From: Sphingomonas sp. Leaf357
GTDB taxonomy: Bacteria; Pseudomonadota; Alphaproteobacteria; Sphingomonadales; Sphingomonadaceae
DNA length: 64,000 bases
Assembly: GCF_001423845.1 (NCBI RefSeq)
Contig: NZ_LMPM01000001.1
Span: 1,527,493-1,591,492, forward strand
Direction of reading: 5' to 3'
Shown: positions 1-64,000 of the stretch, piece after piece
Layout: every line of letters begins with the position of its first letter
How positions within the stretch are numbered: position 1 is the stretch's first letter
Program-made: the position numbers and the translations under genes
Notes under the pieces: generated by a model
What the model saw: only the letters and a program-made list of their open reading frames with translations
The model's database searches: none
What the model was told of the DNA's origin: nothing

Positions 1-188
1 CGCGCCTTCATCCTCCGCGCGTCGCCCGGTGACGATCGCGCCGCCGCGCCGCCTTGGCGCGCGTTGCCCGCCACCGGCCCGATCGGCACCACGCCACCCG
101 CGCCACCCGCATCGCAGCCCAGCGCGAGACCGACAGCGTGCCGTTCCACCGCACTCCGCCTTGGCATGTCCGATGCGATACCGTGTAG
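1..188. other. Unassigned left edge
   Basis: This 188-base stretch precedes the tandem repeats. Two forward frames are open across most of it: one is open from the window edge to a stop near 195, and one runs from about 31 to a TAG at 186-188. Both have the high third-position GC of real genes here, but neither translation is recognisable. It may be the 3' end of a gene that starts outside the window, but I cannot support a call. Confidence 0.2.
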
Positions 189-500
189 GGCGTGAACTTC
201 GGTGAACTTCGCCGGTCCGGGCAAGCCCATGGAACACCGCAGAGTGTGTGAACTTCAGTGAACTTCGCCGCCCCGACCACGCTGATGAAACACCGCAGAG
301 TGTGTGAACTTCAGTGAACTTCGCCGCCCCGACCACGCTGACGAAACACCGCAGAGTGTGTGAACTTCGGTGAACTTCGCAGCCCCGGCCAACCCGATGG
401 AACACCGCAGAGTGCGTGAACTTGGGTGAACTTCGCCGCCCCGGCCAAGCCGACGAAACACCGCGAAGTGTGTGACCTTCCGTGAATTTCGCCGCCCGCG
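189..500. repeat. 56-bp tandem repeat array, about 5.5 copies
   Basis: Units begin at 189, 245, 301, 357 and 413, with a partial unit from 469, a constant period of 56 bp. Each unit opens with two closely spaced copies of TGAACTTC, continues through a GC-rich part (GCCGCCCCG), has a variable segment of about 11 bases, and ends with AACACCGCAGAG. The array is non-coding: the reverse-strand reading frames through it only reflect the periodicity. Copies have diverged by a few substitutions, mostly in the variable segment, with no length change. With position 1-188 it fills the 561 bases before the first supported gene. Confidence 0.85.
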
Positions 501-561
501 CCGGAACGCCCGCGCGTGCCGCTTGTTACCCGGTGCACCCTCATCACGGAGCCCCTGTCCC

Positions 562-1017
562 ATGGCCACCACCCCTTCGAAAACGCCCGGCGCCAAATCC
601 CCCGCCGCCAAGCCCGCCCCCGCCCGAGCCGCTCGCGCCAAGGCTGCGCCCGCCAAGTCCGCCGCCGCCAAGCCCGCCCGTCGCGCGCCGCGTCGCCAGC
701 CCGCCGCCAAGGGCAACCGCGCGCTCTCCGCCGGGGCCGCTCTGCTCGCGATCGGCGCGGGCATCGCCGGCTTCCTCGCCCGCCGCCAGATCGCCGCCTG
801 GGCCGCGCCCGGCTCGGCCGAGCACGACGCGCCCGATCTCGCGCTGGACCAGCCGCGTCCCGGCACCGACGGCCGCGCCCCGATCGAATTCCGCCCGGAT
901 ATCGACGCGCCGATGTCCGCCGCCGATCGCGAGGCGCTGCGTCCCGCCACTGGCCCCGCGCCGTCTTTGGTCGGCGAGGCCGGCACGATGAATGCGCAGA
1001 CCGGCGCGTCGAACTGA
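562..1017 (+). CDS. Lys/Ala/Pro-rich single-pass membrane protein, unknown function
   Basis: This 151-residue protein is not recognised as a named family. Residues 1-53 are a low-complexity basic region made of repeated Ala, Pro and Lys/Arg, similar in composition to histone-H1-like tails. A single hydrophobic segment covers about 54-73, and the remaining 78 residues are acidic and probably disordered. The ATG at 562 is preferred over upstream in-frame starts because the Ala/Lys/Pro-rich region begins exactly there. High GC3 supports coding. The basic tail could touch nucleic acid or the inner leaflet, but that is a guess. Confidence 0.6.
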   Translation: MATTPSKTPGAKSPAAKPAPARAARAKAAPAKSAAAKPARRAPRRQPAAKGNRALSAGAALLAIGAGIAGFLARRQIAAWAAPGSAEHDAPDLALDQPRPGTDGRAPIEFRPDIDAPMSAADREALRPATGPAPSLVGEAGTMNAQTGASN

Positions 1018-1033
1018 CACCAAAATGACCTGC

Positions 1034-1065
1034 CGAACCGGCAACGCAACGAATTCGCCGGTTCG
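1034..1065 (+). terminator. Hairpin after the basic membrane protein gene
   Basis: CGAACCGGC (1034-1042) pairs exactly with GCCGGTTCG (1057-1065) around a 14-base loop, 16 bases after the preceding stop codon. No T-run follows, so it may be a weak terminator or an mRNA 3' stabiliser. Confidence 0.35.
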
Positions 1066-1105
1066 AGCATTGGGCATGGGTCCGACACGACAGGGAGACA
1101 TCATC

Positions 1106-1522
1106 ATGCGTACGCTCACCATCGGCCTGCTGGCCGTTTCCACGCTTCTCGCCGGCTGCAACGATTACGGCGGCGGCCGCCCCGGCTATGCCAGCGACTA
1201 TCGCCGCTACGATTACAACAACCCCGATCCCGCTTATGGCGGCTACGACGCCGGCCGCTATTACCGCGAGGACAATCGCCGCTATCGCGAGCGCCGCCTG
1301 TCGGCGAACGATCGCGTCTATCGCGGCAATGACGGCCGCTATTATTGCCGCCGCAACGACGGCACGACCGGTCTGATCGTCGGCGGCGTCGCCGGCGGCG
1401 CGCTGGGCGCGGCGATCGCACCGGGCGGCTCGGGCCTGCTCGGCGCGCTGATCGGCGGTGCCGCCGGTGCGCTCGGCGGCCAGGCGATCGACAAGAGCAA
1501 CAACGACACGCGTTGCCGCTAA
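1106..1522 (+). CDS. Glycine-zipper lipoprotein (17 kDa surface antigen-like)
   Basis: This 138-residue protein has a lipoprotein signal with a lipobox LLAGC (Cys18). A Tyr/Arg/Asp-rich middle (about 20-90) follows, with many YxR/RY repeats. The C-terminal part (about 91-130) is glycine-zipper, with GGVAGGALGAAI followed by LIGGAAGALGG, two short membrane-inserting hairpins typical of the 2TM glycine-zipper family. It is probably anchored in the outer membrane. The ATG at 1106 has AGGGAGA 8 bases upstream. A strong hairpin follows the gene, so it is probably monocistronic. Confidence 0.75.
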   Translation: MRTLTIGLLAVSTLLAGCNDYGGGRPGYASDYRRYDYNNPDPAYGGYDAGRYYREDNRRYRERRLSANDRVYRGNDGRYYCRRNDGTTGLIVGGVAGGALGAAIAPGGSGLLGALIGGAAGALGGQAIDKSNNDTRCR

Positions 1523-1536
1523 GTCTCTGAAGGGGA

Positions 1537-1562
1537 GGGCGGTGCCGGGCTCGGCACCGCCC
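1537..1562 (+). terminator. Intrinsic terminator-like hairpin
   Basis: GGGCGGTGCCG (1537-1547) pairs perfectly with CGGCACCGCCC (1552-1562) over a 4-base loop, 15 bases after the lipoprotein stop. The T-tract downstream is poor (TGTCCATT). Confidence 0.6.
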
Positions 1563-1616
1563 TGTCCATTCCCCTGCTGGCAAGCCTCGTGAAACTTGCT
1601 AGAGGCTTGGGCCTGT

Positions 1617-4154
1617 ATGGCCGAACCCGACTCCCCCAATTTCGAATTCCGCATTCGCCGTGACGAAGAGGTCGGTTTCCTGACGCGGCTGTGGCGGCGC
1701 TGGTGGGTCAAGGGGATCGCGATCCTGCTCGGCCTGTTCGTCGTCGGCGTGTTCCTCGTCTGGCTGTTGTTCGCCCGCGATCTGCCCTCGGTCGATAAAT
1801 TGCGCTCCTACGAGCCGCCGCTGCCGACCAACGTTCGCGGTGTCGACGGCACCCCGATCTACTCCTATGCCCGCGAACGCCGCGTGGAGTTGAGCTACGA
1901 GGAATATCCCAAGCAGCTCGTCCACGCCTTCCTGGCGGCCGAGGACAAGACCTTCTTCGAGCATCACGGGGTCGATTATCCCGGCATCGTCGGTGCCGCG
2001 ATCAACAATTTCCGCAGCGGCAAGCGCCCCGCCGGTGCCTCGACGATCACGCAGCAGGTCGCCAAGAATTTGCTGATCGGCAACGCCCCGAACTACAGCC
2101 GCAAGCTCAAGGAAGCGATCCTCGCCTACCGCATCGAGGATACGCTGACCAAGCCGCAGATCCTGGAATTGTATCTCAACCAGATCGCGCTGGGCCGCAA
2201 CGCCTTCGGCGTCGAAGCCGCCAGCTACGCCTATTTCGGCAAGGAACTGAAGCAGCTCGATCTGGCGCAGATGGCCTATCTCGCGATCCTGCCCAAGGGT
2301 CCGTCCAACTACGATCCGATCCGCCACACCCAGCGTGCGCTGGATCGCCGGGCCTATGTCCTGCGGGAAATGCTGAAGAACAACTTCATCACCCAGGCCC
2401 AGTTCGCCGAGGCGAACGCCGAACCGCTCGGCACCGTGCCGCGTCAGGCGTCCAAGGCCGAAGTCGCCGGCTCGGGCTATTTCGTCGAGGAGGTCCGCCG
2501 CCAGCTGATCGAGAAATTCGGCGAGAATTCCGACGACGGCCGCAACCCCTTCAGCGTCTATGGCGGCGGGCTGTGGGTGCGCACCTCGTTCGACGGCAAG
2601 CAGCAGGAATATGCGCAGGAAGCGCTGCAGGACGGCCTGCTCCGCTTCGACCGCGGCCGCGGCTGGACTGGCCCGCTGCGCCATGTCGAGATCGACGGCG
2701 AGAACTGGCAGTCGGCGCTGCTCAACACCAATATCGGGCTCGACTACAAGGATTGGCGCGCCGCGATCGTCATCGCCCTCGACGGCGCGGGCGCCAAGAT
2801 CGGCTTCTCCAACGGCGAGACGGCGGACCTGCCGCGCTGGGCGGCGCAGATGCCGGTGCGCGGGACCGGCGGCAGCGCGTTCAACGCCTTCAAGGTCGGT
2901 GACATCCTCGCCGTCGCACCGGAGGGCGATGCGTTCGCGCTGCGCAGTATCCCGAAGATTTCCGGCGGGTTCGTGGTCGAGGAACCGGCGACCGGCCGCG
3001 TCTTCGCGATGCAGGGAGGGTTCGATCCGCGCATCAATTCGTTCAACCGCGCCACGCAGGCGCAGCGCCAGCCGGGATCGACGATCAAGCCGATCGTCTA
3101 CACCGCCGCGTTGGCCGGCGGCATGACGCCGGCGTCGAGCATCGTCGACGGCCCGTTCTGCGTCTATCAGGGTGCGCGGCTGGGCCAGAAATGCTTCCGC
3201 AATTTCGGCGGCGGCGGCGGATCCGGCGCGCACACGATGCGCTGGGGCGTCGAACAGTCCCGCAACCTGATGACGGTGCGCGCCGCCAGCCAGACCGGCA
3301 TGGACAAGGTCGTGTCGTTGATGGACCGGATCGGCGTCGGCAAATATCCGCCCTATCTGTCGTTCGCGCTGGGTGCCGGCGAGACGACCGTGTCGCGCAT
3401 GGTCAACGCCTATGCGATCCTCGCGAACCAGGGCCGTGCGCATCCCTCCACGCTGATCGATTTCGTGCAGGATCGCCACGGCAAGGTCGTCTGGCCGGAG
3501 AACTGGCGCGCTTGCGACAATTGCAACGCGGCCGACTGGAACGGCAAGGCGATGCCGCGCCCGGTGATCCGCGGCAAGCAGGTCGTCGATGCGATCAGCG
3601 CGTACCAGATGATCCACATCGCCGAGGGCGTGATCCAGCGCGGCACCGCGACCGTGCTACGCGATCTCGATCGTCCGATGTTCGGCAAGACCGGTACGAA
3701 CACCGGCCCGACCGACGTGTGGTTCATCGGCGGCACGCCGCAGATGATCGCCGGCGTCTATATCGGCTACGATGCGCCACGTTCGCTTGGCGGCTACGCG
3801 CAGGGTGGCACGATCGCCGCGCCGATCTTCAAGCAATGGGCGATCAAGGCGTATGAAGGGATGGACAAGCTGCCGTTCCGCGCCCCGCTCGGCGTGCGCA
3901 TGGTGCGGATCGATCGCCAGAGCGGCAAGCCGGTCTTCGGCACCTGGCCGACCGCCGATCCCAAGGCGGCGGTGATCTGGGAAGCGTTCAAGCCGGAGAG
4001 CGAACCGCGCCGCGCGATCCGTCGCCCCGGCGTGCTGGCCGACCCCGCCGCCGCCGTCGCCGCGGCCAAGGCTCGCGAGGAAAAGGCCGCCGCCGCCCGC
4101 ATCGAGCAACGCCGCGACAGCGATTTCTTGCAGAGAGAGGGCGGAATCTACTAG
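1617..4154 (+). CDS. mrcA: Penicillin-binding protein 1A (bifunctional transglycosylase/transpeptidase)
   Basis: This class A PBP of 845 residues polymerises lipid II into glycan strands and cross-links the peptides in the periplasm. A cytoplasmic tail of about 30 residues precedes one membrane anchor (33-52). The GT51 domain shows the catalytic E109-D110 in AAEDKTFFEHHG, then STITQQ around 143-147. The transpeptidase domain has STIK with nucleophile Ser488, SRN at 548-550 and KTGT at 691-694. The C-terminus is a charged Ala/Arg-rich tail. An in-frame TTG lies 21 bases upstream, but the ATG at 1617 is preferred. prfB follows 117 bases later, separated by a palindromic repeat. Confidence 0.96.
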   Translation: MAEPDSPNFEFRIRRDEEVGFLTRLWRRWWVKGIAILLGLFVVGVFLVWLLFARDLPSVDKLRSYEPPLPTNVRGVDGTPIYSYARERRVELSYEEYPKQLVHAFLAAEDKTFFEHHGVDYPGIVGAAINNFRSGKRPAGASTITQQVAKNLLIGNAPNYSRKLKEAILAYRIEDTLTKPQILELYLNQIALGRNAFGVEAASYAYFGKELKQLDLAQMAYLAILPKGPSNYDPIRHTQRALDRRAYVLREMLKNNFITQAQFAEANAEPLGTVPRQASKAEVAGSGYFVEEVRRQLIEKFGENSDDGRNPFSVYGGGLWVRTSFDGKQQEYAQEALQDGLLRFDRGRGWTGPLRHVEIDGENWQSALLNTNIGLDYKDWRAAIVIALDGAGAKIGFSNGETADLPRWAAQMPVRGTGGSAFNAFKVGDILAVAPEGDAFALRSIPKISGGFVVEEPATGRVFAMQGGFDPRINSFNRATQAQRQPGSTIKPIVYTAALAGGMTPASSIVDGPFCVYQGARLGQKCFRNFGGGGGSGAHTMRWGVEQSRNLMTVRAASQTGMDKVVSLMDRIGVGKYPPYLSFALGAGETTVSRMVNAYAILANQGRAHPSTLIDFVQDRHGKVVWPENWRACDNCNAADWNGKAMPRPVIRGKQVVDAISAYQMIHIAEGVIQRGTATVLRDLDRPMFGKTGTNTGPTDVWFIGGTPQMIAGVYIGYDAPRSLGGYAQGGTIAAPIFKQWAIKAYEGMDKLPFRAPLGVRMVRIDRQSGKPVFGTWPTADPKAAVIWEAFKPESEPRRAIRRPGVLADPAAAVAAAKAREEKAAAARIEQRRDSDFLQREGGIY

Positions 4155-4174
4155 CGCCGATCCCTATATGAACA

Positions 4175-4256
4175 GTCGTCCCGGCTCCGGCCGGGATCGC
4201 GTTGCAACCAAGCGCGGCGACCGCCGCACAAGACCCCGGACTTCGCCGGGGTGACG
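4175..4256. repeat. Paired palindromic element (82 bp), type 1
   Basis: The left arm GTCGTCCCGGCTCCGGCCGG and the right arm CCCCGGACTTCGCCGGGGTG are each small hairpins that face each other across about 30 bases, between mrcA and prfB. Length and arm layout match the 81-bp copies at 12530 and 30324. Confidence 0.75.
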
Positions 4257-4271
4257 TACTGGAGAAGACCC

Positions 4272-5399
4272 ATGCGCGCCGAAGCGCAGGCACACGTAGA
4301 TACGATCAACGAGGCGCTGGCGCTGCTGCGCCGCTTTCTCGACTGGGACCGCGCGCTCCGCCGCCTGGACGAACTGAACGCGCGCGTCGAGGATCAGGCT
4401 TTGTGGAACGATCCCAAGGCCGCGCAGGAGGTGATGCGCGAACGCCGCCGTCTCGACGAGGCGATCACCGCCACGCGCCTGATCCAGAGCGAGCTGAGCG
4501 ACACGGTCGAACTGATCGAGATGGCCGAAGCCGAGGGCGACACCGAGATGGAGGCGGACGGCGTCGCCTCGCTCGCCGAACTCGCCGCGCGTGCCGACAA
4601 GGACAAGGTCAAGGCGCTGCTGGCCGGCGAGGCCGATGGCAACGACACCTATGTCGAGATCAACGCTGGCGCCGGCGGAACGGAGAGCCAGGACTGGGCC
4701 GGCATGCTCAGCCGCATGTATCAGCGCTGGGGCGAGCGTCATGGGCTGAAGGTCGAGCTGATCGATCACCATTCGGGCGAGCAGGCCGGGATTAAGTCCG
4801 CCACTCTGCTGCTTAAGGGCGAGAACGCCTACGGCTATGCCAAGACCGAGAGCGGCGTGCACCGCCTGGTGCGCATCAGCCCCTATGACAGCGCGGCGCG
4901 GCGGCACACCTCGTTCGCCTCGGTCTGGGTCTATCCGGTCGTCGACGACAACATCCAGGTCGAATATAACGAGAGCGACCTGCGCATCGACACGTACCGC
5001 GCGTCCGGTGCGGGCGGCCAGCACATCAACACCACCGATTCCGCCGTGCGCATCACGCACGTGCCGACCGGCATCGTTGTGCAGTGCCAGAACCAGCGGT
5101 CGCAGCACAAGAACAAGGCCGAGGCGTACAACCAGCTCCGTGCCCGCCTGTACGAACGCGAACTCGCGATCCGCGAGGCGGCGGCCAATGCCGAGAATGC
5201 CGGCAAGACCGACATTGGCTGGGGTCACCAGATCCGCAGCTACGTCCTGCAGCCGTACCAGATGGTCAAGGATCTGCGCACCGGCGTCACCTCGACCGCG
5301 CCATCCGACGTGCTCGACGGCGATCTCGATGCGTTCATGGCCGCGGCCCTGTCGCAGCGCGTGACCGGCGAGGCCGTCGAGATCGAGGACGTGGATTGA
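4272..5399 (+). CDS. prfB: Peptide chain release factor 2
   Basis: RF2 (375 residues) reads UGA and UAA stop codons and triggers peptide release. The GGQ tripeptide that enters the peptidyl-transferase centre is at 248-250 in [14 protein letters not shown]. The stop-codon recognition loop reads SPY where E. coli has SPF, in [17 protein letters not shown] believe this form is common in alphaproteobacteria. The autoregulatory +1 frameshift of many prfB genes is absent: the equivalent region (RRFLDWD) is read straight through with no internal TGA. The ATG at 4272 has GGAGA upstream. The next gene starts 3 bases after the stop, so they are probably co-transcribed. Confidence 0.96.
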
Positions 5400-5401
5400 T
5401 C

Positions 5402-6133
5402 GTGCGGGGGGCGGTCATCACCACCCTGATGAGCGTGCTGGCACTGCTGGCCGCGTGCGAGGCCGCGCCGGTGATCAAGACGGTCAAGGACAAGGCCGGA
5501 CCGTTCCCCGCCGCCGACCGCCCCGTCGCACACATCGTGTCCTCGCGCTGGTCGACCGAGGAGGCGCGCGACCGCCTGAACGAGGCGGGTCAGGTGATGG
5601 CCAAGTCCGGCATCACCAAGGGCATGACCGTCGCGGATATCGGCGCGGGCGAGGGCTATTACACGATTCGGCTGGCGCAGCGTGTGGGTAAGGAGGGGCG
5701 TGTCCTGGCCGAGGACATAGTGGCCGGCGTTCGCGATGCGTTGGCCGAGCGCGTGGCGCGCGAACGGCTTGATAATGTTAGCGTAAGATTGGGCAATCCG
5801 GCCGATCCCAAGCTGCCCGACAACAGCTTCGACCGCATCTTCATGGTGCACATGTATCACGAGATCGACCAGCCGTACGAGTTCCTGTGGCGAATGCGCC
5901 CGTCGCTGCGCCCCGGTGGTCTGGTCGTGGTGGTCGATGCCGATCGCCCCACGCAGGATCACGGCACACCGCCGGAACTGCTGAAATGCGAATTCGCCGC
6001 GGTCGGGTACGTCCAGGTCGATACCGCCGACATGCCCTCGGCGGGCGGGTATCTCGCGACGTTCCAGGCGGTGGGCCCGCGACCGGAGCCCGAGGCGATC
6101 CGGCCCTGCCAGTTGATAAGCCGCCGCGCCTGA
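5402..6133 (+). CDS. SAM-dependent methyltransferase with lipoprotein-like N-terminus
   Basis: This 243-residue protein carries a class I methyltransferase fold. Motif I is VADIGAGEGYYT, followed by an acidic ribose-binding position and a later motif FDRIFMVHMYHE. The substrate is unknown. The N-terminus is hydrophobic and ends in LLAAC, a credible lipobox, so the protein may be exported and membrane-anchored. The GTG at 5402 (GAGGA 12 bases upstream) is chosen; an ATG at 5429 would keep the signal-like segment. It follows prfB with 2 bases between, suggesting translational coupling. Confidence 0.75.
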   Translation: MRGAVITTLMSVLALLAACEAAPVIKTVKDKAGPFPAADRPVAHIVSSRWSTEEARDRLNEAGQVMAKSGITKGMTVADIGAGEGYYTIRLAQRVGKEGRVLAEDIVAGVRDALAERVARERLDNVSVRLGNPADPKLPDNSFDRIFMVHMYHEIDQPYEFLWRMRPSLRPGGLVVVVDADRPTQDHGTPPELLKCEFAAVGYVQVDTADMPSAGGYLATFQAVGPRPEPEAIRPCQLISRRA

Positions 6134-6136
6134 GGC

Positions 6137-6595
6137 CTATAACAGGCCGATCGCTCGAAAGCTGCTCGCGCCACCGCCGGGCACCAGCACGAGATGATCG
6201 ACCAGCCGCACCTCGACCGATCGCAGCGCTCGGGCGAGGCGGCGCGTGACCGCCCGGTCCGCCTCGCTCGGCGCGGGATCGCCGCCGGGATGCGTGTGCG
6301 CCATCACCACCATGGCGGCATCGAAGGCCAGCGCGTCGGTCACCACCAGCCGTACCGGCACGTCGGCCGCATCGACGCGCCCGGCCTGGGTGTGACGCAT
6401 GCCCAACAACCTCCGTTCCGGATCAAGATACGCGAACGCGACCATCTCATTTGGTGACGCGACAAGGGCGTTGAACAGCCGAAGCGCGGCCTCCGGATCG
6501 CGAACATGGCGAATTACCGTCGATTTGGTGAGGACGGGGGCCATGACGAACGCTGGGCAGGGCGTCGGTGCGGGGTAAAGCACCGCCGCGTCCAT
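6137..6595 (-). CDS. Short RadC-like JAB/MPN metalloprotease-fold protein
   Basis: This 152-residue protein contains only the C-terminal JAB1/MPN half of the RadC family. The zinc site is visible as H100-x-H102-x7-S110-x2-D113 in HTHPGGDPAPSEAD. The N-terminal helix-hairpin-helix region of full RadC is missing. A full-length RadC lies at 35786-36481, so this is a second, divergent copy rather than the sole one. It is convergent with the methyltransferase gene (3-base gap) and divergent from thyA. The start at 6595 leaves only 34 bases to thyA; an internal ATG at 6544 is a reasonable alternative. Biochemical role unknown. Confidence 0.75.
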   Translation of the reverse strand: MDAAVLYPAPTPCPAFVMAPVLTKSTVIRHVRDPEAALRLFNALVASPNEMVAFAYLDPERRLLGMRHTQAGRVDAADVPVRLVVTDALAFDAAMVVMAHTHPGGDPAPSEADRAVTRRLARALRSVEVRLVDHLVLVPGGGASSFRAIGLL

Positions 6596-6629
6596 TGCTG
6601 CGCTAATGTCGTTCGGCTAATCCGAAGCG

Positions 6630-7424
6630 ATGCAGCCTTACCTCGAACTGATGCAGCGCGTGCTCGATTCGGGTGCCGAGCAGATGGACCGCACCGGCAC
6701 CGGCACGCTGAGCGTGTTCGGCGCGCAGATGCGCTTCGATCTTGCCAAGGGCTTTCCGGTCCTGACCACCAAGAAGCTTCATCTGCGATCGATCATCGTC
6801 GAGCTGCTGTGGTTCCTGCGCGGCGACACCAACGTGCAATGGCTGCGCGATCGCAGGGTGAGCATCTGGGACGAATGGGCCGACGAGAATGGCGATCTCG
6901 GCCCCGTCTACGGCAAGCAGTGGCGTGATTGGACGACGGCCGGTGGCGAGCATATCGATCAGATCGCCGGGTTGATCGAGCTGATCAAAAAGGATCCCGG
7001 ATCGCGCCGCCAGATCGTCACCGCGTGGAATCCGGGCGAGTTGCACGCGATGGCGCTGAGCCCGTGCCATTGCCTGTTCCAGACCTATGTCGCGAACGGC
7101 AAGCTGTCGCTGCAACTGTACCAGCGCAGCGCGGACATCTTCCTGGGCGTGCCGTTCAACATCGCCAGCTATGCGCTGCTCACGCACATGCTGGCGCAGC
7201 AATGCGATCTCGAGGTCGGCGAATTCATCTGGACCGGCGGCGATTGCCATCTCTATTCCAACCATCTGCAGCAGGCCCGCGAGCAATTGTCGCGCACGCC
7301 GGGGCCGTTGCCGACGCTCGACATCCTGCGCCGGCCGGATGCGATCGACGGATACGAATATGAGGATTTCGAACTGAGCGGCTATGTCGCGCAGGCGCAC
7401 ATCAAGGCACCGGTCGCCGTCTGA
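6630..7424 (+). CDS. thyA: Thymidylate synthase
   Basis: This enzyme converts dUMP to dTMP using methylenetetrahydrofolate, giving dihydrofolate, which FolA (8063-8530) recycles. It has 264 residues, the same length as E. coli ThyA. The nucleophile Cys146 lies in [10 protein letters not shown], and the family landmarks [10 protein letters not shown] and FNIASYALL are present. ATG at 6630. The ThyA-FolA proximity, interrupted by one hemerythrin gene, fits a folate/thymidylate block. Confidence 0.97.
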
Positions 7425-7444
7425 GCGAGAGTGAATCGCAACAG

Positions 7445-7469
7445 GAACCGTCCGGCGCAGATACGGTTC
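7445..7469 (+). promoter_or_regulatory. Possible EcfG (general stress sigma) promoter
   Basis: GGAAC (7445-7449) is followed after 16 bases by GGTT (7466-7469). The alphaproteobacterial EcfG consensus is GGAAC-N16/17-CGTT, so one base of the -10 differs. It lies about 30 bases before the hemerythrin ATG. Short motif; the match could be chance. Confidence 0.35.
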
Positions 7470-7498
7470 AGCCCTGTAACGATTGATACAGGGACGCC

Positions 7499-8020
7499 AT
7501 GATGGACATCACGCAACTCATCCTCGACGAACACGCCCAGCAGCGGAGCCTGTTCGCGCAGATCGACAGCATCGATCCCAAGGACACCGAGGCGCTGACC
7601 GCGATCTGGGGGCGGCTGAAGAACCTGCTCGATTCGCATGCCGAGGCCGAGGAACGCTATTTCTACCCGCGCCTGATGCAGATCGGCACCGGCGGCAACG
7701 ATGCCGATTCGGCCGCAGAAGAGACCGAGGACGCGATCGAGGATCACAACGACATTCGTGACACCGGCGAGGCGGTGCAGAAGCACGGGGTCGGTTCGAA
7801 GGCGTGGTTCGAGGCGGTCGGCGAATGCAACAAAGCCAATAGCGATCATATGGCGGAGGAAGAGCGCCAGGGCCTGACCGACTTCCGCAAGCATGCCACG
7901 CTGGAGGAGCGTCACGCGCTCGCCGTGCAGTTCGCGACGTTCGAGGCGCGGCATCTGGACGGTGTGAAGGTGGTCGACAAGGATCCGGAGAAATATGTGA
8001 AGGAGCACGCGCCGAGCTGA
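7499..8020 (+). CDS. Hemerythrin HHE domain protein
   Basis: This 173-residue, all-helical soluble protein has spaced ligands for a non-heme di-iron centre: H12 (DEH), H47 (DSH), E51/E52 (EAEERYFYP), H83 (EDHND), H117 and a nearby Glu (SDHMAEEE). Such proteins bind oxygen or NO, or help with iron-sulfur repair and oxidative stress; which applies here cannot be told. It starts at the first of two tandem ATG codons at 7499. A possible EcfG-type promoter lies upstream, and it sits between thyA and folA. Confidence 0.85.
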   Translation: MMDITQLILDEHAQQRSLFAQIDSIDPKDTEALTAIWGRLKNLLDSHAEAEERYFYPRLMQIGTGGNDADSAAEETEDAIEDHNDIRDTGEAVQKHGVGSKAWFEAVGECNKANSDHMAEEERQGLTDFRKHATLEERHALAVQFATFEARHLDGVKVVDKDPEKYVKEHAPS

Positions 8021-8062
8021 CCGGCGCTCGCCTTCCTGCGTGCTTGCGGGCATGAGGCGGGG

Positions 8063-8530
8063 ATGATCACCTTCATTCTCGCACGGGCCGATAACGGCGT
8101 CATCGGCGTGGACGGCAAACTGCCCTGGCATCTGCCGGCCGATCTGAAGCGCTTCAAGGCGCTGACGATGGGCCAGCCGATGATCATGGGCCGCAAGACC
8201 TTCGAGAGTTTCCCGAGCCCATTGCCCGGCCGCCGCCACATCGTCCTGACGCGCGACGCTGATTGGTCGGCGGTGGGCGCGGAGGTGGTGCATTCGGTGG
8301 AGGATGCGCTGGCGCTGGCCGGGGATGATGCGATGGTGATCGGCGGCGCGGAAATCTTCGCCCTGTTCCTGGACCGCGCCGATGCCATCGAACTGACCAA
8401 AGTCCACCTCTCGCCGCCGGGCGACGCGCATGTTCCGCCCTTCGCCGGCTGGCGGGAGGCCGCGCGGCAGGATATGCCCGGCGATGGCGATCGGCCCGCT
8501 TACAGCTTCGTCAGGCTGGAGCGCGGTTGA
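8063..8530 (+). CDS. folA: Dihydrofolate reductase
   Basis: This NADPH-dependent enzyme reduces dihydrofolate to tetrahydrofolate and is the target of trimethoprim. It has 155 residues, the usual bacterial length. Visible landmarks are IGVDGKLPWHLPADLKRFK (substrate and Met20-loop region), the NADPH-binding MIMGRKTFES, and VIGGAEIF near the C-terminus. ATG at 8063. The next gene begins 20 bases after the stop with a good ribosome site, so they may be co-transcribed. Confidence 0.96.
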   Translation: MITFILARADNGVIGVDGKLPWHLPADLKRFKALTMGQPMIMGRKTFESFPSPLPGRRHIVLTRDADWSAVGAEVVHSVEDALALAGDDAMVIGGAEIFALFLDRADAIELTKVHLSPPGDAHVPPFAGWREAARQDMPGDGDRPAYSFVRLERG

Positions 8531-8549
8531 CGGGCAGGAGGGGCACAGC

Positions 8550-9716
8550 ATGAAGACATGGCTTTACGGGATCGTCGCGCTGGTCGTCGTCGCGGTCGGT
8601 GCCTTCCTGATCTTCGCTCCCGGCATGGCCGAGCGATCGATGAACAAGGTCGTGCCCGTCGCGCTGAAGATCACGCCCGAGGCACGCGCGCTGCATGCGC
8701 AGTTGCAGATCGCCGACATGCATGCCGATTCGCTGCTGTGGAAACGCGATCTGCTTGCGCGATCGACACGCGGGCAGGTCGATCTGCCGCGGTTGATCGA
8801 GGGCAATGTCGCGTTGCAGGTCTTCTCGTCGGTCACCAAGACGCCGAAGGGGCAGAATTACGACGCAAATTCCGCCGATACCGACAATATCACGACGCTG
8901 GCGATCGCCGATCTCCAGCCGGTGCGGACATGGAATTCCCTGCTCCAGCGCTCGCTCTGGCACGCGACCAAGCTCGATCGCTTCGCCGCTGCGTCCGAGG
9001 GCAAGTTACGCGTGATTCACACGCCCGCCGATCTCGATGCATTGCTGGCGGCCCGCGCGAAAGGCGAAAAGATCACTGGAGGGATGTTGTCGATCGAAGG
9101 GCTGCAGGATCTGGAGGGCAGGCTCGCCAATCTCGACGTGCTGCACGCGGCCGGTTTCCGCATGGCGGGCATGGCGCACTTCTTCGACAATGAGGTCGCC
9201 GGTTCGATGCATGGCGAGAAAAAGGGCGGGCTGACCCCGCTCGGCCGGCAGGTGGTCGCGCGGATGGAGCGGATCGGCATGATCGTCGATATCGCGCATT
9301 CCAGCCACGCGACGATCGCCGAGATCCTGAAGATCGCCACGCGCCCGGTGGTGGCGAGCCATGGCGGCGTGCAGGCGACGTGCAAGGTCAACCGCAACCT
9401 GACCGACGACGAGATCCGCGGCGTCGCGGCGACCGGCGGGGTGATCGGCATCGGCTATTGGGACGCGGCGGTGTGCGGCACGTCACCGATACAGGTCGCG
9501 GCGGCGATCGCGCATGCGCGCGATGTCGGCGGGATCGATCATGTCGGGCTCGGCTCCGATTTCGACGGCGCGGTGACGACGGGCTTCGATACCAGCCAGC
9601 TGGCGGCGGTGACCCAGGCGCTGATGGATCGCGGGTTTTCGCGGGCGGATATCGCCAAGGTGATGGGCGGCAACGTGCTGCGCGTAGTGCGCGCAGGGAT
9701 CGTGCCGAAGGGGTGA
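8550..9716 (+). CDS. Membrane dipeptidase (M19, renal dipeptidase family)
   Basis: This 388-residue zinc peptidase has an N-terminal membrane anchor or signal (about 4-24), placing the catalytic domain in the periplasm. Metal ligands are recognisable: H58-x-D60 in DMHADSLLW, a Glu in MLSIEGLQD, His in DIAHSSHAT and in VASHGGV, and Asp in GLGSDFDG. The family cleaves dipeptides, including D-amino-acid and dehydro forms. ATG at 8550 with CAGGAGGGG upstream. The gene ends at a dispersed repeat. Confidence 0.9.
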   Translation: MKTWLYGIVALVVVAVGAFLIFAPGMAERSMNKVVPVALKITPEARALHAQLQIADMHADSLLWKRDLLARSTRGQVDLPRLIEGNVALQVFSSVTKTPKGQNYDANSADTDNITTLAIADLQPVRTWNSLLQRSLWHATKLDRFAAASEGKLRVIHTPADLDALLAARAKGEKITGGMLSIEGLQDLEGRLANLDVLHAAGFRMAGMAHFFDNEVAGSMHGEKKGGLTPLGRQVVARMERIGMIVDIAHSSHATIAEILKIATRPVVASHGGVQATCKVNRNLTDDEIRGVAATGGVIGIGYWDAAVCGTSPIQVAAAIAHARDVGGIDHVGLGSDFDGAVTTGFDTSQLAAVTQALMDRGFSRADIAKVMGGNVLRVVRAGIVPKG

Positions 9717-9852
9717 TCCTCCCCGGTACGGGGCGGTGGCAGCCGGAGGTTGACGGAGGGGCGGGCCGGCAACGGAGCGCTTGCGACATGCCCCCTCCAA
9801 CACCCGCTGGAGACGCGGGCGGTCCCCCGCCCCGTGCCGGGGGGATCAAGAG
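9717..9852. repeat. Dispersed 130-bp palindromic repeat, copy 1
   Basis: The ends CCTCCCCGGTACGGGG and CCCCGTGCCGGGGGG are inverted copies around an inner segment containing GGTGGCAGCCGGAGG, TGACGGAGGGG and AGCGCTTGCG. The reverse complement of 60227-60360 aligns with it along most of its length. It fills the gap between the dipeptidase and ribF. Confidence 0.75.
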
Positions 9853-9892
9853 GCTCTGGCGCGCTTCTGCCTGCCCTCCTATAGCCCGTCCC

Positions 9893-10822
9893 ATGCAGCG
9901 GCTGGACGGCAGCGCAGCGGTCCCCGCCCACCTTGCCGGCGGCATCGTGGCGCTCGGCAATTTCGACGGGTTTCATCTCGGCCATCAGGCGGTGGTCGGT
10001 CGCGCGGTGGCGCGTGCGCGGGCCGAAGGGCGGCCGGCTCTGGTCGCGACGTTCGATCCGCATCCGGTGCGCTACTTCCGGCCCGATGCGCCGCCGTTCC
10101 GCCTCACCACGCTCGACCAGCGGCAGGAATTGTTCGCCACCGCCGGGGCGGATGCGATGGTGGTGTTCGACTTCGATCGCGCGCTGGCCGAATTGACCGC
10201 CGAGCAGTTCGTGACCGAGCGGCTGATCGGCTGCCTCGGTGTCGGCGGGGTGGTGACGGGCGAGGATTTCACGTTCGGCAAGGCCAAGGCGGGCAATGCT
10301 AGGGTGCTGGCGGAGTTCGGGGCGGCGCATGGTTTTTCGAGCGAAACGGTCGGCGCGGTCATGCTGGATGGGGCGATCGTATCGTCCACGCACATCCGCG
10401 ATGCGCTGATCGCCGGCAATCCGCGGGAGGCCGCTCGATTGCTGACGCGACCGTTCGCGATCCGGGGGGCGGTGCAGCATGGCGATAAATTGGGGCGCAC
10501 GATCGGCTACCCCACGGCGAATATCGACATGGGCAAGTATCTGCGTCCCGCCTACGGCATCTATGCGGTGCGCGGGCGGTTGGCCGACGGACGCGTGCTG
10601 GACGGCGCAGCGAACCTCGGGATCCGGCCGACCTTCGATCCGCCGAAGGAATTGCTGGAGCCGTATTTCTTCGACTTCGCCGAGGATCTGTATGGCCAGC
10701 AAATCGAGGTCGACCTGATCGAATTCCTGCGGCCCGAGGCGAAGTTCGATACGCTGGAGGCGTTGACGGCGCAGATGGAGGCGGATTGCGCGCGGGCTCG
10801 TGATCTGCTGGCGGTGGCTTAG
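9893..10822 (+). CDS. ribF: Bifunctional riboflavin kinase/FAD synthetase
   Basis: This enzyme phosphorylates riboflavin to FMN and adenylylates FMN to FAD. It has 309 residues, typical for RibF. The N-terminal nucleotidyltransferase domain shows LGNFDGFHLGHQAV, ATFDPHPVRYF and a later STHIRDAL. The C-terminal kinase domain begins near GAVQHGDKLGRTIGYPTANI, with the PTAN motif, and ends in EFLRPEAKFD. ATG at 9893; upstream in-frame codons run through repeat DNA and are rejected. Confidence 0.96.
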   Translation: MQRLDGSAAVPAHLAGGIVALGNFDGFHLGHQAVVGRAVARARAEGRPALVATFDPHPVRYFRPDAPPFRLTTLDQRQELFATAGADAMVVFDFDRALAELTAEQFVTERLIGCLGVGGVVTGEDFTFGKAKAGNARVLAEFGAAHGFSSETVGAVMLDGAIVSSTHIRDALIAGNPREAARLLTRPFAIRGAVQHGDKLGRTIGYPTANIDMGKYLRPAYGIYAVRGRLADGRVLDGAANLGIRPTFDPPKELLEPYFFDFAEDLYGQQIEVDLIEFLRPEAKFDTLEALTAQMEADCARARDLLAVA

Positions 10823-11158
10823 AATTTAGGAGGAGTTTCACACAAAGGCACAAAGGCACGAAAAGACGGGGAAGAAGATTTGCTCGCGCGAAGACGCGAA
10901 TCAGGAAAAATCGATGCCTTCGGCAAAAGTGCGCCGGTTTGAGGCGACCTCTTTGCGTCTTAGCGCTTTAGCGCGAGCAATCCTCCTTACTTTTCGTGCC
11001 TTCGTGTCTTCGTGTGGGCCATCTTCCTTCTGTCGGCAGCATTGACGCGGAGAATAATTCTGAAGACCCATCACCATTTTTATCCCGCCCGCGTCTCCGC
11101 GCCGACCTGCGCTTCGCCATTTGTGAAACCACCTCAGCCCCGCTAAAGCCCGCCTCCT
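10823..11158. repeat. 336-bp intergenic region with a long imperfect inverted repeat
   Basis: Arms of about 60-70 bases face each other. CACAAAGGCACGAAAAG (near 10847) is mirrored by CTTTTCGTGCCTTCGTGTC (near 10990), and TTGCTCGCGCGAAGACGCGAA by the segment with TTTGCGTCTTAGCG and GCGCGAGC. The whole repeat spans about 10835-11025. The remaining bases to ileS show no gene. It is a different family from the GTCA...TGAC pairs. Confidence 0.7.
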
Positions 11159-14044
11159 ATGACCGACAGTCCCGCCCAAGACGCCGCCAGAGATTGGCGC
11201 GACACCGTCTTCCTGCCGAAGACCGATTTCCCCATGAAGGCTGGCCTCGCCCAGAAGGAGCCGGCGATCCTGGCGCGCTGGGCGGCGCTCGGCATCTACG
11301 ATCGGCTGCGCGAACAGCGGGCCGGGCGCGAGCGGTTCATCCTGCACGACGGCCCGCCTTACGCCAACGGCGACATCCATATGGGCCATGCGATGAACAA
11401 GGTGCTGAAGGACATCATCGTCCGCAGCCAGTCGCTGATGGGCAAGGATGCGCCGTACGTGCCGGGCTGGGATTGCCACGGCCTGCCGATCGAGTGGAAG
11501 GTCGAGGAAGCGTATCGCGCGAAGAAGCTGAACAAGGACGAGGTGCCGGTCGCGCAGTTCCGCGCCGAATGCCGTGCGTACGCCGAGAAATGGGTCGCGG
11601 TGCAGCGCGAACAGTTCGAGCGGCTGGGCGTGATGGGCGACTGGGCCGATCCGTATCTGACGATGAAGTTCGATGCCGAGGCGGCGATCGTCGGCGAGTT
11701 GCTGAAGTTCGCCGAGAGCGGCCAGCTGTATCGCGGCGCGAAGCCGGTGATGTGGTCGCCGGTCGAGAAGACCGCCCTGGCCGAGGCCGAGGTGGAATAT
11801 GAGGACGTGGTGTCGACCCAGATCGACGTCGCGTTCGAGATCGTCGACGCGCCGAACGCGCCCGAACTGGTCGGCGCGCATGCGGTGATCTGGACAACCA
11901 CGCCGTGGACGATCCCGGTGAACCAGGCGCTGAGCTATGGGCCGGAGATACATTATCAGGCTTTCCAAGCCGAAGATGGGCGCAGATTCCTGATCGCTTT
12001 CGATCTCAAAGAAGAGTTCGAACGCCGCACTGGCATAATGCTTAATTCAGGCAATCTGCAGGACATCGATAACGGACAGGTTCGCGGTACTTTACTCGAG
12101 GGCGCCACCGCACGACACCCGATGCACGCGCTCGGCGGGTTCTTCGCCCGCCCCCGCCCGTTCCTGCCCGGCGATTTCGTCACCACCGATGCCGGCACCG
12201 GGCTCGTGCATATGGCCCCCGATCACGGCGAGGACGATTTCCTGCTGTGCAAGCAATACGGCATCGATCCGGTGTTCGCGGTCGATGGCGCGGGCATGTA
12301 TCGCGCGGACTGGGCGTGGCTCGGCGGGCAGGGAAGCGTGATCAACAAGAAGTTCGTCGCATCCGACGGGCCGATCTGCACCGATCTGCGCGAAGCGGGC
12401 GCGTTGCTCGCGGCAAGCGACGATTTCGCGCATTCCTATCCGCACAGCTGGCGGTCGAAGGCGAAGGTGATCTTCCGCGCGACGCCGCAATGGTTCATCC
12501 CCATGGATCGGGATACTTATGCCAATACCGTCATCCCAGCGCAGGCTGGGATCTCAGGCGAAGGTGCGGGACAGGAGCCGCACGAGACCCCGGCCTTCGC
12601 CGGGGTGACGTCCGCCGGCAACGGCGCGACCTTGCGAGAGGTGGCGCTCGATGCGATCGCCCGCACCCGCTGGGTGCCCGCGCGCAGCGAGAACCGGATT
12701 CGCGCGATGGTCGAGGGCCGCCCGGACTGGGTGATCTCGCGCCAGCGCGCCTGGGGCGTACCGATCGCGCTCTACGTCAACCGCGCGACCGGCGAGTATC
12801 TCGACGACGCGGCCGTCAACGCGCGCATCGTCGCGGCGTTCAAGGCGGGCGGGGCGGATGCGTGGTTCGCCGCCGATCATCAGGCGCTGCTCGGCCCCGA
12901 TTACGCGCTCGCCGATTACGAGGTGATCACCGACATCCTTGACGTGTGGTTCGACAGCGGCAGCACGCACGCCTTCGTGATCGAGGCCCGCTACGGCGAG
13001 GGGACGCGCGCGAACCTGTATCTCGAAGGGTCGGACCAGCATCGCGGCTGGTTCCAGTCGTCGCTGCTCGAATCCTCCGGCACGCGCGGGCGTGCGCCGT
13101 ACGATGCCGTGCTCACCCACGGCTTCGCGCTCGACGGGCAGGGACGCAAGATGTCGAAATCGCTCGGCAACGTGGTCGATCCGCTGAAGATCATCCAGGA
13201 ATCGGGTGCCGACATCCTGCGCATGTGGGTCGCCTCGACCGATTATTTCGACGATGTGAAGATCGGCAAGGAGGTGCTCGGCACGGCGAGCGACGCGTAT
13301 CGCAAGCTGCGCAACACGTTCCGCTATCTGCTCGGCGCACTCGACGGGTTCAGCGATGCGGAGAAGGTCGCGGTCAAGGACATGCCGGATCTGGAGCGCT
13401 ACGTCCTCCACCGGCTCGGCATGATCGACGTCGAATTGCGGACGGCGGCGACGGGGTACGAATTCAATCGCTACCTGCGCCTGCTGACCGATTTCGCGCA
13501 GGACGATCTGTCGGCGTTCTTCTTCGATATCCGCAAGGACTCGCTCTATTGCGATGCGGCCACCGACATCAAGCGGCGCTCGTACCGCACCGTGCTCGAC
13601 ATCCTGTTCCACGCGCTGGTGCGTTATGCCGCGCCGATCCTGTGCTTCACCGCCGAGGAGACGTGGCAGGCGCGTTACCCGAGTGAGGACGGGTCGGTCC
13701 ATTATCTGGAATGGCCGGAGCTGCCGGCGCTGCCCGGCGACGATGCCGCGCTGACGCAATGGGGCGACGTGCGGGCATTGCGCGTGCAGGTCACCGAGGC
13801 GATCGAGCCGCTGCGTCGCGAGAAGCGCGTGCGCTCCAGTCTGGAGGCCGAGGTGACGGTGCCCAGGGCGACGCTTTCGAACGAGGCGCTGGCCGAGCTG
13901 TTCATCGTCGCGAAAGTGACGACGGCGGATGATATCGCCGTGACGCCGACCGACTTCCACAAATGCGGCCGCTGCTGGCGCCATCTGCCCGAAGTGACGA
14001 CGGACGGGACGCTGTGCGATCGCTGCGCGGAGGTAGTGGCATGA
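11159..14044 (+). CDS. ileS: Isoleucyl-tRNA synthetase carrying an in-frame palindromic insert
   Basis: This class I aminoacyl-tRNA synthetase of 961 residues charges tRNA-Ile. The ATP-binding HIGH motif reads HMGH (74-77) and KMSKS is at 664-668. The C-terminal zinc finger is CGRCW plus CDRC. Residues 458-484 are encoded exactly by an 81-bp palindromic repeat (12530-12610) and read VIPAQAGI...PAFAGVT, with no match expected in other IleRS proteins. They interrupt the segment after FRATPQWFIPMD and before LREVALDAI, probably a tolerated surface loop. ATG at 11159. lspA overlaps the stop codon, a common ileS-lspA pairing. Confidence 0.96.
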   Translation: MTDSPAQDAARDWRDTVFLPKTDFPMKAGLAQKEPAILARWAALGIYDRLREQRAGRERFILHDGPPYANGDIHMGHAMNKVLKDIIVRSQSLMGKDAPYVPGWDCHGLPIEWKVEEAYRAKKLNKDEVPVAQFRAECRAYAEKWVAVQREQFERLGVMGDWADPYLTMKFDAEAAIVGELLKFAESGQLYRGAKPVMWSPVEKTALAEAEVEYEDVVSTQIDVAFEIVDAPNAPELVGAHAVIWTTTPWTIPVNQALSYGPEIHYQAFQAEDGRRFLIAFDLKEEFERRTGIMLNSGNLQDIDNGQVRGTLLEGATARHPMHALGGFFARPRPFLPGDFVTTDAGTGLVHMAPDHGEDDFLLCKQYGIDPVFAVDGAGMYRADWAWLGGQGSVINKKFVASDGPICTDLREAGALLAASDDFAHSYPHSWRSKAKVIFRATPQWFIPMDRDTYANTVIPAQAGISGEGAGQEPHETPAFAGVTSAGNGATLREVALDAIARTRWVPARSENRIRAMVEGRPDWVISRQRAWGVPIALYVNRATGEYLDDAAVNARIVAAFKAGGADAWFAADHQALLGPDYALADYEVITDILDVWFDSGSTHAFVIEARYGEGTRANLYLEGSDQHRGWFQSSLLESSGTRGRAPYDAVLTHGFALDGQGRKMSKSLGNVVDPLKIIQESGADILRMWVASTDYFDDVKIGKEVLGTASDAYRKLRNTFRYLLGALDGFSDAEKVAVKDMPDLERYVLHRLGMIDVELRTAATGYEFNRYLRLLTDFAQDDLSAFFFDIRKDSLYCDAATDIKRRSYRTVLDILFHALVRYAAPILCFTAEETWQARYPSEDGSVHYLEWPELPALPGDDAALTQWGDVRALRVQVTEAIEPLRREKRVRSSLEAEVTVPRATLSNEALAELFIVAKVTTADDIAVTPTDFHKCGRCWRHLPEVTTDGTLCDRCAEVVA
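12530..12610. mobile_element. 81-bp palindromic element inserted in frame in ileS
   Basis: It runs from GTCATCCCAGCGCAGGCTGG to CCCCGGCCTTCGCCGGGGTG plus ACG, each arm being a hairpin. It starts exactly at codon 458 and adds 27 codons without a stop. Its length equals that of the intergenic copy at 30324-30404, and the left arm differs from that copy at only a few bases. This resembles the Rickettsia palindromic elements known to insert in genes, but the sequence family is different. Confidence 0.85.
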
Positions 14045-14583
14045 GCGCGCTGCCGAAAGCAGGCGTGATCGCCGCCGTGACGCTGTTCGTGATCGACCAG
14101 GCGGTGAAATATGCCGTCACCGGGCCGCTCGGCATCGATCATCTTGGTGCCTACCGGGAGATCGTGTCGTTCTTCGACCTGCGCTTCGTGCCCAATATCG
14201 GCATCTCGCTTGGGCTGTTGCCGGCGGGCGGCGACACGATGCGCTGGGCGCTCGTCGCGCTGACCGCGGCGATCGCGTTCGGCGTGGGCGTCTGGATGAC
14301 GCGCGAGAAGAACCCGCAGGACCAGATCGCGCTCGGCCTCGTGCTGGGCGGCGCGATCGGCAACATCCTCGATCGCATGCGGTTCGGCTATGTGGTCGAT
14401 TTCGCCGACCTGCATTTCGGCACGTGGCGACCGTTTTTGGTCTTCAATGTCGCCGATGCGGCGATTACGATCGGCGTGCTGGTCTTGCTCGTACGCGCGC
14501 TTCTGATACGCGATAAACCCAGGACTGAGTCCAGCGACAAGCAGGGGGCCGGTGCGGCACCAGTGGAGAATTCTAATGCGTAA
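14041..14583 (+). CDS. lspA: Lipoprotein signal peptidase (signal peptidase II)
   Basis: LspA (180 residues) is an inner-membrane aspartyl protease that removes signal peptides of diacylated prolipoproteins. Four hydrophobic segments are apparent. The catalytic pair is D120 in GYVVDFADL and D139 in FNVADAAI, 19 residues apart as in P. aeruginosa LspA, with GGAIGNILDR ahead. It starts at an ATG overlapping the ileS stop (ATGA), so translation is coupled. Its end overlaps the next lipoprotein gene by 8 bases; that product is a likely substrate. Confidence 0.95.
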   Translation: MSALPKAGVIAAVTLFVIDQAVKYAVTGPLGIDHLGAYREIVSFFDLRFVPNIGISLGLLPAGGDTMRWALVALTAAIAFGVGVWMTREKNPQDQIALGLVLGGAIGNILDRMRFGYVVDFADLHFGTWRPFLVFNVADAAITIGVLVLLVRALLIRDKPRTESSDKQGAGAAPVENSNA

Positions 14584-14995
14584 GTTCGTTATCGTCGCCA
14601 CCGGCCTGGCGCTGGCCGCCACGCTCTCCGCCTGCGGCAAGCGCGGCTACGATCGTGCGCGGCCGGACGAATTCGCCGTCGCGCGCCAGGCGCCGTTGGT
14701 GATCCCGCCCGATTTCTCGCTCGTGCCCCCGGCGGCCGGTGCCGCTCCGACCACGTCGGGCAATCCCAACGCGCAGGCGCTCGACGCCTTGTTCGGCGGA
14801 ACGGCGGCGCGCAGCGCGTCCGAGGGCGCAGTGGTCGATGCGGCGGGCGGCGACGCCGCGGCCGACGGCATCCGCTCGGATGCGGGCGATCCCGGCACCA
14901 ATGTGGTCGACAAGGCCGGCACGACGCGCGACATCGTCGCGGCGCCGGAAGGCGACGGACAGGATGCCCGCGCCAGCACGCCACCGAAGAACTGA
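14576..14995 (+). CDS. bamF: DUF3035 lipoprotein, BamF-like
   Basis: This 139-residue lipoprotein has a signal ending in TLSAC (Cys20). The conserved DUF3035 signature follows immediately: RPDEFAVARQAPLVIPPDF, then a low-complexity Ala/Gly/Asp tail. In Caulobacter a DUF3035 lipoprotein was described as BamF, an alphaproteobacterial accessory of the beta-barrel assembly complex; the assignment here is by that similarity. ATG at 14576, inside the end of lspA. It closes an ileS-lspA-bamF run. Confidence 0.75.
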   Translation: MRKFVIVATGLALAATLSACGKRGYDRARPDEFAVARQAPLVIPPDFSLVPPAAGAAPTTSGNPNAQALDALFGGTAARSASEGAVVDAAGGDAAADGIRSDAGDPGTNVVDKAGTTRDIVAAPEGDGQDARASTPPKN

Positions 14996-15065
14996 TCCTG
15001 CGTTCGGGGCGCGTAGATCACCCCATTTGTCCTGAGCTTAGTAAAGGGCGCGGTTCTGGTGTACC

Positions 15066-15172
15066 GTCACCCCGGACTTGTTCCGGGGTCCACCGTGCCG
15101 GAAGATCGGCTGTCAGATCACTATCTGTATCGAAAGCGGCTTGGTGGACCCCGGAACAAGTCCGGGGTGACG
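15066..15172. repeat. Paired palindromic element (107 bp), type 2
   Basis: The left arm GTCACCCCGGACTTGTTCCG plus GGGTCCACC and the right arm GGTGGACCCCGGAACAAGTC plus CGGGGTGACGG are near-perfect inverted copies around about 45 unrelated bases. It lies in the 295-base gap between the convergent bamF-like and TorF genes, ahead of a bidirectional terminator. Bases 15027-15045 carry a fragment resembling the CTGAGC...GACAAGCTCAG repeat family. Confidence 0.85.
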
Positions 15173-15240
15173 GAAGGGCTGATCAGTTCGCGTCCAAATC
15201 GTCGAATTTCGAACGGGCCCGCGCGAAAAATACGGACACA

Positions 15241-15275
15241 AAAAAGGGGACGGCCAGAGGCCGTCCCCTTTTTTT
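15241..15275. terminator. Bidirectional intrinsic terminator
   Basis: AAAAAGGGGACGGCC (15241-15255) pairs perfectly with GGCCGTCCCCTTTTT (15259-15273) over a 3-base loop, with A- and T-runs at both ends. It serves the convergent bamF-like gene and the porin gene. Confidence 0.9.
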
Positions 15276-15290
15276 GAATATCGGCGATGT

Positions 15291-16064
15291 CTAGAAGCTG
15301 ACGCCGATCGAGCCGACGAAACCGCCGGACGTGATGTTGCGCAGCTTGCCCGGACCGTCGACGATGAAATAATTCTTGTTGGTGTCGACGTAGTTGGCGC
15401 CGATCGTGACATGGTTCCAGGTGTAGCTCGCGCCCAGTCCCCAATCGGTGTAGCCCTTGTAGCCGAGCGACAGCACGCTGGGCCCGAAAGTGTGGCCGAG
15501 ATGCGCCGTCACGCTGAACGGCGTCGTCGGAATGGCGGCGGACAGGTCCCCGGCGAGATAGGTGCTGTCCCGGTTGCGGATGCCGTCGAGCGACTGGGCC
15601 GACTGCTTGGGCGTGTAGTTGGCGGTGATCTTGCCGGTCAGCGGACCATAGGTCGCCGACACGTCGATATAGGGCTCGACGAAGTCGGTCTTGTTATGCC
15701 CGCCGCCGGGGTAGTAATAATACAGCACGCCGCCATCGATCTTCACACCGCTCTTGAAGGTGTGCGAATAACCGGCGATCAGATCGATCTCCTGATCGCT
15801 GCCGAATGCGACGTAATCGTCTATCGAGGACCCCCAGACCGAGGCGTACAGGCCGGATTCGTGCGTGATCGTGAAGGTGCCCTGCAGGGCGACCTTCTTG
15901 TCGGTCTGTGAAATGCCGCGGAAGCGGTAATCGGAGACGACCGTCGCGCCACCGGTGACGGTAATCGCCGGCGGAGGCGCGGTTGGCCCGGCCGCATCCT
16001 GTGCGAATGCGGGGGTGGCGGTGGCGAGCAGCAGTGCGCTCAGGCTTAGCGTGGAAATGCGCAT
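15291..16064 (-). CDS. TorF-family putative porin
   Basis: This 257-residue outer-membrane beta-barrel has a Sec signal peptide (about 1-22, ending PAFAQ). It matches the sphingomonad TorF family: VTGGATVVSDYRFRGISQT near the mature N-terminus and the usual alternating amphipathic strands (SLYASVWGSS-like, YSHTFKSGVKI, GASYTWNHVTI). It ends in a terminal Phe, as expected for BAM recognition. The internal ATG at 16064 is chosen because it begins the signal peptide and has AGGGA upstream; longer upstream reading is spurious. Transported substrate unknown. Confidence 0.85.
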   Translation of the reverse strand: MRISTLSLSALLLATATPAFAQDAAGPTAPPPAITVTGGATVVSDYRFRGISQTDKKVALQGTFTITHESGLYASVWGSSIDDYVAFGSDQEIDLIAGYSHTFKSGVKIDGGVLYYYYPGGGHNKTDFVEPYIDVSATYGPLTGKITANYTPKQSAQSLDGIRNRDSTYLAGDLSAAIPTTPFSVTAHLGHTFGPSVLSLGYKGYTDWGLGASYTWNHVTIGANYVDTNKNYFIVDGPGKLRNITSGGFVGSIGVSF

Positions 16065-16328
16065 CAATGTCCCTTTCGACGTAGAAATGCGTGTAGTCCC
16101 CGCCTGCTTCGTCAAGATTTGCCCCATCTGTCGGGCGCTCAAAGCACCCCGCGCGGCTGATCCCCGACGCAACGCAAGTGCCGAATGGCGCTGCACTGCA
16201 CAACATAATTCTGAAACGTGTCCGAAACATTGCTGTTGTGTTGCTGGCGCGCCACAGTGGGCCGCGTGTCACCGGAAGATCATCGTCGTCGGTCCGGTGG
16301 GTATTATGCGGTCGGCAAAATTATCGCC

Positions 16329-16413
16329 GTCATCCTCCCGACGGCGAGGATCCCGCTTCTTCTACTTGGTGCGGGACAGGGCAGCGGGATCCCCGCCTTC
16401 GCGGGGATGACGG
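16329..16413. repeat. Paired palindromic element in a 393-bp gap
   Basis: The left arm GTCATCCTCCCGACGGCGAG and right arm ATCCCCGCCTTCGCGGGGAT plus GACGG form an inverted pair of about 85 bp. The rest of the 16065-16457 gap, between the porin promoter side and the 3' end of metC, shows no gene; it should hold the porin promoter. Confidence 0.7.
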
Positions 16414-16457
16414 GAAGAGTGACCCTGGAATCTCGATCGGCGCACAGAAGTCGGGTG

Positions 16458-17654
16458 TTAAGCTTTTGCCGCGTCGAACCTTTGGAGACTGGCGGCGAGG
16501 TCGGCGATCAGATCGTCCGGGTCTTCCAGCCCGATCTGCAGGCGTACCAGCGGGCCGGCATCGTCGCGCTTCGTCACGCTGCGATAGCGCGCTGGATCGA
16601 CCGGCAGGGCGAGGCTTTCGAAACCGCCCCAGCTATAGCCGATGCCGAACAGGTCGAGCCCGTCAATCAGCGCGGCGCGGCTTTCCTCGCCACCGCCGTT
16701 CAGCACGAACGAGAACAGCCCCGAGGATCCCTTGAAATCGCGCAGAAAATGGTCGTGGCCGGGGCAATCGGGCAGGGCCGGGTGAAGCACCGTCGCCACC
16801 TGCGGCTGTTCGGCCAGCCAATGCGCGATCTTGAGCGCGCTGGCCTCGTGCTGCTTCAGCCGCACCGCCATCGTGCGCAGCCCGCGCGAACCGAGCCAGC
16901 AATCGTCTGGGCTGGCGACCTGACCCAATTGGTAGCTGGTGTCGCGCAGCCGGGCGAAATGCCCCGGCGCGGCGGTAACGGAGCCGAGCATCACGTCGGA
17001 ATGGCCGACGACATATTTGGTGCAGGCGAGGATCGTCAGGTCCACGCCCAGCGCGATCGCCGGAAAGAGCAGCGGGGTGGCCCAGGTATTGTCGATCAGC
17101 GTCGTCACGCCACGTGCCTTCGCGGCGGCGACGATGGCGGGCACGTCCTGCACTTCGAACGTCAGGCTACCGGGGCTTTCCATCAGGATCGCGCGGGTAG
17201 CCTCGCCGATCAGGTCGGCGATACCGCCCCCGATCAGGGGATCGTAGAAGCGCGTCTTGATGCCCATGCGCTTGAGCAGGCCCATCGCCAATCCGCGCGT
17301 CGGATCATAGGCGCTGTCGGGCGCGAGCAGTTCGTCACCCGGCGAAAGCACCGACAGCAACGCCGCCGCGATCGCCGCGACGCCCGAGCAATAGAGGAAC
17401 GTGCCTTCCGCGCCGGGTTCCAGTTCGGTCAGCGCATCGGCCAGCGCCCATTGCGTCGGCGTGCCCTTGCGACCGTAGAACAGACGGTGATGCGTGTTCG
17501 ACCCGCGCTCGCGCAGGCTTGCCACGTCGTCGTAGAGGATCGTCGACGCGCGCCATACCGGTGGGTTGACGATCCCTTGCGTCCACTCCGCGCGCCGGCC
17601 GGCGGAGACGATGCGGGTGGCATCGGCGATGGGCTCGTCGTTGTCGCCCTTCAC
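16458..17654 (-). CDS. metC: Cystathionine beta-lyase
   Basis: This PLP enzyme of the Cys/Met metabolism family (398 residues) cleaves cystathionine to homocysteine, pyruvate and ammonia. The PLP lysine is in LACTKYVVGHSDVMLG. Other family landmarks are YCSGVAAIAAALL, the DNTWATPLLF Asp-binding segment and YSWGGFESL near the C-terminus. The GYSWGGFESL-type C-terminus and TKYxxGHSDV favour MetC over cystathionine gamma-synthase. ATG at 17654. The sulfurtransferase gene upstream on the same strand is separated by a palindromic element. Confidence 0.9.
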   Translation of the reverse strand: MKGDNDEPIADATRIVSAGRRAEWTQGIVNPPVWRASTILYDDVASLRERGSNTHHRLFYGRKGTPTQWALADALTELEPGAEGTFLYCSGVAAIAAALLSVLSPGDELLAPDSAYDPTRGLAMGLLKRMGIKTRFYDPLIGGGIADLIGEATRAILMESPGSLTFEVQDVPAIVAAAKARGVTTLIDNTWATPLLFPAIALGVDLTILACTKYVVGHSDVMLGSVTAAPGHFARLRDTSYQLGQVASPDDCWLGSRGLRTMAVRLKQHEASALKIAHWLAEQPQVATVLHPALPDCPGHDHFLRDFKGSSGLFSFVLNGGGEESRAALIDGLDLFGIGYSWGGFESLALPVDPARYRSVTKRDDAGPLVRLQIGLEDPDDLIADLAASLQRFDAAKA

Positions 17655-17672
17655 GCCGACCTGCCCTCCGCC

Positions 17673-17767
17673 GACATCCCCGCGCAGGCGGGGATCACTA
17701 GTCCCGACAGGCGGATACGGAACCGATGTTCAGCCGGTATGGATTCCCGCCTGCGCGGGAATGACGG
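17673..17767. repeat. Paired palindromic element between metC and sseA
   Basis: ACATCCCCGCGCAGGCGGGG is mirrored by ATTCCCGCCTGCGCGGGAAT plus GACGG, across about 45 bases. It occupies most of the gap between two same-strand sulfur-metabolism genes. Confidence 0.75.
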
Positions 17768-17796
17768 GAGAGAGCTGGAACGGGCAAGCCCTTCGC

Positions 17797-18636
17797 TCAC
17801 GCCGCGCCGGTCGCCTTCGGCGTGTCGCTGGCGGCACCCCATTCGGACCAGCTACCGTCATAGACCGCAGCTTCGTTGCCGAGCAGATGCGCGCCGAACG
17901 CCAGCACCGATGCTGTGATGCCGGAGCCGCAGGTGGTGACGAGCGGCTTGGCCAAGTCGATCCCCGCGCCTTCGAATTCCGCCTTCAGCGCATCGCCGGT
18001 CTTGTAGGTGCCGTCTTCGTTGAACAGCTCGCCCACCGGCAGGTTCTTGGAACCCGGGATATGTCCGGCGTGCGTCGCGGCGCGCGGATCAGGTTCCTCG
18101 CCGGTGAAACGCGCGGCGGAGCGGGCGTCGAGCACCTGTTCCGCCTTGCTGTCGAGATTGGCCTTCAGCTGGTCCTTGGTCCTGACGCCCTTGTCGTCGG
18201 CCCACACGGTAAAGTGACGATGGCGCAACTGCTCCTTGCCGCTGGCGACGTCCCGGCCCTCGGCCTGCCACTTGGCCAGGCCGCCATCGAGGATCGCCAC
18301 ATCGTGCGCGCCGAACGTGCGCAACATGAACCAGGCGCGCGCCGCGGTGTGATAGGGCGAATTGTCGTACAGCACGATGCGGCTTCCGTCGCCCAAGCCG
18401 AGCGATTGCATGCGACTGGCGAACTTTTCGGGTGCCGGCAGCATCGAGGGCAGGCCGCTGGACGTATCGGCGATCTCGCCAAGGTCCATGAACACCGCAC
18501 CCGGAATATGTGCCTTCTCGTACTCGGCCGCCGCGTCGCGGTCTCCGAAGCCGGCGAAATAGGTCGCGTCCACGATGCGCAGGTCGTTCGCGCCCAGTTC
18601 GCCTGCCAGCCATTCCGTCGTTACCAGCGAGTCCAT
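17797..18636 (-). CDS. sseA: 3-mercaptopyruvate sulfurtransferase
   Basis: This two-domain rhodanese-type enzyme (279 residues) transfers sulfur from 3-mercaptopyruvate to thiol acceptors. The N-terminal inactive rhodanese domain covers about 1-140, with IVLYDNSPYHTAARAWFML. The C-terminal active domain has the catalytic loop CGSGITAS, where the GSG pattern distinguishes mercaptopyruvate transferases from thiosulfate rhodaneses (CRxGxT). ATG at 18636. It may be co-transcribed with metC downstream. Confidence 0.92.
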   Translation of the reverse strand: MDSLVTTEWLAGELGANDLRIVDATYFAGFGDRDAAAEYEKAHIPGAVFMDLGEIADTSSGLPSMLPAPEKFASRMQSLGLGDGSRIVLYDNSPYHTAARAWFMLRTFGAHDVAILDGGLAKWQAEGRDVASGKEQLRHRHFTVWADDKGVRTKDQLKANLDSKAEQVLDARSAARFTGEEPDPRAATHAGHIPGSKNLPVGELFNEDGTYKTGDALKAEFEGAGIDLAKPLVTTCGSGITASVLAFGAHLLGNEAAVYDGSWSEWGAASDTPKATGAA

Positions 18637-18770
18637 GCAGTCTCTCCAAAGTGCCGTTTCGACTTCCCTAGACAGTGCCAGGCGCGCCGTCGAGTGAAGC
18701 CGGGGGTCGATAGACGCGGAATGTGGCGCATCCGTTCCAATTTCGCTGCATCTTCCCTAAATGAGCCGTC

Positions 18771-19217
18771 ATGACCCCAACCCATCTCGGCAAGACCAGC
18801 GCGCTCCCGGCCTCCCCGGAAGAGGCGATCCTCGATTACGTTCCCAATCCCCGGACCGGACGACCATATCTGGTGCGCTTCACCGCGCCGGAATTCACCT
18901 CGCTCTGTCCGGTGACCGCACAGCCCGATTTCGCGCATCTGGTGATCGATTACGCGCCGGCCGCGACGATCGTCGAATCCAAGTCGCTGAAATTGTTTCT
19001 CGGGGCCTTTCGCAATCATCAGGCGTTCCACGAGGATTGCACCGTCGGCATCGGCGAGCGGCTGTTCGCGGAGATGAAGCCGCTCTGGCTGCGCATCGGC
19101 GGCTATTGGTATCCGCGTGGTGGCATGCCGATCGACGTGTTCTGGCAATCGGGGATGCCACCCGAAGGACTGTGGCTGCCGTCGCAGGACGTGCCGGCCT
19201 ATCGCGGACGCGGCTGA
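18771..19217 (+). CDS. queF: NADPH-dependent 7-cyano-7-deazaguanine reductase
   Basis: QueF reduces preQ0 to preQ1 in queuosine tRNA-modification synthesis. At 148 residues it is the short, unimodular type. The catalytic Cys46 and Asp53 lie in [14 protein letters not shown], with the 7-residue spacing of B. subtilis QueF (C55/D62). The NADPH/QueF motif [15 protein letters not shown] follows. ATG at 18771. It stands alone; no other queuosine gene or preQ1 riboswitch is visible beside it. Confidence 0.95.
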
Positions 19218-19298
19218 TCGTCGCTCAACTCGTCGCGGGAATCCGTTCATCCGTCGTCAATGTTGATCGCGATCAGCCAGAATCTGGACCGTTCCCAC

Positions 19299-19328
19299 GT
19301 TGCACTGCAACATGATTGCAACCATATT
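19299..19328 (+). promoter_or_regulatory. Putative promoter and operator for the GT4-GH130 operon
   Basis: TTGCAC (19300-19305) and CATATT (19323-19328) are 17 bases apart and resemble a sigma-70 promoter. The -35 lies within a perfect dyad GTTGCA-C-TGCAAC (19299-19311), and GATTGCAAC follows at 19314. A dyad over a -35 box suggests repressor control, perhaps LacI-type. Confidence 0.4.
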
Positions 19329-19358
19329 GTTTTCAAGCCGTTCGAGGGAGGCAGAGTC

Positions 19359-19376
19359 GGGGCTCCCAGCCCCTTT
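19359..19376 (+). terminator. Small hairpin with T-tract in the GT4 leader
   Basis: GGGGCT (19359-19364), loop CCC, AGCCCC (19368-19373), then TTT. It lies 20 bases before the glycosyltransferase ATG and after the putative promoter, so it could act as a leader attenuator, or be fortuitous. Confidence 0.3.
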
Positions 19377-19396
19377 CCAGAGTTTGAGGTAGCACG

Positions 19397-21667
19397 ATGG
19401 CGTACGCGGCAGAGGCAGGTTCCGGCATCGATCACATCGCACTGATCGGCAATTTTCTGCCGCGCAAATGTGGCCTTGCAACATACACCACCGATACGTT
19501 CACCGCGCTGAAGGCCCGGTTCCCCGATATGCAGGTCGATGTCTATGCGATGGACGACCATCCCGGAATGTACGATTATCCGTCCGAAGTGACGATGAGC
19601 ATCCCCGATCGGGATCGGACGGCGTATCTGGCCGCCGCCCGCGCCATCGAGGCGAGCGGGGCCAAGGCGATCTGGCTGCAGCACGAATACGGCATTTTCG
19701 GTGGCGCGGCGGGGGAGATGATCCTCCAGTTGCTCGACCGTGTATCGATTCCGGTGATCGTCACGCTGCACACGATCCTCGAAAAGCCGAGCGCCGACGA
19801 ACGTCGCGTGATGGAGGGCCTGTTGCGCCGCGCCTCGCGCGTGATCGTGATGGCCGAGCGCGGCCGCGAGATCCTCGAGCGTGTCTATGGCGCGAGCGGG
19901 CGCAGCGTCGTGATGATCCCGCACGGCGTGCCCGATCGTGAGTTCGTCGATCCCAACAGCCTGAAGGCGCAATTCGGCTGGGAAGGCCGCCAGGTCGTGC
20001 TGACCTTCGGGCTGCTGGCGCCGAACAAGGGGATCGAGACGCTGATCGAGGCGATGCCGGCGATCGTCGAGGCGCACCCGAACGTATTGTATGCCGTGCT
20101 CGGCGCGACGCATCCCAATCTGGTGGCGCACGAGGGCGAGAAATATCGCGATCGGTTGAAGACGCTGGCAGCCAATCTCGGCGTCGGCGGGAACGTCGAG
20201 TTCATCGACGCCTTCCTCGAGCATAACGAGCTGATCGATTATCTGCAGGCGGCGGACATCTATGCCACGCCGTACAGCAACCCGGCGCAGATCACGTCGG
20301 GGACGCTCAGCTATGCGGTCGGCGTCGGCAAGGCGGTGGTCTCCACGCCCTATGTGCATGCGACCGAAATCCTCGCCGACGGACACGGCGTGCTGGTCGA
20401 TTTCGGCGACAGCGCCGCCTTCGCTCGCGAGATCAACCTGCTGCTGGGCAGCGATCGCAACCGGACCCGGTTGTCGGAACGCGCCTATGCGCGAGGCCGC
20501 ACGATGATCTGGCCCGTCTTGGCCGAGACCGCCGTGCGCGAGATCGCCGGCATGGTCGCCGCCAAGCCACGGCGCCTGCCCAAAAGCGCCAGCGTCGCCG
20601 CGCTCAAGCCCGACTTTTCCGCCGTCGAGCGGATGAGCGATTCGACCGGTATGTTGCAGCATTCGATCTATTCGATTCCGGATCGCCGACACGGCTATTG
20701 CATCGACGACAACGTCCGCGCGTTGATGCTGCTGACGCGGATGGACGAGCTCGACGAGACGACGCGCGACAAGTGGATGACGATCTATCAGTCGTTCATC
20801 CAATATGCGTGGAACCCCGACGTCCGACGTTTCCGCAACTTCATGAATTTCGACCGGACGTGGTGCGAAGAGTTCGGATCGGAAGATTCGAACGGCCGGA
20901 CCTTGTGGGCGCTCGGCGTCACCGCGCGTGACGCGACCCAGGCGAAGCATCGCGACTGGGCGATGTCGATGTTCGACATGACCGCGTCGCTCGCGCTCGA
21001 CCTCGGGTCCCCGCGCGCGCATGCCTTCTGCATGCTCGGTGCGGCGGCGGTTGTGGAGGCGCATCCCGGTCATGCGCTCGCGCGACAGATCCTGGCGCGC
21101 TTCTCGGACGAGCTTCTGGCATTGCTCGCCGAGGCCCGCCGTCCGGAATGGGAATGGTTCGAGATCGTTCTCGCCTACGACAATGCGCGCCTGCCCGAGG
21201 CGATGATCCGCGCCGGAATCGCGCTGAAGCGCAACGATCTGGTCAAGTCCGGCCTGGATACGCTGGACTGGATCATCGGTCGCCAGACGTCGCCCGAGGG
21301 CCGCTTCCGCGCGGTCGGCACGGAGAGCTTCGGCCGCGTCTACGCCGAACCGCTGCCGTTCGATCAGCAGCCGCTGGAGGCACAGGCGACGGTCGACGCG
21401 TGCGTCGCGGCCCATGCAGCGACCGCCGATCAGCGTTGGGTGGACGAAGCGAACCGGGCGTATCGCTGGTATCTTGGGCAGAACGATCTCGACATGCCGC
21501 TGGCCACGCAGGCCGATGGCGGCTGTTTCGACGGCCTGATGCCGACCGGATTGAACAGAAATCAGGGTGCGGAGTCGATTCTGGCGCTGCAATTGGCCTC
21601 TTGCGCCATTTCTGGGCTTTCAAAGCGCGTCGAAAGCGTGGCAGGACCATCGAGCGCCGTCGCTTAG
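19397..21667 (+). CDS. GT4 glycosyltransferase with C-terminal alpha/alpha-barrel-like region
   Basis: This protein has 756 residues, about twice a usual GT4. The N-terminal half (about 1-395) is a GT-B glycosyltransferase: a GNFLPRKCGLATYT start, HEYGIFGG, IPHGVPD, FGLLAPNKGIETLIEA and the C-terminal donor site around YSNPAQITSGTLSYAVGVGKAVV. The second half (about 400-745) has helical repeats with acidic/aromatic motifs such as HGYCIDDNVRAL and FDRTWCEEFGSEDSNGRTLWALG, resembling six-hairpin glycosidase folds; no catalytic role is proven. The adjoining GH130 gene suggests a mannose polymer or oligosaccharide as product. Confidence 0.8.
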   Translation: MAYAAEAGSGIDHIALIGNFLPRKCGLATYTTDTFTALKARFPDMQVDVYAMDDHPGMYDYPSEVTMSIPDRDRTAYLAAARAIEASGAKAIWLQHEYGIFGGAAGEMILQLLDRVSIPVIVTLHTILEKPSADERRVMEGLLRRASRVIVMAERGREILERVYGASGRSVVMIPHGVPDREFVDPNSLKAQFGWEGRQVVLTFGLLAPNKGIETLIEAMPAIVEAHPNVLYAVLGATHPNLVAHEGEKYRDRLKTLAANLGVGGNVEFIDAFLEHNELIDYLQAADIYATPYSNPAQITSGTLSYAVGVGKAVVSTPYVHATEILADGHGVLVDFGDSAAFAREINLLLGSDRNRTRLSERAYARGRTMIWPVLAETAVREIAGMVAAKPRRLPKSASVAALKPDFSAVERMSDSTGMLQHSIYSIPDRRHGYCIDDNVRALMLLTRMDELDETTRDKWMTIYQSFIQYAWNPDVRRFRNFMNFDRTWCEEFGSEDSNGRTLWALGVTARDATQAKHRDWAMSMFDMTASLALDLGSPRAHAFCMLGAAAVVEAHPGHALARQILARFSDELLALLAEARRPEWEWFEIVLAYDNARLPEAMIRAGIALKRNDLVKSGLDTLDWIIGRQTSPEGRFRAVGTESFGRVYAEPLPFDQQPLEAQATVDACVAAHAATADQRWVDEANRAYRWYLGQNDLDMPLATQADGGCFDGLMPTGLNRNQGAESILALQLASCAISGLSKRVESVAGPSSAVA

Positions 21668-21712
21668 CCTCGCTACCGACGCCGCGTTTGAGGCGTCGAA
21701 GCGAGGAAGTCC

Positions 21713-22999
21713 GTGTCAGAGCTGTTCCATCACGCATTGCGTCTCCATGCCGACCCGTCGCGGGTCGTCGTGCGGCCGTTCCATCTGGCCTGGGCGGGCA
21801 ATGGCGGCAGCCGTACCGAACGGCTCGTGCGCGAGGTGCTGGAGATGGACACCCAGCAGACGCGCGCGGAACTGGAAGTCGTGCTCAAGGATTTCGAGGC
21901 GCGCCACTGGCAGACGCGCCGCGTGTTCATGACGCGCTATGACGAGATCGAGGCGATGCTCGATCTCGACGGTAGCGAGATCGGCGACGAGAAACGCCAG
22001 TTGATCGGCGCCTATTTCTGCCATGAATATTCCTACGCCGCCGCCGCGCTGATGAACCCCAGCGCGACGCCGCATTTCGACCAGTCGGGCATGCCGTCGG
22101 GATCGCTGCGCATCCTGATGTCCTTGCGCGCGGTAGGTGAGGGGCACATCTCCTCGGTCGCATTTCGCGAAGGCATCATCACCGATCAGAACCAGCTGAA
22201 GCTTGCCCCCGAACCGCCCTTCGCGACCGCGACCGATGCGATCGGCGAGGAAGAGGACGAACTGCCGGAAGGCCCGATCACCGTCTATCGCCACCGCGAT
22301 TCGACGCTGTCCGGCACGGTGATTTTCCCGATCACGGCCGCGCAGTCGAAGGGGCTGGAGGATCTGCGGCTCGTGCAGTTCACGCATGACGACGGATCGG
22401 TCGAGTGGCTGGGCACCTACACCGCCTATAACGGCTCGCAGATCCAGTCGGAACTGATGCGTACCGGGGATTTCCGTGCGTTCGATCTGGTGCCGATGTC
22501 CGGCCCCGCCAGCCGCAACAAGGGCATGGCGCTGTTCCCGCGCAAGGTGAACGGCAAGTATCTGATGATCGGGCGGCAGGACGGCGAGAATCTGTTCCTG
22601 CTCGAATCCGATACGCTCACGCATTGGGAGGAGGGCACCCGCCTGCTCGAACCCAAATATCCGTGGGAGCTGGTGCAGATCGGCAATTGCGGCCCGCCGA
22701 TCGAGCTGGAAGAGGGTTGGCTGCTGCTGACCCACGGCGTCGGCGCGATGCGCAAATATTCGATCGGCGCGGTGCTGCTCGACAAGCAGGATCCCTCCAA
22801 GGTGATCGGCCGCACGATCCACCCGATCCTGGCGGCGGCGGACCAGGACCGCGAGGGCTATGTGCCCAATGTCGTCTATACCTGCGGCGCGATCCGGCAT
22901 GGGGATACGCTGTTCGTGCCGTACGGCGTGGCGGACAGCTCGGTGGCGTTCGCGTTCATTCCGATCAGCACGATGCTGGCGGAGATGGCGACCGGGTGA
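21713..22999 (+). CDS. GH130 family glycoside phosphorylase/hydrolase
   Basis: This 428-residue protein matches the five-bladed beta-propeller GH130 family, whose members phosphorolyse or hydrolyse beta-mannosides. Typical segments are NPSATPHFDQSG, SLRAVGEGHISS, ARNKGMALFPRK-like SRNKGMALFPRK, IGNCGPPIELEEGWLLLTHGVG and a C-terminal VPYGVADSSVAFA. Precise linkage and whether phosphate or water is used cannot be read. It starts at GTG 21713 with GAGGAAG upstream, 45 bases after the GT4 gene, so the two form an operon that could build and recycle the same mannoside. Confidence 0.85.
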   Translation: MSELFHHALRLHADPSRVVVRPFHLAWAGNGGSRTERLVREVLEMDTQQTRAELEVVLKDFEARHWQTRRVFMTRYDEIEAMLDLDGSEIGDEKRQLIGAYFCHEYSYAAAALMNPSATPHFDQSGMPSGSLRILMSLRAVGEGHISSVAFREGIITDQNQLKLAPEPPFATATDAIGEEEDELPEGPITVYRHRDSTLSGTVIFPITAAQSKGLEDLRLVQFTHDDGSVEWLGTYTAYNGSQIQSELMRTGDFRAFDLVPMSGPASRNKGMALFPRKVNGKYLMIGRQDGENLFLLESDTLTHWEEGTRLLEPKYPWELVQIGNCGPPIELEEGWLLLTHGVGAMRKYSIGAVLLDKQDPSKVIGRTIHPILAAADQDREGYVPNVVYTCGAIRHGDTLFVPYGVADSSVAFAFIPISTMLAEMATG

Positions 23000-23070
23000 G
23001 GTTTGTGCTTCTCGTGTTCGGCGAGAAGATGGGTCGGTGGTATTTCGGTCGAAAGCCATCCCTCCCCATT

Positions 23071-23472
23071 GTCACCCCGGCCTCGTGCCGGGGTCCACCG
23101 CGCCGCGGGCTATGCCTTCAACGGTTCCAGCCCCAGCCCAACCGCAAGATCGTTCCAGAGCGGGTTTTCCCGTTCGATAAGGTTGCGCTTCCAGTAGCGT
23201 CGATAACGCTTCAATTGCTTTTCGCGGGCGATGGCGATTTCCATCGTGTCCGCAACCTCGAAACAGACGAGCCGGGTGATTGCGTATCTCCTGGTATGTC
23301 CGTCGTATGTCCCGTTGCGATGCTGGGCGATCCTGCCGACCAAATTGGACGTGACGCCAACATAAAGCGATCCGTTGTAATTGCTCGCGAGCATGTAGAC
23401 TCAAGGTAGGCGCTCAATCGTCATGTCTTGGATTTGCCGCGCAGTGGACCCCGGAACAAGTCCGGGGTGACG
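23071..23472. mobile_element. GIY-YIG nuclease gene enclosed by inverted palindromic arms
   Basis: The left arm (23071-23105) starts GTCACCCCGGCCTCGTGCCG and the right arm (about 23438-23472) is its inverted copy, ending CCGGGGTGACG; both continue into GGTCCAC...GCGC. These are the same arms as the 95-107-bp paired elements elsewhere in the window, but here 402 bp apart with a nuclease gene filling the space: its stop is at 23110 and its ancestral start at 23424. The compact layout suggests a mobile unit. Confidence 0.7.
23110..23394 (-). CDS. GIY-YIG nuclease domain protein, N-terminally truncated
   Basis: This 94-residue protein matches the small single-domain GIY-YIG family (putative endonuclease). 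LYVGVTSNLVGRIAQHR holds the YIG motif and the catalytic Arg. REKQLKRYRRYWKRNLIERENP holds the conserved downstream Glu-rich helix. Family members normally begin a few residues earlier with a GIY-type strand. Here the preceding in-frame codons read MTIERLP-stop-VY: an ATG at 23424 and a TGA at 23401-23403 fall just before the VY of that motif. It is therefore probably a decaying copy, or restarts at 23394. It lies inside inverted repeat arms. Confidence 0.75.
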   Translation of the reverse strand: MLASNYNGSLYVGVTSNLVGRIAQHRNGTYDGHTRRYAITRLVCFEVADTMEIAIAREKQLKRYRRYWKRNLIERENPLWNDLAVGLGLEPLKA

Positions 23473-23497
23473 CAGGGTAGGTGGCGTTATGGATGCT

Positions 23498-25480
23498 CTA
23501 CCCCACCAACCCCCGCGTCCGCCGATACAGCAGCCCGATCGCCACCGCGAACAGCACCGGTGCCGCCCACAGCGCCGTCGCCTCGAATCCGGCATCCACC
23601 ACGGCCAGCGGCGCGTCGATCGCGGGGATCGGGCCGCTGCGATTGGCCCAGGCGACGATGCCGGCAAAGGCGACGCCGAACAGGCTTTCGCCGACGATCA
23701 GGCCGGTGGCGGCCAGCACGCCCATGCGTTCGGCGAAGTCGGGATTGGGCGAGGCCTTGGCCCAGCGGTTGTAATAATGGCCAATCACCGCGCCGATCGG
23801 GATCAGCAAGGTCAGCGACATCGGCAGATAGATGCCCATGCCGACGGCGAGCGGGGGCAGGCGCATCCTGCCGGTGCGACCGAGCAGTTCGTCCAGCGCG
23901 ATCACGACCACGCCGATCAGCGCGCCCGTTCCGATCAGGCTCCAGTCGAGATCGCCGCCAAGCACACCCTTGGCGAGGCTGGAGATGAGCGCGGCCTGAG
24001 GGGCGGACAATGCGTTCGGCCCGGCATTCGGCATGCCGACGAAGCCCAGCGTATCCTTGAGCAGGTTGAGCACGACCGGGATGACCAGCGAGCCGAAGAT
24101 CACGCCCAGTACCAGCGCCACCTGCTGCTTCCACGGCGTCGCGCCGACCAACTGACCGGTCTTCAGATCCTGGAGGTTGTCGTTGGAGATCGTCGCCACC
24201 GAGAACACGATCGCGGTGGTGAACAGGGCATAGGCGACCAGGGCATTGGCGCGCGAGGGATCGATCCCATGGCCGAACACCGCGACCAGCAGCAACGATG
24301 CGCCCAGCACCGCGAGGATGCCGACGCCCGATACCGGCGAGTTCGACGCGCCGATCAGTCCCGCCATATAACCGCACACCGCCGCGATCAGCACGCCGGC
24401 GATCAGGATGAAGATCAAAGTCCCGCCGATCACGGCGAGCGGATGTTCGTGCACCGGGCCGCCGGCGGAGAAGATCCACAACAGCCATGCGATCGGCGGC
24501 AGGGTGAGCAGGACCGAGACGGCGACGATGCCGATCGGCAGATCGCGTTCGGTCAGCGCCAGCGTCTCGCCGTCGGAGCGTGCGCGCGATGCGGCCATCG
24601 CGGAGCGCAGCCCCCCGATGATCGGCCCGACGATGCGCAGCAGCGACCAGATCGCCGCCACCCCGATCGTGCCCGCGCCGATGAAACGCACCTGCCCGCG
24701 GAACACGCCGCTGACCACGGTATCGAGCGGTTCGGTGAAGGCGTTGCCGGCGGTCAGATACGGCACCAGCCCGACCCAGGCGATCAACAGCCCGACGAAC
24801 ATCGCCACGCCGACCGACAGGCCGACGAGATGCCCGACACCGATCAGCGCCATCGAATAGCTGCCGGACACGCCGCTCGCGCTGCCGCCGACGCGGAAAT
24901 TCTTGGTCGCCTCCGCCGCGACGAGCTTCATCGCGGCGAGCAGCGCGAAGCCGGCCGAGACGACCGACCCGAAGATGATGACTCGCAGGCCCTTGGCATT
25001 CTCGACATCGCCCGCGGCGGATTCGGTGCCGACCTTGAGCACTTCCGCGGCCGCCACGCCTTCGGGATAGGGCAGATCCGACCCCGTCACCAATGCGCGC
25101 CGCAGCGGCACGGAGAACATCACGCCCAAAATACCGCCGGCCATGCAGACGAACGCGGTGGTCCAGAACGGAAAACCGCTCCACCAGCCGACCAGGATCA
25201 GGCCCGGCAACACGAAGATGATCGCCGCCAGCGTGCCCGCCGCGCTGGCGATCGTCTGGACGATATTGTTTTCGAGGATGTTCGAATTGGGCAGGAAGCG
25301 CAGGATCGCCATCGAGATCACCGCCGCCGGGATCGACGTGGCGAACGTGAGTCCGATCTTCAGCCCGAGATAGACGTTGGCCGCCGTGAACAGCACCGTG
25401 ATCAGCGCGCCGAGGACGATGCCCCGGAGCGTCAGTTCGGCGAGCGGGCGGGCGGGGGTGGTGATCGGGGCGGTGGCCAT
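23498..25480 (-). CDS. OPT family oligopeptide/metal-chelate transporter
   Basis: This inner-membrane transporter of 660 residues has about 14-16 hydrophobic segments. It fits the prokaryotic OPT branch (PTR2-like): TLRGIVLGALITVLFTAANVYLGLKIGLTFATSIPAAVI at the N-terminus, SDLPYPEGVAAAEVLKVG in the middle and GALIGVVVIALDELLGR near the C-terminus. Family members move oligopeptides, glutathione-like peptides or metal chelates; the substrate here is unknown. The ATG at 25480 is preferred to one 39 bases upstream. No binding protein or ATPase gene is adjacent, consistent with a secondary transporter. Confidence 0.88.
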   Translation of the reverse strand: MATAPITTPARPLAELTLRGIVLGALITVLFTAANVYLGLKIGLTFATSIPAAVISMAILRFLPNSNILENNIVQTIASAAGTLAAIIFVLPGLILVGWWSGFPFWTTAFVCMAGGILGVMFSVPLRRALVTGSDLPYPEGVAAAEVLKVGTESAAGDVENAKGLRVIIFGSVVSAGFALLAAMKLVAAEATKNFRVGGSASGVSGSYSMALIGVGHLVGLSVGVAMFVGLLIAWVGLVPYLTAGNAFTEPLDTVVSGVFRGQVRFIGAGTIGVAAIWSLLRIVGPIIGGLRSAMAASRARSDGETLALTERDLPIGIVAVSVLLTLPPIAWLLWIFSAGGPVHEHPLAVIGGTLIFILIAGVLIAAVCGYMAGLIGASNSPVSGVGILAVLGASLLLVAVFGHGIDPSRANALVAYALFTTAIVFSVATISNDNLQDLKTGQLVGATPWKQQVALVLGVIFGSLVIPVVLNLLKDTLGFVGMPNAGPNALSAPQAALISSLAKGVLGGDLDWSLIGTGALIGVVVIALDELLGRTGRMRLPPLAVGMGIYLPMSLTLLIPIGAVIGHYYNRWAKASPNPDFAERMGVLAATGLIVGESLFGVAFAGIVAWANRSGPIPAIDAPLAVVDAGFEATALWAAPVLFAVAIGLLYRRTRGLVG

Positions 25481-25556
25481 CGGTCTGGAATTCCGTCGGT
25501 AAGGTCGTTGTGCCGACATCGTTACACGCCATGTGCGGGCTGCGCACTCTTTTCGG

Positions 25557-26321
25557 CTAGACGCCCTTCGCCTGCGACCCGGCTCTTTGCGGCAGCATCA
25601 CCACGAGCACGACGATCGCTATCGCCAGCACGGAAGAGGCCAGCGGGCGGCTGAACGCCAGACCGCCATGGTCGATCGGCTTGTCGAGCAGGTCGCCGAC
25701 CGTCGCCCCCAATGGGCGCGTCAGGATGAACGCCGTCCAGAACAGCAATACGCGGCTGACCTTCGTCCAGAAATACAGGGCGGCAAGGATCGCCAGCAAC
25801 GCGCCGAAGATCACCGCCGCGCCGCCATAGCCGAGATTGCCGGTATCGGCGGTCCAGTCGCCGAGCGCGGTGCCGAGCGTCTGCGAAAAGGTGATCGTCA
25901 GCCAGTAGAAGCTCTCCGCGCGCGGCTCGTGCACGCTCTCCGCGGAGATCGATCCGAGCGTGCGATGCCATGCCGCGAGCGATGCGATCACGCAGGCCAG
26001 CAACAGGAGCGATCCGCCGGGGTAGCCGATGCCCAGCGACCGCGTCGCGAAATCCGCCATCGTCGTGCCCGCCGTGGTCGAGGCGATGATCGTCGCCCAA
26101 TAGAGCCATGGGTGGAACCGCGTCGCCGATATCTGCCACCATGCGAACGCAGCGAAAATGGCGAGGAAGATCGCGGAGCCGGCCAGATAGCCGAGCCCCA
26201 TCGACATGCTGACGGTATCGCCCGCCGTCTCGCCGAAGGTGGTCGCCAGGATCTTGACGATCCAGAAGCCGAGCGTGATCGCCGGTACCTTGCCCATCAT
26301 CTCGCGCGTGGCGGGAGTCAC
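25557..26321 (-). CDS. COG4705/DUF347 multi-pass membrane protein
   Basis: This integral membrane protein has about 254 residues and eight or so hydrophobic segments. Four internal repeats (DUF347) are visible, each with a helix carrying polar residues: KILATTFGETAGD, ASTTAGTTMADF, FSQTLGTALGDW and LTRPLGATVGDL. The repeated G-x3-x-D pattern suggests a substrate or ion path through the membrane, but no function is established to my knowledge. A GTG at 26321, 4 bases after the M20 gene stop, gives the usual N-terminal length; ATGs at 26354 and 26300 are alternatives. Probably co-transcribed with the M20 gene. Confidence 0.75.
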   Translation of the reverse strand: MTPATREMMGKVPAITLGFWIVKILATTFGETAGDTVSMSMGLGYLAGSAIFLAIFAAFAWWQISATRFHPWLYWATIIASTTAGTTMADFATRSLGIGYPGGSLLLLACVIASLAAWHRTLGSISAESVHEPRAESFYWLTITFSQTLGTALGDWTADTGNLGYGGAAVIFGALLAILAALYFWTKVSRVLLFWTAFILTRPLGATVGDLLDKPIDHGGLAFSRPLASSVLAIAIVVLVVMLPQRAGSQAKGV

Positions 26322-26325
26322 GATG

Positions 26326-27537
26326 TCAATCGAACCCGTCGTTGAGGAACGCATCGGCCAGCGCGCAATGCATCGCCACGCCCTTGGCCATCACGCTTTC
26401 GTCGATCGTCATCTTCGTATTGTGCAGCGGCGGGTTGGTGCGCGGATCGGTGCCCTCTGGTGCCACGCCGACGAACGCCATCGCGCCCGGTATCTCGCGC
26501 AGGACGTAGGAGAAATCCTCGCCGCCCATCATCGGCGCGGGCATCGTGACATAGCCGCCGTCGCCGCCCATCCGCACCGCGATGTCGCGGATCAGCGCCA
26601 CGGCGCGGGGATCGTTCTGCGTCACGGGATAGCCTTCGTCGATGCGCAGATGGCCGGTGCAGCCGTGCGCGGCGGAGACGTGCTCGACGATGCGCGCCAG
26701 TCCGTCCTTCGCCTTCACGCGCGTCGCATTGGAGAGCGTGCGCAGAGTGCCGAGCATCTGCACCTCGTCCGGCACGATGTTATAGGCCGAGCCGGCGGTG
26801 ATCTTGGTGATCGACAGCACGGCGGGATCGGTGACGGCGATCTGGCGCGCGACGAAGGTGGAAAGCGCGGTGACGATCTCGCACGCGACGGGGATCGGAT
26901 CCAGCCCGTCCTGCGGCATCGCGGCATGCGCGCCCGCGCCGCGAATCGTGATGTTGATCGCGTCGGTCGAGGCGAGCAATGGCCCCGGGCGGCTGACGAA
27001 CACGCCCGCGGGCATGTTGGGTGAGATGTGCAGCGCGAACGCGGCTTCGGGCGCGGGATCGGCGAGCAGGCCGTCCTCGATCATGAAGCGCGCGCCATGA
27101 TGGCCTTCCTCGCCGGGCTGGAACATGAACACGATCGTGCCGGGCAGATCGTCCTTGCGCGCGCACAGCGCCCGCGCCGCCCCGACCAGCATCGCGGTGT
27201 GCGAATCGTGGCCGCAGGCGTGCATCGCGCCCGGCACTTGCGACGCGAAGGGCAGGCCGGTTTCCTCCTGCATCGGCAGCGCATCGTGATCGCCGCGCAG
27301 CAGCACGGTGCGGCCATTGTCGCGCCCGCCACGCAGGATCGCGACGAAGCCGGTGGTGCTGGTGCCGTCGCGGATCTCAAGCGGCAGACCGGCGAGTGCC
27401 GCCTTGATCTTGTCGGCCGTGCGCGGGCAGTGCAGCCCGATCTCCGGATCGGCATGGATCGCGCGGCGAAGCGCGATCGCGTCGGCCAGTTCGGCCTCGC
27501 CGATGGCGGTCCAGTCGATCGGGGATTGTAGGGTCAT
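26326..27537 (-). CDS. M20 family amidohydrolase (hippurate hydrolase/N-acyl-amino-acid amidase type)
   Basis: This 403-residue metal-dependent hydrolase cleaves amide bonds of N-acyl amino acids or related compounds. Metal site motifs are HACGHDSHTAML, GEEGHHGARFM and the C-terminal MMGGEDFSY. The central lid/dimerisation domain (about 190-305) shows AGAHAAMPQDGLDPI. The substrate cannot be told from sequence. ATG at 27537. It lies directly upstream of the DUF347 gene, with only a few bases between. Confidence 0.9.
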   Translation of the reverse strand: MTLQSPIDWTAIGEAELADAIALRRAIHADPEIGLHCPRTADKIKAALAGLPLEIRDGTSTTGFVAILRGGRDNGRTVLLRGDHDALPMQEETGLPFASQVPGAMHACGHDSHTAMLVGAARALCARKDDLPGTIVFMFQPGEEGHHGARFMIEDGLLADPAPEAAFALHISPNMPAGVFVSRPGPLLASTDAINITIRGAGAHAAMPQDGLDPIPVACEIVTALSTFVARQIAVTDPAVLSITKITAGSAYNIVPDEVQMLGTLRTLSNATRVKAKDGLARIVEHVSAAHGCTGHLRIDEGYPVTQNDPRAVALIRDIAVRMGGDGGYVTMPAPMMGGEDFSYVLREIPGAMAFVGVAPEGTDPRTNPPLHNTKMTIDESVMAKGVAMHCALADAFLNDGFD

Positions 27538-27656
27538 GAGCGGAGTCCTTGGCGGAGTTTCCGTCAGACTAGGCCGATCCGCCGCGCGGCGAAAGTATCG
27601 GGTTCGTATACGGTCGTGGTAATGCGGGAGGTGGTTGTGGTTTTAGCAGCCCCCAC

Positions 27657-27763
27657 GTCATGCTGAACTTGTTTCAGCATCCAGGCGCGGTCGTTCGTCA
27701 CGAAGACCGTGTCAGATTTGGTTGCCGGCCGCGCCTGGATCCTGAAACGAGTTCAGGATGACG
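27657..27763. repeat. Paired palindromic element (GTCATGCTGAAC variant)
   Basis: GTCATGCTGAACTTGTTTCA plus GCATCCAGGCGCG is mirrored by CGCGCCTGGATCCTGAAACG plus AGTTCAGGATGACG, around about 40 bases. It is the same architecture as the GTCACCCCGG pairs with a different hairpin core. It lies in the 255-base gap between the M20 gene and the copper chaperone gene. Confidence 0.8.
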
Positions 27764-27792
27764 TCGTTTTTTGGGGCGAGCCAGGTGCGGGC

Positions 27793-28233
27793 TTACTCCG
27801 CCGGTGGCGGATCGCCGGCGGCGATGGCGATGGCGTTGGTGCGGACGCGCTGGCCGTTGGTGAAGGTGAACAGCAGCGGCACCTTCGATCCGCGTTTGAT
27901 GCCCGGGTTCATGTCGAACAGCATGACGTGCTTGCCGCCGGGCGCGAACTTCGCCTCGCCATGCGCGGGGAGGGGGACGGCCTGGATCGGCTTCATCGCC
28001 ATCATCGTGCCGGACTTCATCGACTCGTGCATTTCGGAGCGGATCGCGACGGTGCTCTCGACGCTCATCAACGTCACGTCGGCGGGGCCGCCCTTCAGCG
28101 TGAAATAGGCCGCGGCCGGGTTGCGCGGCACCGCCGCCAGACGGACATAGGCACCCTCCGCGGCGATCTGGGCCGGCGGGCTGCACCCGGCGAGTGCGAG
28201 CGTCGTGACGAGGATGGGCAACAAGGCGCGCAA
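27793..28233 (-). CDS. PCu(A)C-type copper chaperone lipoprotein
   Basis: This 146-residue periplasmic lipoprotein has the lipobox ALAGC (Cys17). The copper site matches the PCu(A)C signature H-x10-M-x21-H-x-M exactly: H69, M80, H102 and M104. Such proteins bind Cu(I) and help insert copper into the CuA centre of cytochrome c oxidase, often with Sco. No sco gene is visible here. ATG at 28233, divergent from dnaK. Confidence 0.92.
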   Translation of the reverse strand: MRALLPILVTTLALAGCSPPAQIAAEGAYVRLAAVPRNPAAAYFTLKGGPADVTLMSVESTVAIRSEMHESMKSGTMMAMKPIQAVPLPAHGEAKFAPGGKHVMLFDMNPGIKRGSKVPLLFTFTNGQRVRTNAIAIAAGDPPPAE

Positions 28234-28283
28234 AGCTGGCTCCCGCTTCGGGATGGTTCAAACGACTCTAAGGCCGGGACAAT

Positions 28284-28310
28284 CTTGCGGCAAGCGAAAG
28301 CCCCCCTATA
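28284..28310 (+). promoter_or_regulatory. RpoH (heat-shock sigma) promoter of dnaK
   Basis: CTTG (28284-28287) is followed after exactly 17 bases by CCTAT (28305-28309), matching the alphaproteobacterial RpoH pattern CTTG-N17/18-CYTAT. It predicts a start near 28316, leaving a leader of about 80 bases before dnaK. A second CTTGAAA at 28336 has no well-spaced -10. Confidence 0.65.
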
Positions 28311-28397
28311 TCGCCTTCAGTGAAGCGGCCCGGCCCTTGAAAAAGGTTCCCTGGCCGACAGGCATTTTTTTAGAGAAGACGGGGACCAAACAGGACC

Positions 28398-30305
<1,908 letters not shown>

Positions 30306-30323
30306 ACACAATGCACCTCGTTC

Positions 30324-30404
30324 GTCATGCCAGCGCAGGCTGGCATCTCATGCGGCAAGGGAGCGCCCTTGCCGCGAGAGACCCCAGCCTGCGCTGGGGT
30401 GACG
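30324..30404. repeat. 81-bp palindromic element between dnaK and dnaJ
   Basis: The left arm GTCATGCCAGCGCAGGCTGG and right arm CCCCAGCCTGCGCTGGGGTG plus ACG are inverted hairpins. Length is exactly 81 bp, the same as the copy inside ileS. It lies within the presumed dnaK-dnaJ transcript, where it could affect the relative dosage of the two proteins. Confidence 0.85.
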
Positions 30405-30426
30405 GATTTGGGGGCGGGGGCCCAAG

Positions 30427-31545
30427 ATGACCACCGAAGTCGATTTCTACGAACTGCTCGAGATCGAGCGCACCGCCGACGATGCGACGATCAAGTCGTC
30501 GTATCGCAAGCTGGCGATGAAATACCATCCGGACAAGAATTCCGGATGCAAGGACAGCGAAGGCAAGTTCAAGGCGATCAGCGAAGCCTATGACTGCCTG
30601 AAGGATCCGCAGAAGCGCGCGGCCTATGATCGCTTTGGCCATGATGCGTTCCGCAATGGCGGCGGCGGTGGTGGCGGCCAGGGTGGCGGCTTCGGCGATT
30701 TTGGCGACATCTTCGAGAATATCTTCGGCGAATTCATGGGCGGGCAGCGTGGGCAACAGCGCGGGCCCAGGCGCGGCGCGGACCTGCGCTACGACATGGA
30801 AATCACGCTGGAGGACGCGTTCCAGGGCAAATCGACCGAAATCACGGTCGACGTCTCGGCGCAGTGCGACACGTGCAGCGGCACCGGCGCCAAGCCCGGC
30901 ACCAGCGCCAAGGGCTGCGCGACGTGTGGCGGGCATGGCAAGGTGCGCGCGCAGCAGGGCTTCTTTGTGGTCGAGCGGACCTGCCCGGCCTGCCACGGCG
31001 CGGGCCAGGTGATCGCCGATCCGTGCGGCGATTGCCACGGCGAAGGCCGGGTCGAGAAGACCAAGACGCTGACCGTCAACATCCCGCCCGGGGTGGACGA
31101 GGGCACGCGCGTTCGCCTGACCGGCGAGGGCGAGGCGGGTGCGCGGGGCGCACCGCCGGGCGACCTCTACATCTTCCTGCACGTGGCGCGGCACGCGCTG
31201 TTCGAGCGCGAGGGCACGACATTGTTCGCGCGCGCGCCGATCAGCTTCACCACCGCGTCGCTTGGCGGTGAGATCAGCATTCCGGGTCCGGACGGCGTGA
31301 ACCATGCGATCAAGATTCCGGCCGGCACCCAGAGCGGGCGCGAACTACGCCAGCGCGGCGCGGGCATGCCGGTGTTGCAAGGGCGCGGGCGAGGCGATCT
31401 GGTCGTGCGGCTCGAGGTGGAAACGCCGACCAAGCTTTCGGCCAAGCAAAAGGACTTGCTCGAGCAGTTTCGCGCAACCGAGAACGGCGACTGCAACCCG
31501 CAGAGCGAGGGCTTCTTCCAGAAGATGAAAAGCGCCTGGGGGTGA
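30427..31545 (+). CDS. dnaJ: Chaperone protein DnaJ (Hsp40)
   Basis: DnaJ (372 residues) delivers substrates to DnaK and stimulates its ATPase. The J domain (about 6-70) contains HPD at 34-36. A Gly/Phe-rich linker follows ([17 protein letters not shown]). The cysteine-rich zinc domain has four CxxCxGxG repeats: [24 protein letters not shown] and CGDCHGEG. The C-terminal peptide-binding domains complete a canonical type I DnaJ. ATG at 30427. It follows dnaK on the same strand after a palindromic element. Confidence 0.98.
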
Positions 31546-31592
31546 GGGATTTGGACGGGGCGGATAGGGCTTCCGCCTCGGCCTTGCTTTAA

Positions 31593-31700
31593 CGCTTCCC
31601 CGGCGGAGGCCGGGGTTCAGTGGCGCGGGTCGATGTTATGTCGCGCAGCGCCAGACCACTTCTTTCTCCCGACTGGGCCCCGGCCTTCGTCGGGGAAGCG
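31593..31700. repeat. Paired palindromic element, CTTCCCCGGC type
   Basis: CGCTTCCCCGGCGGAGGCCG plus GGG is mirrored by CCCCGGCCTTCGTCGGGGAA plus GCG, around about 60 bases. The copy at 56506-56613 is of the same subtype. Together with flanking bases it fills the roughly 300-base gap after dnaJ; no gene seen in it. Confidence 0.75.
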
Positions 31701-31800
31701 CAATGCTGGGTCGGTGCGTGCGAACCGTAAAAACCGTCAGCGACTGGAACGGCGTTCGATGGAACGCGCGTTCGAAAATCTTGACCCCGCCAGCCGTGTC

Positions 31801-31828
31801 CGCCCCTTTCGATTCTTCGAAAAGGGCG
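31801..31828 (-). terminator. Hairpin after the 27-residue membrane protein gene
   Basis: CGCCCCTTTCGA and TCGAAAAGGGCG form a 12-bp stem with one mismatch over a 4-base loop, 15 bases beyond the small gene stop on its strand. No clear U-run follows. Confidence 0.4.
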
Positions 31829-31842
31829 GGCTGGCCGATGGG

Positions 31843-31926
31843 TCAGAAGGCGAAGATCGCCCCGACCACCAGCGCTTGAGCCGCAAGGGCCAGCATTCCG
31901 CTGACCACGGCTTCGAAAGTGCGCAT
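31843..31926 (-). CDS. 27-residue single-pass membrane protein
   Basis: A reading frame of 28 codons encodes a 27-residue peptide beginning MRTFEAVVSGMLALAAQA and ending in hydrophobic residues with a terminal Phe. About 20 consecutive residues can span the membrane, with few charges. The start has GGAGA 8-9 bases upstream, a good ribosome site, and an AT-rich putative control region precedes it. It is too short for routine gene finding and I know no name for it. Small proteins of this kind often regulate membrane complexes; no partner is evident here. Confidence 0.6.
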   Translation of the reverse strand: MRTFEAVVSGMLALAAQALVVGAIFAF

Positions 31927-31986
31927 TGATAGTCTCCGAGAGTGCCGGATAAGTCCGGTCCGGCTCAAATAGGATTATTTCTTTTC

Positions 31987-32030
31987 CGCGCAATATTGTT
32001 GCGCGCAACTGCGAGTGCAATTTTTGCACT
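31987..32030. promoter_or_regulatory. AT-rich region with nested dyads
   Basis: In an otherwise GC-rich chromosome, about 31960-32040 is AT-rich. It contains CGCGCAATATTGTTGCGCG, the perfect palindrome GTTGCGCGCAAC (31998-32009) and the hairpin AGTGCAA-TTT-TTGCACT (32014-32030) followed by TTTG. It is upstream of the small membrane protein gene and at the 3' end of the next gene, so it may combine an operator and a terminator. Confidence 0.4.
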
Positions 32031-32066
32031 TTTGTTACGGGATACACGGCGCTCGAGCGGTCGATC

Positions 32067-33569
32067 TCAGCGCGGGAGATGCAGCGTCAAATCGCCGGCC
32101 TGTTCGCGACGCGGATAGGCCACGTCGATGGCATCGGCAACGACCGGATTGAAGCGTTGGTCGTAGAGTGTCTTCCCCCGATCGCCGCGCGTGACGAAAA
32201 AGCCGAAATCGCCGCGCCGGACGCGGGCGGCAAGCGCTCGTTCGTCGTACACGCCGGCCCCGCCCAGTTCGGCGACGATCGCCGGCTCCCACAGGATCGG
32301 CTGGCCGGCACGGAGCAGCAGCACCATGTCGTCGGTGACGACCGGCTTCGGGCTGGCGCGGATGCGGGCGACGAGGGCGTCGAGCGCGACGCGGTCGCGC
32401 GCCGCTTTGGTGGTGTCGGGTGCAAGCGGCGGGTCGCTCATCTGCACCGCCAGTCCCAAGCCGACCAGCACGAGCAGCGACAGGCTGGGGCGGGCGGGCA
32501 GGCGGAGGGCGGCGCGTAACAGCGGAATTACGGCTAGGCCGATCAACACGGCGATCCCGGAGAACCAGTCGATCAGGTAATTGTCGCTCGCGCCCGATTT
32601 GAGGATCGCGGGGAGCATCAGCGTCTTGAGCGCTAATGTAAGGACGACGATGGCGAGCGTAACGAGGCTGGGGTCGCGGGGGAGACGCTCGCGCAAGGTT
32701 CGCCACCCCAGGTTGTGGCGCGCCGTGATCAGGCCGATCGTGCCGAGCGCCAGCGTGACGATGCTGGCGAGCAGGACCGCGCCGAGCATCGCCGCATGCG
32801 CCCAGACGATGCGGTTGATGTTGTAGAACAGGATGTTGACGAGGAAATAGCCACCGCTCGTCGCTTCCAATACCACCAGCGCGACACCGCCGGAAACGAG
32901 CGCGGCGGCGAGCATCGTCCATGCCGCGCGGCGATTTGCCAGCAGCAATACGAGGAAAGCGGCGGCGGGCGCGGGCAGGTTGGTCTGGCGAGTGTAGAGC
33001 GCGGCGGCGAAGGCGATGCCGGCGGCGATCGCCAGCCTCGGCCGCCGCGCGGATGCGGCGGCGAGGGCCATGCCGGCGAGCGTAATCGCACAGGCGAGCA
33101 TGTCGATGCGCATCAGCACCGCCCAGGTGAGCACCACCGGCAGCGTGACGAATGCGAGCGCCGCGAAGGCGGCCGCGGCGTGGCGGATGCGGCGGGGCGG
33201 GCCCAGCGGAATCGCCCGGGCCGTGAGCAGCGCGATCAGCAGCGCGCAGATCGCGGTCGCGACGAACGATACGAGCCGGCCGGCATAGAGTTCGTCGATC
33301 CCGAACGCGTGCGCGGTCGCGGCGGTGGCGAGCGGGTAGACCGGGGGATATTCGAACACGAAAGCCGGGAAGGCTTGCAACGGCGTATAGCCATGGCCAG
33401 CGAGGATGTAGCGCATCTGCTGCCACACCACGCCCTCGCCGTAATCGAGATCATAGGGGTAATCGAAGGCGAAAGCGGCGTGCGCGGCGAGCCGGGCCAG
33501 GCCCCAGGCGAAGGCGAGCGCGGCGAGCAGCAAGGCCGCACGGGCCGGCCAGACGCTGCGCTCGGTCAC
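32067..33569 (-). CDS. Multi-pass membrane protein, GT39/ArnT-like glycosyltransferase family
   Basis: This protein has about 500 residues and some 11-12 hydrophobic segments, with a C-terminal soluble part of about 115 residues. The first periplasmic loop has acidic residues (DYPYDLDYGEGVVW), as in lipid-linked sugar transferases of the GT-C fold, and YTRQTN occurs near the middle, as in related uncharacterised sphingomonad proteins. Donor and acceptor are unknown. The GTG at 33569, 4 bases after the purB stop, is chosen; an ATG at 33614 overlapping purB is possible. Likely co-transcribed with purB. Confidence 0.7.
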   Translation of the reverse strand: MTERSVWPARAALLLAALAFAWGLARLAAHAAFAFDYPYDLDYGEGVVWQQMRYILAGHGYTPLQAFPAFVFEYPPVYPLATAATAHAFGIDELYAGRLVSFVATAICALLIALLTARAIPLGPPRRIRHAAAAFAALAFVTLPVVLTWAVLMRIDMLACAITLAGMALAAASARRPRLAIAAGIAFAAALYTRQTNLPAPAAAFLVLLLANRRAAWTMLAAALVSGGVALVVLEATSGGYFLVNILFYNINRIVWAHAAMLGAVLLASIVTLALGTIGLITARHNLGWRTLRERLPRDPSLVTLAIVVLTLALKTLMLPAILKSGASDNYLIDWFSGIAVLIGLAVIPLLRAALRLPARPSLSLLVLVGLGLAVQMSDPPLAPDTTKAARDRVALDALVARIRASPKPVVTDDMVLLLRAGQPILWEPAIVAELGGAGVYDERALAARVRRGDFGFFVTRGDRGKTLYDQRFNPVVADAIDVAYPRREQAGDLTLHLPR

Positions 33570-33573
33570 CCGC

Positions 33574-34890
<1,317 letters not shown>

Positions 34891-35098
34891 GCTGGGTTCC
34901 TCTAACAGGCGAGACGAAAGGCGGCGCGGTCCTTAGCGGGATTCGCGGTGACCCGGGCGTTAGCAGGGACGGGCCGAAGCTCCAAACGCAAGCGAAATGA
35001 ACAAAGCGGCAGGATGATGGTTGGTATAGGCAAGCCTGTTGGCGCGAGTGCGAAAGCATTCACCGGGCTTCGAACAGTTTAATATTCGGAGAAAAACC

Positions 35099-35596
35099 AT
35101 GTTGAAGCATATTCTTCTGGCCAGTGCCGTGATGATTTCTACGCCTGTTCTGGCGCAGACCCAGCCGGCCCCGGCGCAGTCCGCTCCGGCGACTCAGCCA
35201 GTCCCGGCGCAGACTGCGCCGGCCGCCACTGCACCGGCTCCGGTCGAAGCAGCACCGGCACCGGACAACGTGGCGCAGGCGACTCCCGCGACCGATCCGG
35301 CAGCAGGGCCGCCAAGTCAGGTAGCGGCACAGCCCGCCCCGACCAACAAGGCGGAACAGGTCGCGGCGGTTGTGGGCAAGGAATTCCCGACCTATGACAA
35401 GAACAAGGACGGGAAGCTCGACACGGCTGAGTTCGAATCCTGGATGATCGCGCTGAAGACCGCGAGCGATCCGGCGACCAAGGCGAACAGCCCGGAAACC
35501 AAGACGTGGGTCGGGCAGGCGTTCGCCAGCGCGGATACCGACAAGAACAAGTCGGTTTCGATGACCGAGTTGAACGCGTTTCTTGCTCAGGGCTGA
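35099..35596 (+). CDS. Secreted EF-hand calcium-binding protein
   Basis: This 165-residue protein has a signal peptide (about 1-20, ending VLAQ). A Pro/Ala/Gln-rich linker (about 21-85) follows, perhaps spanning the envelope or disordered. Two EF-hand loops follow: DKNKDGKLDTAE (100-111), with canonical ligand positions, and DTDKNKSVSMTE (146-157), a looser variant. It probably binds calcium in the periplasm or at the surface; partner unknown. ATG at 35099 with CGGAGAAA upstream, and in-frame residues before it are rejected. Confidence 0.75.
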   Translation: MLKHILLASAVMISTPVLAQTQPAPAQSAPATQPVPAQTAPAATAPAPVEAAPAPDNVAQATPATDPAAGPPSQVAAQPAPTNKAEQVAAVVGKEFPTYDKNKDGKLDTAEFESWMIALKTASDPATKANSPETKTWVGQAFASADTDKNKSVSMTELNAFLAQG

Positions 35597-35659
35597 TTTG
35601 GCGCTGATGTGAGATGCGGAATGGCCGCCGGACCTTCGGGTTCGGCGGCTTTTTATTTC

Positions 35660-35766
35660 GTCATCCCGGACTTGTTCCGGGGTCCGCCAAGCGGCTTTGT
35701 TTGGACATTTGGGGCCAGCGATAAGCGCGCGGAACGGTGGACCCCGGAACAAGTCCGGGGTGACGG
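35660..35766. repeat. Paired palindromic element (107 bp), type 2
   Basis: GTCATCCCGGACTTGTTCCG plus GGGTCCGCC is mirrored by GGTGGACCCCGGAACAAGTC plus CGGGGTGACGG. It lies between the convergent EF-hand and radC genes. Confidence 0.85.
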
Positions 35767-35785
35767 TTGGTGTCGTGGCTAGGAT

Positions 35786-36481
35786 TTAGATCAGCCCCAT
35801 CGCGCGCAGGCTCGCATGGCCGCCGCTTCCGATGATGACATGGTCGTGGACCGCGATGTTCAGGCGCTTGCCGGCTTCCATGATGTTGCGCGTCAGATCG
35901 ATGTCGGCGCGGCTGGGGGCTGGGTCTCCGCTGGGATGATTGTGCACCAGGATGATCGCGGCCGAGCCGAGATCGATCGCGCGACGGATCACCTCGCGGA
36001 CATAGACGGCGGCCTGATCGATCGAGCCCTGGCTCATCAGTTCGTCGCGGATCAGCATGTTGCGGGTGTTGAGGTGCAGCACGCGAACGCGCTCGATCGG
36101 ATGATGCGCCATATCGGCGCGGAGATAGTCGAGCAGCGCCTGCCAGTTGGCGAGCACGGGGCGATCGGCGATCGCGGATCTGACCAGCCGGATCGCGGCG
36201 GCATGGGCGATCTTGAGCGCGGCGATCGAGGTGTCGCCCATGCCCGACACGCGCGAAAGCGCCTCCGGATCGGCGGTGAGCAGCCCGCCGATCCCACCGA
36301 ATTCGCGGAGCAATTGCTTGGCCAGGGGCTTCGTATCGCGGCGGGGAATGGCGAGAGCGAGGAGATATTCGACGAGTTCGTGATCGAGCAGACCGTCGCC
36401 ACCGGTTTCGACGAGGCGTTGGCGCAGCCGGGCGCGGTGGCCGGCATTGTCGTTCACCGGTTCGGGGTCTGGAACGCTCAT
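35786..36481 (-). CDS. radC: RadC family protein, full length
   Basis: This 231-residue protein has both RadC parts. The N-terminal helical/HhH-like region (about 15-105) contains EYLLALAIPRRDTKPLAKQLL and GMGDTSIAALKIAHA. The C-terminal JAB/MPN domain has the zinc site H180-x-H182-x7-S190-x2-D193 in HNHPSGDPAPSRAD. Despite its name a repair role is not established; the family is linked to recombination and to accessory elements. The shorter paralogue at 6137-6595 lacks the first region. Confidence 0.93.
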   Translation of the reverse strand: MSVPDPEPVNDNAGHRARLRQRLVETGGDGLLDHELVEYLLALAIPRRDTKPLAKQLLREFGGIGGLLTADPEALSRVSGMGDTSIAALKIAHAAAIRLVRSAIADRPVLANWQALLDYLRADMAHHPIERVRVLHLNTRNMLIRDELMSQGSIDQAAVYVREVIRRAIDLGSAAIILVHNHPSGDPAPSRADIDLTRNIMEAGKRLNIAVHDHVIIGSGGHASLRAMGLI

Positions 36482-36573
36482 CGGCGCGAAGGATTACGCA
36501 GGCCGGGCCGGGCGCGCAATTGCATGACGCGGCTCCGCCCCTATGCTGGCGGCGATTTGGAGAGTGCGAAGGC

Positions 36574-39500
36574 GTGACGGCGAGTAGCGACGAGGAAGAA
36601 GGGCGACGTCGCCGCCTGCCGCGCCTGGGGCGGGGCGCGCGAATCGTAAGCGTGATCGCGATCGTGCTGTTGGTCGGGCTGATCGCGTTGTGGACGCAGC
36701 GCAAGCCGATCGCGAGCGGATATGTCGATCGCTATCTGGCCGAGCGGGGCGTGCCGGGCACCTATGACATCGCCGAACTCGGGCTGGGCCGGCAGCGGCT
36801 GACCAATGTGGTGATCGGGGATCCCGCACGGCCCGATCTGGTGGCGGACTGGGTGGAATTGCGCACCGAGCTGGGCTTTTCCGGCGCGAGCGTGGATGCG
36901 GTGCGCGCCGGGCGGGTGCGGCTTCGCGGCAAGTTGGTGGATGGTGTTTTGTCGCTGGGTGCGCTCGACAAATTGCTGGCTGCGCCGAGCGGAAAACCGT
37001 TCGCGCTGCCTGCTCTGAATGTGGATGTGGCGGATGCGCGAATGCGGCTGGAGACGCCGCAGGGGCTGCTGGGCCTGAAGCTGAGCGGGCGCGGGCGGTT
37101 GAGCGACGGGTTCAAGGGCAATCTGGCGGCGGTATCGCAGCGGCTGGAGGCCGGTGGTTGCGCGGCCGATGACGTGGCGGCGGCGCTGACGATCGGGGTA
37201 AGCAAGGCGGCCCCGTCGTTGCATGGGCCGGTGCGGGCGGGCGCGGTGTCGTGCGGGGATGTGAAGGTTCGGACACTTGGCGCGGACCTGAATGTGGCGC
37301 TGGGTGCGGCGCTGGACCGCTGGAAGGGCGACGTGCGGCTGGCGACCGGAGCGGCGTCGCATCCGCTGGTGCGAGCCGAATCGGTGGCAGGCTGGGTCGG
37401 GTTTGCGGGCACCAAGGCCGAGACCTCGGGACGGGTGAAGCTGGATACCGGACGCTTCGTGAGCGCGGAGGGATCGGGTGCGCGGCTGGGGTTCGGTGGC
37501 GAGTACAAGATCGGCCGGGAAATAGAGATCGCGCCGGGCGGCTATGTCGATGCGTCGAACGTGGCGATCGCCCCGGCACGGCTGGCGGCGGTCGCTAGGC
37601 TGGGCGCGACGGGGGCGGGAACGCCGGTCGGGCCGCTTGCTCAAGCCTTGGCGCAGGCGAGCGTCGCGGCGGGGAAGTCGATCGAGGGACAAATCCGTTT
37701 CGGATGGCGACGTGGCGGGCCGGTCGCGGTGAGCCAGTTGACCGTGTCTTCGCGGTCTGGCCTAAACGCTGCGCTTAACGACGCGAATGTGGTTTACGAT
37801 CCGAAGGGCGGCACGTTGCGGGTCGCGGGCGCGCTGGCGATGGGCGGGGGTGGTTTTCCGAGTTTGAGGGCCGCTCTGGCACAGGCCGCGCCCGGCGCGG
37901 CGGTGACGGGCGTCGCTTCGCTCGATCGGCCGTACCGGGCGGGCGGGGCGAGCCTGACTTTCACACCCTTGCGGTTCAGCGCGACACCGCGCGGGAACAG
38001 CCGGTTCGCGACTCGGGTGACGGTGTCCGGTCCCTTGGGCGACGGAAGCGTCAAGGGGCTGGATGTCCCGCTGGCCGGGATCTGGAATGGGCGCGGGCGG
38101 GTCGCGATCAACCCGGATTGCGCGGCGATCGGGTGGCAAAGGCTGGCGGTATCCGGGCTGGATCTGCGGCCTGTCAGTCTTCGGCTGTGCCCGGTCGACG
38201 GCGCGATGCTGGTGATCGACGGCACCCGCATGCGCGGCGGTGCGAGAATCGCCGCGCCGCGACTGGCCGGTACGCTGGGCAGCTCGCCGATTACACTGGC
38301 CGCGTCGGCGGCGCGGTTCGCGCTGGCGGATCTGAGCTTTGCGCTCAGCGATACGGCCGTACGGCTCGGTGCGCCGGATCGCGTCACGCGGCTCGATTTC
38401 GCCCGGATCGAAGGCAAACGGGAGCGTGGCGGGATATCTGGTACGTTCGCGGGCGGCGGGGGGCAGATCGGCGCGGTGCCGCTGGTCCTGTCGGCGGCGA
38501 GCGGCGTCTGGGGCTTCGACGGGCGGCTCGGCCTGACCGGTGCGATGACGGTAAGCGATTCGGCGGCGGTGGCACGGTTCAAGCCGATGGTCGCGCGCGA
38601 CGTCGCGCTGGGCCTGTCGAATGGCGTGATCGGTGTTGCGGGGCTACTCTATGATCCGGGCGGTAAGGTGTCGGTCGCCCAGATCGCGATGCGACACACG
38701 CTGGCGAGCGGCAGCGGCAGCGCCGACATCTCCGTGCCGAGGCTGGTGTTCGCAGACAAGGGGCTGCAGCCGGATGACCTGACGCCGCTGACCGCGAGCG
38801 TGATCCAGAACGTCGTCGGCACGGTGACGGGCGAGGGGCACATCCGCTGGTCGCCGGACGGGGTGACGAGCGACGGCGTGTTCCGCACCACCGACATGAA
38901 CCTCGCTGCCGGGCTGGGGCCGGTGACGGGGATCACGACAGAGATCCGCTTCACCGATCTGCTCGCGCTGCAGAGCGCGCCGGGGCAGGTGGCGACGATC
39001 AAGACGATCAACACCGGCGTCGTCGTAAGCGACGGCGTGCTGCGATACCAGACCCTGCCCGAAGCGCGGATCCGGGTGGAGGATGCCCGTTGGCCGTTCG
39101 CCGGCGGCAGTCTGGTGCTGGAGCCGACCCTGCTCGACTTCTCCGACAAGCAGGAGCGGCACATGACGCTGACCGTCACCGGCATGGAGGCGGCCAAGTT
39201 CCTGCAGCAGTTCGATTTCGAGAATCTCTCCGCGACCGGCGTGTTCGACGGACGGTTGCCGATGATCTTCGATTTCACCGGCGGGCGGATCGAGAACGGC
39301 ACGCTGAAGTCGCGCCCCGGCGGCGGGACGATCGCCTATCTGGGCGAAGTGTCGAAGGAGAATCTCGGCGTGTGGGGCAATCTTGCGTTTCAGGCGCTGA
39401 AATCCTTGCGCTACCGCGATCTGGATCTGGTGATGAACGGGCCGTTGGCCGGCGAGATGATCACCGAGGCGCATTTCGCGGGGCTCAACCAGGGCGAGGG

Positions 39501-39741
39501 CGCGAAGAGCAATTTCCTGATCCGGCGGCTGCAACGCCTGCCGTTCGTGTTCAACGTCAAGATCAAGGCGCCATTCCGGGGCCTGTTCGATTCGGTCCGC
39601 TCGTTCTACGATCCGCGCCTGCTGATCGAGCGCAACCTGCCGGCGTTGATCGAGCGGAGCGGCCGGCCGACACAGGCTCCGTCCATCACGCCGCCCGCCA
39701 CCCCACCCGTTCAGCCTCAAGAAAGCGAGACCGTGCCATGA
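36574..39741 (+). CDS. ydbH: YdbH family AsmA-like envelope protein
   Basis: This very long protein (1055 residues) has one N-terminal membrane anchor (about 23-42) and a large periplasmic part of repeated beta-rich segments. The C-terminal DUF2884-like region ([32 protein letters not shown]...) matches YdbH. In E. coli, YdbH, TamB and YhdP are redundant bridge proteins for phospholipid transport to the outer membrane; the role is assigned by that homology. GTG at 36574 is chosen because upstream residues are not protein-like. It begins the ydbH-ynbE-ydbL operon with an ATGA overlap. Confidence 0.85.
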   Translation: [1055 protein letters not shown]

Positions 39742-39929
39742 CAGCATCCGTGCAATGGAGAAATTTCGTGCTGATGGGATTGATGGCGGCAAGTTCGGGG
39801 TGCGTGAACGTCAGCGCGCCGGACAAGCCGATCGAGATCAATCTCAATATCAACGTGAAGCAGGAAGTCGTATACCGCCTCGATGGCGAGGCGAAAGCGG
39901 CCATCAAGGCGCAACCGGGAATATTCTGA
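39738..39929 (+). CDS. ynbE: YnbE family lipoprotein
   Basis: This 63-residue lipoprotein has a signal ending MAASSGC (Cys22). The conserved mature segment is PIEINLNINVKQEVVYRLD. In E. coli, YnbE is an outer-membrane lipoprotein that binds the C-terminus of YdbH and completes the bridge. The ATG overlaps the ydbH stop and its own stop overlaps the ydbL start, so the three are translationally coupled. Confidence 0.9.
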   Translation: MTASVQWRNFVLMGLMAASSGCVNVSAPDKPIEINLNINVKQEVVYRLDGEAKAAIKAQPGIF

Positions 39930-40318
39930 TGATGATTCTATCTGGTGTTCGGGGCAAGGTGATGATGACGGGCGCAATGCTGCTCGCCGGTCTGTCCAGC
40001 GCGGCGTTCGCGCAGCGCGATCCGGCCTATGCCGCGGCGCGCGCGGCGGGCCAGGTGGGCGAACAGCCCAACGGCTATCTCGGCGTGGTGAGCGGCGGGG
40101 CGAGCGTCCAGGCGATCGTCGACAAGATCAACATCCAGCGCAAGGCGACCTATGCCGAAAAGGCGCAGGCGGCGGGCGTGACGATCAACGATTACGGCGT
40201 GACGTTCGGTTGCAACCTGATCGCGCAGACGAAGCCGGGCGAGAAATACAAGGCGCCGGACGGATCGTGGAAGACGCGGACGGACGCGGCGCCGGAGCGC
40301 AGCCCGAGCTGCGTGTGA
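39929..40318 (+). CDS. ydbL: YdbL family DUF1318 periplasmic protein
   Basis: This 129-residue protein has a signal peptide ending AFAQ (about residue 29). The DUF1318 core contains ARAAGQVGEQPNGYLGVV, INIQRKATYAEKAQAAGV and a C-terminal YKAPDGSWK. In E. coli YdbL is reported to keep YdbH-YnbE assembly in check. Its ATG is in the TGATG overlap with ynbE. It ends the operon; a palindromic repeat follows. Confidence 0.88.
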   Translation: MMILSGVRGKVMMTGAMLLAGLSSAAFAQRDPAYAAARAAGQVGEQPNGYLGVVSGGASVQAIVDKINIQRKATYAEKAQAAGVTINDYGVTFGCNLIAQTKPGEKYKAPDGSWKTRTDAAPERSPSCV

Positions 40319-40673
40319 TTCGGTGAAGTCTGTACCGCCTATGCCGTCATTCCGGACTTGATCCGGGATCCAACGTGCGGCTGGGTAATGCTGTCGTATA
40401 GCGCGATAACCCCTCCTCGTTTGCCCTGAGCCTGTCGAAAAGGGTTGCTCGATAGGTGCTTCGACAAGCTCAGTACGGACGGACAAAGTGGGTGCACGGT
40501 CCGAATGGACGCGCCAGCGCTTGCGCTTGTGGAACGTTGGATCCCAGATCAAGTCCGGGATGACGGCGGACGGGGGATTGCCGTCATCCCATTGGTCTAA
40601 AGGCCGATCCCACAGCGGTTGACTTGGCGACCCCCCTTTTCTAAACGGGCGCCGCAACGGGGGTGTCGCTCCC
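40319..40673. repeat. 355-bp gap with one palindromic pair nested in another
   Basis: The outer pair is GTCATTCCGGACTTGATCCG (40346-40365) and CAAGTCCGGGATGACGG (ending 40566). Between its arms lies a second pair of another family: TTTGCCCTGAGCCTGTCGAA (near 40420) and TTCGACAAGCTCAGTACGGA (near 40460). The inner family recurs alone at 58780-58866. Bases 40570-40673 should hold the F0 operon promoter; no gene was seen. Confidence 0.8.
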
Positions 40674-41024
40674 ATGTCTCTCGTCGCTGCGCCTTTGGCG
40701 TGGCGGCGTTTTCTTATCAGGACTTTTCAAGCGTTGGCCGACGATCGCCAGACCGATGACCTGAACAGCCGCATCGCCAGCGCGCGTGCGGCCGAGCAGG
40801 CGCGTGCCGGCGGGACCGGGCTGGGCAAGCCGGCCAAGGGCTATTCGCAGGGGTCGCGCGTACTGGCGATGCTGCTGGGCGCCTTGTTCGGCGGGGGCGT
40901 GCTGGGCTGGGCGATCGACCAGTGGTTCGGCACGAGCCCCTGGGGCCTGCTGATCGTGCTGACGCTCGCCGTAATCGGGGCTTTCATGAATATCATCAAG
41001 ATGTCGAAGGAGCGCCCAGAGTGA
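40674..41024 (+). CDS. atpI: ATP synthase F0 accessory subunit AtpI
   Basis: This protein of up to 116 residues has two transmembrane segments (about 63-83 and 88-107), GGGVLGWAIDQWFG between them and the typical MNIIKMSKE end. AtpI aids assembly of the c-ring and may carry Mg. The ATG at 40674 gives an odd hydrophobic N-terminus before LADDRQTDDLNSRI; a TTG at 40734 starting at that segment would match family length better. Its stop overlaps atpB. Confidence 0.82.
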   Translation: MSLVAAPLAWRRFLIRTFQALADDRQTDDLNSRIASARAAEQARAGGTGLGKPAKGYSQGSRVLAMLLGALFGGGVLGWAIDQWFGTSPWGLLIVLTLAVIGAFMNIIKMSKERPE

Positions 41025-41815
41025 GTGGGAATGTGAGCGCCGGCAAAATCGATCCGATGGAGCAGTTCATGGTCGAGCCCTTGCTGGGCCGCCATCTGGA
41101 ACTGTTCGGCTACGACGTGTCGTTCACCAATTCGGCGCTGTTCATGTTCGTCGTGCTGGCGCTGCTGGCCGTGTTCATGGCCGGCGGCATGAAGCGCGCG
41201 CTGATCCCGGGCCGCTGGCAGGTGATGGCCGAGGGCGCGGTGAGCTTCATCGACAATATGGTGACGACCAGCATCGGTTCGGGCGGCAAGAAGTTCGCGC
41301 CGTACATCTTCTCGCTGTTCTTCTTCATTCTGTTCGCCAATTTCGTCGGCATCCTGCCGCTGGCGATCGTGCCGGGGCTGCACACCTTCGCCGTCACCAG
41401 CCACATTACGCTGACCGCGGTGCTGGCGTTCGTGTCGTTCGGCATCGTGCTGATCGTCGGGCTGGTGAAGCATGGCTTCAAATTCTTCTCCCTGTTCGTG
41501 CCACACGGCGCGCCGCTGTGGCTGATGCCGGTCATCATCCCGGTCGAGTTCGTGTCGTTCATGGTGCGCCCGTTCAGCCTCGCGCTGCGACTGTTCGTCG
41601 CGATGACCGCCGGGCACATCCTGCTCGAAGTGTTCGGCAGCTTCGTGGTGCAGGGCCTGAACGCGGGCGGCCCGCTCGGCTGGCTCGTCAGCGCGCTCAG
41701 CTTCGTGATGATCATCGGCGTCAGCGCGCTGGAGCTTCTGGTCTGCGCGATCCAGGCGTACGTCTTTGCACTTCTCACGTCGCTGTACCTGCATGACGCG
41801 GTGCATCTGCACTAG
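41021..41815 (+). CDS. atpB: ATP synthase F0 subunit a
   Basis: Subunit a (264 residues, about 5-6 membrane helices) forms the proton half-channels against the c-ring. The essential arginine is in SLALRLFVAMTAGHILLEV. PIEFVSF-like PVEFVSFMVRPFSLALRLF and ALELLVCAIQAYVFALL are conserved. GTG at 41021 overlaps the atpI stop (GTGA) and has GGAG 9 bases upstream, so it is preferred to an internal ATG. Confidence 0.95.
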   Translation: MSGNVSAGKIDPMEQFMVEPLLGRHLELFGYDVSFTNSALFMFVVLALLAVFMAGGMKRALIPGRWQVMAEGAVSFIDNMVTTSIGSGGKKFAPYIFSLFFFILFANFVGILPLAIVPGLHTFAVTSHITLTAVLAFVSFGIVLIVGLVKHGFKFFSLFVPHGAPLWLMPVIIPVEFVSFMVRPFSLALRLFVAMTAGHILLEVFGSFVVQGLNAGGPLGWLVSALSFVMIIGVSALELLVCAIQAYVFALLTSLYLHDAVHLH

Positions 41816-41873
41816 AGACATCGAGTTTTAGAGTTTTCTACCAACCACACTGAATTGATTAGGGAGTTTTGAC

Positions 41874-42104
41874 ATGACTGATACGGGTTTGATGTACATC
41901 GGTGCCGGCCTCGCAGCGATCGGCGTCGGCATGGCCGCACTCGGCGTGGGCAATGTGTTCGGTTCGTTCCTTGAGGGCGCGCTGCGCAATCCGGGCGCTG
42001 CCGACGGCCAGCAGGGCCGCCTGTTCATCGGTTTCGCAGCGTCGGAACTGTTGGGCCTGATCGCCTTCGTCGTCGCGATCCTGATCCTGTTCGTCGTCAA
42101 GTAA
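41874..42104 (+). CDS. atpE: ATP synthase F0 subunit c
   Basis: This 76-residue proteolipid is two membrane helices joined by a polar loop (RNPGAADGQ). The glycine-rich first helix is GAGLAAIGVGMAALGVG. The proton-binding carboxylate is the Glu in FAASELLGLIAF. A ring of these subunits turns during ATP synthesis. ATG at 41874 with AGGGAG upstream; the gap of 58 bases before it may help the high expression needed for the ring. Confidence 0.96.
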   Translation: MTDTGLMYIGAGLAAIGVGMAALGVGNVFGSFLEGALRNPGAADGQQGRLFIGFAASELLGLIAFVVAILILFVVK

Positions 42105-42152
42105 TTCGGGTCAAGTAAACCTGACGACCTAAGTAAGAGAGAGCATCCTCCA

Positions 42153-42647
42153 ATGCCGCAGCTTTCCCAGATCGGTGAGATCTACGCCTCGCAGCTGTTC
42201 TGGCTCGCGATCGTGTTCGCGCTGATCTATTTCGGGATCGGCAAGGCGATGGTGCCCAAGATCGAACGGACGATCGACGATCGTACCGCGCGCGTCTCGG
42301 GCGATCTCGCCGCGGCGGAGGCTGCGCACCAGAGCGCGACCGGGCTCGAGACCAGCTATCAGGCCGGTCTCGACGCGGCGCGGGCGGTGGCGTTCAAATC
42401 GGCCGCCGAGGCCAAGGCGCAGGCATCCGCCCGCGCCGAGGCGACGGTGAAGGCCGGCGATGCGACGGCAGCGGCGAATGTCGCGGCGGCGATGACCCGG
42501 ATCGATGCCGCCAAGGCGACGGCCGCGTCCGACATCGAAGCGGCGACGGTCGATGCCGTGCAGGATATCGTCGCCAAGCTGTCGGGCGTGCAGGTCGATC
42601 GCGTGGCGGTCGAGCAGAAGGTGAAGGCGGAACTGGCGCATGGCTGA
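42153..42647 (+). CDS. ATP synthase F0 subunit b'
   Basis: This 164-residue peripheral-stalk subunit has one N-terminal membrane helix (QLFWLAIVFALIYFGIG, about 14-32) followed by a long Ala-rich coiled coil. The alphaproteobacterial and photosynthetic-type ATP synthases use two different b chains; this first one, beginning with a short extramembrane MPQLSQIGEIYAS, is b'. It overlaps the b gene by 8 bases. Confidence 0.9.
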   Translation: MPQLSQIGEIYASQLFWLAIVFALIYFGIGKAMVPKIERTIDDRTARVSGDLAAAEAAHQSATGLETSYQAGLDAARAVAFKSAAEAKAQASARAEATVKAGDATAAANVAAAMTRIDAAKATAASDIEAATVDAVQDIVAKLSGVQVDRVAVEQKVKAELAHG

Positions 42648-43194
42648 GGGACACCCAATCGAGGCCGTCGCGCAGACTGGCGTGGTCGAGGTTCATCACG
42701 AACCGGTCGCGTTCGGCATCAGTGCGCCGGGCTATGTCGCGCTGTCGATGCTGGTCGTGATCGGCATCATATTGTGGAAGAAGGTGCCTTCGATGATCGG
42801 GCGGATGCTCGACGCGAAGATCGCCACGATCCGTCACGATCTGGACGAGGCGGCCAAGCTGCGCGCCGAAGCCGAGGCGCAGTTGGCCGAGGCGAAGACG
42901 CGCAATGCGGCGAGCGCGGGCGATGCGGCGGCGATCGTCGCGCATGCCGAGGCCGAGGCGAAGCAACTGCTCGCCCAGGCCGAGGCGGATGCGGCGGAAC
43001 TGGTGGCACGGCGCGCCAAGATGGCCGAGGACAAGATCGGTGCAGCGGAACGGCTCGCAATTTCCGAGGTCCGGGCGAAGGCTGCCGATGCGGCTGCGCG
43101 CGCTGCGGCGACGATCATCGCCGAGCGGCATGATGCCGATGCCGACAAGGTGGTGGTGGATCGCACGATCGCCGGACTCGGTCGGCCGAACTGA
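42640..43194 (+). CDS. atpF: ATP synthase F0 subunit b
   Basis: This 184-residue second stalk chain has an N-terminal extension (about 1-25), a membrane helix near 27-45 (GYVALSMLVVIGIILW) and an alanine/glutamate-rich coiled coil. With b' it forms the heterodimeric stator linking F0 to F1 through delta. It is the last gene of the F0 operon; no F1 genes are in the window, as expected where F0 and F1 operons are apart. ATG at 42640, inside the end of b'. Confidence 0.92.
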   Translation: MAEGHPIEAVAQTGVVEVHHEPVAFGISAPGYVALSMLVVIGIILWKKVPSMIGRMLDAKIATIRHDLDEAAKLRAEAEAQLAEAKTRNAASAGDAAAIVAHAEAEAKQLLAQAEADAAELVARRAKMAEDKIGAAERLAISEVRAKAADAAARAAATIIAERHDADADKVVVDRTIAGLGRPN

Positions 43195-43241
43195 TCGTTA
43201 TACCCTGATTGCCGACTGTCGGGTCGGCCCAGTCGGTAGTC

Positions 43242-43276
43242 TTCGTCACCCCGGACTTGTTTCGGGATCCTCCGTG
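43242..43276. repeat. Single arm of a palindromic element (degenerate)
   Basis: GTCACCCCGGACTTGTTTCG plus GGATCCTCCGTGC matches a left arm of the type 2 family, but no good right arm is found within 250 bases. It is probably a decayed pair in the 260-base gap after atpF. Confidence 0.55.
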
Positions 43277-43454
43277 CAAGGTCGGCGATTCGTATTCGGA
43301 TGACCGGACTCCAGCACCGATCCGAAGTGGCGGGCGATAAGGAGCGGCTCGTTGCGCCGCTTCCGGCCTTGATCTCACGCATTTCGAATTGCAACCAATC
43401 GCGCTAGACCTACGGCCGATGGCGAATCGTGCCATTGTCCGGAGAGCTTGATCC

Positions 43455-43781
43455 ATGAAATTCATCGTCCTTGCCGCCGTCCTGATGCTGCCTGCCGCCG
43501 CTTCCGCCCAGACCGCGGCGCCTGCGGCTCCGGCGCCTGTTGCCCCCGCCGCGCCCGCTGCCGCGACGGCCAAGTTCACGCTCGACACGCCGATCGAGGC
43601 GATCGTCGCCGATCCGGCCGGCAAGGCGGTGATCGACAAAGATCTGCCCGGTACCACGACGCACCCGATGTACGACCAGTTCAAGGCGATGAGCCTGAAC
43701 CAGGTCGCTCCGATGGCCGCAGACAAGATCACGCCGGCGGTGCTGGCCAAGGTGCAGGCCGATCTGGCGACGATCAAGTAA
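43455..43781 (+). CDS. Small secreted protein, unknown function
   Basis: This 108-residue protein has a signal peptide (about 1-19, ending ASAQ), a Pro/Ala stretch (about 20-40) and a compact C-terminal part of about 65 residues. That part (FTLDTPIEAIVADPAGKAVIDKDLPGTTTHPMYDQFKAMSL in outline) resembles short sphingomonad periplasmic proteins of unknown role. ATG at 43455 with CCGGAGAGC upstream. It stands alone between repeats; GC3 supports a real gene. Confidence 0.7.
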   Translation: MKFIVLAAVLMLPAAASAQTAAPAAPAPVAPAAPAAATAKFTLDTPIEAIVADPAGKAVIDKDLPGTTTHPMYDQFKAMSLNQVAPMAADKITPAVLAKVQADLATIK

Positions 43782-43798
43782 GGCAACCGCCGCTTTCC

Positions 43799-43893
43799 GT
43801 CATGCCGGACCGGGTCCGGCATCCAACGCGCCGCGAACTCGCCAGCGGATGATACGCGACGCGTTGGACCCCGGATCACGTCCGGGGTGACGG
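43799..43893. repeat. Paired palindromic element (95 bp)
   Basis: GTCATGCCGGACCGGGTCCG plus GCATCCAACGCG is mirrored by CGCGTTGGACCCCGGATCAC plus GTCCGGGGTGACGG. It lies between the small secreted protein gene and uvrC. Confidence 0.85.
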
Positions 43894-43960
43894 CTTCGGT
43901 TTTGGAATTGCGAGCAGCGAAGGGTGGCTTGCTCGCCCGCGAGTCCCTAAATCACCCGCA

Positions 43961-45886
43961 ATGTCCTCTCCCAACGCCCCCGACCGTTTCAACGAAGAGA
44001 AGTCCGCCTTTGCCGTTCGCGGCGGGGGCGATGCACCGGATATCGCGACGGGCGTCGCGGCGATCCGCAACGTGCTCGCGACGCTCCCGACGCGACCGGG
44101 CGTGTATCGGATGCAGGATGCACGTGGGGACGTGCTATACGTCGGCAAGGCGCGCGCGCTGAAGAACCGCGTGACCAACTACACGCAGATCGACCGGCTC
44201 TCGAAACGCCTGCAGCGGATGGTCGCGCAGACGCGATCGATGACGATCGTCACGACCAACAACGAGGCCGAGGCGCTGCTGCTCGAGGCGCAACTGATCA
44301 AGCGCTATCGCCCGCCGTACAACGTGCTGTTGCGCGATGATAAGAGCTTTCCCTTCATCCTGCTGCGCTCCGATCACGAATTTCCGCGCATCCAGAAGCA
44401 TCGCGGCGCGCGGCGCGCGAAGGGCAATTATTACGGGCCGTTCGCCAGCGCCGGATCGGTCAACAACACGCTGAACGCATTGCAGAAGCTGTTCCTGCTG
44501 CGATCATGCACCGACGGCTTCTTCAAGACGCGCGATCGGCCATGCCTGCTGTACCAGATCAAGCGCTGCTCCGCGCCGTGCGTCGGGCGGATCTCGAAGG
44601 AGGATTATGCCGATCTGAACGAGGACGCGAAGGCGTTCCTCGGCGGCAAATCCACGCAGGTGCAGGCGAAGCTCGGCAAGCAGATGGAAGCGGCGGCGGA
44701 GGCGATGGACTTCGAGCTCGCCGCAATCCTGCGCGACCGGCTGCGCGCGCTTACCTTCATCCAGGGCACGCAGGCGATCAATGCCGAGGGCGTGGGCGAC
44801 GCCGACATCTTCGCGATGGCCAATGCCAACGGCGTGATGGGCATCCAGGCCTTCTTCATCCGTGGCGGGCAGAATTGGGGGCATCGCAGCTTCTTCCCGG
44901 CGCACACCAACGATGTCGCGGAAGACGAGGTGCTGACCAGCTTCCTGATGCAATTCTACGAGGAAGTGCCGCCGCCGCGCACGATCCTGCTCGATCGCGA
45001 CCTGCCCGAGGCTGATTTGCTGGGTGAGGCATTGGGCGGTGCGGTCGGATTCAAGGTGAGCCTTTCGGTGCCGCAGCGCGGCACGCGGCGGCGGCTGCTC
45101 GAACAGGCGCAACGCAACGCGGTCGAGGCGCTGGAACGACGGCTGGCGGAAAGCACGACACAGGCGAAACTGCTGCGCGAGGTGGCCGAATTGTTCGATC
45201 TGGCCGAACCGCCCGACCGGATCGAAATCTACGACAACAGCCATATCCAGGGCACCAATGCGGTCGGCGCGATGGTCGTCGCGGGGCCCGAGGGCTTTCG
45301 CAAGGGCCAGTATCGCAAGTTCAACATCAAGAATCCGGAGACGCAGCCGGGCGACGATTTCGGCATGATGCGCGAGGTGTTCCAGCGCCGTTTTGCGCGC
45401 GCGCAGGCCGAGGATCCGGATCGCGATGCGGGCGACTGGCCCGATCTGGTGCTGATCGACGGCGGGCGCGGGCAGTTGAACGCGGCCAAGGCGGTGCTGG
45501 AGGATATGGGGATCGAGGATGTGTGTCTGGTCGGCATCGCCAAGGGGCCGATGCACGGGCGCGACGGTCGCGAAGTGTTCCACATGCTCGACGGCCGCGA
45601 GTTCCAGTTGCCGGTGAACGCGCCCGTGCTGTTCTATCTCCAGCGGCTGCGCGACGAGGTGCACCGGTTCGTGATCGGCGCGCATCGCGACAAGCGCTCC
45701 AAGGCGATCGGCGCGTCGCCGCTGGACGAGGTTCCGGGGATCGGGCCGGCGCGCAAGAAGGCGTTGCTGATGCATTTCGGCACCGGCCGCGCGGTGCGCA
45801 ACGCGAGCCTCGCCGATCTGCAACAGGCGCCCGGCGTTTCGGCGGCGGTGGCGCAGCAGGTGTACGATTTCTATCACGGGCGGTGA
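43961..45886 (+). CDS. uvrC: Excinuclease ABC subunit C
   Basis: UvrC (641 residues) makes the two incisions of nucleotide excision repair. The N-terminal GIY-YIG nuclease domain (3' cut) shows RPGVYRMQDARGDVLYVGKARALKNRV in outline. The UVR segment (KQMEAAAEAMDFELAAILRDRL) binds UvrB. The RNase-H-like nuclease domain (5' cut) has IEIYDNSHIQGTNAVGAMVV and LVLIDGGRGQLNAA. The C-terminal helix-hairpin-helix region is EVPGIGPARKKALL. ATG at 43961. Confidence 0.97.
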   Translation: MSSPNAPDRFNEEKSAFAVRGGGDAPDIATGVAAIRNVLATLPTRPGVYRMQDARGDVLYVGKARALKNRVTNYTQIDRLSKRLQRMVAQTRSMTIVTTNNEAEALLLEAQLIKRYRPPYNVLLRDDKSFPFILLRSDHEFPRIQKHRGARRAKGNYYGPFASAGSVNNTLNALQKLFLLRSCTDGFFKTRDRPCLLYQIKRCSAPCVGRISKEDYADLNEDAKAFLGGKSTQVQAKLGKQMEAAAEAMDFELAAILRDRLRALTFIQGTQAINAEGVGDADIFAMANANGVMGIQAFFIRGGQNWGHRSFFPAHTNDVAEDEVLTSFLMQFYEEVPPPRTILLDRDLPEADLLGEALGGAVGFKVSLSVPQRGTRRRLLEQAQRNAVEALERRLAESTTQAKLLREVAELFDLAEPPDRIEIYDNSHIQGTNAVGAMVVAGPEGFRKGQYRKFNIKNPETQPGDDFGMMREVFQRRFARAQAEDPDRDAGDWPDLVLIDGGRGQLNAAKAVLEDMGIEDVCLVGIAKGPMHGRDGREVFHMLDGREFQLPVNAPVLFYLQRLRDEVHRFVIGAHRDKRSKAIGASPLDEVPGIGPARKKALLMHFGTGRAVRNASLADLQQAPGVSAAVAQQVYDFYHGR

Positions 45887-45895
45887 ATATGTATC

Positions 45896-45991
45896 GTCAC
45901 CCCGGACTTGTTCCGGGGTCCACCGTGCCGCTTTATCAACGGCCTGATAGCCTGTGGGCCGGTGGACCCCGGAACAAGTCCGGGGTGACGG
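45896..45991. repeat. Paired palindromic element (96 bp), type 2
   Basis: GTCACCCCGGACTTGTTCCG plus GGGTCCACC is mirrored by GGTGGACCCCGGAACAAGTC plus CGGGGTGACGG. It begins only 10 bases after the uvrC stop, so it would form the 3' end of that transcript. Confidence 0.88.
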
Positions 45992-46053
45992 AATAGAAGT
46001 TGCCGCTCATTCGCGCCGCGCTAGACTGACCCCGTCTCTGGGGGGTAAAATTC

Positions 46054-48852
46054 ATGTTTCGGCGTACGATCTTCTTCGCCTTGCTCGCATCGGCCGGGGT
46101 GGCGCATGCGGGGGACAAGCCGCTCTACGCGCCGGTGCCGGATTGGGTGAAGCCCGCGCCGCCGATCGACACGGCGAAGATCAAGGACGATTCGCCGATC
46201 TTCCTGATCCTCGACAGCCAGCAGCGGCTGAAGGATGGCGAGGTGACGGTGTATGCCGAAACGGCGGCGCGCGCCTCATCGCCGCAGGTGCTCGATTCGC
46301 TGGGGACCGTGACGTTGCCGTGGCAACCCGACAAGGGCGATCTGATCATCCACAAGGCGGAGATCGTGCGCGGTGCGGAGCGGATCGACCTGCTGAAGAG
46401 CGGCGAACGCTTCTCGGTCCTGCGCCGCGAGGAACAATTGGAGCAGCGCATGCTGAACGGCATGCTGACCGCGACGATGGCGGTGGAAGGGTTACGCGTC
46501 GGGGACGTGCTGCACCTCGTCTTCTCGACCACGCAGAAGGATACGGCATTGCAGGGCAATGTGCAGGCCTTCGCGCAACTGGCGACCGACCCGGTGCGCG
46601 CCGATTTCGGCCGCGTGCGGATGGTGTGGCCGGAGGGGCGGGACGTGCGCTGGAAGGCGGATGGCAGCGGGGTGACGCCGGTCGTGACCAAGGCGGGTGG
46701 CTATAACGACCTGACGATCACCGTGCCGCTGTCCAAGCAGCCGGAGATGCCCGCCGATGCCCCGCCGCGCTATCGCCATGCACCGCTTCTGGAAGCGACG
46801 AGCTTCGCCGATTGGGCGGCGATCTCCAAGGTGATGGCGCCGCTATACGAGACCAAAGGGCTGATCGCGCCGGGCAGTCCGCTGGCGGCGGAAGTTGCCA
46901 AAGTTGCCGCGCAAACGCCCGATCCGATGAAGCGGACGGCGCTCGCCTTGCAGCTGGTACAGGACAAAATACGCTATCTTTTCAAGGGGATGGACGGCGG
47001 AAATTACGTGCCGCAAACGCCGGCCCAGACCTGGACGGTGCGATACGGTGATTGCAAGGCCAAGACCTTGTTACTGCTGGCAATTCTACGAGAGCTGGGA
47101 ATCGAGGCCGAGCCGGTGCTGGCGAACAGCAAGTTCGGCGACTGGGTGCCACAGCGGCTGCCGACGCCGGGTGCGTTCGATCATGTCTTCGTGCGGGCGA
47201 CCGTGGCCGGCGAGAGCCTGTGGCTGGACGGCACCGGTGCCGGTGCGCAACTGGCCGACATTCGCGATACGCCGCCGTTCGGCAACGTACTGCCGCTGCG
47301 CGCCGGCGGGACGGGGCTGATGCCGATCCCCTTGCGCGTCAACGCCCGGCCCGATGTCGCGGCCACCCTGACGCGGGACGAATCCGCCGGGGTCAATCTG
47401 CCCGCGCCGTTCACGCTGGCGATGACGATGCGCGGGTCGCTGGCGCAGATCCTGCGATCGGCGCAGGGCCAGGCGAGCAAGGACCAGCTGACCCAGATGG
47501 TGGCGAAGATGAGCGAGGGCTATGTCGGGTCGGGGGCGACGATCGTCGCGCGCACGCTGAAATTCGACGAGGCCAGCGGCACCGCGACCGTCACCGCGTC
47601 CGGCGTGACCTACCCGTCCTGGAACCGCGAGAACGAACGCTATCGCACGAGCGTCGATGCCGCGCTGGACGGGCTGAAATTCGAACCCGATCGCAGTCGC
47701 ACGGCGTGGCGCGACATTCCGGTAAGCAGCGGCGACAAGGCGACATATTCGCTGCGCACCCGCGTGCACCTGCCGGAGGGCGGCAAGGGTTTCACGCTGG
47801 AGGGCAATCCCAAATTGTCCGAAGTCCTCGCCGGTGCGCAGATCGATCGCAACTCGACGCTGGCCGACGGCTGGCTGACCAGCGACGTGATGGTGCAGAC
47901 GACCGGCGCCGAGATCGCCGCCGCCGACATTCCGGCGGCGCGGCAGAAGCTGGCGCAGGCGAAGCAGCATCTGCTCCGCGTGATCGCGCCCGAGGCCTAC
48001 CCCGCCGAGTGGCAGGTGATCCAGGCGGGCAAGGCCGCGCATCGGTTCGATCCGATCCTGGCGGTGTACAAGGCCGGAATCGCCGATCAGCCGGACAAGG
48101 CCGAGCCGTTCACCAACCGCGCCTGGTTCCTCGAACGGATCTACGACTGGCGGCCGGCGATCGACGATATCGGCCGCGCGATCGCGACCGATCCGACCGC
48201 CGACAGCTATTTGTGGCGCGGGCGGCTGTACTGGGCCGTCGGCGAAAAGGACAAGGCGCTGGCCGACATGCTGGAGGCGCGCAAGATCGATCCCGCATCC
48301 GACACGGTGATCCAGCGGCTCGCCGGCCTGTATGCCGATCGCAAGGAATACGACAAGGCGCTGGCGCTGCTCGACACGCGGATCGAGGATGGCGGCAAGG
48401 ACAAGGCCGATTTCATGCTGGGCAAGGCCGATGTCCTCAGCCGGGCGGGGCGGAAGGACGATGCGATCGCGACGATCGACGCGGCCGTCGCCGCCAAGCC
48501 GGGCGCGCCCGATCTGCTCAACCAGCGCTGCTGGCTGAAGGGGACGCTGAACGTGATGCTCGATACCGCGCTGAAGGATTGCACCAAGGCGATCGCGCTG
48601 GCCGATTCGTCGGAGAAGGTGCTCGACAGCCGGGCGATGGTCTATTTCCGCATGAACCAGATGGAGGATGCGCTGGCGGACCTGAATGCGGCGCTGGATC
48701 AGGATCCGGGCCTTGCCGCGAGCCTGTATATGCGCGGCGTGATCCGCAAGAAGCAGGGCGACGCCAAAGCGGGAGAGATCGACCTGGCCGGGGCGCGACT
48801 GATGCGGCCGACGATCGACCAGACCTATGCGCAGTTCGGGATCGTGCCTTAA
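46054..48852 (+). CDS. DUF3857/transglutaminase-like/TPR periplasmic protein
   Basis: This 932-residue protein begins with a signal peptide (about 1-19, GVAHA). A DUF3857 region (about 50-230) is followed by a transglutaminase-like domain. Its triad is visible: Cys334 in RYGDCKAKTLLL, His377 in FDHVFVRA and Asp392 in LWLDGTG. A beta-rich section follows, and the C-terminus (about 660-920) holds several TPR repeats for protein contacts. Similar proteins often accompany envelope or exopolysaccharide functions; substrate unknown. It could act as a protease, transglutaminase or scaffold. Confidence 0.82.
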   Translation: MFRRTIFFALLASAGVAHAGDKPLYAPVPDWVKPAPPIDTAKIKDDSPIFLILDSQQRLKDGEVTVYAETAARASSPQVLDSLGTVTLPWQPDKGDLIIHKAEIVRGAERIDLLKSGERFSVLRREEQLEQRMLNGMLTATMAVEGLRVGDVLHLVFSTTQKDTALQGNVQAFAQLATDPVRADFGRVRMVWPEGRDVRWKADGSGVTPVVTKAGGYNDLTITVPLSKQPEMPADAPPRYRHAPLLEATSFADWAAISKVMAPLYETKGLIAPGSPLAAEVAKVAAQTPDPMKRTALALQLVQDKIRYLFKGMDGGNYVPQTPAQTWTVRYGDCKAKTLLLLAILRELGIEAEPVLANSKFGDWVPQRLPTPGAFDHVFVRATVAGESLWLDGTGAGAQLADIRDTPPFGNVLPLRAGGTGLMPIPLRVNARPDVAATLTRDESAGVNLPAPFTLAMTMRGSLAQILRSAQGQASKDQLTQMVAKMSEGYVGSGATIVARTLKFDEASGTATVTASGVTYPSWNRENERYRTSVDAALDGLKFEPDRSRTAWRDIPVSSGDKATYSLRTRVHLPEGGKGFTLEGNPKLSEVLAGAQIDRNSTLADGWLTSDVMVQTTGAEIAAADIPAARQKLAQAKQHLLRVIAPEAYPAEWQVIQAGKAAHRFDPILAVYKAGIADQPDKAEPFTNRAWFLERIYDWRPAIDDIGRAIATDPTADSYLWRGRLYWAVGEKDKALADMLEARKIDPASDTVIQRLAGLYADRKEYDKALALLDTRIEDGGKDKADFMLGKADVLSRAGRKDDAIATIDAAVAAKPGAPDLLNQRCWLKGTLNVMLDTALKDCTKAIALADSSEKVLDSRAMVYFRMNQMEDALADLNAALDQDPGLAASLYMRGVIRKKQGDAKAGEIDLAGARLMRPTIDQTYAQFGIVP

Positions 48853-48870
48853 GGTAAGGTTTCGGTAAAA

Positions 48871-48982
48871 GCCCCTCCCCTTCAGGGGAGGGGTTTGGGG
48901 TGGGGCCGCGCCGCAAATACTAGCGCTGGTCTCTTCGAGAATGGACTGCCCCACCCCAACCCCTCCCCTGAAGGGGAGGGGC
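48871..48982. repeat. Paired GGGGAGGGG palindromic repeat
   Basis: GCCCCTCCCCTTCAGGGGAG plus GGGTTTGGGGTGGGG is mirrored by CCCCACCCCAACCCCTCCCC plus TGAAGGGGAGGGGC. Same paired layout as the GTCA elements but another sequence family. It fills the gap before the deacetylase gene. Confidence 0.8.
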
Positions 48983-49045
48983 TAAGTAAAATCCAATCCC
49001 CCCATATTGGGGAAATCTTCACCCTCGCGTGGCTAAACCCGCGAG

Positions 49046-49996
49046 ATGACCCCAGTTTTTCTTACCGTGGACACCGAGATCGCGTGGCGTCATCATGCCG
49101 CCGGGCTGGAAATGCCGACATTGTTCGAACGATCGATCGAACCCGCCGGGGTAGGCATCGGCTATCAACTTCGCCAATTGGCGCGATACGGCCTGAAGGC
49201 GTGCTTCTTCGTCGATCCGATGCCGGCCTTGTTGTTCGGGCTCGAGCCGTTCCGCCGCCTGATCGGCACAATCCGCGAGGCGGGGCAGGAGGTGCAGCTT
49301 CACCTGCACCCCAATTGGACCGGCGCAAGGGCGGACGATCAGGGGCGCTCGCATGCGCGGTTCGAGATGGTCGAATATACCGAGGAAGATCAGGAGGCGC
49401 TGATCTCCGGCGCGCGCGACCTGCTCGTCGCGGCCGGGGCGGAAGCGCCGGTGGCGTATCGCAGCGGATCCTACGCCGCGAACGACGCGACGCTGCGCGC
49501 GCTGCACCGGCTCGGGCTGAAATACGACAGCAGCCATAACGGCGCGGAACATCCCTGGCCGAGCCTGATCGATCTGCCGGTGCGACAGATCGCGCCGGTC
49601 GCGCGCCACGGCGTGATCGAGGTGCCGGTGACGGTGATCGAGGATCGGCCGGGATCGCTGCGCAACTTCCAGATCTGCGCGCTGTCGAGCGGCGAGATGC
49701 AGGCCGCGCTGGAGCACGCGGCGGAGCAGGATCACGCCGCCGTCACGATCGTCAGCCACAGCTTCGAACTCGCCAACCGATCGGGGACGCGCCCGAACAG
49801 CGTGCATGTGCGCCGCTTCGAGGCGCTGTGCACGATGCTCGCCGAGCGGATGGGCAGCATGCCGACGATGCATTTCGCCGATGCCGATCTGAGGCTCGAC
49901 AGCCCGGACGTGCCGCTTGGGCCAAGCCCGCTGCGATCGAGCTGGCGGCAGGCCGAGCAATTGTGGTCGAACGTGATCGAGGAACGCGCCGCTTGA
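49046..49996 (+). CDS. Polysaccharide deacetylase-like protein
   Basis: This 316-residue cytoplasmic protein has a NodB-like deacetylase fold. It starts FLTVDTEIAW, holding the metal/catalytic Asp region, and has QEVQLHLHPNW as the metal-binding histidines. RSGSYAANDATLRAL and VTIVSHSFEL are the later family blocks. No signal peptide is seen, so it may act on a cytoplasmic or lipid-linked glycan precursor. ATG at 49046. The next gene starts within its stop codon (TTGA), implying one functional unit. Confidence 0.82.
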   Translation: MTPVFLTVDTEIAWRHHAAGLEMPTLFERSIEPAGVGIGYQLRQLARYGLKACFFVDPMPALLFGLEPFRRLIGTIREAGQEVQLHLHPNWTGARADDQGRSHARFEMVEYTEEDQEALISGARDLLVAAGAEAPVAYRSGSYAANDATLRALHRLGLKYDSSHNGAEHPWPSLIDLPVRQIAPVARHGVIEVPVTVIEDRPGSLRNFQICALSSGEMQAALEHAAEQDHAAVTIVSHSFELANRSGTRPNSVHVRRFEALCTMLAERMGSMPTMHFADADLRLDSPDVPLGPSPLRSSWRQAEQLWSNVIEERAA

Positions 49997-50907
49997 GCGC
50001 GCTTCCGCTACCCTTGCGGTTTCAGATCGGGGCGCGGACGCTGGGATCGATCCAGCGCAATCTGGTGCGCGTGCCGCTCGATCTGGCGGACGTGCTGGGC
50101 GGGCGGCTGCCGATGCTGCCGCCGCTGGGCGATGCGGCCGACGGCTATCAGGTGACGTCGCTGCCGGCCGAGCGGCAGGAGGCGATGGGGTTCGTCGGCT
50201 CCGGCATGATCGCCTTCGTGCGACAGAATTACGTGCGCTATTATGCCGACCTTTCGATCGGTTACGACCGCTATCTCGAAACGCTGTCGGGCAATGCGCG
50301 CAATGGCTTGAAACGCAAGACCAAGAAGATCGCCGGACTGTCGGGCGGCACGCTCGATGTGCGGGCGTTCCGCACCCCGGGTGAGATGGCCGGGTTCCAT
50401 GAGGTGGCACGCGGGATTTCGGCGCGCACCTATCAGGAAAAGCTGCTCGGTTCCGGCCTGCCCGAGGATGCCGGCTTCGTGCAGCGTATGTACGCGATGG
50501 CGGCGGCGGACGATGTGCGCGCGTGGCTGCTGTATATCGGCGGCGAGCCGGCCGCCTATCTCTATTGCCCGATCCACGACGGCACGGTGATCTATCAATT
50601 CGTCGGGCACGATCCGGCGTTCGGCGATCTGTCACCTGGCAGCGTGCTGCATCTGGCGGCGATGAGGGATCTGCAGGACGAGGGTGGCCTGACGCGGTTC
50701 GATTTCACCGAGGGCGAGGGGCAGCACAAGCGCCAGCTTGCGACCGGCGGGGTGGCGTGCGTCGATCTGCTGCTGCTGCGGCGCTCGATCGCCAATCACG
50801 CGACGATCGTCGCGCTCGGCACGTTCGACGATTGTACGGCGTTGGCCAAGGCGGCGGTACGGAAATACGGGCTGGGCGATCTGGCGCGGAAGATCCGGCG
50901 GGCGTGA
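49993..50907 (+). CDS. GNAT/FemAB-like acyltransferase (BcsL/CelD type)
   Basis: This protein of about 304 residues matches the acetyltransferase family found with exopolysaccharide and cellulose genes. The core (about 95-290) contains ARNGLKRKTKKIAGLSGG, YLYCPIHDGTVIYQFVGHDPAF and LSPGSVLHLAAMRDL, ending in RFDFTEGEGQHKRQLATG. Acyl donor and acceptor are unknown. It starts at TTG 49993, overlapping the deacetylase stop. The pair of deacetylase and acyltransferase suggests exchange or tuning of N-acyl groups on one glycan. Confidence 0.75.
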   Translation: MSALPLPLRFQIGARTLGSIQRNLVRVPLDLADVLGGRLPMLPPLGDAADGYQVTSLPAERQEAMGFVGSGMIAFVRQNYVRYYADLSIGYDRYLETLSGNARNGLKRKTKKIAGLSGGTLDVRAFRTPGEMAGFHEVARGISARTYQEKLLGSGLPEDAGFVQRMYAMAAADDVRAWLLYIGGEPAAYLYCPIHDGTVIYQFVGHDPAFGDLSPGSVLHLAAMRDLQDEGGLTRFDFTEGEGQHKRQLATGGVACVDLLLLRRSIANHATIVALGTFDDCTALAKAAVRKYGLGDLARKIRRA

Positions 50908-50934
50908 TCGCCGCGCTTCGTGTAAGGCGGGGGC

Positions 50935-51561
50935 ATGCATCTGCGCGCCGAAGCCCTGATCCTTGCCGTCCGTCCGCACGGCGAGAACAATGCGATCGTC
51001 CGCGCGCTGACAGCCGAGCATGGCTTGCAGGCGGGCTATGTGCGCGGCGGGCGGTCGCGACGGATCCGGCCGATCCTGCAACCGGCCAATCTGGTGCTGG
51101 GCCAGTGGCGCGCGCGGACCGAGGAGCAGCTGGCCGGGCTGACGCTGGAGCTGATCCACAGCCGCGCGCCGCTGTATGGCGAGCCGTTGCCCGCAGCGGC
51201 GCTGGAATGGGTGACGGCGCTGACCGCGACGGCCTTGCCCGAGGGGCAGCCCTATCCGCGTCTGTACGGCGCGCTGGACGGGGTGATCGGGGCGATCGAG
51301 GCGGCACCGGCGGCGCGCGGCTGGGCGGTGGCGCTGGCGCGCTACGAACTGCTGGTGTTGGCGGAACTCGGTTACGGGCCGGAGATGGACGACCTGCCCG
51401 ACATCCTGCGCACCGGCGGCGAGGCGGGCTGGGACGATATCCTGGCGGCGTTGAAGGTGACCGGGCAGGCGCTGGAGGCCGACATTCTGACCGACCGGCG
51501 CGCGGAGACGCTGGCCGGGCGGGCGCGGCTCGTGGAACGGCTGAAAAGGGCGGTTGCGTGA
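50935..51561 (+). CDS. recO: DNA repair protein RecO
   Basis: RecO (208 residues) helps RecR load RecA on gapped DNA and anneals strands. The N-terminal OB-fold part begins MHLRAEALILAVRPHGENNA, followed by GGRSRRIRPILQPANLVLGQW. The protein is shorter than E. coli RecO (242), and no C-terminal four-Cys zinc motif is seen, a common state in sphingomonads as far as I recall. ATG at 50935. leuB follows 51 bases later. Confidence 0.88.
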   Translation: MHLRAEALILAVRPHGENNAIVRALTAEHGLQAGYVRGGRSRRIRPILQPANLVLGQWRARTEEQLAGLTLELIHSRAPLYGEPLPAAALEWVTALTATALPEGQPYPRLYGALDGVIGAIEAAPAARGWAVALARYELLVLAELGYGPEMDDLPDILRTGGEAGWDDILAALKVTGQALEADILTDRRAETLAGRARLVERLKRAVA

Positions 51562-51612
51562 GGGCGGACGGGGCGGCAAAGGCAGCACCACGAATTGGGG
51601 TGGGAATCTGAT

Positions 51613-52683
51613 ATGCCATTGATCGCAATTCTGCCCGGCGACGGGATCGGCCCGGAAGTGACCGCCGAGGCGCGCCGCGTGCTGGATGCGTTGGATGAGA
51701 ACGGGGCGCTCGACCTGACGTTCGAGGAGGCCTTGGTCGGCGGGGCGGCCTATCACGCCACGGGGCATCCGTTGCCGCCCGAGACGCTCGATCTGGCGAA
51801 GCGCGCCGATGCGATCCTGTTCGGGGCGGTCGGCGATCCGTCCTGCGATGCGCTGGAGCGGTCGCTCCGGCCGGAACAGGCGATCCTGGGGCTGCGCAAG
51901 GAACTGACTTTGTTCGCCAACCTGCGCCCGGCCAAGCTGTTTCCGGGGCTGGAGGACGCCTCCGCGCTCAAGCCCGAGGTCGCGGCGGCGATCGACATGG
52001 TGATCGTGCGCGAACTGAACGGCGACGTCTATTTCGGCGAGAAGGGGTTCCGCAAGACCCCCGCCGGCCTGCGCGAAGGATATGACGTGATGTCCTATGA
52101 CGAAGCCGAGGTGACGCGGATCGCGCATGTCGGGTTCAAGACCGCGCAGAAACGTGGGCGCAAGCTGTGTTCGGTCGACAAGGCCAATGTGCTGGAGACG
52201 TCGCAATTGTGGCGCGACGTGGTGATCGAGATTTCGGCGCACTATCCCGACGTCGCGCTGACCCATATGTATGTCGACAATGCCGCGATGCAGCTGGTGC
52301 GCGATCCCGGGCAGTTCGACGTGATCGTCACCGGCAATCTGTTCGGCGACATCCTGTCCGATCAGGCCAGCATGTGTGCCGGATCGATCGGCATGCTGCC
52401 CTCCGCCAGCCTCGATAGCGCGGGCAAGGGGCTGTACGAACCGATCCACGGCAGCGCCCCGGACATTGCCGGGCAGGGCAAGGCCAACCCTTGTGCCACG
52501 ATCCTGTCGGCGGCGATGCTGTTGCGCCATTCGCTGGGGCTGGACGACGCGGCCGACCGGATCGAGGTGGCGGTGGGCACGGCGCTGACCGGTGGCGCGC
52601 GCACCGCCGATCTGGGCGGTACGCTGTCGACGCGCGCGATGGGCGACGCGGTGCTGGCCGCTCTTCAGGAAGGACAGGCGTGA
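51613..52683 (+). CDS. leuB: 3-isopropylmalate dehydrogenase
   Basis: LeuB (356 residues) oxidises and decarboxylates 3-isopropylmalate with NAD in leucine synthesis. The N-terminal [17 protein letters not shown] and the substrate-binding arginine loop [14 protein letters not shown] are conserved. [25 protein letters not shown] holds the metal-binding aspartates, and [18 protein letters not shown] the NAD site. ATG at 51613. The glycosyltransferase gene overlaps its stop codon. Confidence 0.96.
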
Positions 52684-53780
52684 GCGAACTTCTGGAACTC
52701 GCGGTCGTCATCCCGACCTTCAACGAATCGAAGAACGTGCCGCTGCTCGTCGCCAAGCTCGACGCGGCGCTGGCCGGGCGCAATTGGGAAGCGATCTTCG
52801 TCGACGACAACAGCCCCGACGGCACGGCCGATGCCGCGCGCGCGATCGGGCGGCGCGACCCGCGCGTGCGGGTGATCCAGCGGATCGGCCGGCGCGGCCT
52901 GTCCTCGGCCTGTATCGAGGGGATGTGCGCGACCGCAGCGCCGGTCGTCGCGGTGATCGACGGCGATCTGCAGCATGACGAGACGATCCTGCCCAAGATG
53001 CTCGATGCCCTGCAGGCGGACGAGACGCTGGACGTGGTGATCGGATCGCGTTTCGTCGATGGCGGCGGGACGGGCGACTGGGACAGCGACCGGGTGGCGA
53101 AATCCGCCTTCGCGACCAAGCTTTCGCGGCAGGTGCTGAAGGCCGACCTCAGCGATCCGATGAGCGGGTTCTTCATGATCCGGGCCGGCATCGTGCGCGA
53201 CCTGACGCCGCATCTGAACGCGATCGGCTTCAAGATCCTGCTCGACCTGATGACCGGTTCGCCCCGCCCGCTGAAGTTCCTCGAACTGCCCTACACCTTC
53301 CGGGTGCGGACCGAGGGCGAGAGCAAGCTGGATCACGTCGTGGCGATGGAGTATCTGATCGCGATCTACGACCGGATGTTCGGGCGGATCATTCCCGTCC
53401 GGTTCGCGATGTTCTCGGCGATCGGGGCGCTTGGCGCGCTGGTGCATTTCCTCGTGCTCGGGCCGTTGTTCAAGGAAGGGATCCTCAGCTTCCTGTGGGC
53501 GACGATCGTGGCGACCGTCGTGGCGATGACGTTCAACTTCTTCCTGAACAACGCGCTGACTTACCGCGACAGCCGGCTGAAGGGTGCGAAGCAGTTGTTC
53601 GACGGCTGGCTGACCTTCTGTCTGGTCTGCTCGGTCGGAGCGGTGGCAAACATCGGCGTCGCCGCGTTCCTGTACGACGCCAAGGCGGATACCTGGGCGC
53701 TCTCGGCGCTGGCCGGCATCGCGGTGAGCGCGGTGTGGAATTACGCGCTTTCGTCGCGGTTCACCTGGGGCCGGTATTAA
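52680..53780 (+). CDS. GT2 polyprenyl-phosphate glycosyltransferase with GtrA domain
   Basis: This 366-residue protein joins a cytoplasmic GT2 domain (about 1-235) to a GtrA-type domain of about four membrane helices (245-360). The GT domain shows [29 protein letters not shown] and the metal/donor motif [10 protein letters not shown], closest in pattern to dolichol-phosphate mannose synthases. The GtrA part ([39 protein letters not shown]) probably flips the polyprenyl-phosphate sugar. GTG at 52680 overlaps the leuB stop. It converges on a PMT-type transferase that could use its product. Confidence 0.88.
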
Positions 53781-53781
53781 T

Positions 53782-55029
53782 TCACGGCCAGGTCGGGAAC
53801 CACATCCAGCGGTGGAAGGCCTGCGGCCCGGACAGCGCCGCGGCCGAGAGGATCGGGTAGAAGAGCAGGAACAGCCCCGCACTGAGGACGAGGAACGCCT
53901 CGTCCCAATGCGGGCGCGTCGCGCGCAGATCGTCGAACGCGGCGGCGAGCGCGAGGCACAGGAAGATCGTCGACGGATAATAATAATAGAAGAAGCCCAG
54001 CGACTTGGGGATGATCGCCCAGATGAGCAGCGAAGCGAGCCAGACGCCCGCGACGCCGGCCAGCTTCATCGCATCGCGCCGCCACCCCGCCCACGTGCAA
54101 TAGCCGACCGCCGCCAGCCCGCCCCACAGGATCGCCGGATTGCCGAGCAGCAGGATGCCGCGCTGCGCGCCGTCGACGGCTTCGTAGAGATACCAGATCG
54201 GGCGGATCATCAGCGGCCAGGTCCACCACGCGGACTGATAGGGGTGGGGCGGCAGGATCTGGGTCTGCTGCTGGTACATGGTCCACTGGTATGGCAGCAG
54301 CCTGCCGAGCGTCAGCGGATCGTTGGCGTAGAAGAAGGCCGGTGCGAAGGTCAGCAGATAGACGAGCACGCTGACCGCGCCGAGCGTCGCCAGCGCCGGG
54401 ATCGCCCGCATGCCGCGCCAATGCGCGCCACCGTTCCGGGCGTCGCGCCATCGCACGAAGAGGAAGGCCATGCCCGCCCACGCCACATAGGGCGCCGCCG
54501 CCCATTTCACCCCGACCGCGAGGCCGAGCAGCACGCTGCCGACGATCCAGTGCCGCCACACCCGATCCGGTGGCGCATAAGCGGAGCGGAGCAGAGCGAG
54601 GATCGCCAGCACCAGGAACGCGGCCATGAACCCGTCGAGCATCCCGATCCGCGCCTGAATGAACACCGTGAAGTTGAGCATCGCCAGCAGCGCGCCGACC
54701 AATGCCGGGCGCACGCGGTGGAACAGCACCCACAGGATCCAGAACACGCCCAGCACCACGATCGTCGCGGCGACGGCCGAGGGGATGCGCCAGCCATATT
54801 GATTGTCGCCGAACAGCAGGATGCCGAGCGCGATCAGCATCTTGCCGAGCAGGGGATGTTCGATGTTGGTCGGCGCATCGAGCGTGAGCAGGATGCGCGC
54901 CGCGCGGACGTAATGCACCTCGTCGAACACCAGGATGCTGGGGCGCGCGATGTCGAGCGTGAACAGGAATTGCGCCGCCGCGCCGATCGCCGTCGCGGTG
55001 AGGATCGGGCGGGGCGGAGATTTGGCCAT
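53782..55029 (-). CDS. PMT-family glycosyltransferase (GT39, dolichyl-phosphate-mannose--protein mannosyltransferase type)
   Basis: This GT-C enzyme has about 415 residues and some 10-11 membrane helices. The catalytic acidic pair is D36-E37 in ILVFDEVHYVRAARILL, and the following NIEHPLLGKMLIALGI is the PMT hallmark. FARIGMLD-like QARIGMLDGFM is the second conserved loop. It likely moves a sugar from polyprenyl phosphate to protein or glycan on the periplasmic side. ATG at 55029 is preferred over the longer reading. Its stop lies 1 base from the convergent GT2-GtrA gene, which may supply the donor. Confidence 0.88.
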   Translation of the reverse strand: MAKSPPRPILTATAIGAAAQFLFTLDIARPSILVFDEVHYVRAARILLTLDAPTNIEHPLLGKMLIALGILLFGDNQYGWRIPSAVAATIVVLGVFWILWVLFHRVRPALVGALLAMLNFTVFIQARIGMLDGFMAAFLVLAILALLRSAYAPPDRVWRHWIVGSVLLGLAVGVKWAAAPYVAWAGMAFLFVRWRDARNGGAHWRGMRAIPALATLGAVSVLVYLLTFAPAFFYANDPLTLGRLLPYQWTMYQQQTQILPPHPYQSAWWTWPLMIRPIWYLYEAVDGAQRGILLLGNPAILWGGLAAVGYCTWAGWRRDAMKLAGVAGVWLASLLIWAIIPKSLGFFYYYYPSTIFLCLALAAAFDDLRATRPHWDEAFLVLSAGLFLLFYPILSAAALSGPQAFHRWMWFPTWP

Positions 55030-55091
55030 CGTTTCGCTATTCCCCCTTAGCCCCTCCCTTTCAAGGGAGCAGTCCTCTCCCATCCGGCCTC

Positions 55092-55198
55092 GTCACCCCG
55101 GACATGTTCCGGGGTCCACCAAGCGGCTTTCGAAACGAATAGAGGCTCGATCGCCCAGGTTGCGGCCCAGTGGACCCCGGAACACGTCCGGGGTGACA
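55092..55198. repeat. Paired palindromic element (107 bp), type 2
   Basis: GTCACCCCGGACATGTTCCG plus GGGTCCACC is mirrored by GTGGACCCCGGAACACGTCC plus GGGGTGACA. It lies between the divergent PMT and metZ genes, so both promoters must sit beside or within it. Confidence 0.85.
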
Positions 55199-55270
55199 GA
55201 GGAAAGACCGACTCTGCTCCGCCTCACTAGAGGTTGACGTGGCCTCGTCCCTCCCGGCAAAGCGTCCCGC

Positions 55271-56479
55271 ATGAAACGCCGTACCGGACAGAACCGCGAG
55301 ATCACCGCCAACTGGCGCCCGGCCACGCAGGCCGTGCGCGGCGGCACCGCGCGCAGCGAGTTCGGCGAGACGTCCGAGGCGCTGTTCCTGACCTCGGGCT
55401 ATGCCTATGATTGCGCCGCCGACGCCGCGGCGCGCTTCGCCGGCGAACAGGTCGGCATGACCTATTCGCGGTTGCAGAACCCGACCGTGCAGATGCTGGA
55501 GGAGCGCATCGCGCTGCTGGAGGGCGCCGAGGCGTGCCGGACGATGGCCACCGGCATGGCGGCGATGACCGCCGTATTGCTGTGCCAGCTCGAACAGGGC
55601 GATCATCTCGTCGGCGGGCGCGCCGCGTTCGGTTCGTGCCGCTGGCTGACCGACACGTTGTTGCCCAAGTTCGGCATCCAGACGACGATCGTCGATGCGC
55701 GCGATCCGCAGGCCTTCGCCGATGCGGTGCAGCCGAATACGAAGGTGTTCTTCTTCGAGACGCCGGCCAATCCGACGATGGACGTCGCCGATTTGCAGGC
55801 GATCTGCGACATCGCGAAACGGCACGGCATCACCACGGTGGTCGACAATGCCTTCGCCACGCCCGCTTTGCAGCGGCCGATGGAGTTCGGCGCGGACGTG
55901 ACCGCCTATAGCGCGACCAAGATGATGGACGGGCAGGGGCGCGTGCTGGCCGGCGCGGTGTGCGGGACGAGCGCGTTCATCGACGACGTGCTGCTGCCCT
56001 TCACGCGCAACACCGGGCCGACGCTCAGCGCGTTCAACGCCTGGGTCGTGCTGAAGGGGCTGGAGACGCTCGATCTGCGCATCAACCGGCAGAGCGAGAA
56101 TTCGCTCAAGGTCGGCCGCTTCCTCGAAACCCGCGTGCCGCGCATCCTGCATCCGGGCCTGCCGAGCCATCCGCAGCACAATCTCGCGATGCGCCAGATG
56201 AGCGCGTGCGGGCCGATCTTCGCATTCGAGGTCGAGGGCGGGCGGAAGCAGGCGCACGGCCTGCTCGATGCGCTGGAGCTGGTCGATATCTCGAACAATA
56301 TCGGCGATTCGCGCTCGCTGATGACGCATCCGTCCTCGACCACGCATTACGGCGTCGCCGAGGACAAGCGCATCGAGATGGGGGTGACGGAGAACCTTCT
56401 GCGCCTGAACGTCGGGCTCGAGGATCCGGAGGATGTTATCGCCGATCTCGACCAGGCGCTGACGGCGGTGGGATTGTGA
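55271..56479 (+). CDS. metZ: O-succinylhomoserine sulfhydrylase
   Basis: MetZ (402 residues) is a PLP enzyme forming homocysteine directly from O-succinylhomoserine and sulfide. Landmarks are TYSRLQNPTVQMLEERI, TMATGMAAM, FFFETPANPT, VDNAFATPALQ and the PLP lysine in SATKMMDGQGR. The GQGR context and C-terminal HPSSTTHYGV with ENLLRLNVGLED favour MetZ over cystathionine gamma-synthase. ATG at 55271. No SAM riboswitch is recognisable upstream. Confidence 0.93.
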   Translation: MKRRTGQNREITANWRPATQAVRGGTARSEFGETSEALFLTSGYAYDCAADAAARFAGEQVGMTYSRLQNPTVQMLEERIALLEGAEACRTMATGMAAMTAVLLCQLEQGDHLVGGRAAFGSCRWLTDTLLPKFGIQTTIVDARDPQAFADAVQPNTKVFFFETPANPTMDVADLQAICDIAKRHGITTVVDNAFATPALQRPMEFGADVTAYSATKMMDGQGRVLAGAVCGTSAFIDDVLLPFTRNTGPTLSAFNAWVVLKGLETLDLRINRQSENSLKVGRFLETRVPRILHPGLPSHPQHNLAMRQMSACGPIFAFEVEGGRKQAHGLLDALELVDISNNIGDSRSLMTHPSSTTHYGVAEDKRIEMGVTENLLRLNVGLEDPEDVIADLDQALTAVGL

Positions 56480-56505
56480 CGATGAGCGCCTCTTCCGTCC
56501 TGCAG

Positions 56506-56613
56506 CGCTTCCCCGGCGAAGGCCGGGGCCCAGTCGCGGAGCAGAAGATTGCGGGCGCTGCGCTTCATTATTTCGACCTTCGCGACTGGGCCCCGGCCTT
56601 CGCCGGGGAAGCG
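56506..56613. repeat. Paired palindromic element (108 bp), CTTCCCCGGC type
   Basis: CGCTTCCCCGGCGAAGGCCG plus GGGCCCAGTCGCG is mirrored by CGCGACTGGGCCCCGGCCTT plus CGCCGGGGAAGCG, a long perfect match. It occupies nearly all of the gap between metZ and apaG. Confidence 0.88.
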
Positions 56614-56633
56614 ATTTCTGTCGCGGTGGAATT

Positions 56634-57032
56634 GTGAAGGCGCTGTTCCCCAACGTCGCCGAGACGCGGGGGATCGTCGTGCGGGTGTCGGTCAGCTATC
56701 TGCCCGAACAGTCCGAGCCGCAGCGCGGGCGCTGGTTCTGGGCCTATCACGTGCGGCTGGAGAATGAGGGCAATCAGGCGGTGCAGTTGCTCACGCGGCA
56801 CTGGATCATCACCGACGGGCGCGGCGCGCGCCATTCGGTCGAGGGTGAGGGCGTGGTCGGCGAGCAGCCGCTGATCCTGCCCGGCGCGAGCTTCGATTAC
56901 GTCTCGGGCTGCCCGCTGGCGACGCCGAGCGGCAATATGCAGGGCAGCTATCACATGATGGGGGAGGACGGCGCCGCGTTCGACGTGGACATCCCGAAAT
57001 TCGCGCTGCTCGCGCCCGCGGTGGGCGCGTGA
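56634..57032 (+). CDS. apaG: ApaG protein (Co2+/Mg2+ efflux-associated)
   Basis: ApaG (132 residues) is a small beta-sandwich protein. Conserved blocks are RGRWFWAYHVRLENEG, VQLLTRHWIITDGRG and VSGCPLATPSGNMQGSY. It was linked to cobalt resistance and magnesium efflux in Salmonella, but its biochemical activity is not settled. It starts at GTG 56634. It follows metZ across a palindromic element and could be in the same transcript. Confidence 0.94.
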   Translation: MKALFPNVAETRGIVVRVSVSYLPEQSEPQRGRWFWAYHVRLENEGNQAVQLLTRHWIITDGRGARHSVEGEGVVGEQPLILPGASFDYVSGCPLATPSGNMQGSYHMMGEDGAAFDVDIPKFALLAPAVGA

Positions 57033-57041
57033 GCGTCCGTG

Positions 57042-57141
57042 GTCACCCTCACCCTTCGCCGCCTTCGGCGTCTTTTCCCTCTCCCGATGGGAGAGGGAAG
57101 GGGCCCGCTCGGCGCAGCCGAGTGGGAAGGGTGAGGGTGAC
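57042..57141. repeat. Paired GTCACCCTCACCC palindromic repeat
   Basis: GTCACCCTCACCCTT is mirrored by AAGGGTGAGGGTGAC, with further internal hairpins (CCCTCTCCCGATGGGAGAGG). It fills the gap between apaG and the LysR-type gene and ends 3 bases before that ATG, so it covers the ribosome-binding region. Confidence 0.8.
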
Positions 57142-57144
57142 GGC

Positions 57145-57948
57145 ATGAAACGCACGCATCTCCCGCTCAACGGCCTGCGCGTGCTCGACGCCGCCGCGCG
57201 GCATCTGTCGTTCACCCGCGCGGCCGACGAACTCGCCGTCACGCCCGCCGCCGTCGGGCAGCAGATCCGCGCGCTGGAGGATACGCTGGGCGTCGTGCTG
57301 TTTCGCCGCACCACCAAGGGCCTCGAACTGACGCCGGAGGGCGAGGCTGGCCTCGGCCCGTTGCGCCAGGGGTTCCTCGAATTCGAGGAAGCGGTGCGCG
57401 CGATGCAGGCGGGGCAGACGTCGAAGTCGCTGACCATTGCCGCGCCGCGCGACCTGACCGAGAAGTGGCTGATGCCGCGTCTCGCCGCGATTGCGCGTGG
57501 CGACGGCGAACTGCGTTTCGCCCTGGTTTCGGCGGACGACGATATCGACTTCACCGAGGCCAATCTCGATCTCGCAATCCGTTGGGGCGACGGGCCGGGC
57601 GCGCATGAGGGCGAGGCGCTTGAATCGGAGGGCATGGTGACGATCGCGCGGCCCGGCGGCGGGGTGAATACACGGATTTCCTGGCCCGGATGCCTGAACG
57701 ACGATGCCGCGTCGCTGGTCCGCGTCGGCGATGCGGGGCTCGCGCTGGATGCCGCCGCCGAGGGGCTGGGACGTGCGACGGTGCCCGAACTGCTCGCCGC
57801 CGGCGATATCGCCGCCGGGCGCGTTGTCGTGCTGGGCGATCCGCAGCCGTCCGCCAAGGGCTATTGGCTGGTCGCGCCGCTGCCGCAATGGCGGCAGAAG
57901 AAGGTCAAGGCGCTGGTCGACGCGCTGGTCGGGGCGACGACCGCCTGA
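57145..57948 (+). CDS. LysR-family transcriptional regulator (GcvA-like)
   Basis: This 267-residue regulator has a winged helix-turn-helix at about 6-65 (LNGLRVLDAAARHLSFTRAADEL, then VTPAAVGQQIRALEDTLG). The effector-binding domain (about 95-260) includes IRWGDGPG, as in the GcvA/AmpR subgroup. It is somewhat short for the family (usually about 290-300). Target genes are unknown; no divergent partner gene is present. ATG at 57145 lies directly beside a palindromic repeat. The GNAT gene follows almost without a gap. Confidence 0.9.
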   Translation: MKRTHLPLNGLRVLDAAARHLSFTRAADELAVTPAAVGQQIRALEDTLGVVLFRRTTKGLELTPEGEAGLGPLRQGFLEFEEAVRAMQAGQTSKSLTIAAPRDLTEKWLMPRLAAIARGDGELRFALVSADDDIDFTEANLDLAIRWGDGPGAHEGEALESEGMVTIARPGGGVNTRISWPGCLNDDAASLVRVGDAGLALDAAAEGLGRATVPELLAAGDIAAGRVVVLGDPQPSAKGYWLVAPLPQWRQKKVKALVDALVGATTA

Positions 57949-57949
57949 G

Positions 57950-58483
57950 ATGGCCGGCGAGCCGATTCTGGAGAGCGCGCGATTGCGCCTGCGGCCGCAA
58001 CGGATCGGGGATGCCGAGGCGCTGTTCGAGGCCTATGGCGACGCCGAGCTGATGCATTACTGGTCGAGCGGACCGCATGCCGACGTGGTCGACACGCGCG
58101 ATTATCTGGCGGCGCGGCTAGACAAGAGCGACTGGCGCGGCTGGGCGATCACGCTGACGGACGACGACCGGGCGATCGGAACGGTCGCGGCGGGCGAGCG
58201 GCGATCGGGCGTGACGGAGATCGGTTATATGCTGGTCCGCTCCGCCTGGGGGCATGGCTATGCACGCGAGGCGGTGTCGCGGGTGATCGACCTGCTGGTG
58301 CGCGAGGAAGGGCATCGCAAGATCTTCGCCGATACCGATCCCGACAATGCGGCGTCCAACGCGCTGCTCGCGTCGCTCGGTTTCCACCGCGAGGGCCTGC
58401 TGCGCGCGGAATGGGAAACGCATATCGGCGTGCGCGACACCGTGGCCTGGGGCCTGCTCGCCGACGAATGGACCAGCCGATGA
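57950..58483 (+). CDS. GNAT N-acetyltransferase (RimJ/RimL type)
   Basis: This 177-residue acyltransferase begins ILESARLRLRPQRIGDAEALF, the typical RimJ/RimL-like start. It has the acetyl-CoA loop region EIGYMLVRSAWGHGYAREAV and the later DPDNAASNALLASLGFHREG. Such proteins acetylate N-termini of ribosomal proteins or small amines and antibiotics; target unknown. ATG at 57950, 1 base after the LysR stop. The next small gene overlaps its stop codon. Confidence 0.88.
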   Translation: MAGEPILESARLRLRPQRIGDAEALFEAYGDAELMHYWSSGPHADVVDTRDYLAARLDKSDWRGWAITLTDDDRAIGTVAAGERRSGVTEIGYMLVRSAWGHGYAREAVSRVIDLLVREEGHRKIFADTDPDNAASNALLASLGFHREGLLRAEWETHIGVRDTVAWGLLADEWTSR

Positions 58484-58740
58484 TGACCCCACCCGATCTG
58501 AACGACGCGGCGCAGCGTGCCGCGTACCGCCGCGAACTGCGCTACGTCGCGCGGCCGTTGCGGCTGGCCGGACTGGCGTTCGCCCTGCTCGGCGTGCTGC
58601 TGGTCGTCGGACGGCTGCTGTGGTGGCGGGCGATGCCGATCGCCATCCCGGCGGCGGCGTTGGCGCTGGGCGCGTTCAACATGGTGGCGGGGATGGCGAT
58701 CCGCACGCTGTATCACGCGCGGCGGATGCGGGGGGAATAG
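58480..58740 (+). CDS. Small two-helix membrane protein, unknown function
   Basis: This 86-residue protein has an N-terminal cytoplasmic segment (about 1-28, DAAQRAAYRRELRYVARP) and two hydrophobic helices (about 30-48 and 52-74). It ends in a basic tail ARRMRGE. No family is recognised. It starts at an ATG overlapping the GNAT gene stop, so it is translationally coupled to it, in a LysR-GNAT-membrane protein unit. Confidence 0.7.
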   Translation: MMTPPDLNDAAQRAAYRRELRYVARPLRLAGLAFALLGVLLVVGRLLWWRAMPIAIPAAALALGAFNMVAGMAIRTLYHARRMRGE

Positions 58741-58779
58741 GGGCGGCATCCGTTCGAGTTAGAACGGGTTACCTCATAG

Positions 58780-58866
58780 CCGTCTGTGCTGAGCTCGTCG
58801 AAGCACTGCCTTTCTCATCTGCCGTCGAAAAGAAGGACAGCCCTTCGACAAGCTCAGGGCAGACGG
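58780..58866. repeat. Paired CTGAGC/GACAAGCTCAG repeat
   Basis: CCGTCTGTGCTGAGCTCGTC plus GAAG is mirrored by CTTCGACAAGCTCAGGGCAG plus ACGG. It is the same family as the inner element at about 40417-40487. It lies between convergent genes. Confidence 0.8.
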
Positions 58867-58897
58867 GTGGAGGCCATGCGAGCATCCAGAAAAAGGC

Positions 58898-60205
58898 TCA
58901 ATACCCCGCCGCGAGTTCCACCGCGCGGGTCATCAGGCCGGCGAAGCGGGCATCGTCCACCGCCGCCTCGGTATCGTTCCAGCTGGCCGACATGGCATAC
59001 CAGCGTCCGTCCTTCGCCTGCGCGAGGAAGCTCATCGCGATCACGCCGGGTTCGGACCCGCCCTTGTAGCCGAGATATTGCCACTTGCCCGCCGGCCCTG
59101 CGCCGACGCCGGAATTCTTGGCGAGGATCGCGCGGGCGCGAGTTGCGGGGCCGGTTTCGCTGTGGCGGCGGAGCCAGTCCAGCGTGCGGATGATGTCGGC
59201 GGGCGAGGCGAACCATTCCAGCTCGTCGATCCGCACCGGCTTGCCGTCGACGAACAGGCTCTTGTCGATCGCCGCGTTGGGCATCGCCGCGACCTCGCCG
59301 TCGAGCAACGCGCGGCGTCCCGCGATATCGAGTGCCGCCCAGCGCGCGCCCAATGGGCTGCCCTTCAGCTTGAACAGTTCCAGCGGCCCGAGGAATGGCT
59401 GCATGCCCCTGGGGTTCCTGATTCCCACCACCGGCAGCATCGCCTCCACCTTGTCGCGACCGAGCGCGCGCAGCAGGATGTCGGTCGCGCTGTTGTCGCT
59501 GACCGAGATCATTCGCTCGGCGAGCTCATAGAGCGACACTTTGGTGCCGACCGGTGCCTGCGTGTAGCCGCCGCCGGGCAGCGGGCGACCGTCCAGGGTG
59601 ACGGTGTCGTCCCAGTGCCGCATCCCCGCCGCGATGCCGCGTACCAGTTCGGCGAGGATGACGAGCTTGAATTCCGATCCGATCGCGAAGACCGTATCGG
59701 CGCCGCGCTGGCTGAGCATTTCGGGCGCGCCGGCACCGAGTTTCGCCAGCGCGAAGCCGGTCCGGCCGGGCAGCTTGGCGAGTCCCGCATCGACGGCGGC
59801 GAGCGAGGCCTCGCTGCTCGACATGCCGGTGATGCGCAGACCGATGATCTGGTGCGTCTGCGGATCGACCGCGATCTGCGCGCTGGCCCGGCCGCGTTCA
59901 TAGGCGATGACGATCGCCGCGCTCCACGGATTGACCGGGGCGACGCTTTCGATGCGGATCGCCTTTCCGCCGGTCGCGGTGAGTTGCTTGGCGAATCCGT
60001 CGAAGGCCGTTTTCGGCACCGCGCCGATGAATGTGGGCGAGAAGGCGGCGGTGTAATCGCCGCCGCCGTTGAACAGCGGGATGAGATCTTCGATGCGGCG
60101 CTGCAGCTCGGGGGCGGGCTGGATCGCGGGTGCGGCGGCCGGCACCGTCTGGGCGGTCGCGGGGAGGGCGATCAGGAGGGCAAAGCTGGCGAGGGCGTGG
60201 CGCAT
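58898..60205 (-). CDS. Class A beta-lactamase-like serine hydrolase
   Basis: This 435-residue exported protein has a signal peptide (about 1-19, ATAQ). An N-terminal domain of about 100 residues (30-125) precedes a serine-hydrolase domain. Motifs are S177-E-F-K180 in AIGSEFKL, S236-D237-N238 in SVSDNSATD, and YKGGSEPG in place of the KTG box. The extra domain and KGG box suggest an esterase/hydrolase related to ORF12-type proteins rather than an antibiotic-resistance enzyme, but activity must be tested. ATG at 60205. Confidence 0.83.
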   Translation of the reverse strand: MRHALASFALLIALPATAQTVPAAAPAIQPAPELQRRIEDLIPLFNGGGDYTAAFSPTFIGAVPKTAFDGFAKQLTATGGKAIRIESVAPVNPWSAAIVIAYERGRASAQIAVDPQTHQIIGLRITGMSSSEASLAAVDAGLAKLPGRTGFALAKLGAGAPEMLSQRGADTVFAIGSEFKLVILAELVRGIAAGMRHWDDTVTLDGRPLPGGGYTQAPVGTKVSLYELAERMISVSDNSATDILLRALGRDKVEAMLPVVGIRNPRGMQPFLGPLELFKLKGSPLGARWAALDIAGRRALLDGEVAAMPNAAIDKSLFVDGKPVRIDELEWFASPADIIRTLDWLRRHSETGPATRARAILAKNSGVGAGPAGKWQYLGYKGGSEPGVIAMSFLAQAKDGRWYAMSASWNDTEAAVDDARFAGLMTRAVELAAGY

Positions 60206-60226
60206 GTGGGTCGGTGTCCTTCGAAC

Positions 60227-60360
60227 TGATCCTCCCCGGCACGGGGAGGGGGACCATGAGCATTCAGCGAATGGTGGAGGGGGCTCTCCGCGAGCGAAGC
60301 GCTACTGGCCCGCCCCCTCCGTCAGCCTGCGGCTGCCACCTCCCCGTGCCGGGGAGGAGC
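60227..60360. repeat. Dispersed 130-bp palindromic repeat, copy 2
   Basis: It runs from CCTCCCCGGCACGGGGAGGG to CCTCCCCGTGCCGGGGAGGA, in opposite orientation to the copy at 9717-9852. The inner part shares the CCGTCAG, CTGCCACC and GCGAAGCGCT segments with the complement of that copy. It lies between two same-strand genes. Confidence 0.78.
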
Positions 60361-60367
60361 GCCATCC

Positions 60368-62353
<1,986 letters not shown>

Positions 62354-62517
62354 TCAGCTATAGGGGCGCGAGGGGGCGGGTGCCAAGCGGGCGAAACGCC
62401 ATTCGATCCGGGCCGGTGTGGCCATAATGACACATGACGCGGAAATGTCGGAAGCGATGCGGCTTTATCGCGTTCGCATCGTTCCTGCTGCTGCAACGCA
62501 CCATTTGGAGTATCACG

Positions 62518-63363
62518 ATGCGCAGCCAGTTCTTTCTTTCCCTCGCCGCCGGCACCGCCGCGCTTTCTTTTGCGGCACCCGCCTTTGCCCAGGACGCAGC
62601 GCCGGAGCGCGCTCCGTTCGACGGCCTGTATGTCGGCGGTTCGGTCGGGTTCGATGCCCAGCCCAGCGATGCACGCAGCACGTTGCTGTTCGATCGCAAC
62701 CTCGACGGCACGTTCGGTGACACCGTGACGACATCGACCGGCGCCAACGCCTTCTCGCCGGGTTTTTGCAACGGCGCAGCAACGTCGACTGCCCCGGTCG
62801 CATGCCGTAACGACAAGGATAACATCTCTTACGCCGGCCGTATCGGCATCGATAAGCAGTATGGCAACCTCGTTGCCGGCGTTGTCGGTGAATTCGGCAA
62901 GTCGAAGATCAACGACAGCACGTCGGGTTTCAGCACGACGCCAGCGAGCTACACTTTCTCGCGCTCGATCAAGTATAACGCCAACCTGCGCGCACGCGTT
63001 GGTTATGCAGCCAACACCACGCTGTTCTACGCAACCGCTGGTGGTGCCTATGCGAAGCTGAACCATCGTTTCACGACGTCCAACACCGCCAACGCTTTCG
63101 CGTCGCGCGGCGATCGCGACGTGTGGGGCTACACCGGTGGCGGCGGCATCGAGCAGAAGCTCGGTCGTCATTTCTCGATCGGCCTCGAATATCTGTACAC
63201 GCAGTACAAGGACAACGATTATACCGTCCGTGTGACGCAGGGTACGGCACCGGCGACCAACCCGTTCGTGCTCGCACCGAACACCGGCGGTACGGACATC
63301 ATTCGCTCGGACGACAAGTTCCGTTCGCACAGCGTGCGCGCGACGGCGGCGTTCCGCTTCTAA
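62518..63363 (+). CDS. Outer-membrane beta-barrel protein
   Basis: This 281-residue protein has a signal peptide (about 1-25, PAFAQ) and an eight-strand-type barrel pattern. FDGLYVGGSVGFD at the mature start, ISYAGRIGIDKQYGN, ANLRARVGYA and FSIGLEYLYTQYKDNDY in the middle and end are typical of OmpA-like/Omp25-31-type surface proteins, finishing in AAFRF. Function unknown. The ATG at 62518 (GGAG 9 bases upstream) begins the signal peptide; the longer reading is rejected. A perfect terminator follows. Confidence 0.85.
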   Translation: MRSQFFLSLAAGTAALSFAAPAFAQDAAPERAPFDGLYVGGSVGFDAQPSDARSTLLFDRNLDGTFGDTVTTSTGANAFSPGFCNGAATSTAPVACRNDKDNISYAGRIGIDKQYGNLVAGVVGEFGKSKINDSTSGFSTTPASYTFSRSIKYNANLRARVGYAANTTLFYATAGGAYAKLNHRFTTSNTANAFASRGDRDVWGYTGGGGIEQKLGRHFSIGLEYLYTQYKDNDYTVRVTQGTAPATNPFVLAPNTGGTDIIRSDDKFRSHSVRATAAFRF

Positions 63364-63503
63364 GAGATGTGCGAAATGTTCCGGTCGTCAGCGGCCGGGA
63401 CATTTTCAGGTCGGGTGTTTGCAGCCCGACCGGCGCGGCCCCGGGATCCATGGCTCGGACAGCAATCTAGTCACCCGGACGACCCACGCTGCCATGCATA
63501 AGA

Positions 63504-63539
63504 AAAACCCCGCCGTGGCAGACGCCGCGGCGGGGTTTT
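63504..63539. terminator. Bidirectional intrinsic terminator
   Basis: AAAACCCCGCCG (63504-63515) pairs perfectly with CGGCGGGGTTTT (63528-63539). It lies between the convergent barrel protein and gcrA genes and has A- and T-runs for both strands. Confidence 0.9.
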
Positions 63540-63561
63540 CGTTTGTCGGACTGGCGACCGG

Positions 63562-64000
63562 TCAGCGAACGCGCGCGCCGCCGAAGGGCAGTGGCGGCGG
63601 CGGGCGGCGATCGCGGCGCGGCAGCTGCGCCTGATAGGCGTGGCCGCAATGCGCGACGCAATAGGGGAAGCCCGGATTCACCTTGTCGCCGCAGAAGTGG
63701 AAGTCCGGCTCGCCGGGATGGCCCAGCGGCCATTTGCAGACCTTGTCGTTCAGATCGAGCAGGCTCGTCTTGTCGGCCATCTCGGCCGAGGGCTTGGCGG
63801 GAACGAGGCGGCGCGGCGGGGCCGGGGTGATCGGCGCCTGCTGTTCGCCAGGCGCCTGACGCAGAAACCCGCCCGGGCCGACCGAGCGCATGATCGGTGG
63901 CGGCGGCGCGGCGGGCGCGGCGACCGCGGCCGGTGCCTCGTCGATCTCGTCCTCTTCCTCGTCGTCGATTTCGGGCTCGGGGGCGGGCGTCGGCGCGGCG
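63562..64000 (-). CDS. gcrA: GcrA cell cycle regulator, C-terminal part (runs off the window)
   Basis: The frame is open from the window edge to a stop at 63562, giving about 145 residues. It shows an acidic Asp/Glu-Pro linker (PEPEIDDEEEDEIDEAP), a Pro-rich part, and the conserved C-terminal GcrA domain KVCKWPLGHPGEPDFHFCG followed by GFPYCVAHCGHAYQ. GcrA binds sigma-70 and activates promoters carrying methylated GAnTC sites in alphaproteobacteria. The N-terminal DNA-binding domain lies outside, so the start is not visible; an ATG at 63891 is internal. Confidence 0.88.
   Translation of the reverse strand, partial: AAPTPAPEPEIDDEEEDEIDEAPAAVAAPAAPPPPIMRSVGPGGFLRQAPGEQQAPITPAPPRRLVPAKPSAEMADKTSLLDLNDKVCKWPLGHPGEPDFHFCGDKVNPGFPYCVAHCGHAYQAQLPRRDRRPPPPLPFGGARVR

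Follow-up and report, generated by a model that had tools for sequence, protein, structure and literature searches.

Small GIY-YIG nuclease genes framed by inverted REP-type arms in Sphingomonas sp. Leaf357 and other bacteria

INTRODUCTION

REPs reach high copy numbers in some prokaryotic genomes and lie mostly between genes, according to a survey of >80 species by Di Nocera et al. from 2013 (PMC3733652). The survey defines the CGTC REPs, a super-family dominant in Alphaproteobacteria that apparently has no dedicated transposase and is unlinked to tyrosine transposases (PMC3733652). GTAG REPs are held to be spread by RAYTs. These enzymes cleave REP DNA in single-stranded form, and co-evolution between them and their own REPs is reported (PMC8266576).

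A locus in Sphingomonas sp. Leaf357 raises the question of what a small GIY-YIG nuclease gene is doing between two inverted arms of the kind that are otherwise dispersed as short palindromic pairs. The locus lies in a 64,000-nucleotide stretch of DNA, referred to here as “the window.” The original prediction, made from the sequence of the window, was that the locus may be the parent element of the short pairs, with the nuclease taking the role of the transposase that mobilizes REPs in other systems. A literature search found no paper joining GIY-YIG with REPs, and the term “GIY-YIG” is absent from the text of PMC3733652 (count 0). Here, we describe the locus, its relatives in the same and other genomes, and the explanations that may account for them. 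In our reading, which we hold with a probability of roughly 70%, the locus is a degenerate copy of a widespread, REPtron-like unit in which a GIY-YIG nuclease takes the place of the RAYT: the gene for a small hydrolytic nuclease lies between two inverted REP hairpins, and these are of the type that its product recognizes.

THE FOCAL LOCUS

The focal locus spans positions 23071–23471 of the window (401 bp) and consists of one PF01541 gene on the minus strand (profile match, E = 9.8e-12) between inverted REP-type arms whose tags point outward. The cores of the left arm (23071–23096, plus strand) and of the inverted right arm (23446–23471, minus strand) both match GTCACCCCGGNCTNGNNCCGGGGTCC with 0 mismatches, so the claim that this gene is framed by the same inverted arms as the dispersed palindromes holds. 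When the two arms are aligned with each other, their likeness extends inward beyond the cores, covering 36 bp on each side (23071–23106 and 23436–23471).

The reading frame of the gene is interrupted. Its open part (23110–23394, minus strand) encodes 94 aa from an internal ATG and is without the GIY tyrosine. The 5′ part of the frame (23395–23424, minus strand) begins at an in-frame, ancestral ATG (23422–23424) and contains the single TGA of the ancestral frame, at codon 8 (23401–23403), directly before the V-Y of the GIY motif. Because this TGA precedes the GIY tyrosine, the focal copy is probably inactive, i.e., a pseudogene. The stop codon of the gene (23110–23112) is 3–4 bases from the left arm, and the ancestral ATG is separated from the extended right arm by 11 bp and from the core of that arm by 21 bp. 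The unit is flanked on one side by an OPT-family transporter gene and on the other by a distant mannobiose phosphorylase-like gene, whose score is below the curated cut-off. There was no NCBIfam name match for the focal protein.

The gene is absent from this site in all 29 relatives that were fetched (tblastn). In 24 of the 29, the corresponding space is measurable, and several of these carry other short pairs; the other five have no right-hand match. In the 24 measurable relatives, the sequence between the flanking genes looked unalignable by eye, and no precise junctions could be placed. The flanks of the focal site are likewise too diverged to reveal a target-site duplication.

DISPERSED ARMS AND SHORT PAIRS

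The window contains 14 focal-type arms with ≤3 mismatches, and 100 shuffles contain none. Genome-wide, there are 196 (98 on each strand), with 0 matches to a reversed-pattern control. Short inverted pairs of the focal arm type are found at 15066–15171 (106 bp), 35660–35764 (105 bp), 45896–45989 (94 bp), and 55092–55197 (106 bp). An ordinary inverted pair at 43799–43891 has a variant left arm with 5 mismatches, and a singlet arm matches the pattern at 43245 (plus strand). A short pair with a second arm type, resembling the arms of the subfamily II genes described below, lies at 58780–58866. Another pair of the second type, at ~40417–40482, is nested within a variant focal-type pair at 40346–40564; its right arm was identified by pattern and its left arm by eye. 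Here, a type I pair encloses a type II short pair, a trace left by the insertion of a short pair. The stretch from 43245 to 43891 was considered as a second gene-bearing nuclease element and rejected, being the singlet plus the ordinary pair. Since this stretch and 40346–40564 resolve to singlet, ordinary, and nested pairs, the focal pair is the sole gene-filled pair in the window.

Judged by eye, the focal pair and the other window pairs have a CGTC or TGTC tag, a stem of 8–9 bp, a CCA-like tail, and a head-to-head arrangement as dimers. These are the properties of CGTC REPs, for which the survey lists a YGTC tag, a hairpin, a CCA-like tail, head-to-head dimers, and abundance in Alphaproteobacteria (PMC3733652). 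All 25 rows of sampled short pairs, from families that overlap, are oriented with their tags outward.

By eye, the short pairs of the window share the arm itself, and the sequence immediately internal to it is also loosely similar among them. No nuclease remnant was detected by tblastn in the seven short window pairs, and none of the short pairs was shown to be an internal-deletion product of a gene-bearing form, so that the idea of non-autonomous derivatives was not borne out.

Two observations concern other arrangements of the arms. The uvrC gene (43961–45886), which encodes a GIY-YIG domain, also lies between two arms (43866–45921), with tags that point inward, unlike those of the small genes. 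In genome G001, CTGAAC-type repeats form a tandem array of three at a fixed step of 178 bp (G001:C2:572047-572427).

NUCLEASE LOCI OF THE SOURCE GENOME

The PF01541 profile matches nine places in the source genome: uvrC and eight small genes. Inverted arms frame all eight small genes and 0 of 32 shifted intervals; mispaired flanks from different loci match in 6 of 56 cases. The arms fall into several types: CCGG (L004, L005, and L008), CTGAAC (L006), CCCCGCG (L002), and three CGTTCG types (L001, L003, and L007). In a 464 kb sample, made up of 20 stretches of the genome plus the window, the arm types of L003, L004/L005, L006, L007, and L008 occur as dispersed, tag-outward pairs. The type of L002 occurs there as five single copies with no pair, and that of L001 has 0 copies.

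FRAMING IN OTHER GENOMES

To score framing, the best inverted match was taken between the 200–250 bp on either side of a gene or domain, with a threshold of 14. In a census of the genus, comprising the 112 non-UvrC matches listed from 37 genomes with doubtful members (L250, L252, and truncated genes) included, 93 genes are framed, compared with 2/369 shifted intervals. L054 was too short and was left out of the counts. When four of the genomes were examined more closely, one further subfamily I gene came to light, L328 in G019, which lacks its 5′ end, along with three weak matches to other types of gene. In other alphaproteobacterial families, 14 of 27 testable loci are framed (shifted intervals, 0/102); eight loci from this class that by eye belong to other small GIY-YIG types score 7.5–11, and 0/8 are framed. 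A set of named relatives from across phyla, the best 80 of 583, has 61 framed members (shifted intervals, 2/1228); it shares at least one gene with the genus census, since L033 and L134, the latter from a named Sphingomonas record, are the same place. Control ORFs are rarely framed: 2/160 in the named loci (1/52 for short ones), 1/52 in the window, and 1/9 in the genus loci. The enrichment that the original prediction had expected beside GIY-YIG genes in other genomes is therefore present, in 93/112 listed genus genes and 61/80 of the best 80 of 583 relatives with controls near zero, and we regard the association of GIY-YIG genes with framing arms as confirmed and as more general than first noted.

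In the 61 framed units, which come from the best 80 of 583 relatives, a median of 30 bp precedes the matched gene and a median of 16 bp follows it; 38 of these units span 340–420 bp (median, 387 bp). Below the framing score are 19 of the 112 listed genus genes and 19 of the 80 named loci, some of which have hairpins or CGTTCG arms by eye. Framed loci outside Pseudomonadota come from records with Deltaproteobacteria or Desulfobacteraceae titles (L079, L081, L083, and L126), Nitrospira (L104), Omnitrophota (L125), Uhrbacteria (L118), and Parcubacteria (L132). Unframed at the threshold are loci from Planctomycetaceae (L138), Scalindua (L120), and Nitrospirae (L141), as well as from Ignavibacteria (L116), Berkelbacteria (L093), and Sulfurovum (L106), the last three with hairpins by eye. 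Host labels in the named set are weak because most titles are those of metagenome bins. One gene labeled as from a Halobacteria archaeon (L121) has proteobacterial-looking arms, possibly through contamination. Caulobacter and its relatives (L091, L103, L109, and L140) have longer arm hairpins, of the GTCATCCCGGCCGCAGCG..GCGCCGGGACCCAGGGGC type.

Flanks that were mispaired across loci match in 127/473 cases in the named set, 62/226 in the genus, and 4/206 in the class. Such matches are frequent because many loci share arm families, and the sharing of arms by descent is therefore only partly separated out.

A homologue in Neisseria gonorrhoeae is 55.8% identical over 88% of the query and has dRS3-like repeats on both sides. 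Neisseria dRS3 repeats are CGTC-1 REPs (PMC3733652). One N. gonorrhoeae locus (L147) is in a 2.17 Mb record filed as a plasmid (NZ_CP119140.1), the size of which suggests a chromosome.

PROTEIN TYPE AND ARM TYPE

Similar nucleases are framed by similar arms. Among the 93 framed listed genes, we compared 3916 of the 4278 pairs, i.e., those from different genomes with non-homologous outer flanks. Protein identity and arm similarity are correlated (r = 0.48); 0 of 2000 permutations reached this value, the highest being 0.13. Similar arms become commoner with increasing protein identity, being found in 0–1% of pairs below 40% identity and in 74% at 70–80% identity (34 pairs).

Two subfamilies, labeled from motifs judged by eye rather than from a tree (as are the “other types” above), differ in their arms. 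CGTTCG arms frame 24/24 framed genes of subfamily II (“GHTDNLERR”; 29 listed genes in all) and 0/69 framed genes of subfamily I (“YVGVTSNL”; 83 listed genes in all), with the CGTTCG class defined by a stricter tag rule that was set after a looser rule had misplaced five subfamily I loci. Of the subfamily I arms, 47/69 have a strict YGTCR tag; the remaining 22 include four GTCA arms shortened by the alignment and several of GTTCC, GTGCC, or CCACC type. Overall, the tags of nuclease-framing arms are GTCA/GTCG, CGTTCG, or others, not GTAG. A perfect stem of at least 6 bp is present in 56/93 upstream arms, compared with 93/1860 shuffled ones. The catalytic residues are conserved in the 93 framed listed genes: the GIY tyrosine in 92, the YIG tyrosine in 93, the arginine in 93, and the glutamate in 91.

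REPEAT COPIES AND GENE PRESENCE

We compared repeat copy number with gene presence in 41 genomes of the genus, counting a gene as present where it is among the matches listed in the census. Three repeat types were considered: (i) a CGTTCG variant is present in at least one copy in 16/24 genomes with a subfamily II gene versus 1/17 without (Fisher p = 9e-5); (ii) the CTGAAC type is present in at least five copies in 8/8 genomes with a gene so framed versus 6/33 without (p = 3e-5); (iii) the CCGG type is present in at least five copies in 10/11 genomes with a CCGG-framed gene versus 17/30 without, a weak co-occurrence (Fisher p = 0.064; rank test, 0.014). One genome counted as without (G003) has a gene (L230) with a CCGG-type frame by eye, the right arm of which is split by another palindrome; moving G003 to the “with” group, a post hoc step, gives p = 0.033.

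Four genomes have no small gene among the census matches listed: G013, G014, G015, and G019. In G013 and G014, genes of both subfamilies are absent, the only matches being weak ones of another kind, and all three patterns have 0 copies. G019 (86% complete) has the 5′-truncated subfamily I gene L328, and its copy numbers for the three repeat types are 20, 6, and 4. Genomes rich in the repeats with no such nuclease had been named as evidence against the original prediction, and they exist in part. In G015 (83% complete), no small GIY-YIG gene was found alongside 22 CCGG and 3 CTGAAC arms; G036 (58 copies) and G040 (67 copies) are rich in the focal arm type and have no gene framed by it, but hold other small GIY-YIG genes. 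Repeats thus track genes across genomes imperfectly. For RAYTs, too, repeats are described as outlasting the enzyme: REPINs are commoner where a RAYT is present, and REPtrons may be absent through deletion, as in many E. coli strains (PMC3733652).

INHERITANCE AND SITE HISTORIES

The nuclease genes sit between other genes, both in the source genome and at the rnc-era site described below. Among the 112 listed genes from 37 genomes, all 43 pairs with at least 80% DNA identity have homologous flanks, which indicates that the genes are mostly inherited in place; at 75–80% identity, the flanks are homologous for 94 of 118 pairs of listed genes. Recent gene-bearing copies at unrelated sites, as expected of an IS or transposon, were not found in this set. 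For 10 gene pairs, dN/dS is 0–0.40, with 7/10 at ≤0.12; another 4 of the initial 14 pairs were dropped for unequal length. The nuclease genes are under purifying selection and kept at fixed sites, like RAYTs, and a jumping parent element therefore fits them poorly.

At none of the sites compared did a gene-bearing unit appear to have inserted with a clean junction. The rnc-era site, where the ribonuclease III and Era genes adjoin, is measurable in 22/29 relatives, 13 of which carry the gene (tblastn), one of them (L265) without one arm by eye. Among the nine sites without the gene, three have almost nothing (L270, L280, and L281), one has a type I short pair (L274), and one a type II short pair (L277). 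In L276 and L282, the site is occupied by a type II short pair and another small gene, whose product looks secreted by eye.

A second site, on Sphingobium plasmids, offers the clearest case of presence and absence. The unit lies between fnrL and a response regulator gene in 7/11 close records, 4 of which were aligned. Of the four records without the unit, two have one symmetric REP and two have no REP; S. herbicidovorans has none at the fnrL site. The single REP, slightly degraded in TomTYG74, sits where the arms would fuse at a shared 8-mer, ACCCCGGG. We read this polymorphism as deletion between the arms that left a one-REP scar; alternatively, the REP may have been there first. By eye, no target-site duplication was seen in the plasmid alleles. 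For a Rhizobium plasmid gene, no empty site was found among the records retrieved, which matched one flank only. Filled and empty states of one site, which the original prediction proposed to look for, therefore do exist, with the clearest example reading as loss. One allele at the fnrL site (L290, Sphingobium sp. TomTYG73) has a one-base deletion in the GIY-YIG gene relative to the aligned sisters.

POSSIBLE MECHANISM AND COMPARISON WITH REPtrons

The unit resembles the REPtron (RAYT/TnpA-REP) in several ways. First, the enzyme gene is bordered by REPs and inverted short pairs are dispersed. Second, a genome has separate gene-repeat duos. Third, the gene is vertically kept and does not proliferate, and the repeats outlast a lost gene. 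It differs in that the REPtron combines an HUH/Y1 enzyme with a GTAG tag, whereas here PF01541 is combined with CGTC or CGTTCG tags, and in that there are several units per genome, some on plasmids. The parallel with RAYTs drawn by the original prediction therefore stands for anatomy, co-variation, and inheritance; it does not extend to a transposing, gene-bearing parent, given the shared flanks of 43/43 pairs. Relative to the CGTC REPs of the survey, which sees no dedicated transposase for them, the difference is that the repeats here frame GIY-YIG genes (PMC3733652).

What the data show is association, co-variation, selection, and inheritance; the steps that follow are proposed. The nuclease would bind the folded arm, most likely when it is single-stranded during replication, repair, or DNA uptake, and would nick the DNA at the tag or close to it (CGTTCG for subfamily II, otherwise CGTC). 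Host repair of the cut could then cause short pairs (REPINs) to be lost, converted, or copied to new sites. The short pairs would depend in trans on the nuclease of their host genome, in the way that REPINs depend on RAYTs, and the gene would seldom move. GIY-YIG enzymes are hydrolytic and are not known to have a strand-transfer step; any copying step would need host repair. Cutting of the arms by the nuclease is a likely prediction, while a role in spreading them is putative and unproven.

More broadly, small GIY-YIG nucleases may be the dedicated, co-evolving enzymes of CGTC- and CGTTCG-type REPs across bacteria, driving their turnover and spread by nicking and host repair. REPs would then have a second kind of driver besides the HUH enzymes, acting in trans and encoded by genes that are inherited vertically. 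We advance this generalization tentatively and give it a little short of an even chance.

ALTERNATIVE EXPLANATIONS

A serious contender, to which we assign appreciably less than an even chance, is that the nuclease is owned by the host and reads repeats without any mobilizing role. A 2025 Nature Communications paper reportedly describes Ssn, a Neisseria family of GIY-YIG nucleases that are specific for single strands and have numerous homologues and matching sequences, and the Ssn of N. meningitidis is said to cut single-stranded NTS repeats and to modulate transformation. An enzyme of this kind would tune DNA uptake, recombination, or repair; the gene-side repeats would be a means of self-control or relics, and the spread of the repeats would have another cause. 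Inheritance in place and purifying selection suit this explanation, as do the reported cleavage and transformation effect of Ssn. So does the gonococcal homologue (55.8% identical), which may be Ssn, with dRS3-like, i.e., CGTC-1 REP, repeats on both sides. However, the co-occurrence of repeat number and gene is easier to understand with some role in repeat turnover, and an rnc-era site that, depending on the species, holds almost nothing, either type of short pair, or a full unit likewise favors such a role.

An unlikely alternative is a classic transposon with terminal inverted repeats, in which the entire 400 bp unit transposes and gives rise to the short pairs by internal deletion, in the manner of MITEs. 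The fairly regular geometry (38/61 framed units at 340–420 bp among the best 80 of 583 relatives), the tag-outward orientation of 25/25 short-pair rows, the site polymorphism, and the nested pair at 40346–40564 are all compatible with it. Against this, there are no recent multi-copy gene-bearing units, the 43/43 close pairs of listed genes share their flanks, and tblastn detects no nuclease remnant in the seven short window pairs.

It is very improbable that a RAYT or other HUH transposase spreads the repeats, with the GIY-YIG genes merely among them. RAYTs are held to do so for GTAG REPs, but the Y1/HUH transposase profile PF01797 matches in just 3/41 genus genomes and not in the source genome, even though the repeats are abundant, and we reject a RAYT as mover on this scarcity; the survey also describes CGTC REPs as unlinked to tyrosine transposases (PMC3733652). 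Least probable of all is chance or generic placement, with REPs acting as terminators near any short gene: REPs are mostly intergenic (PMC3733652), and uvrC too lies between two arms, but those arms point the other way, protein type predicts arm type, and we reject this explanation on the counts for control ORFs (2/160; short, 1/52) and shifted intervals (2/1228).

IMPLICATIONS AND RELATED OBSERVATIONS

If the REPtron-like reading is correct, an arrangement like that of RAYTs and REPINs would have evolved on two occasions, each time with an unrelated enzyme. With a nuclease matched to each repeat type, the question of the missing CGTC-REP enzyme becomes directly testable, and many natural nuclease-target duos are on offer, with eight gene loci in the source genome alone. 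The 2025 report on Ssn may cover part of the link between GIY-YIG genes and repeats. Should it deal with flanking repeats in general, that link is not new; new in that case would be the identity of the repeats as REPs, the existence of a second arm class that goes with its own protein subfamily, the test of co-variation, the finding that the genes are inherited as RAYTs are, and the histories of individual sites. The likeness to Ssn lies in a small GIY-YIG family with Neisseria homologues, the gonococcal one being flanked by dRS3-like repeats. There is a likeness to UPF0213 as well, in that the domain is the same and the two solved structures that were matched, 1zg2 and 1ywl, are UPF0213 proteins.

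Public annotation of the small nuclease in L291 and other Sphingobium plasmid records is “excinuclease ABC subunit C.” At L001, L011–L021, and other loci, the reading frame of the subfamily II gene continues toward a TrmJ/YjtD-like methyltransferase, a call that rests for L001 on a match just below the curated cut-off and for the others on a frame length of about 350–450 aa; given this in-frame run, fusion or read-through is possible.
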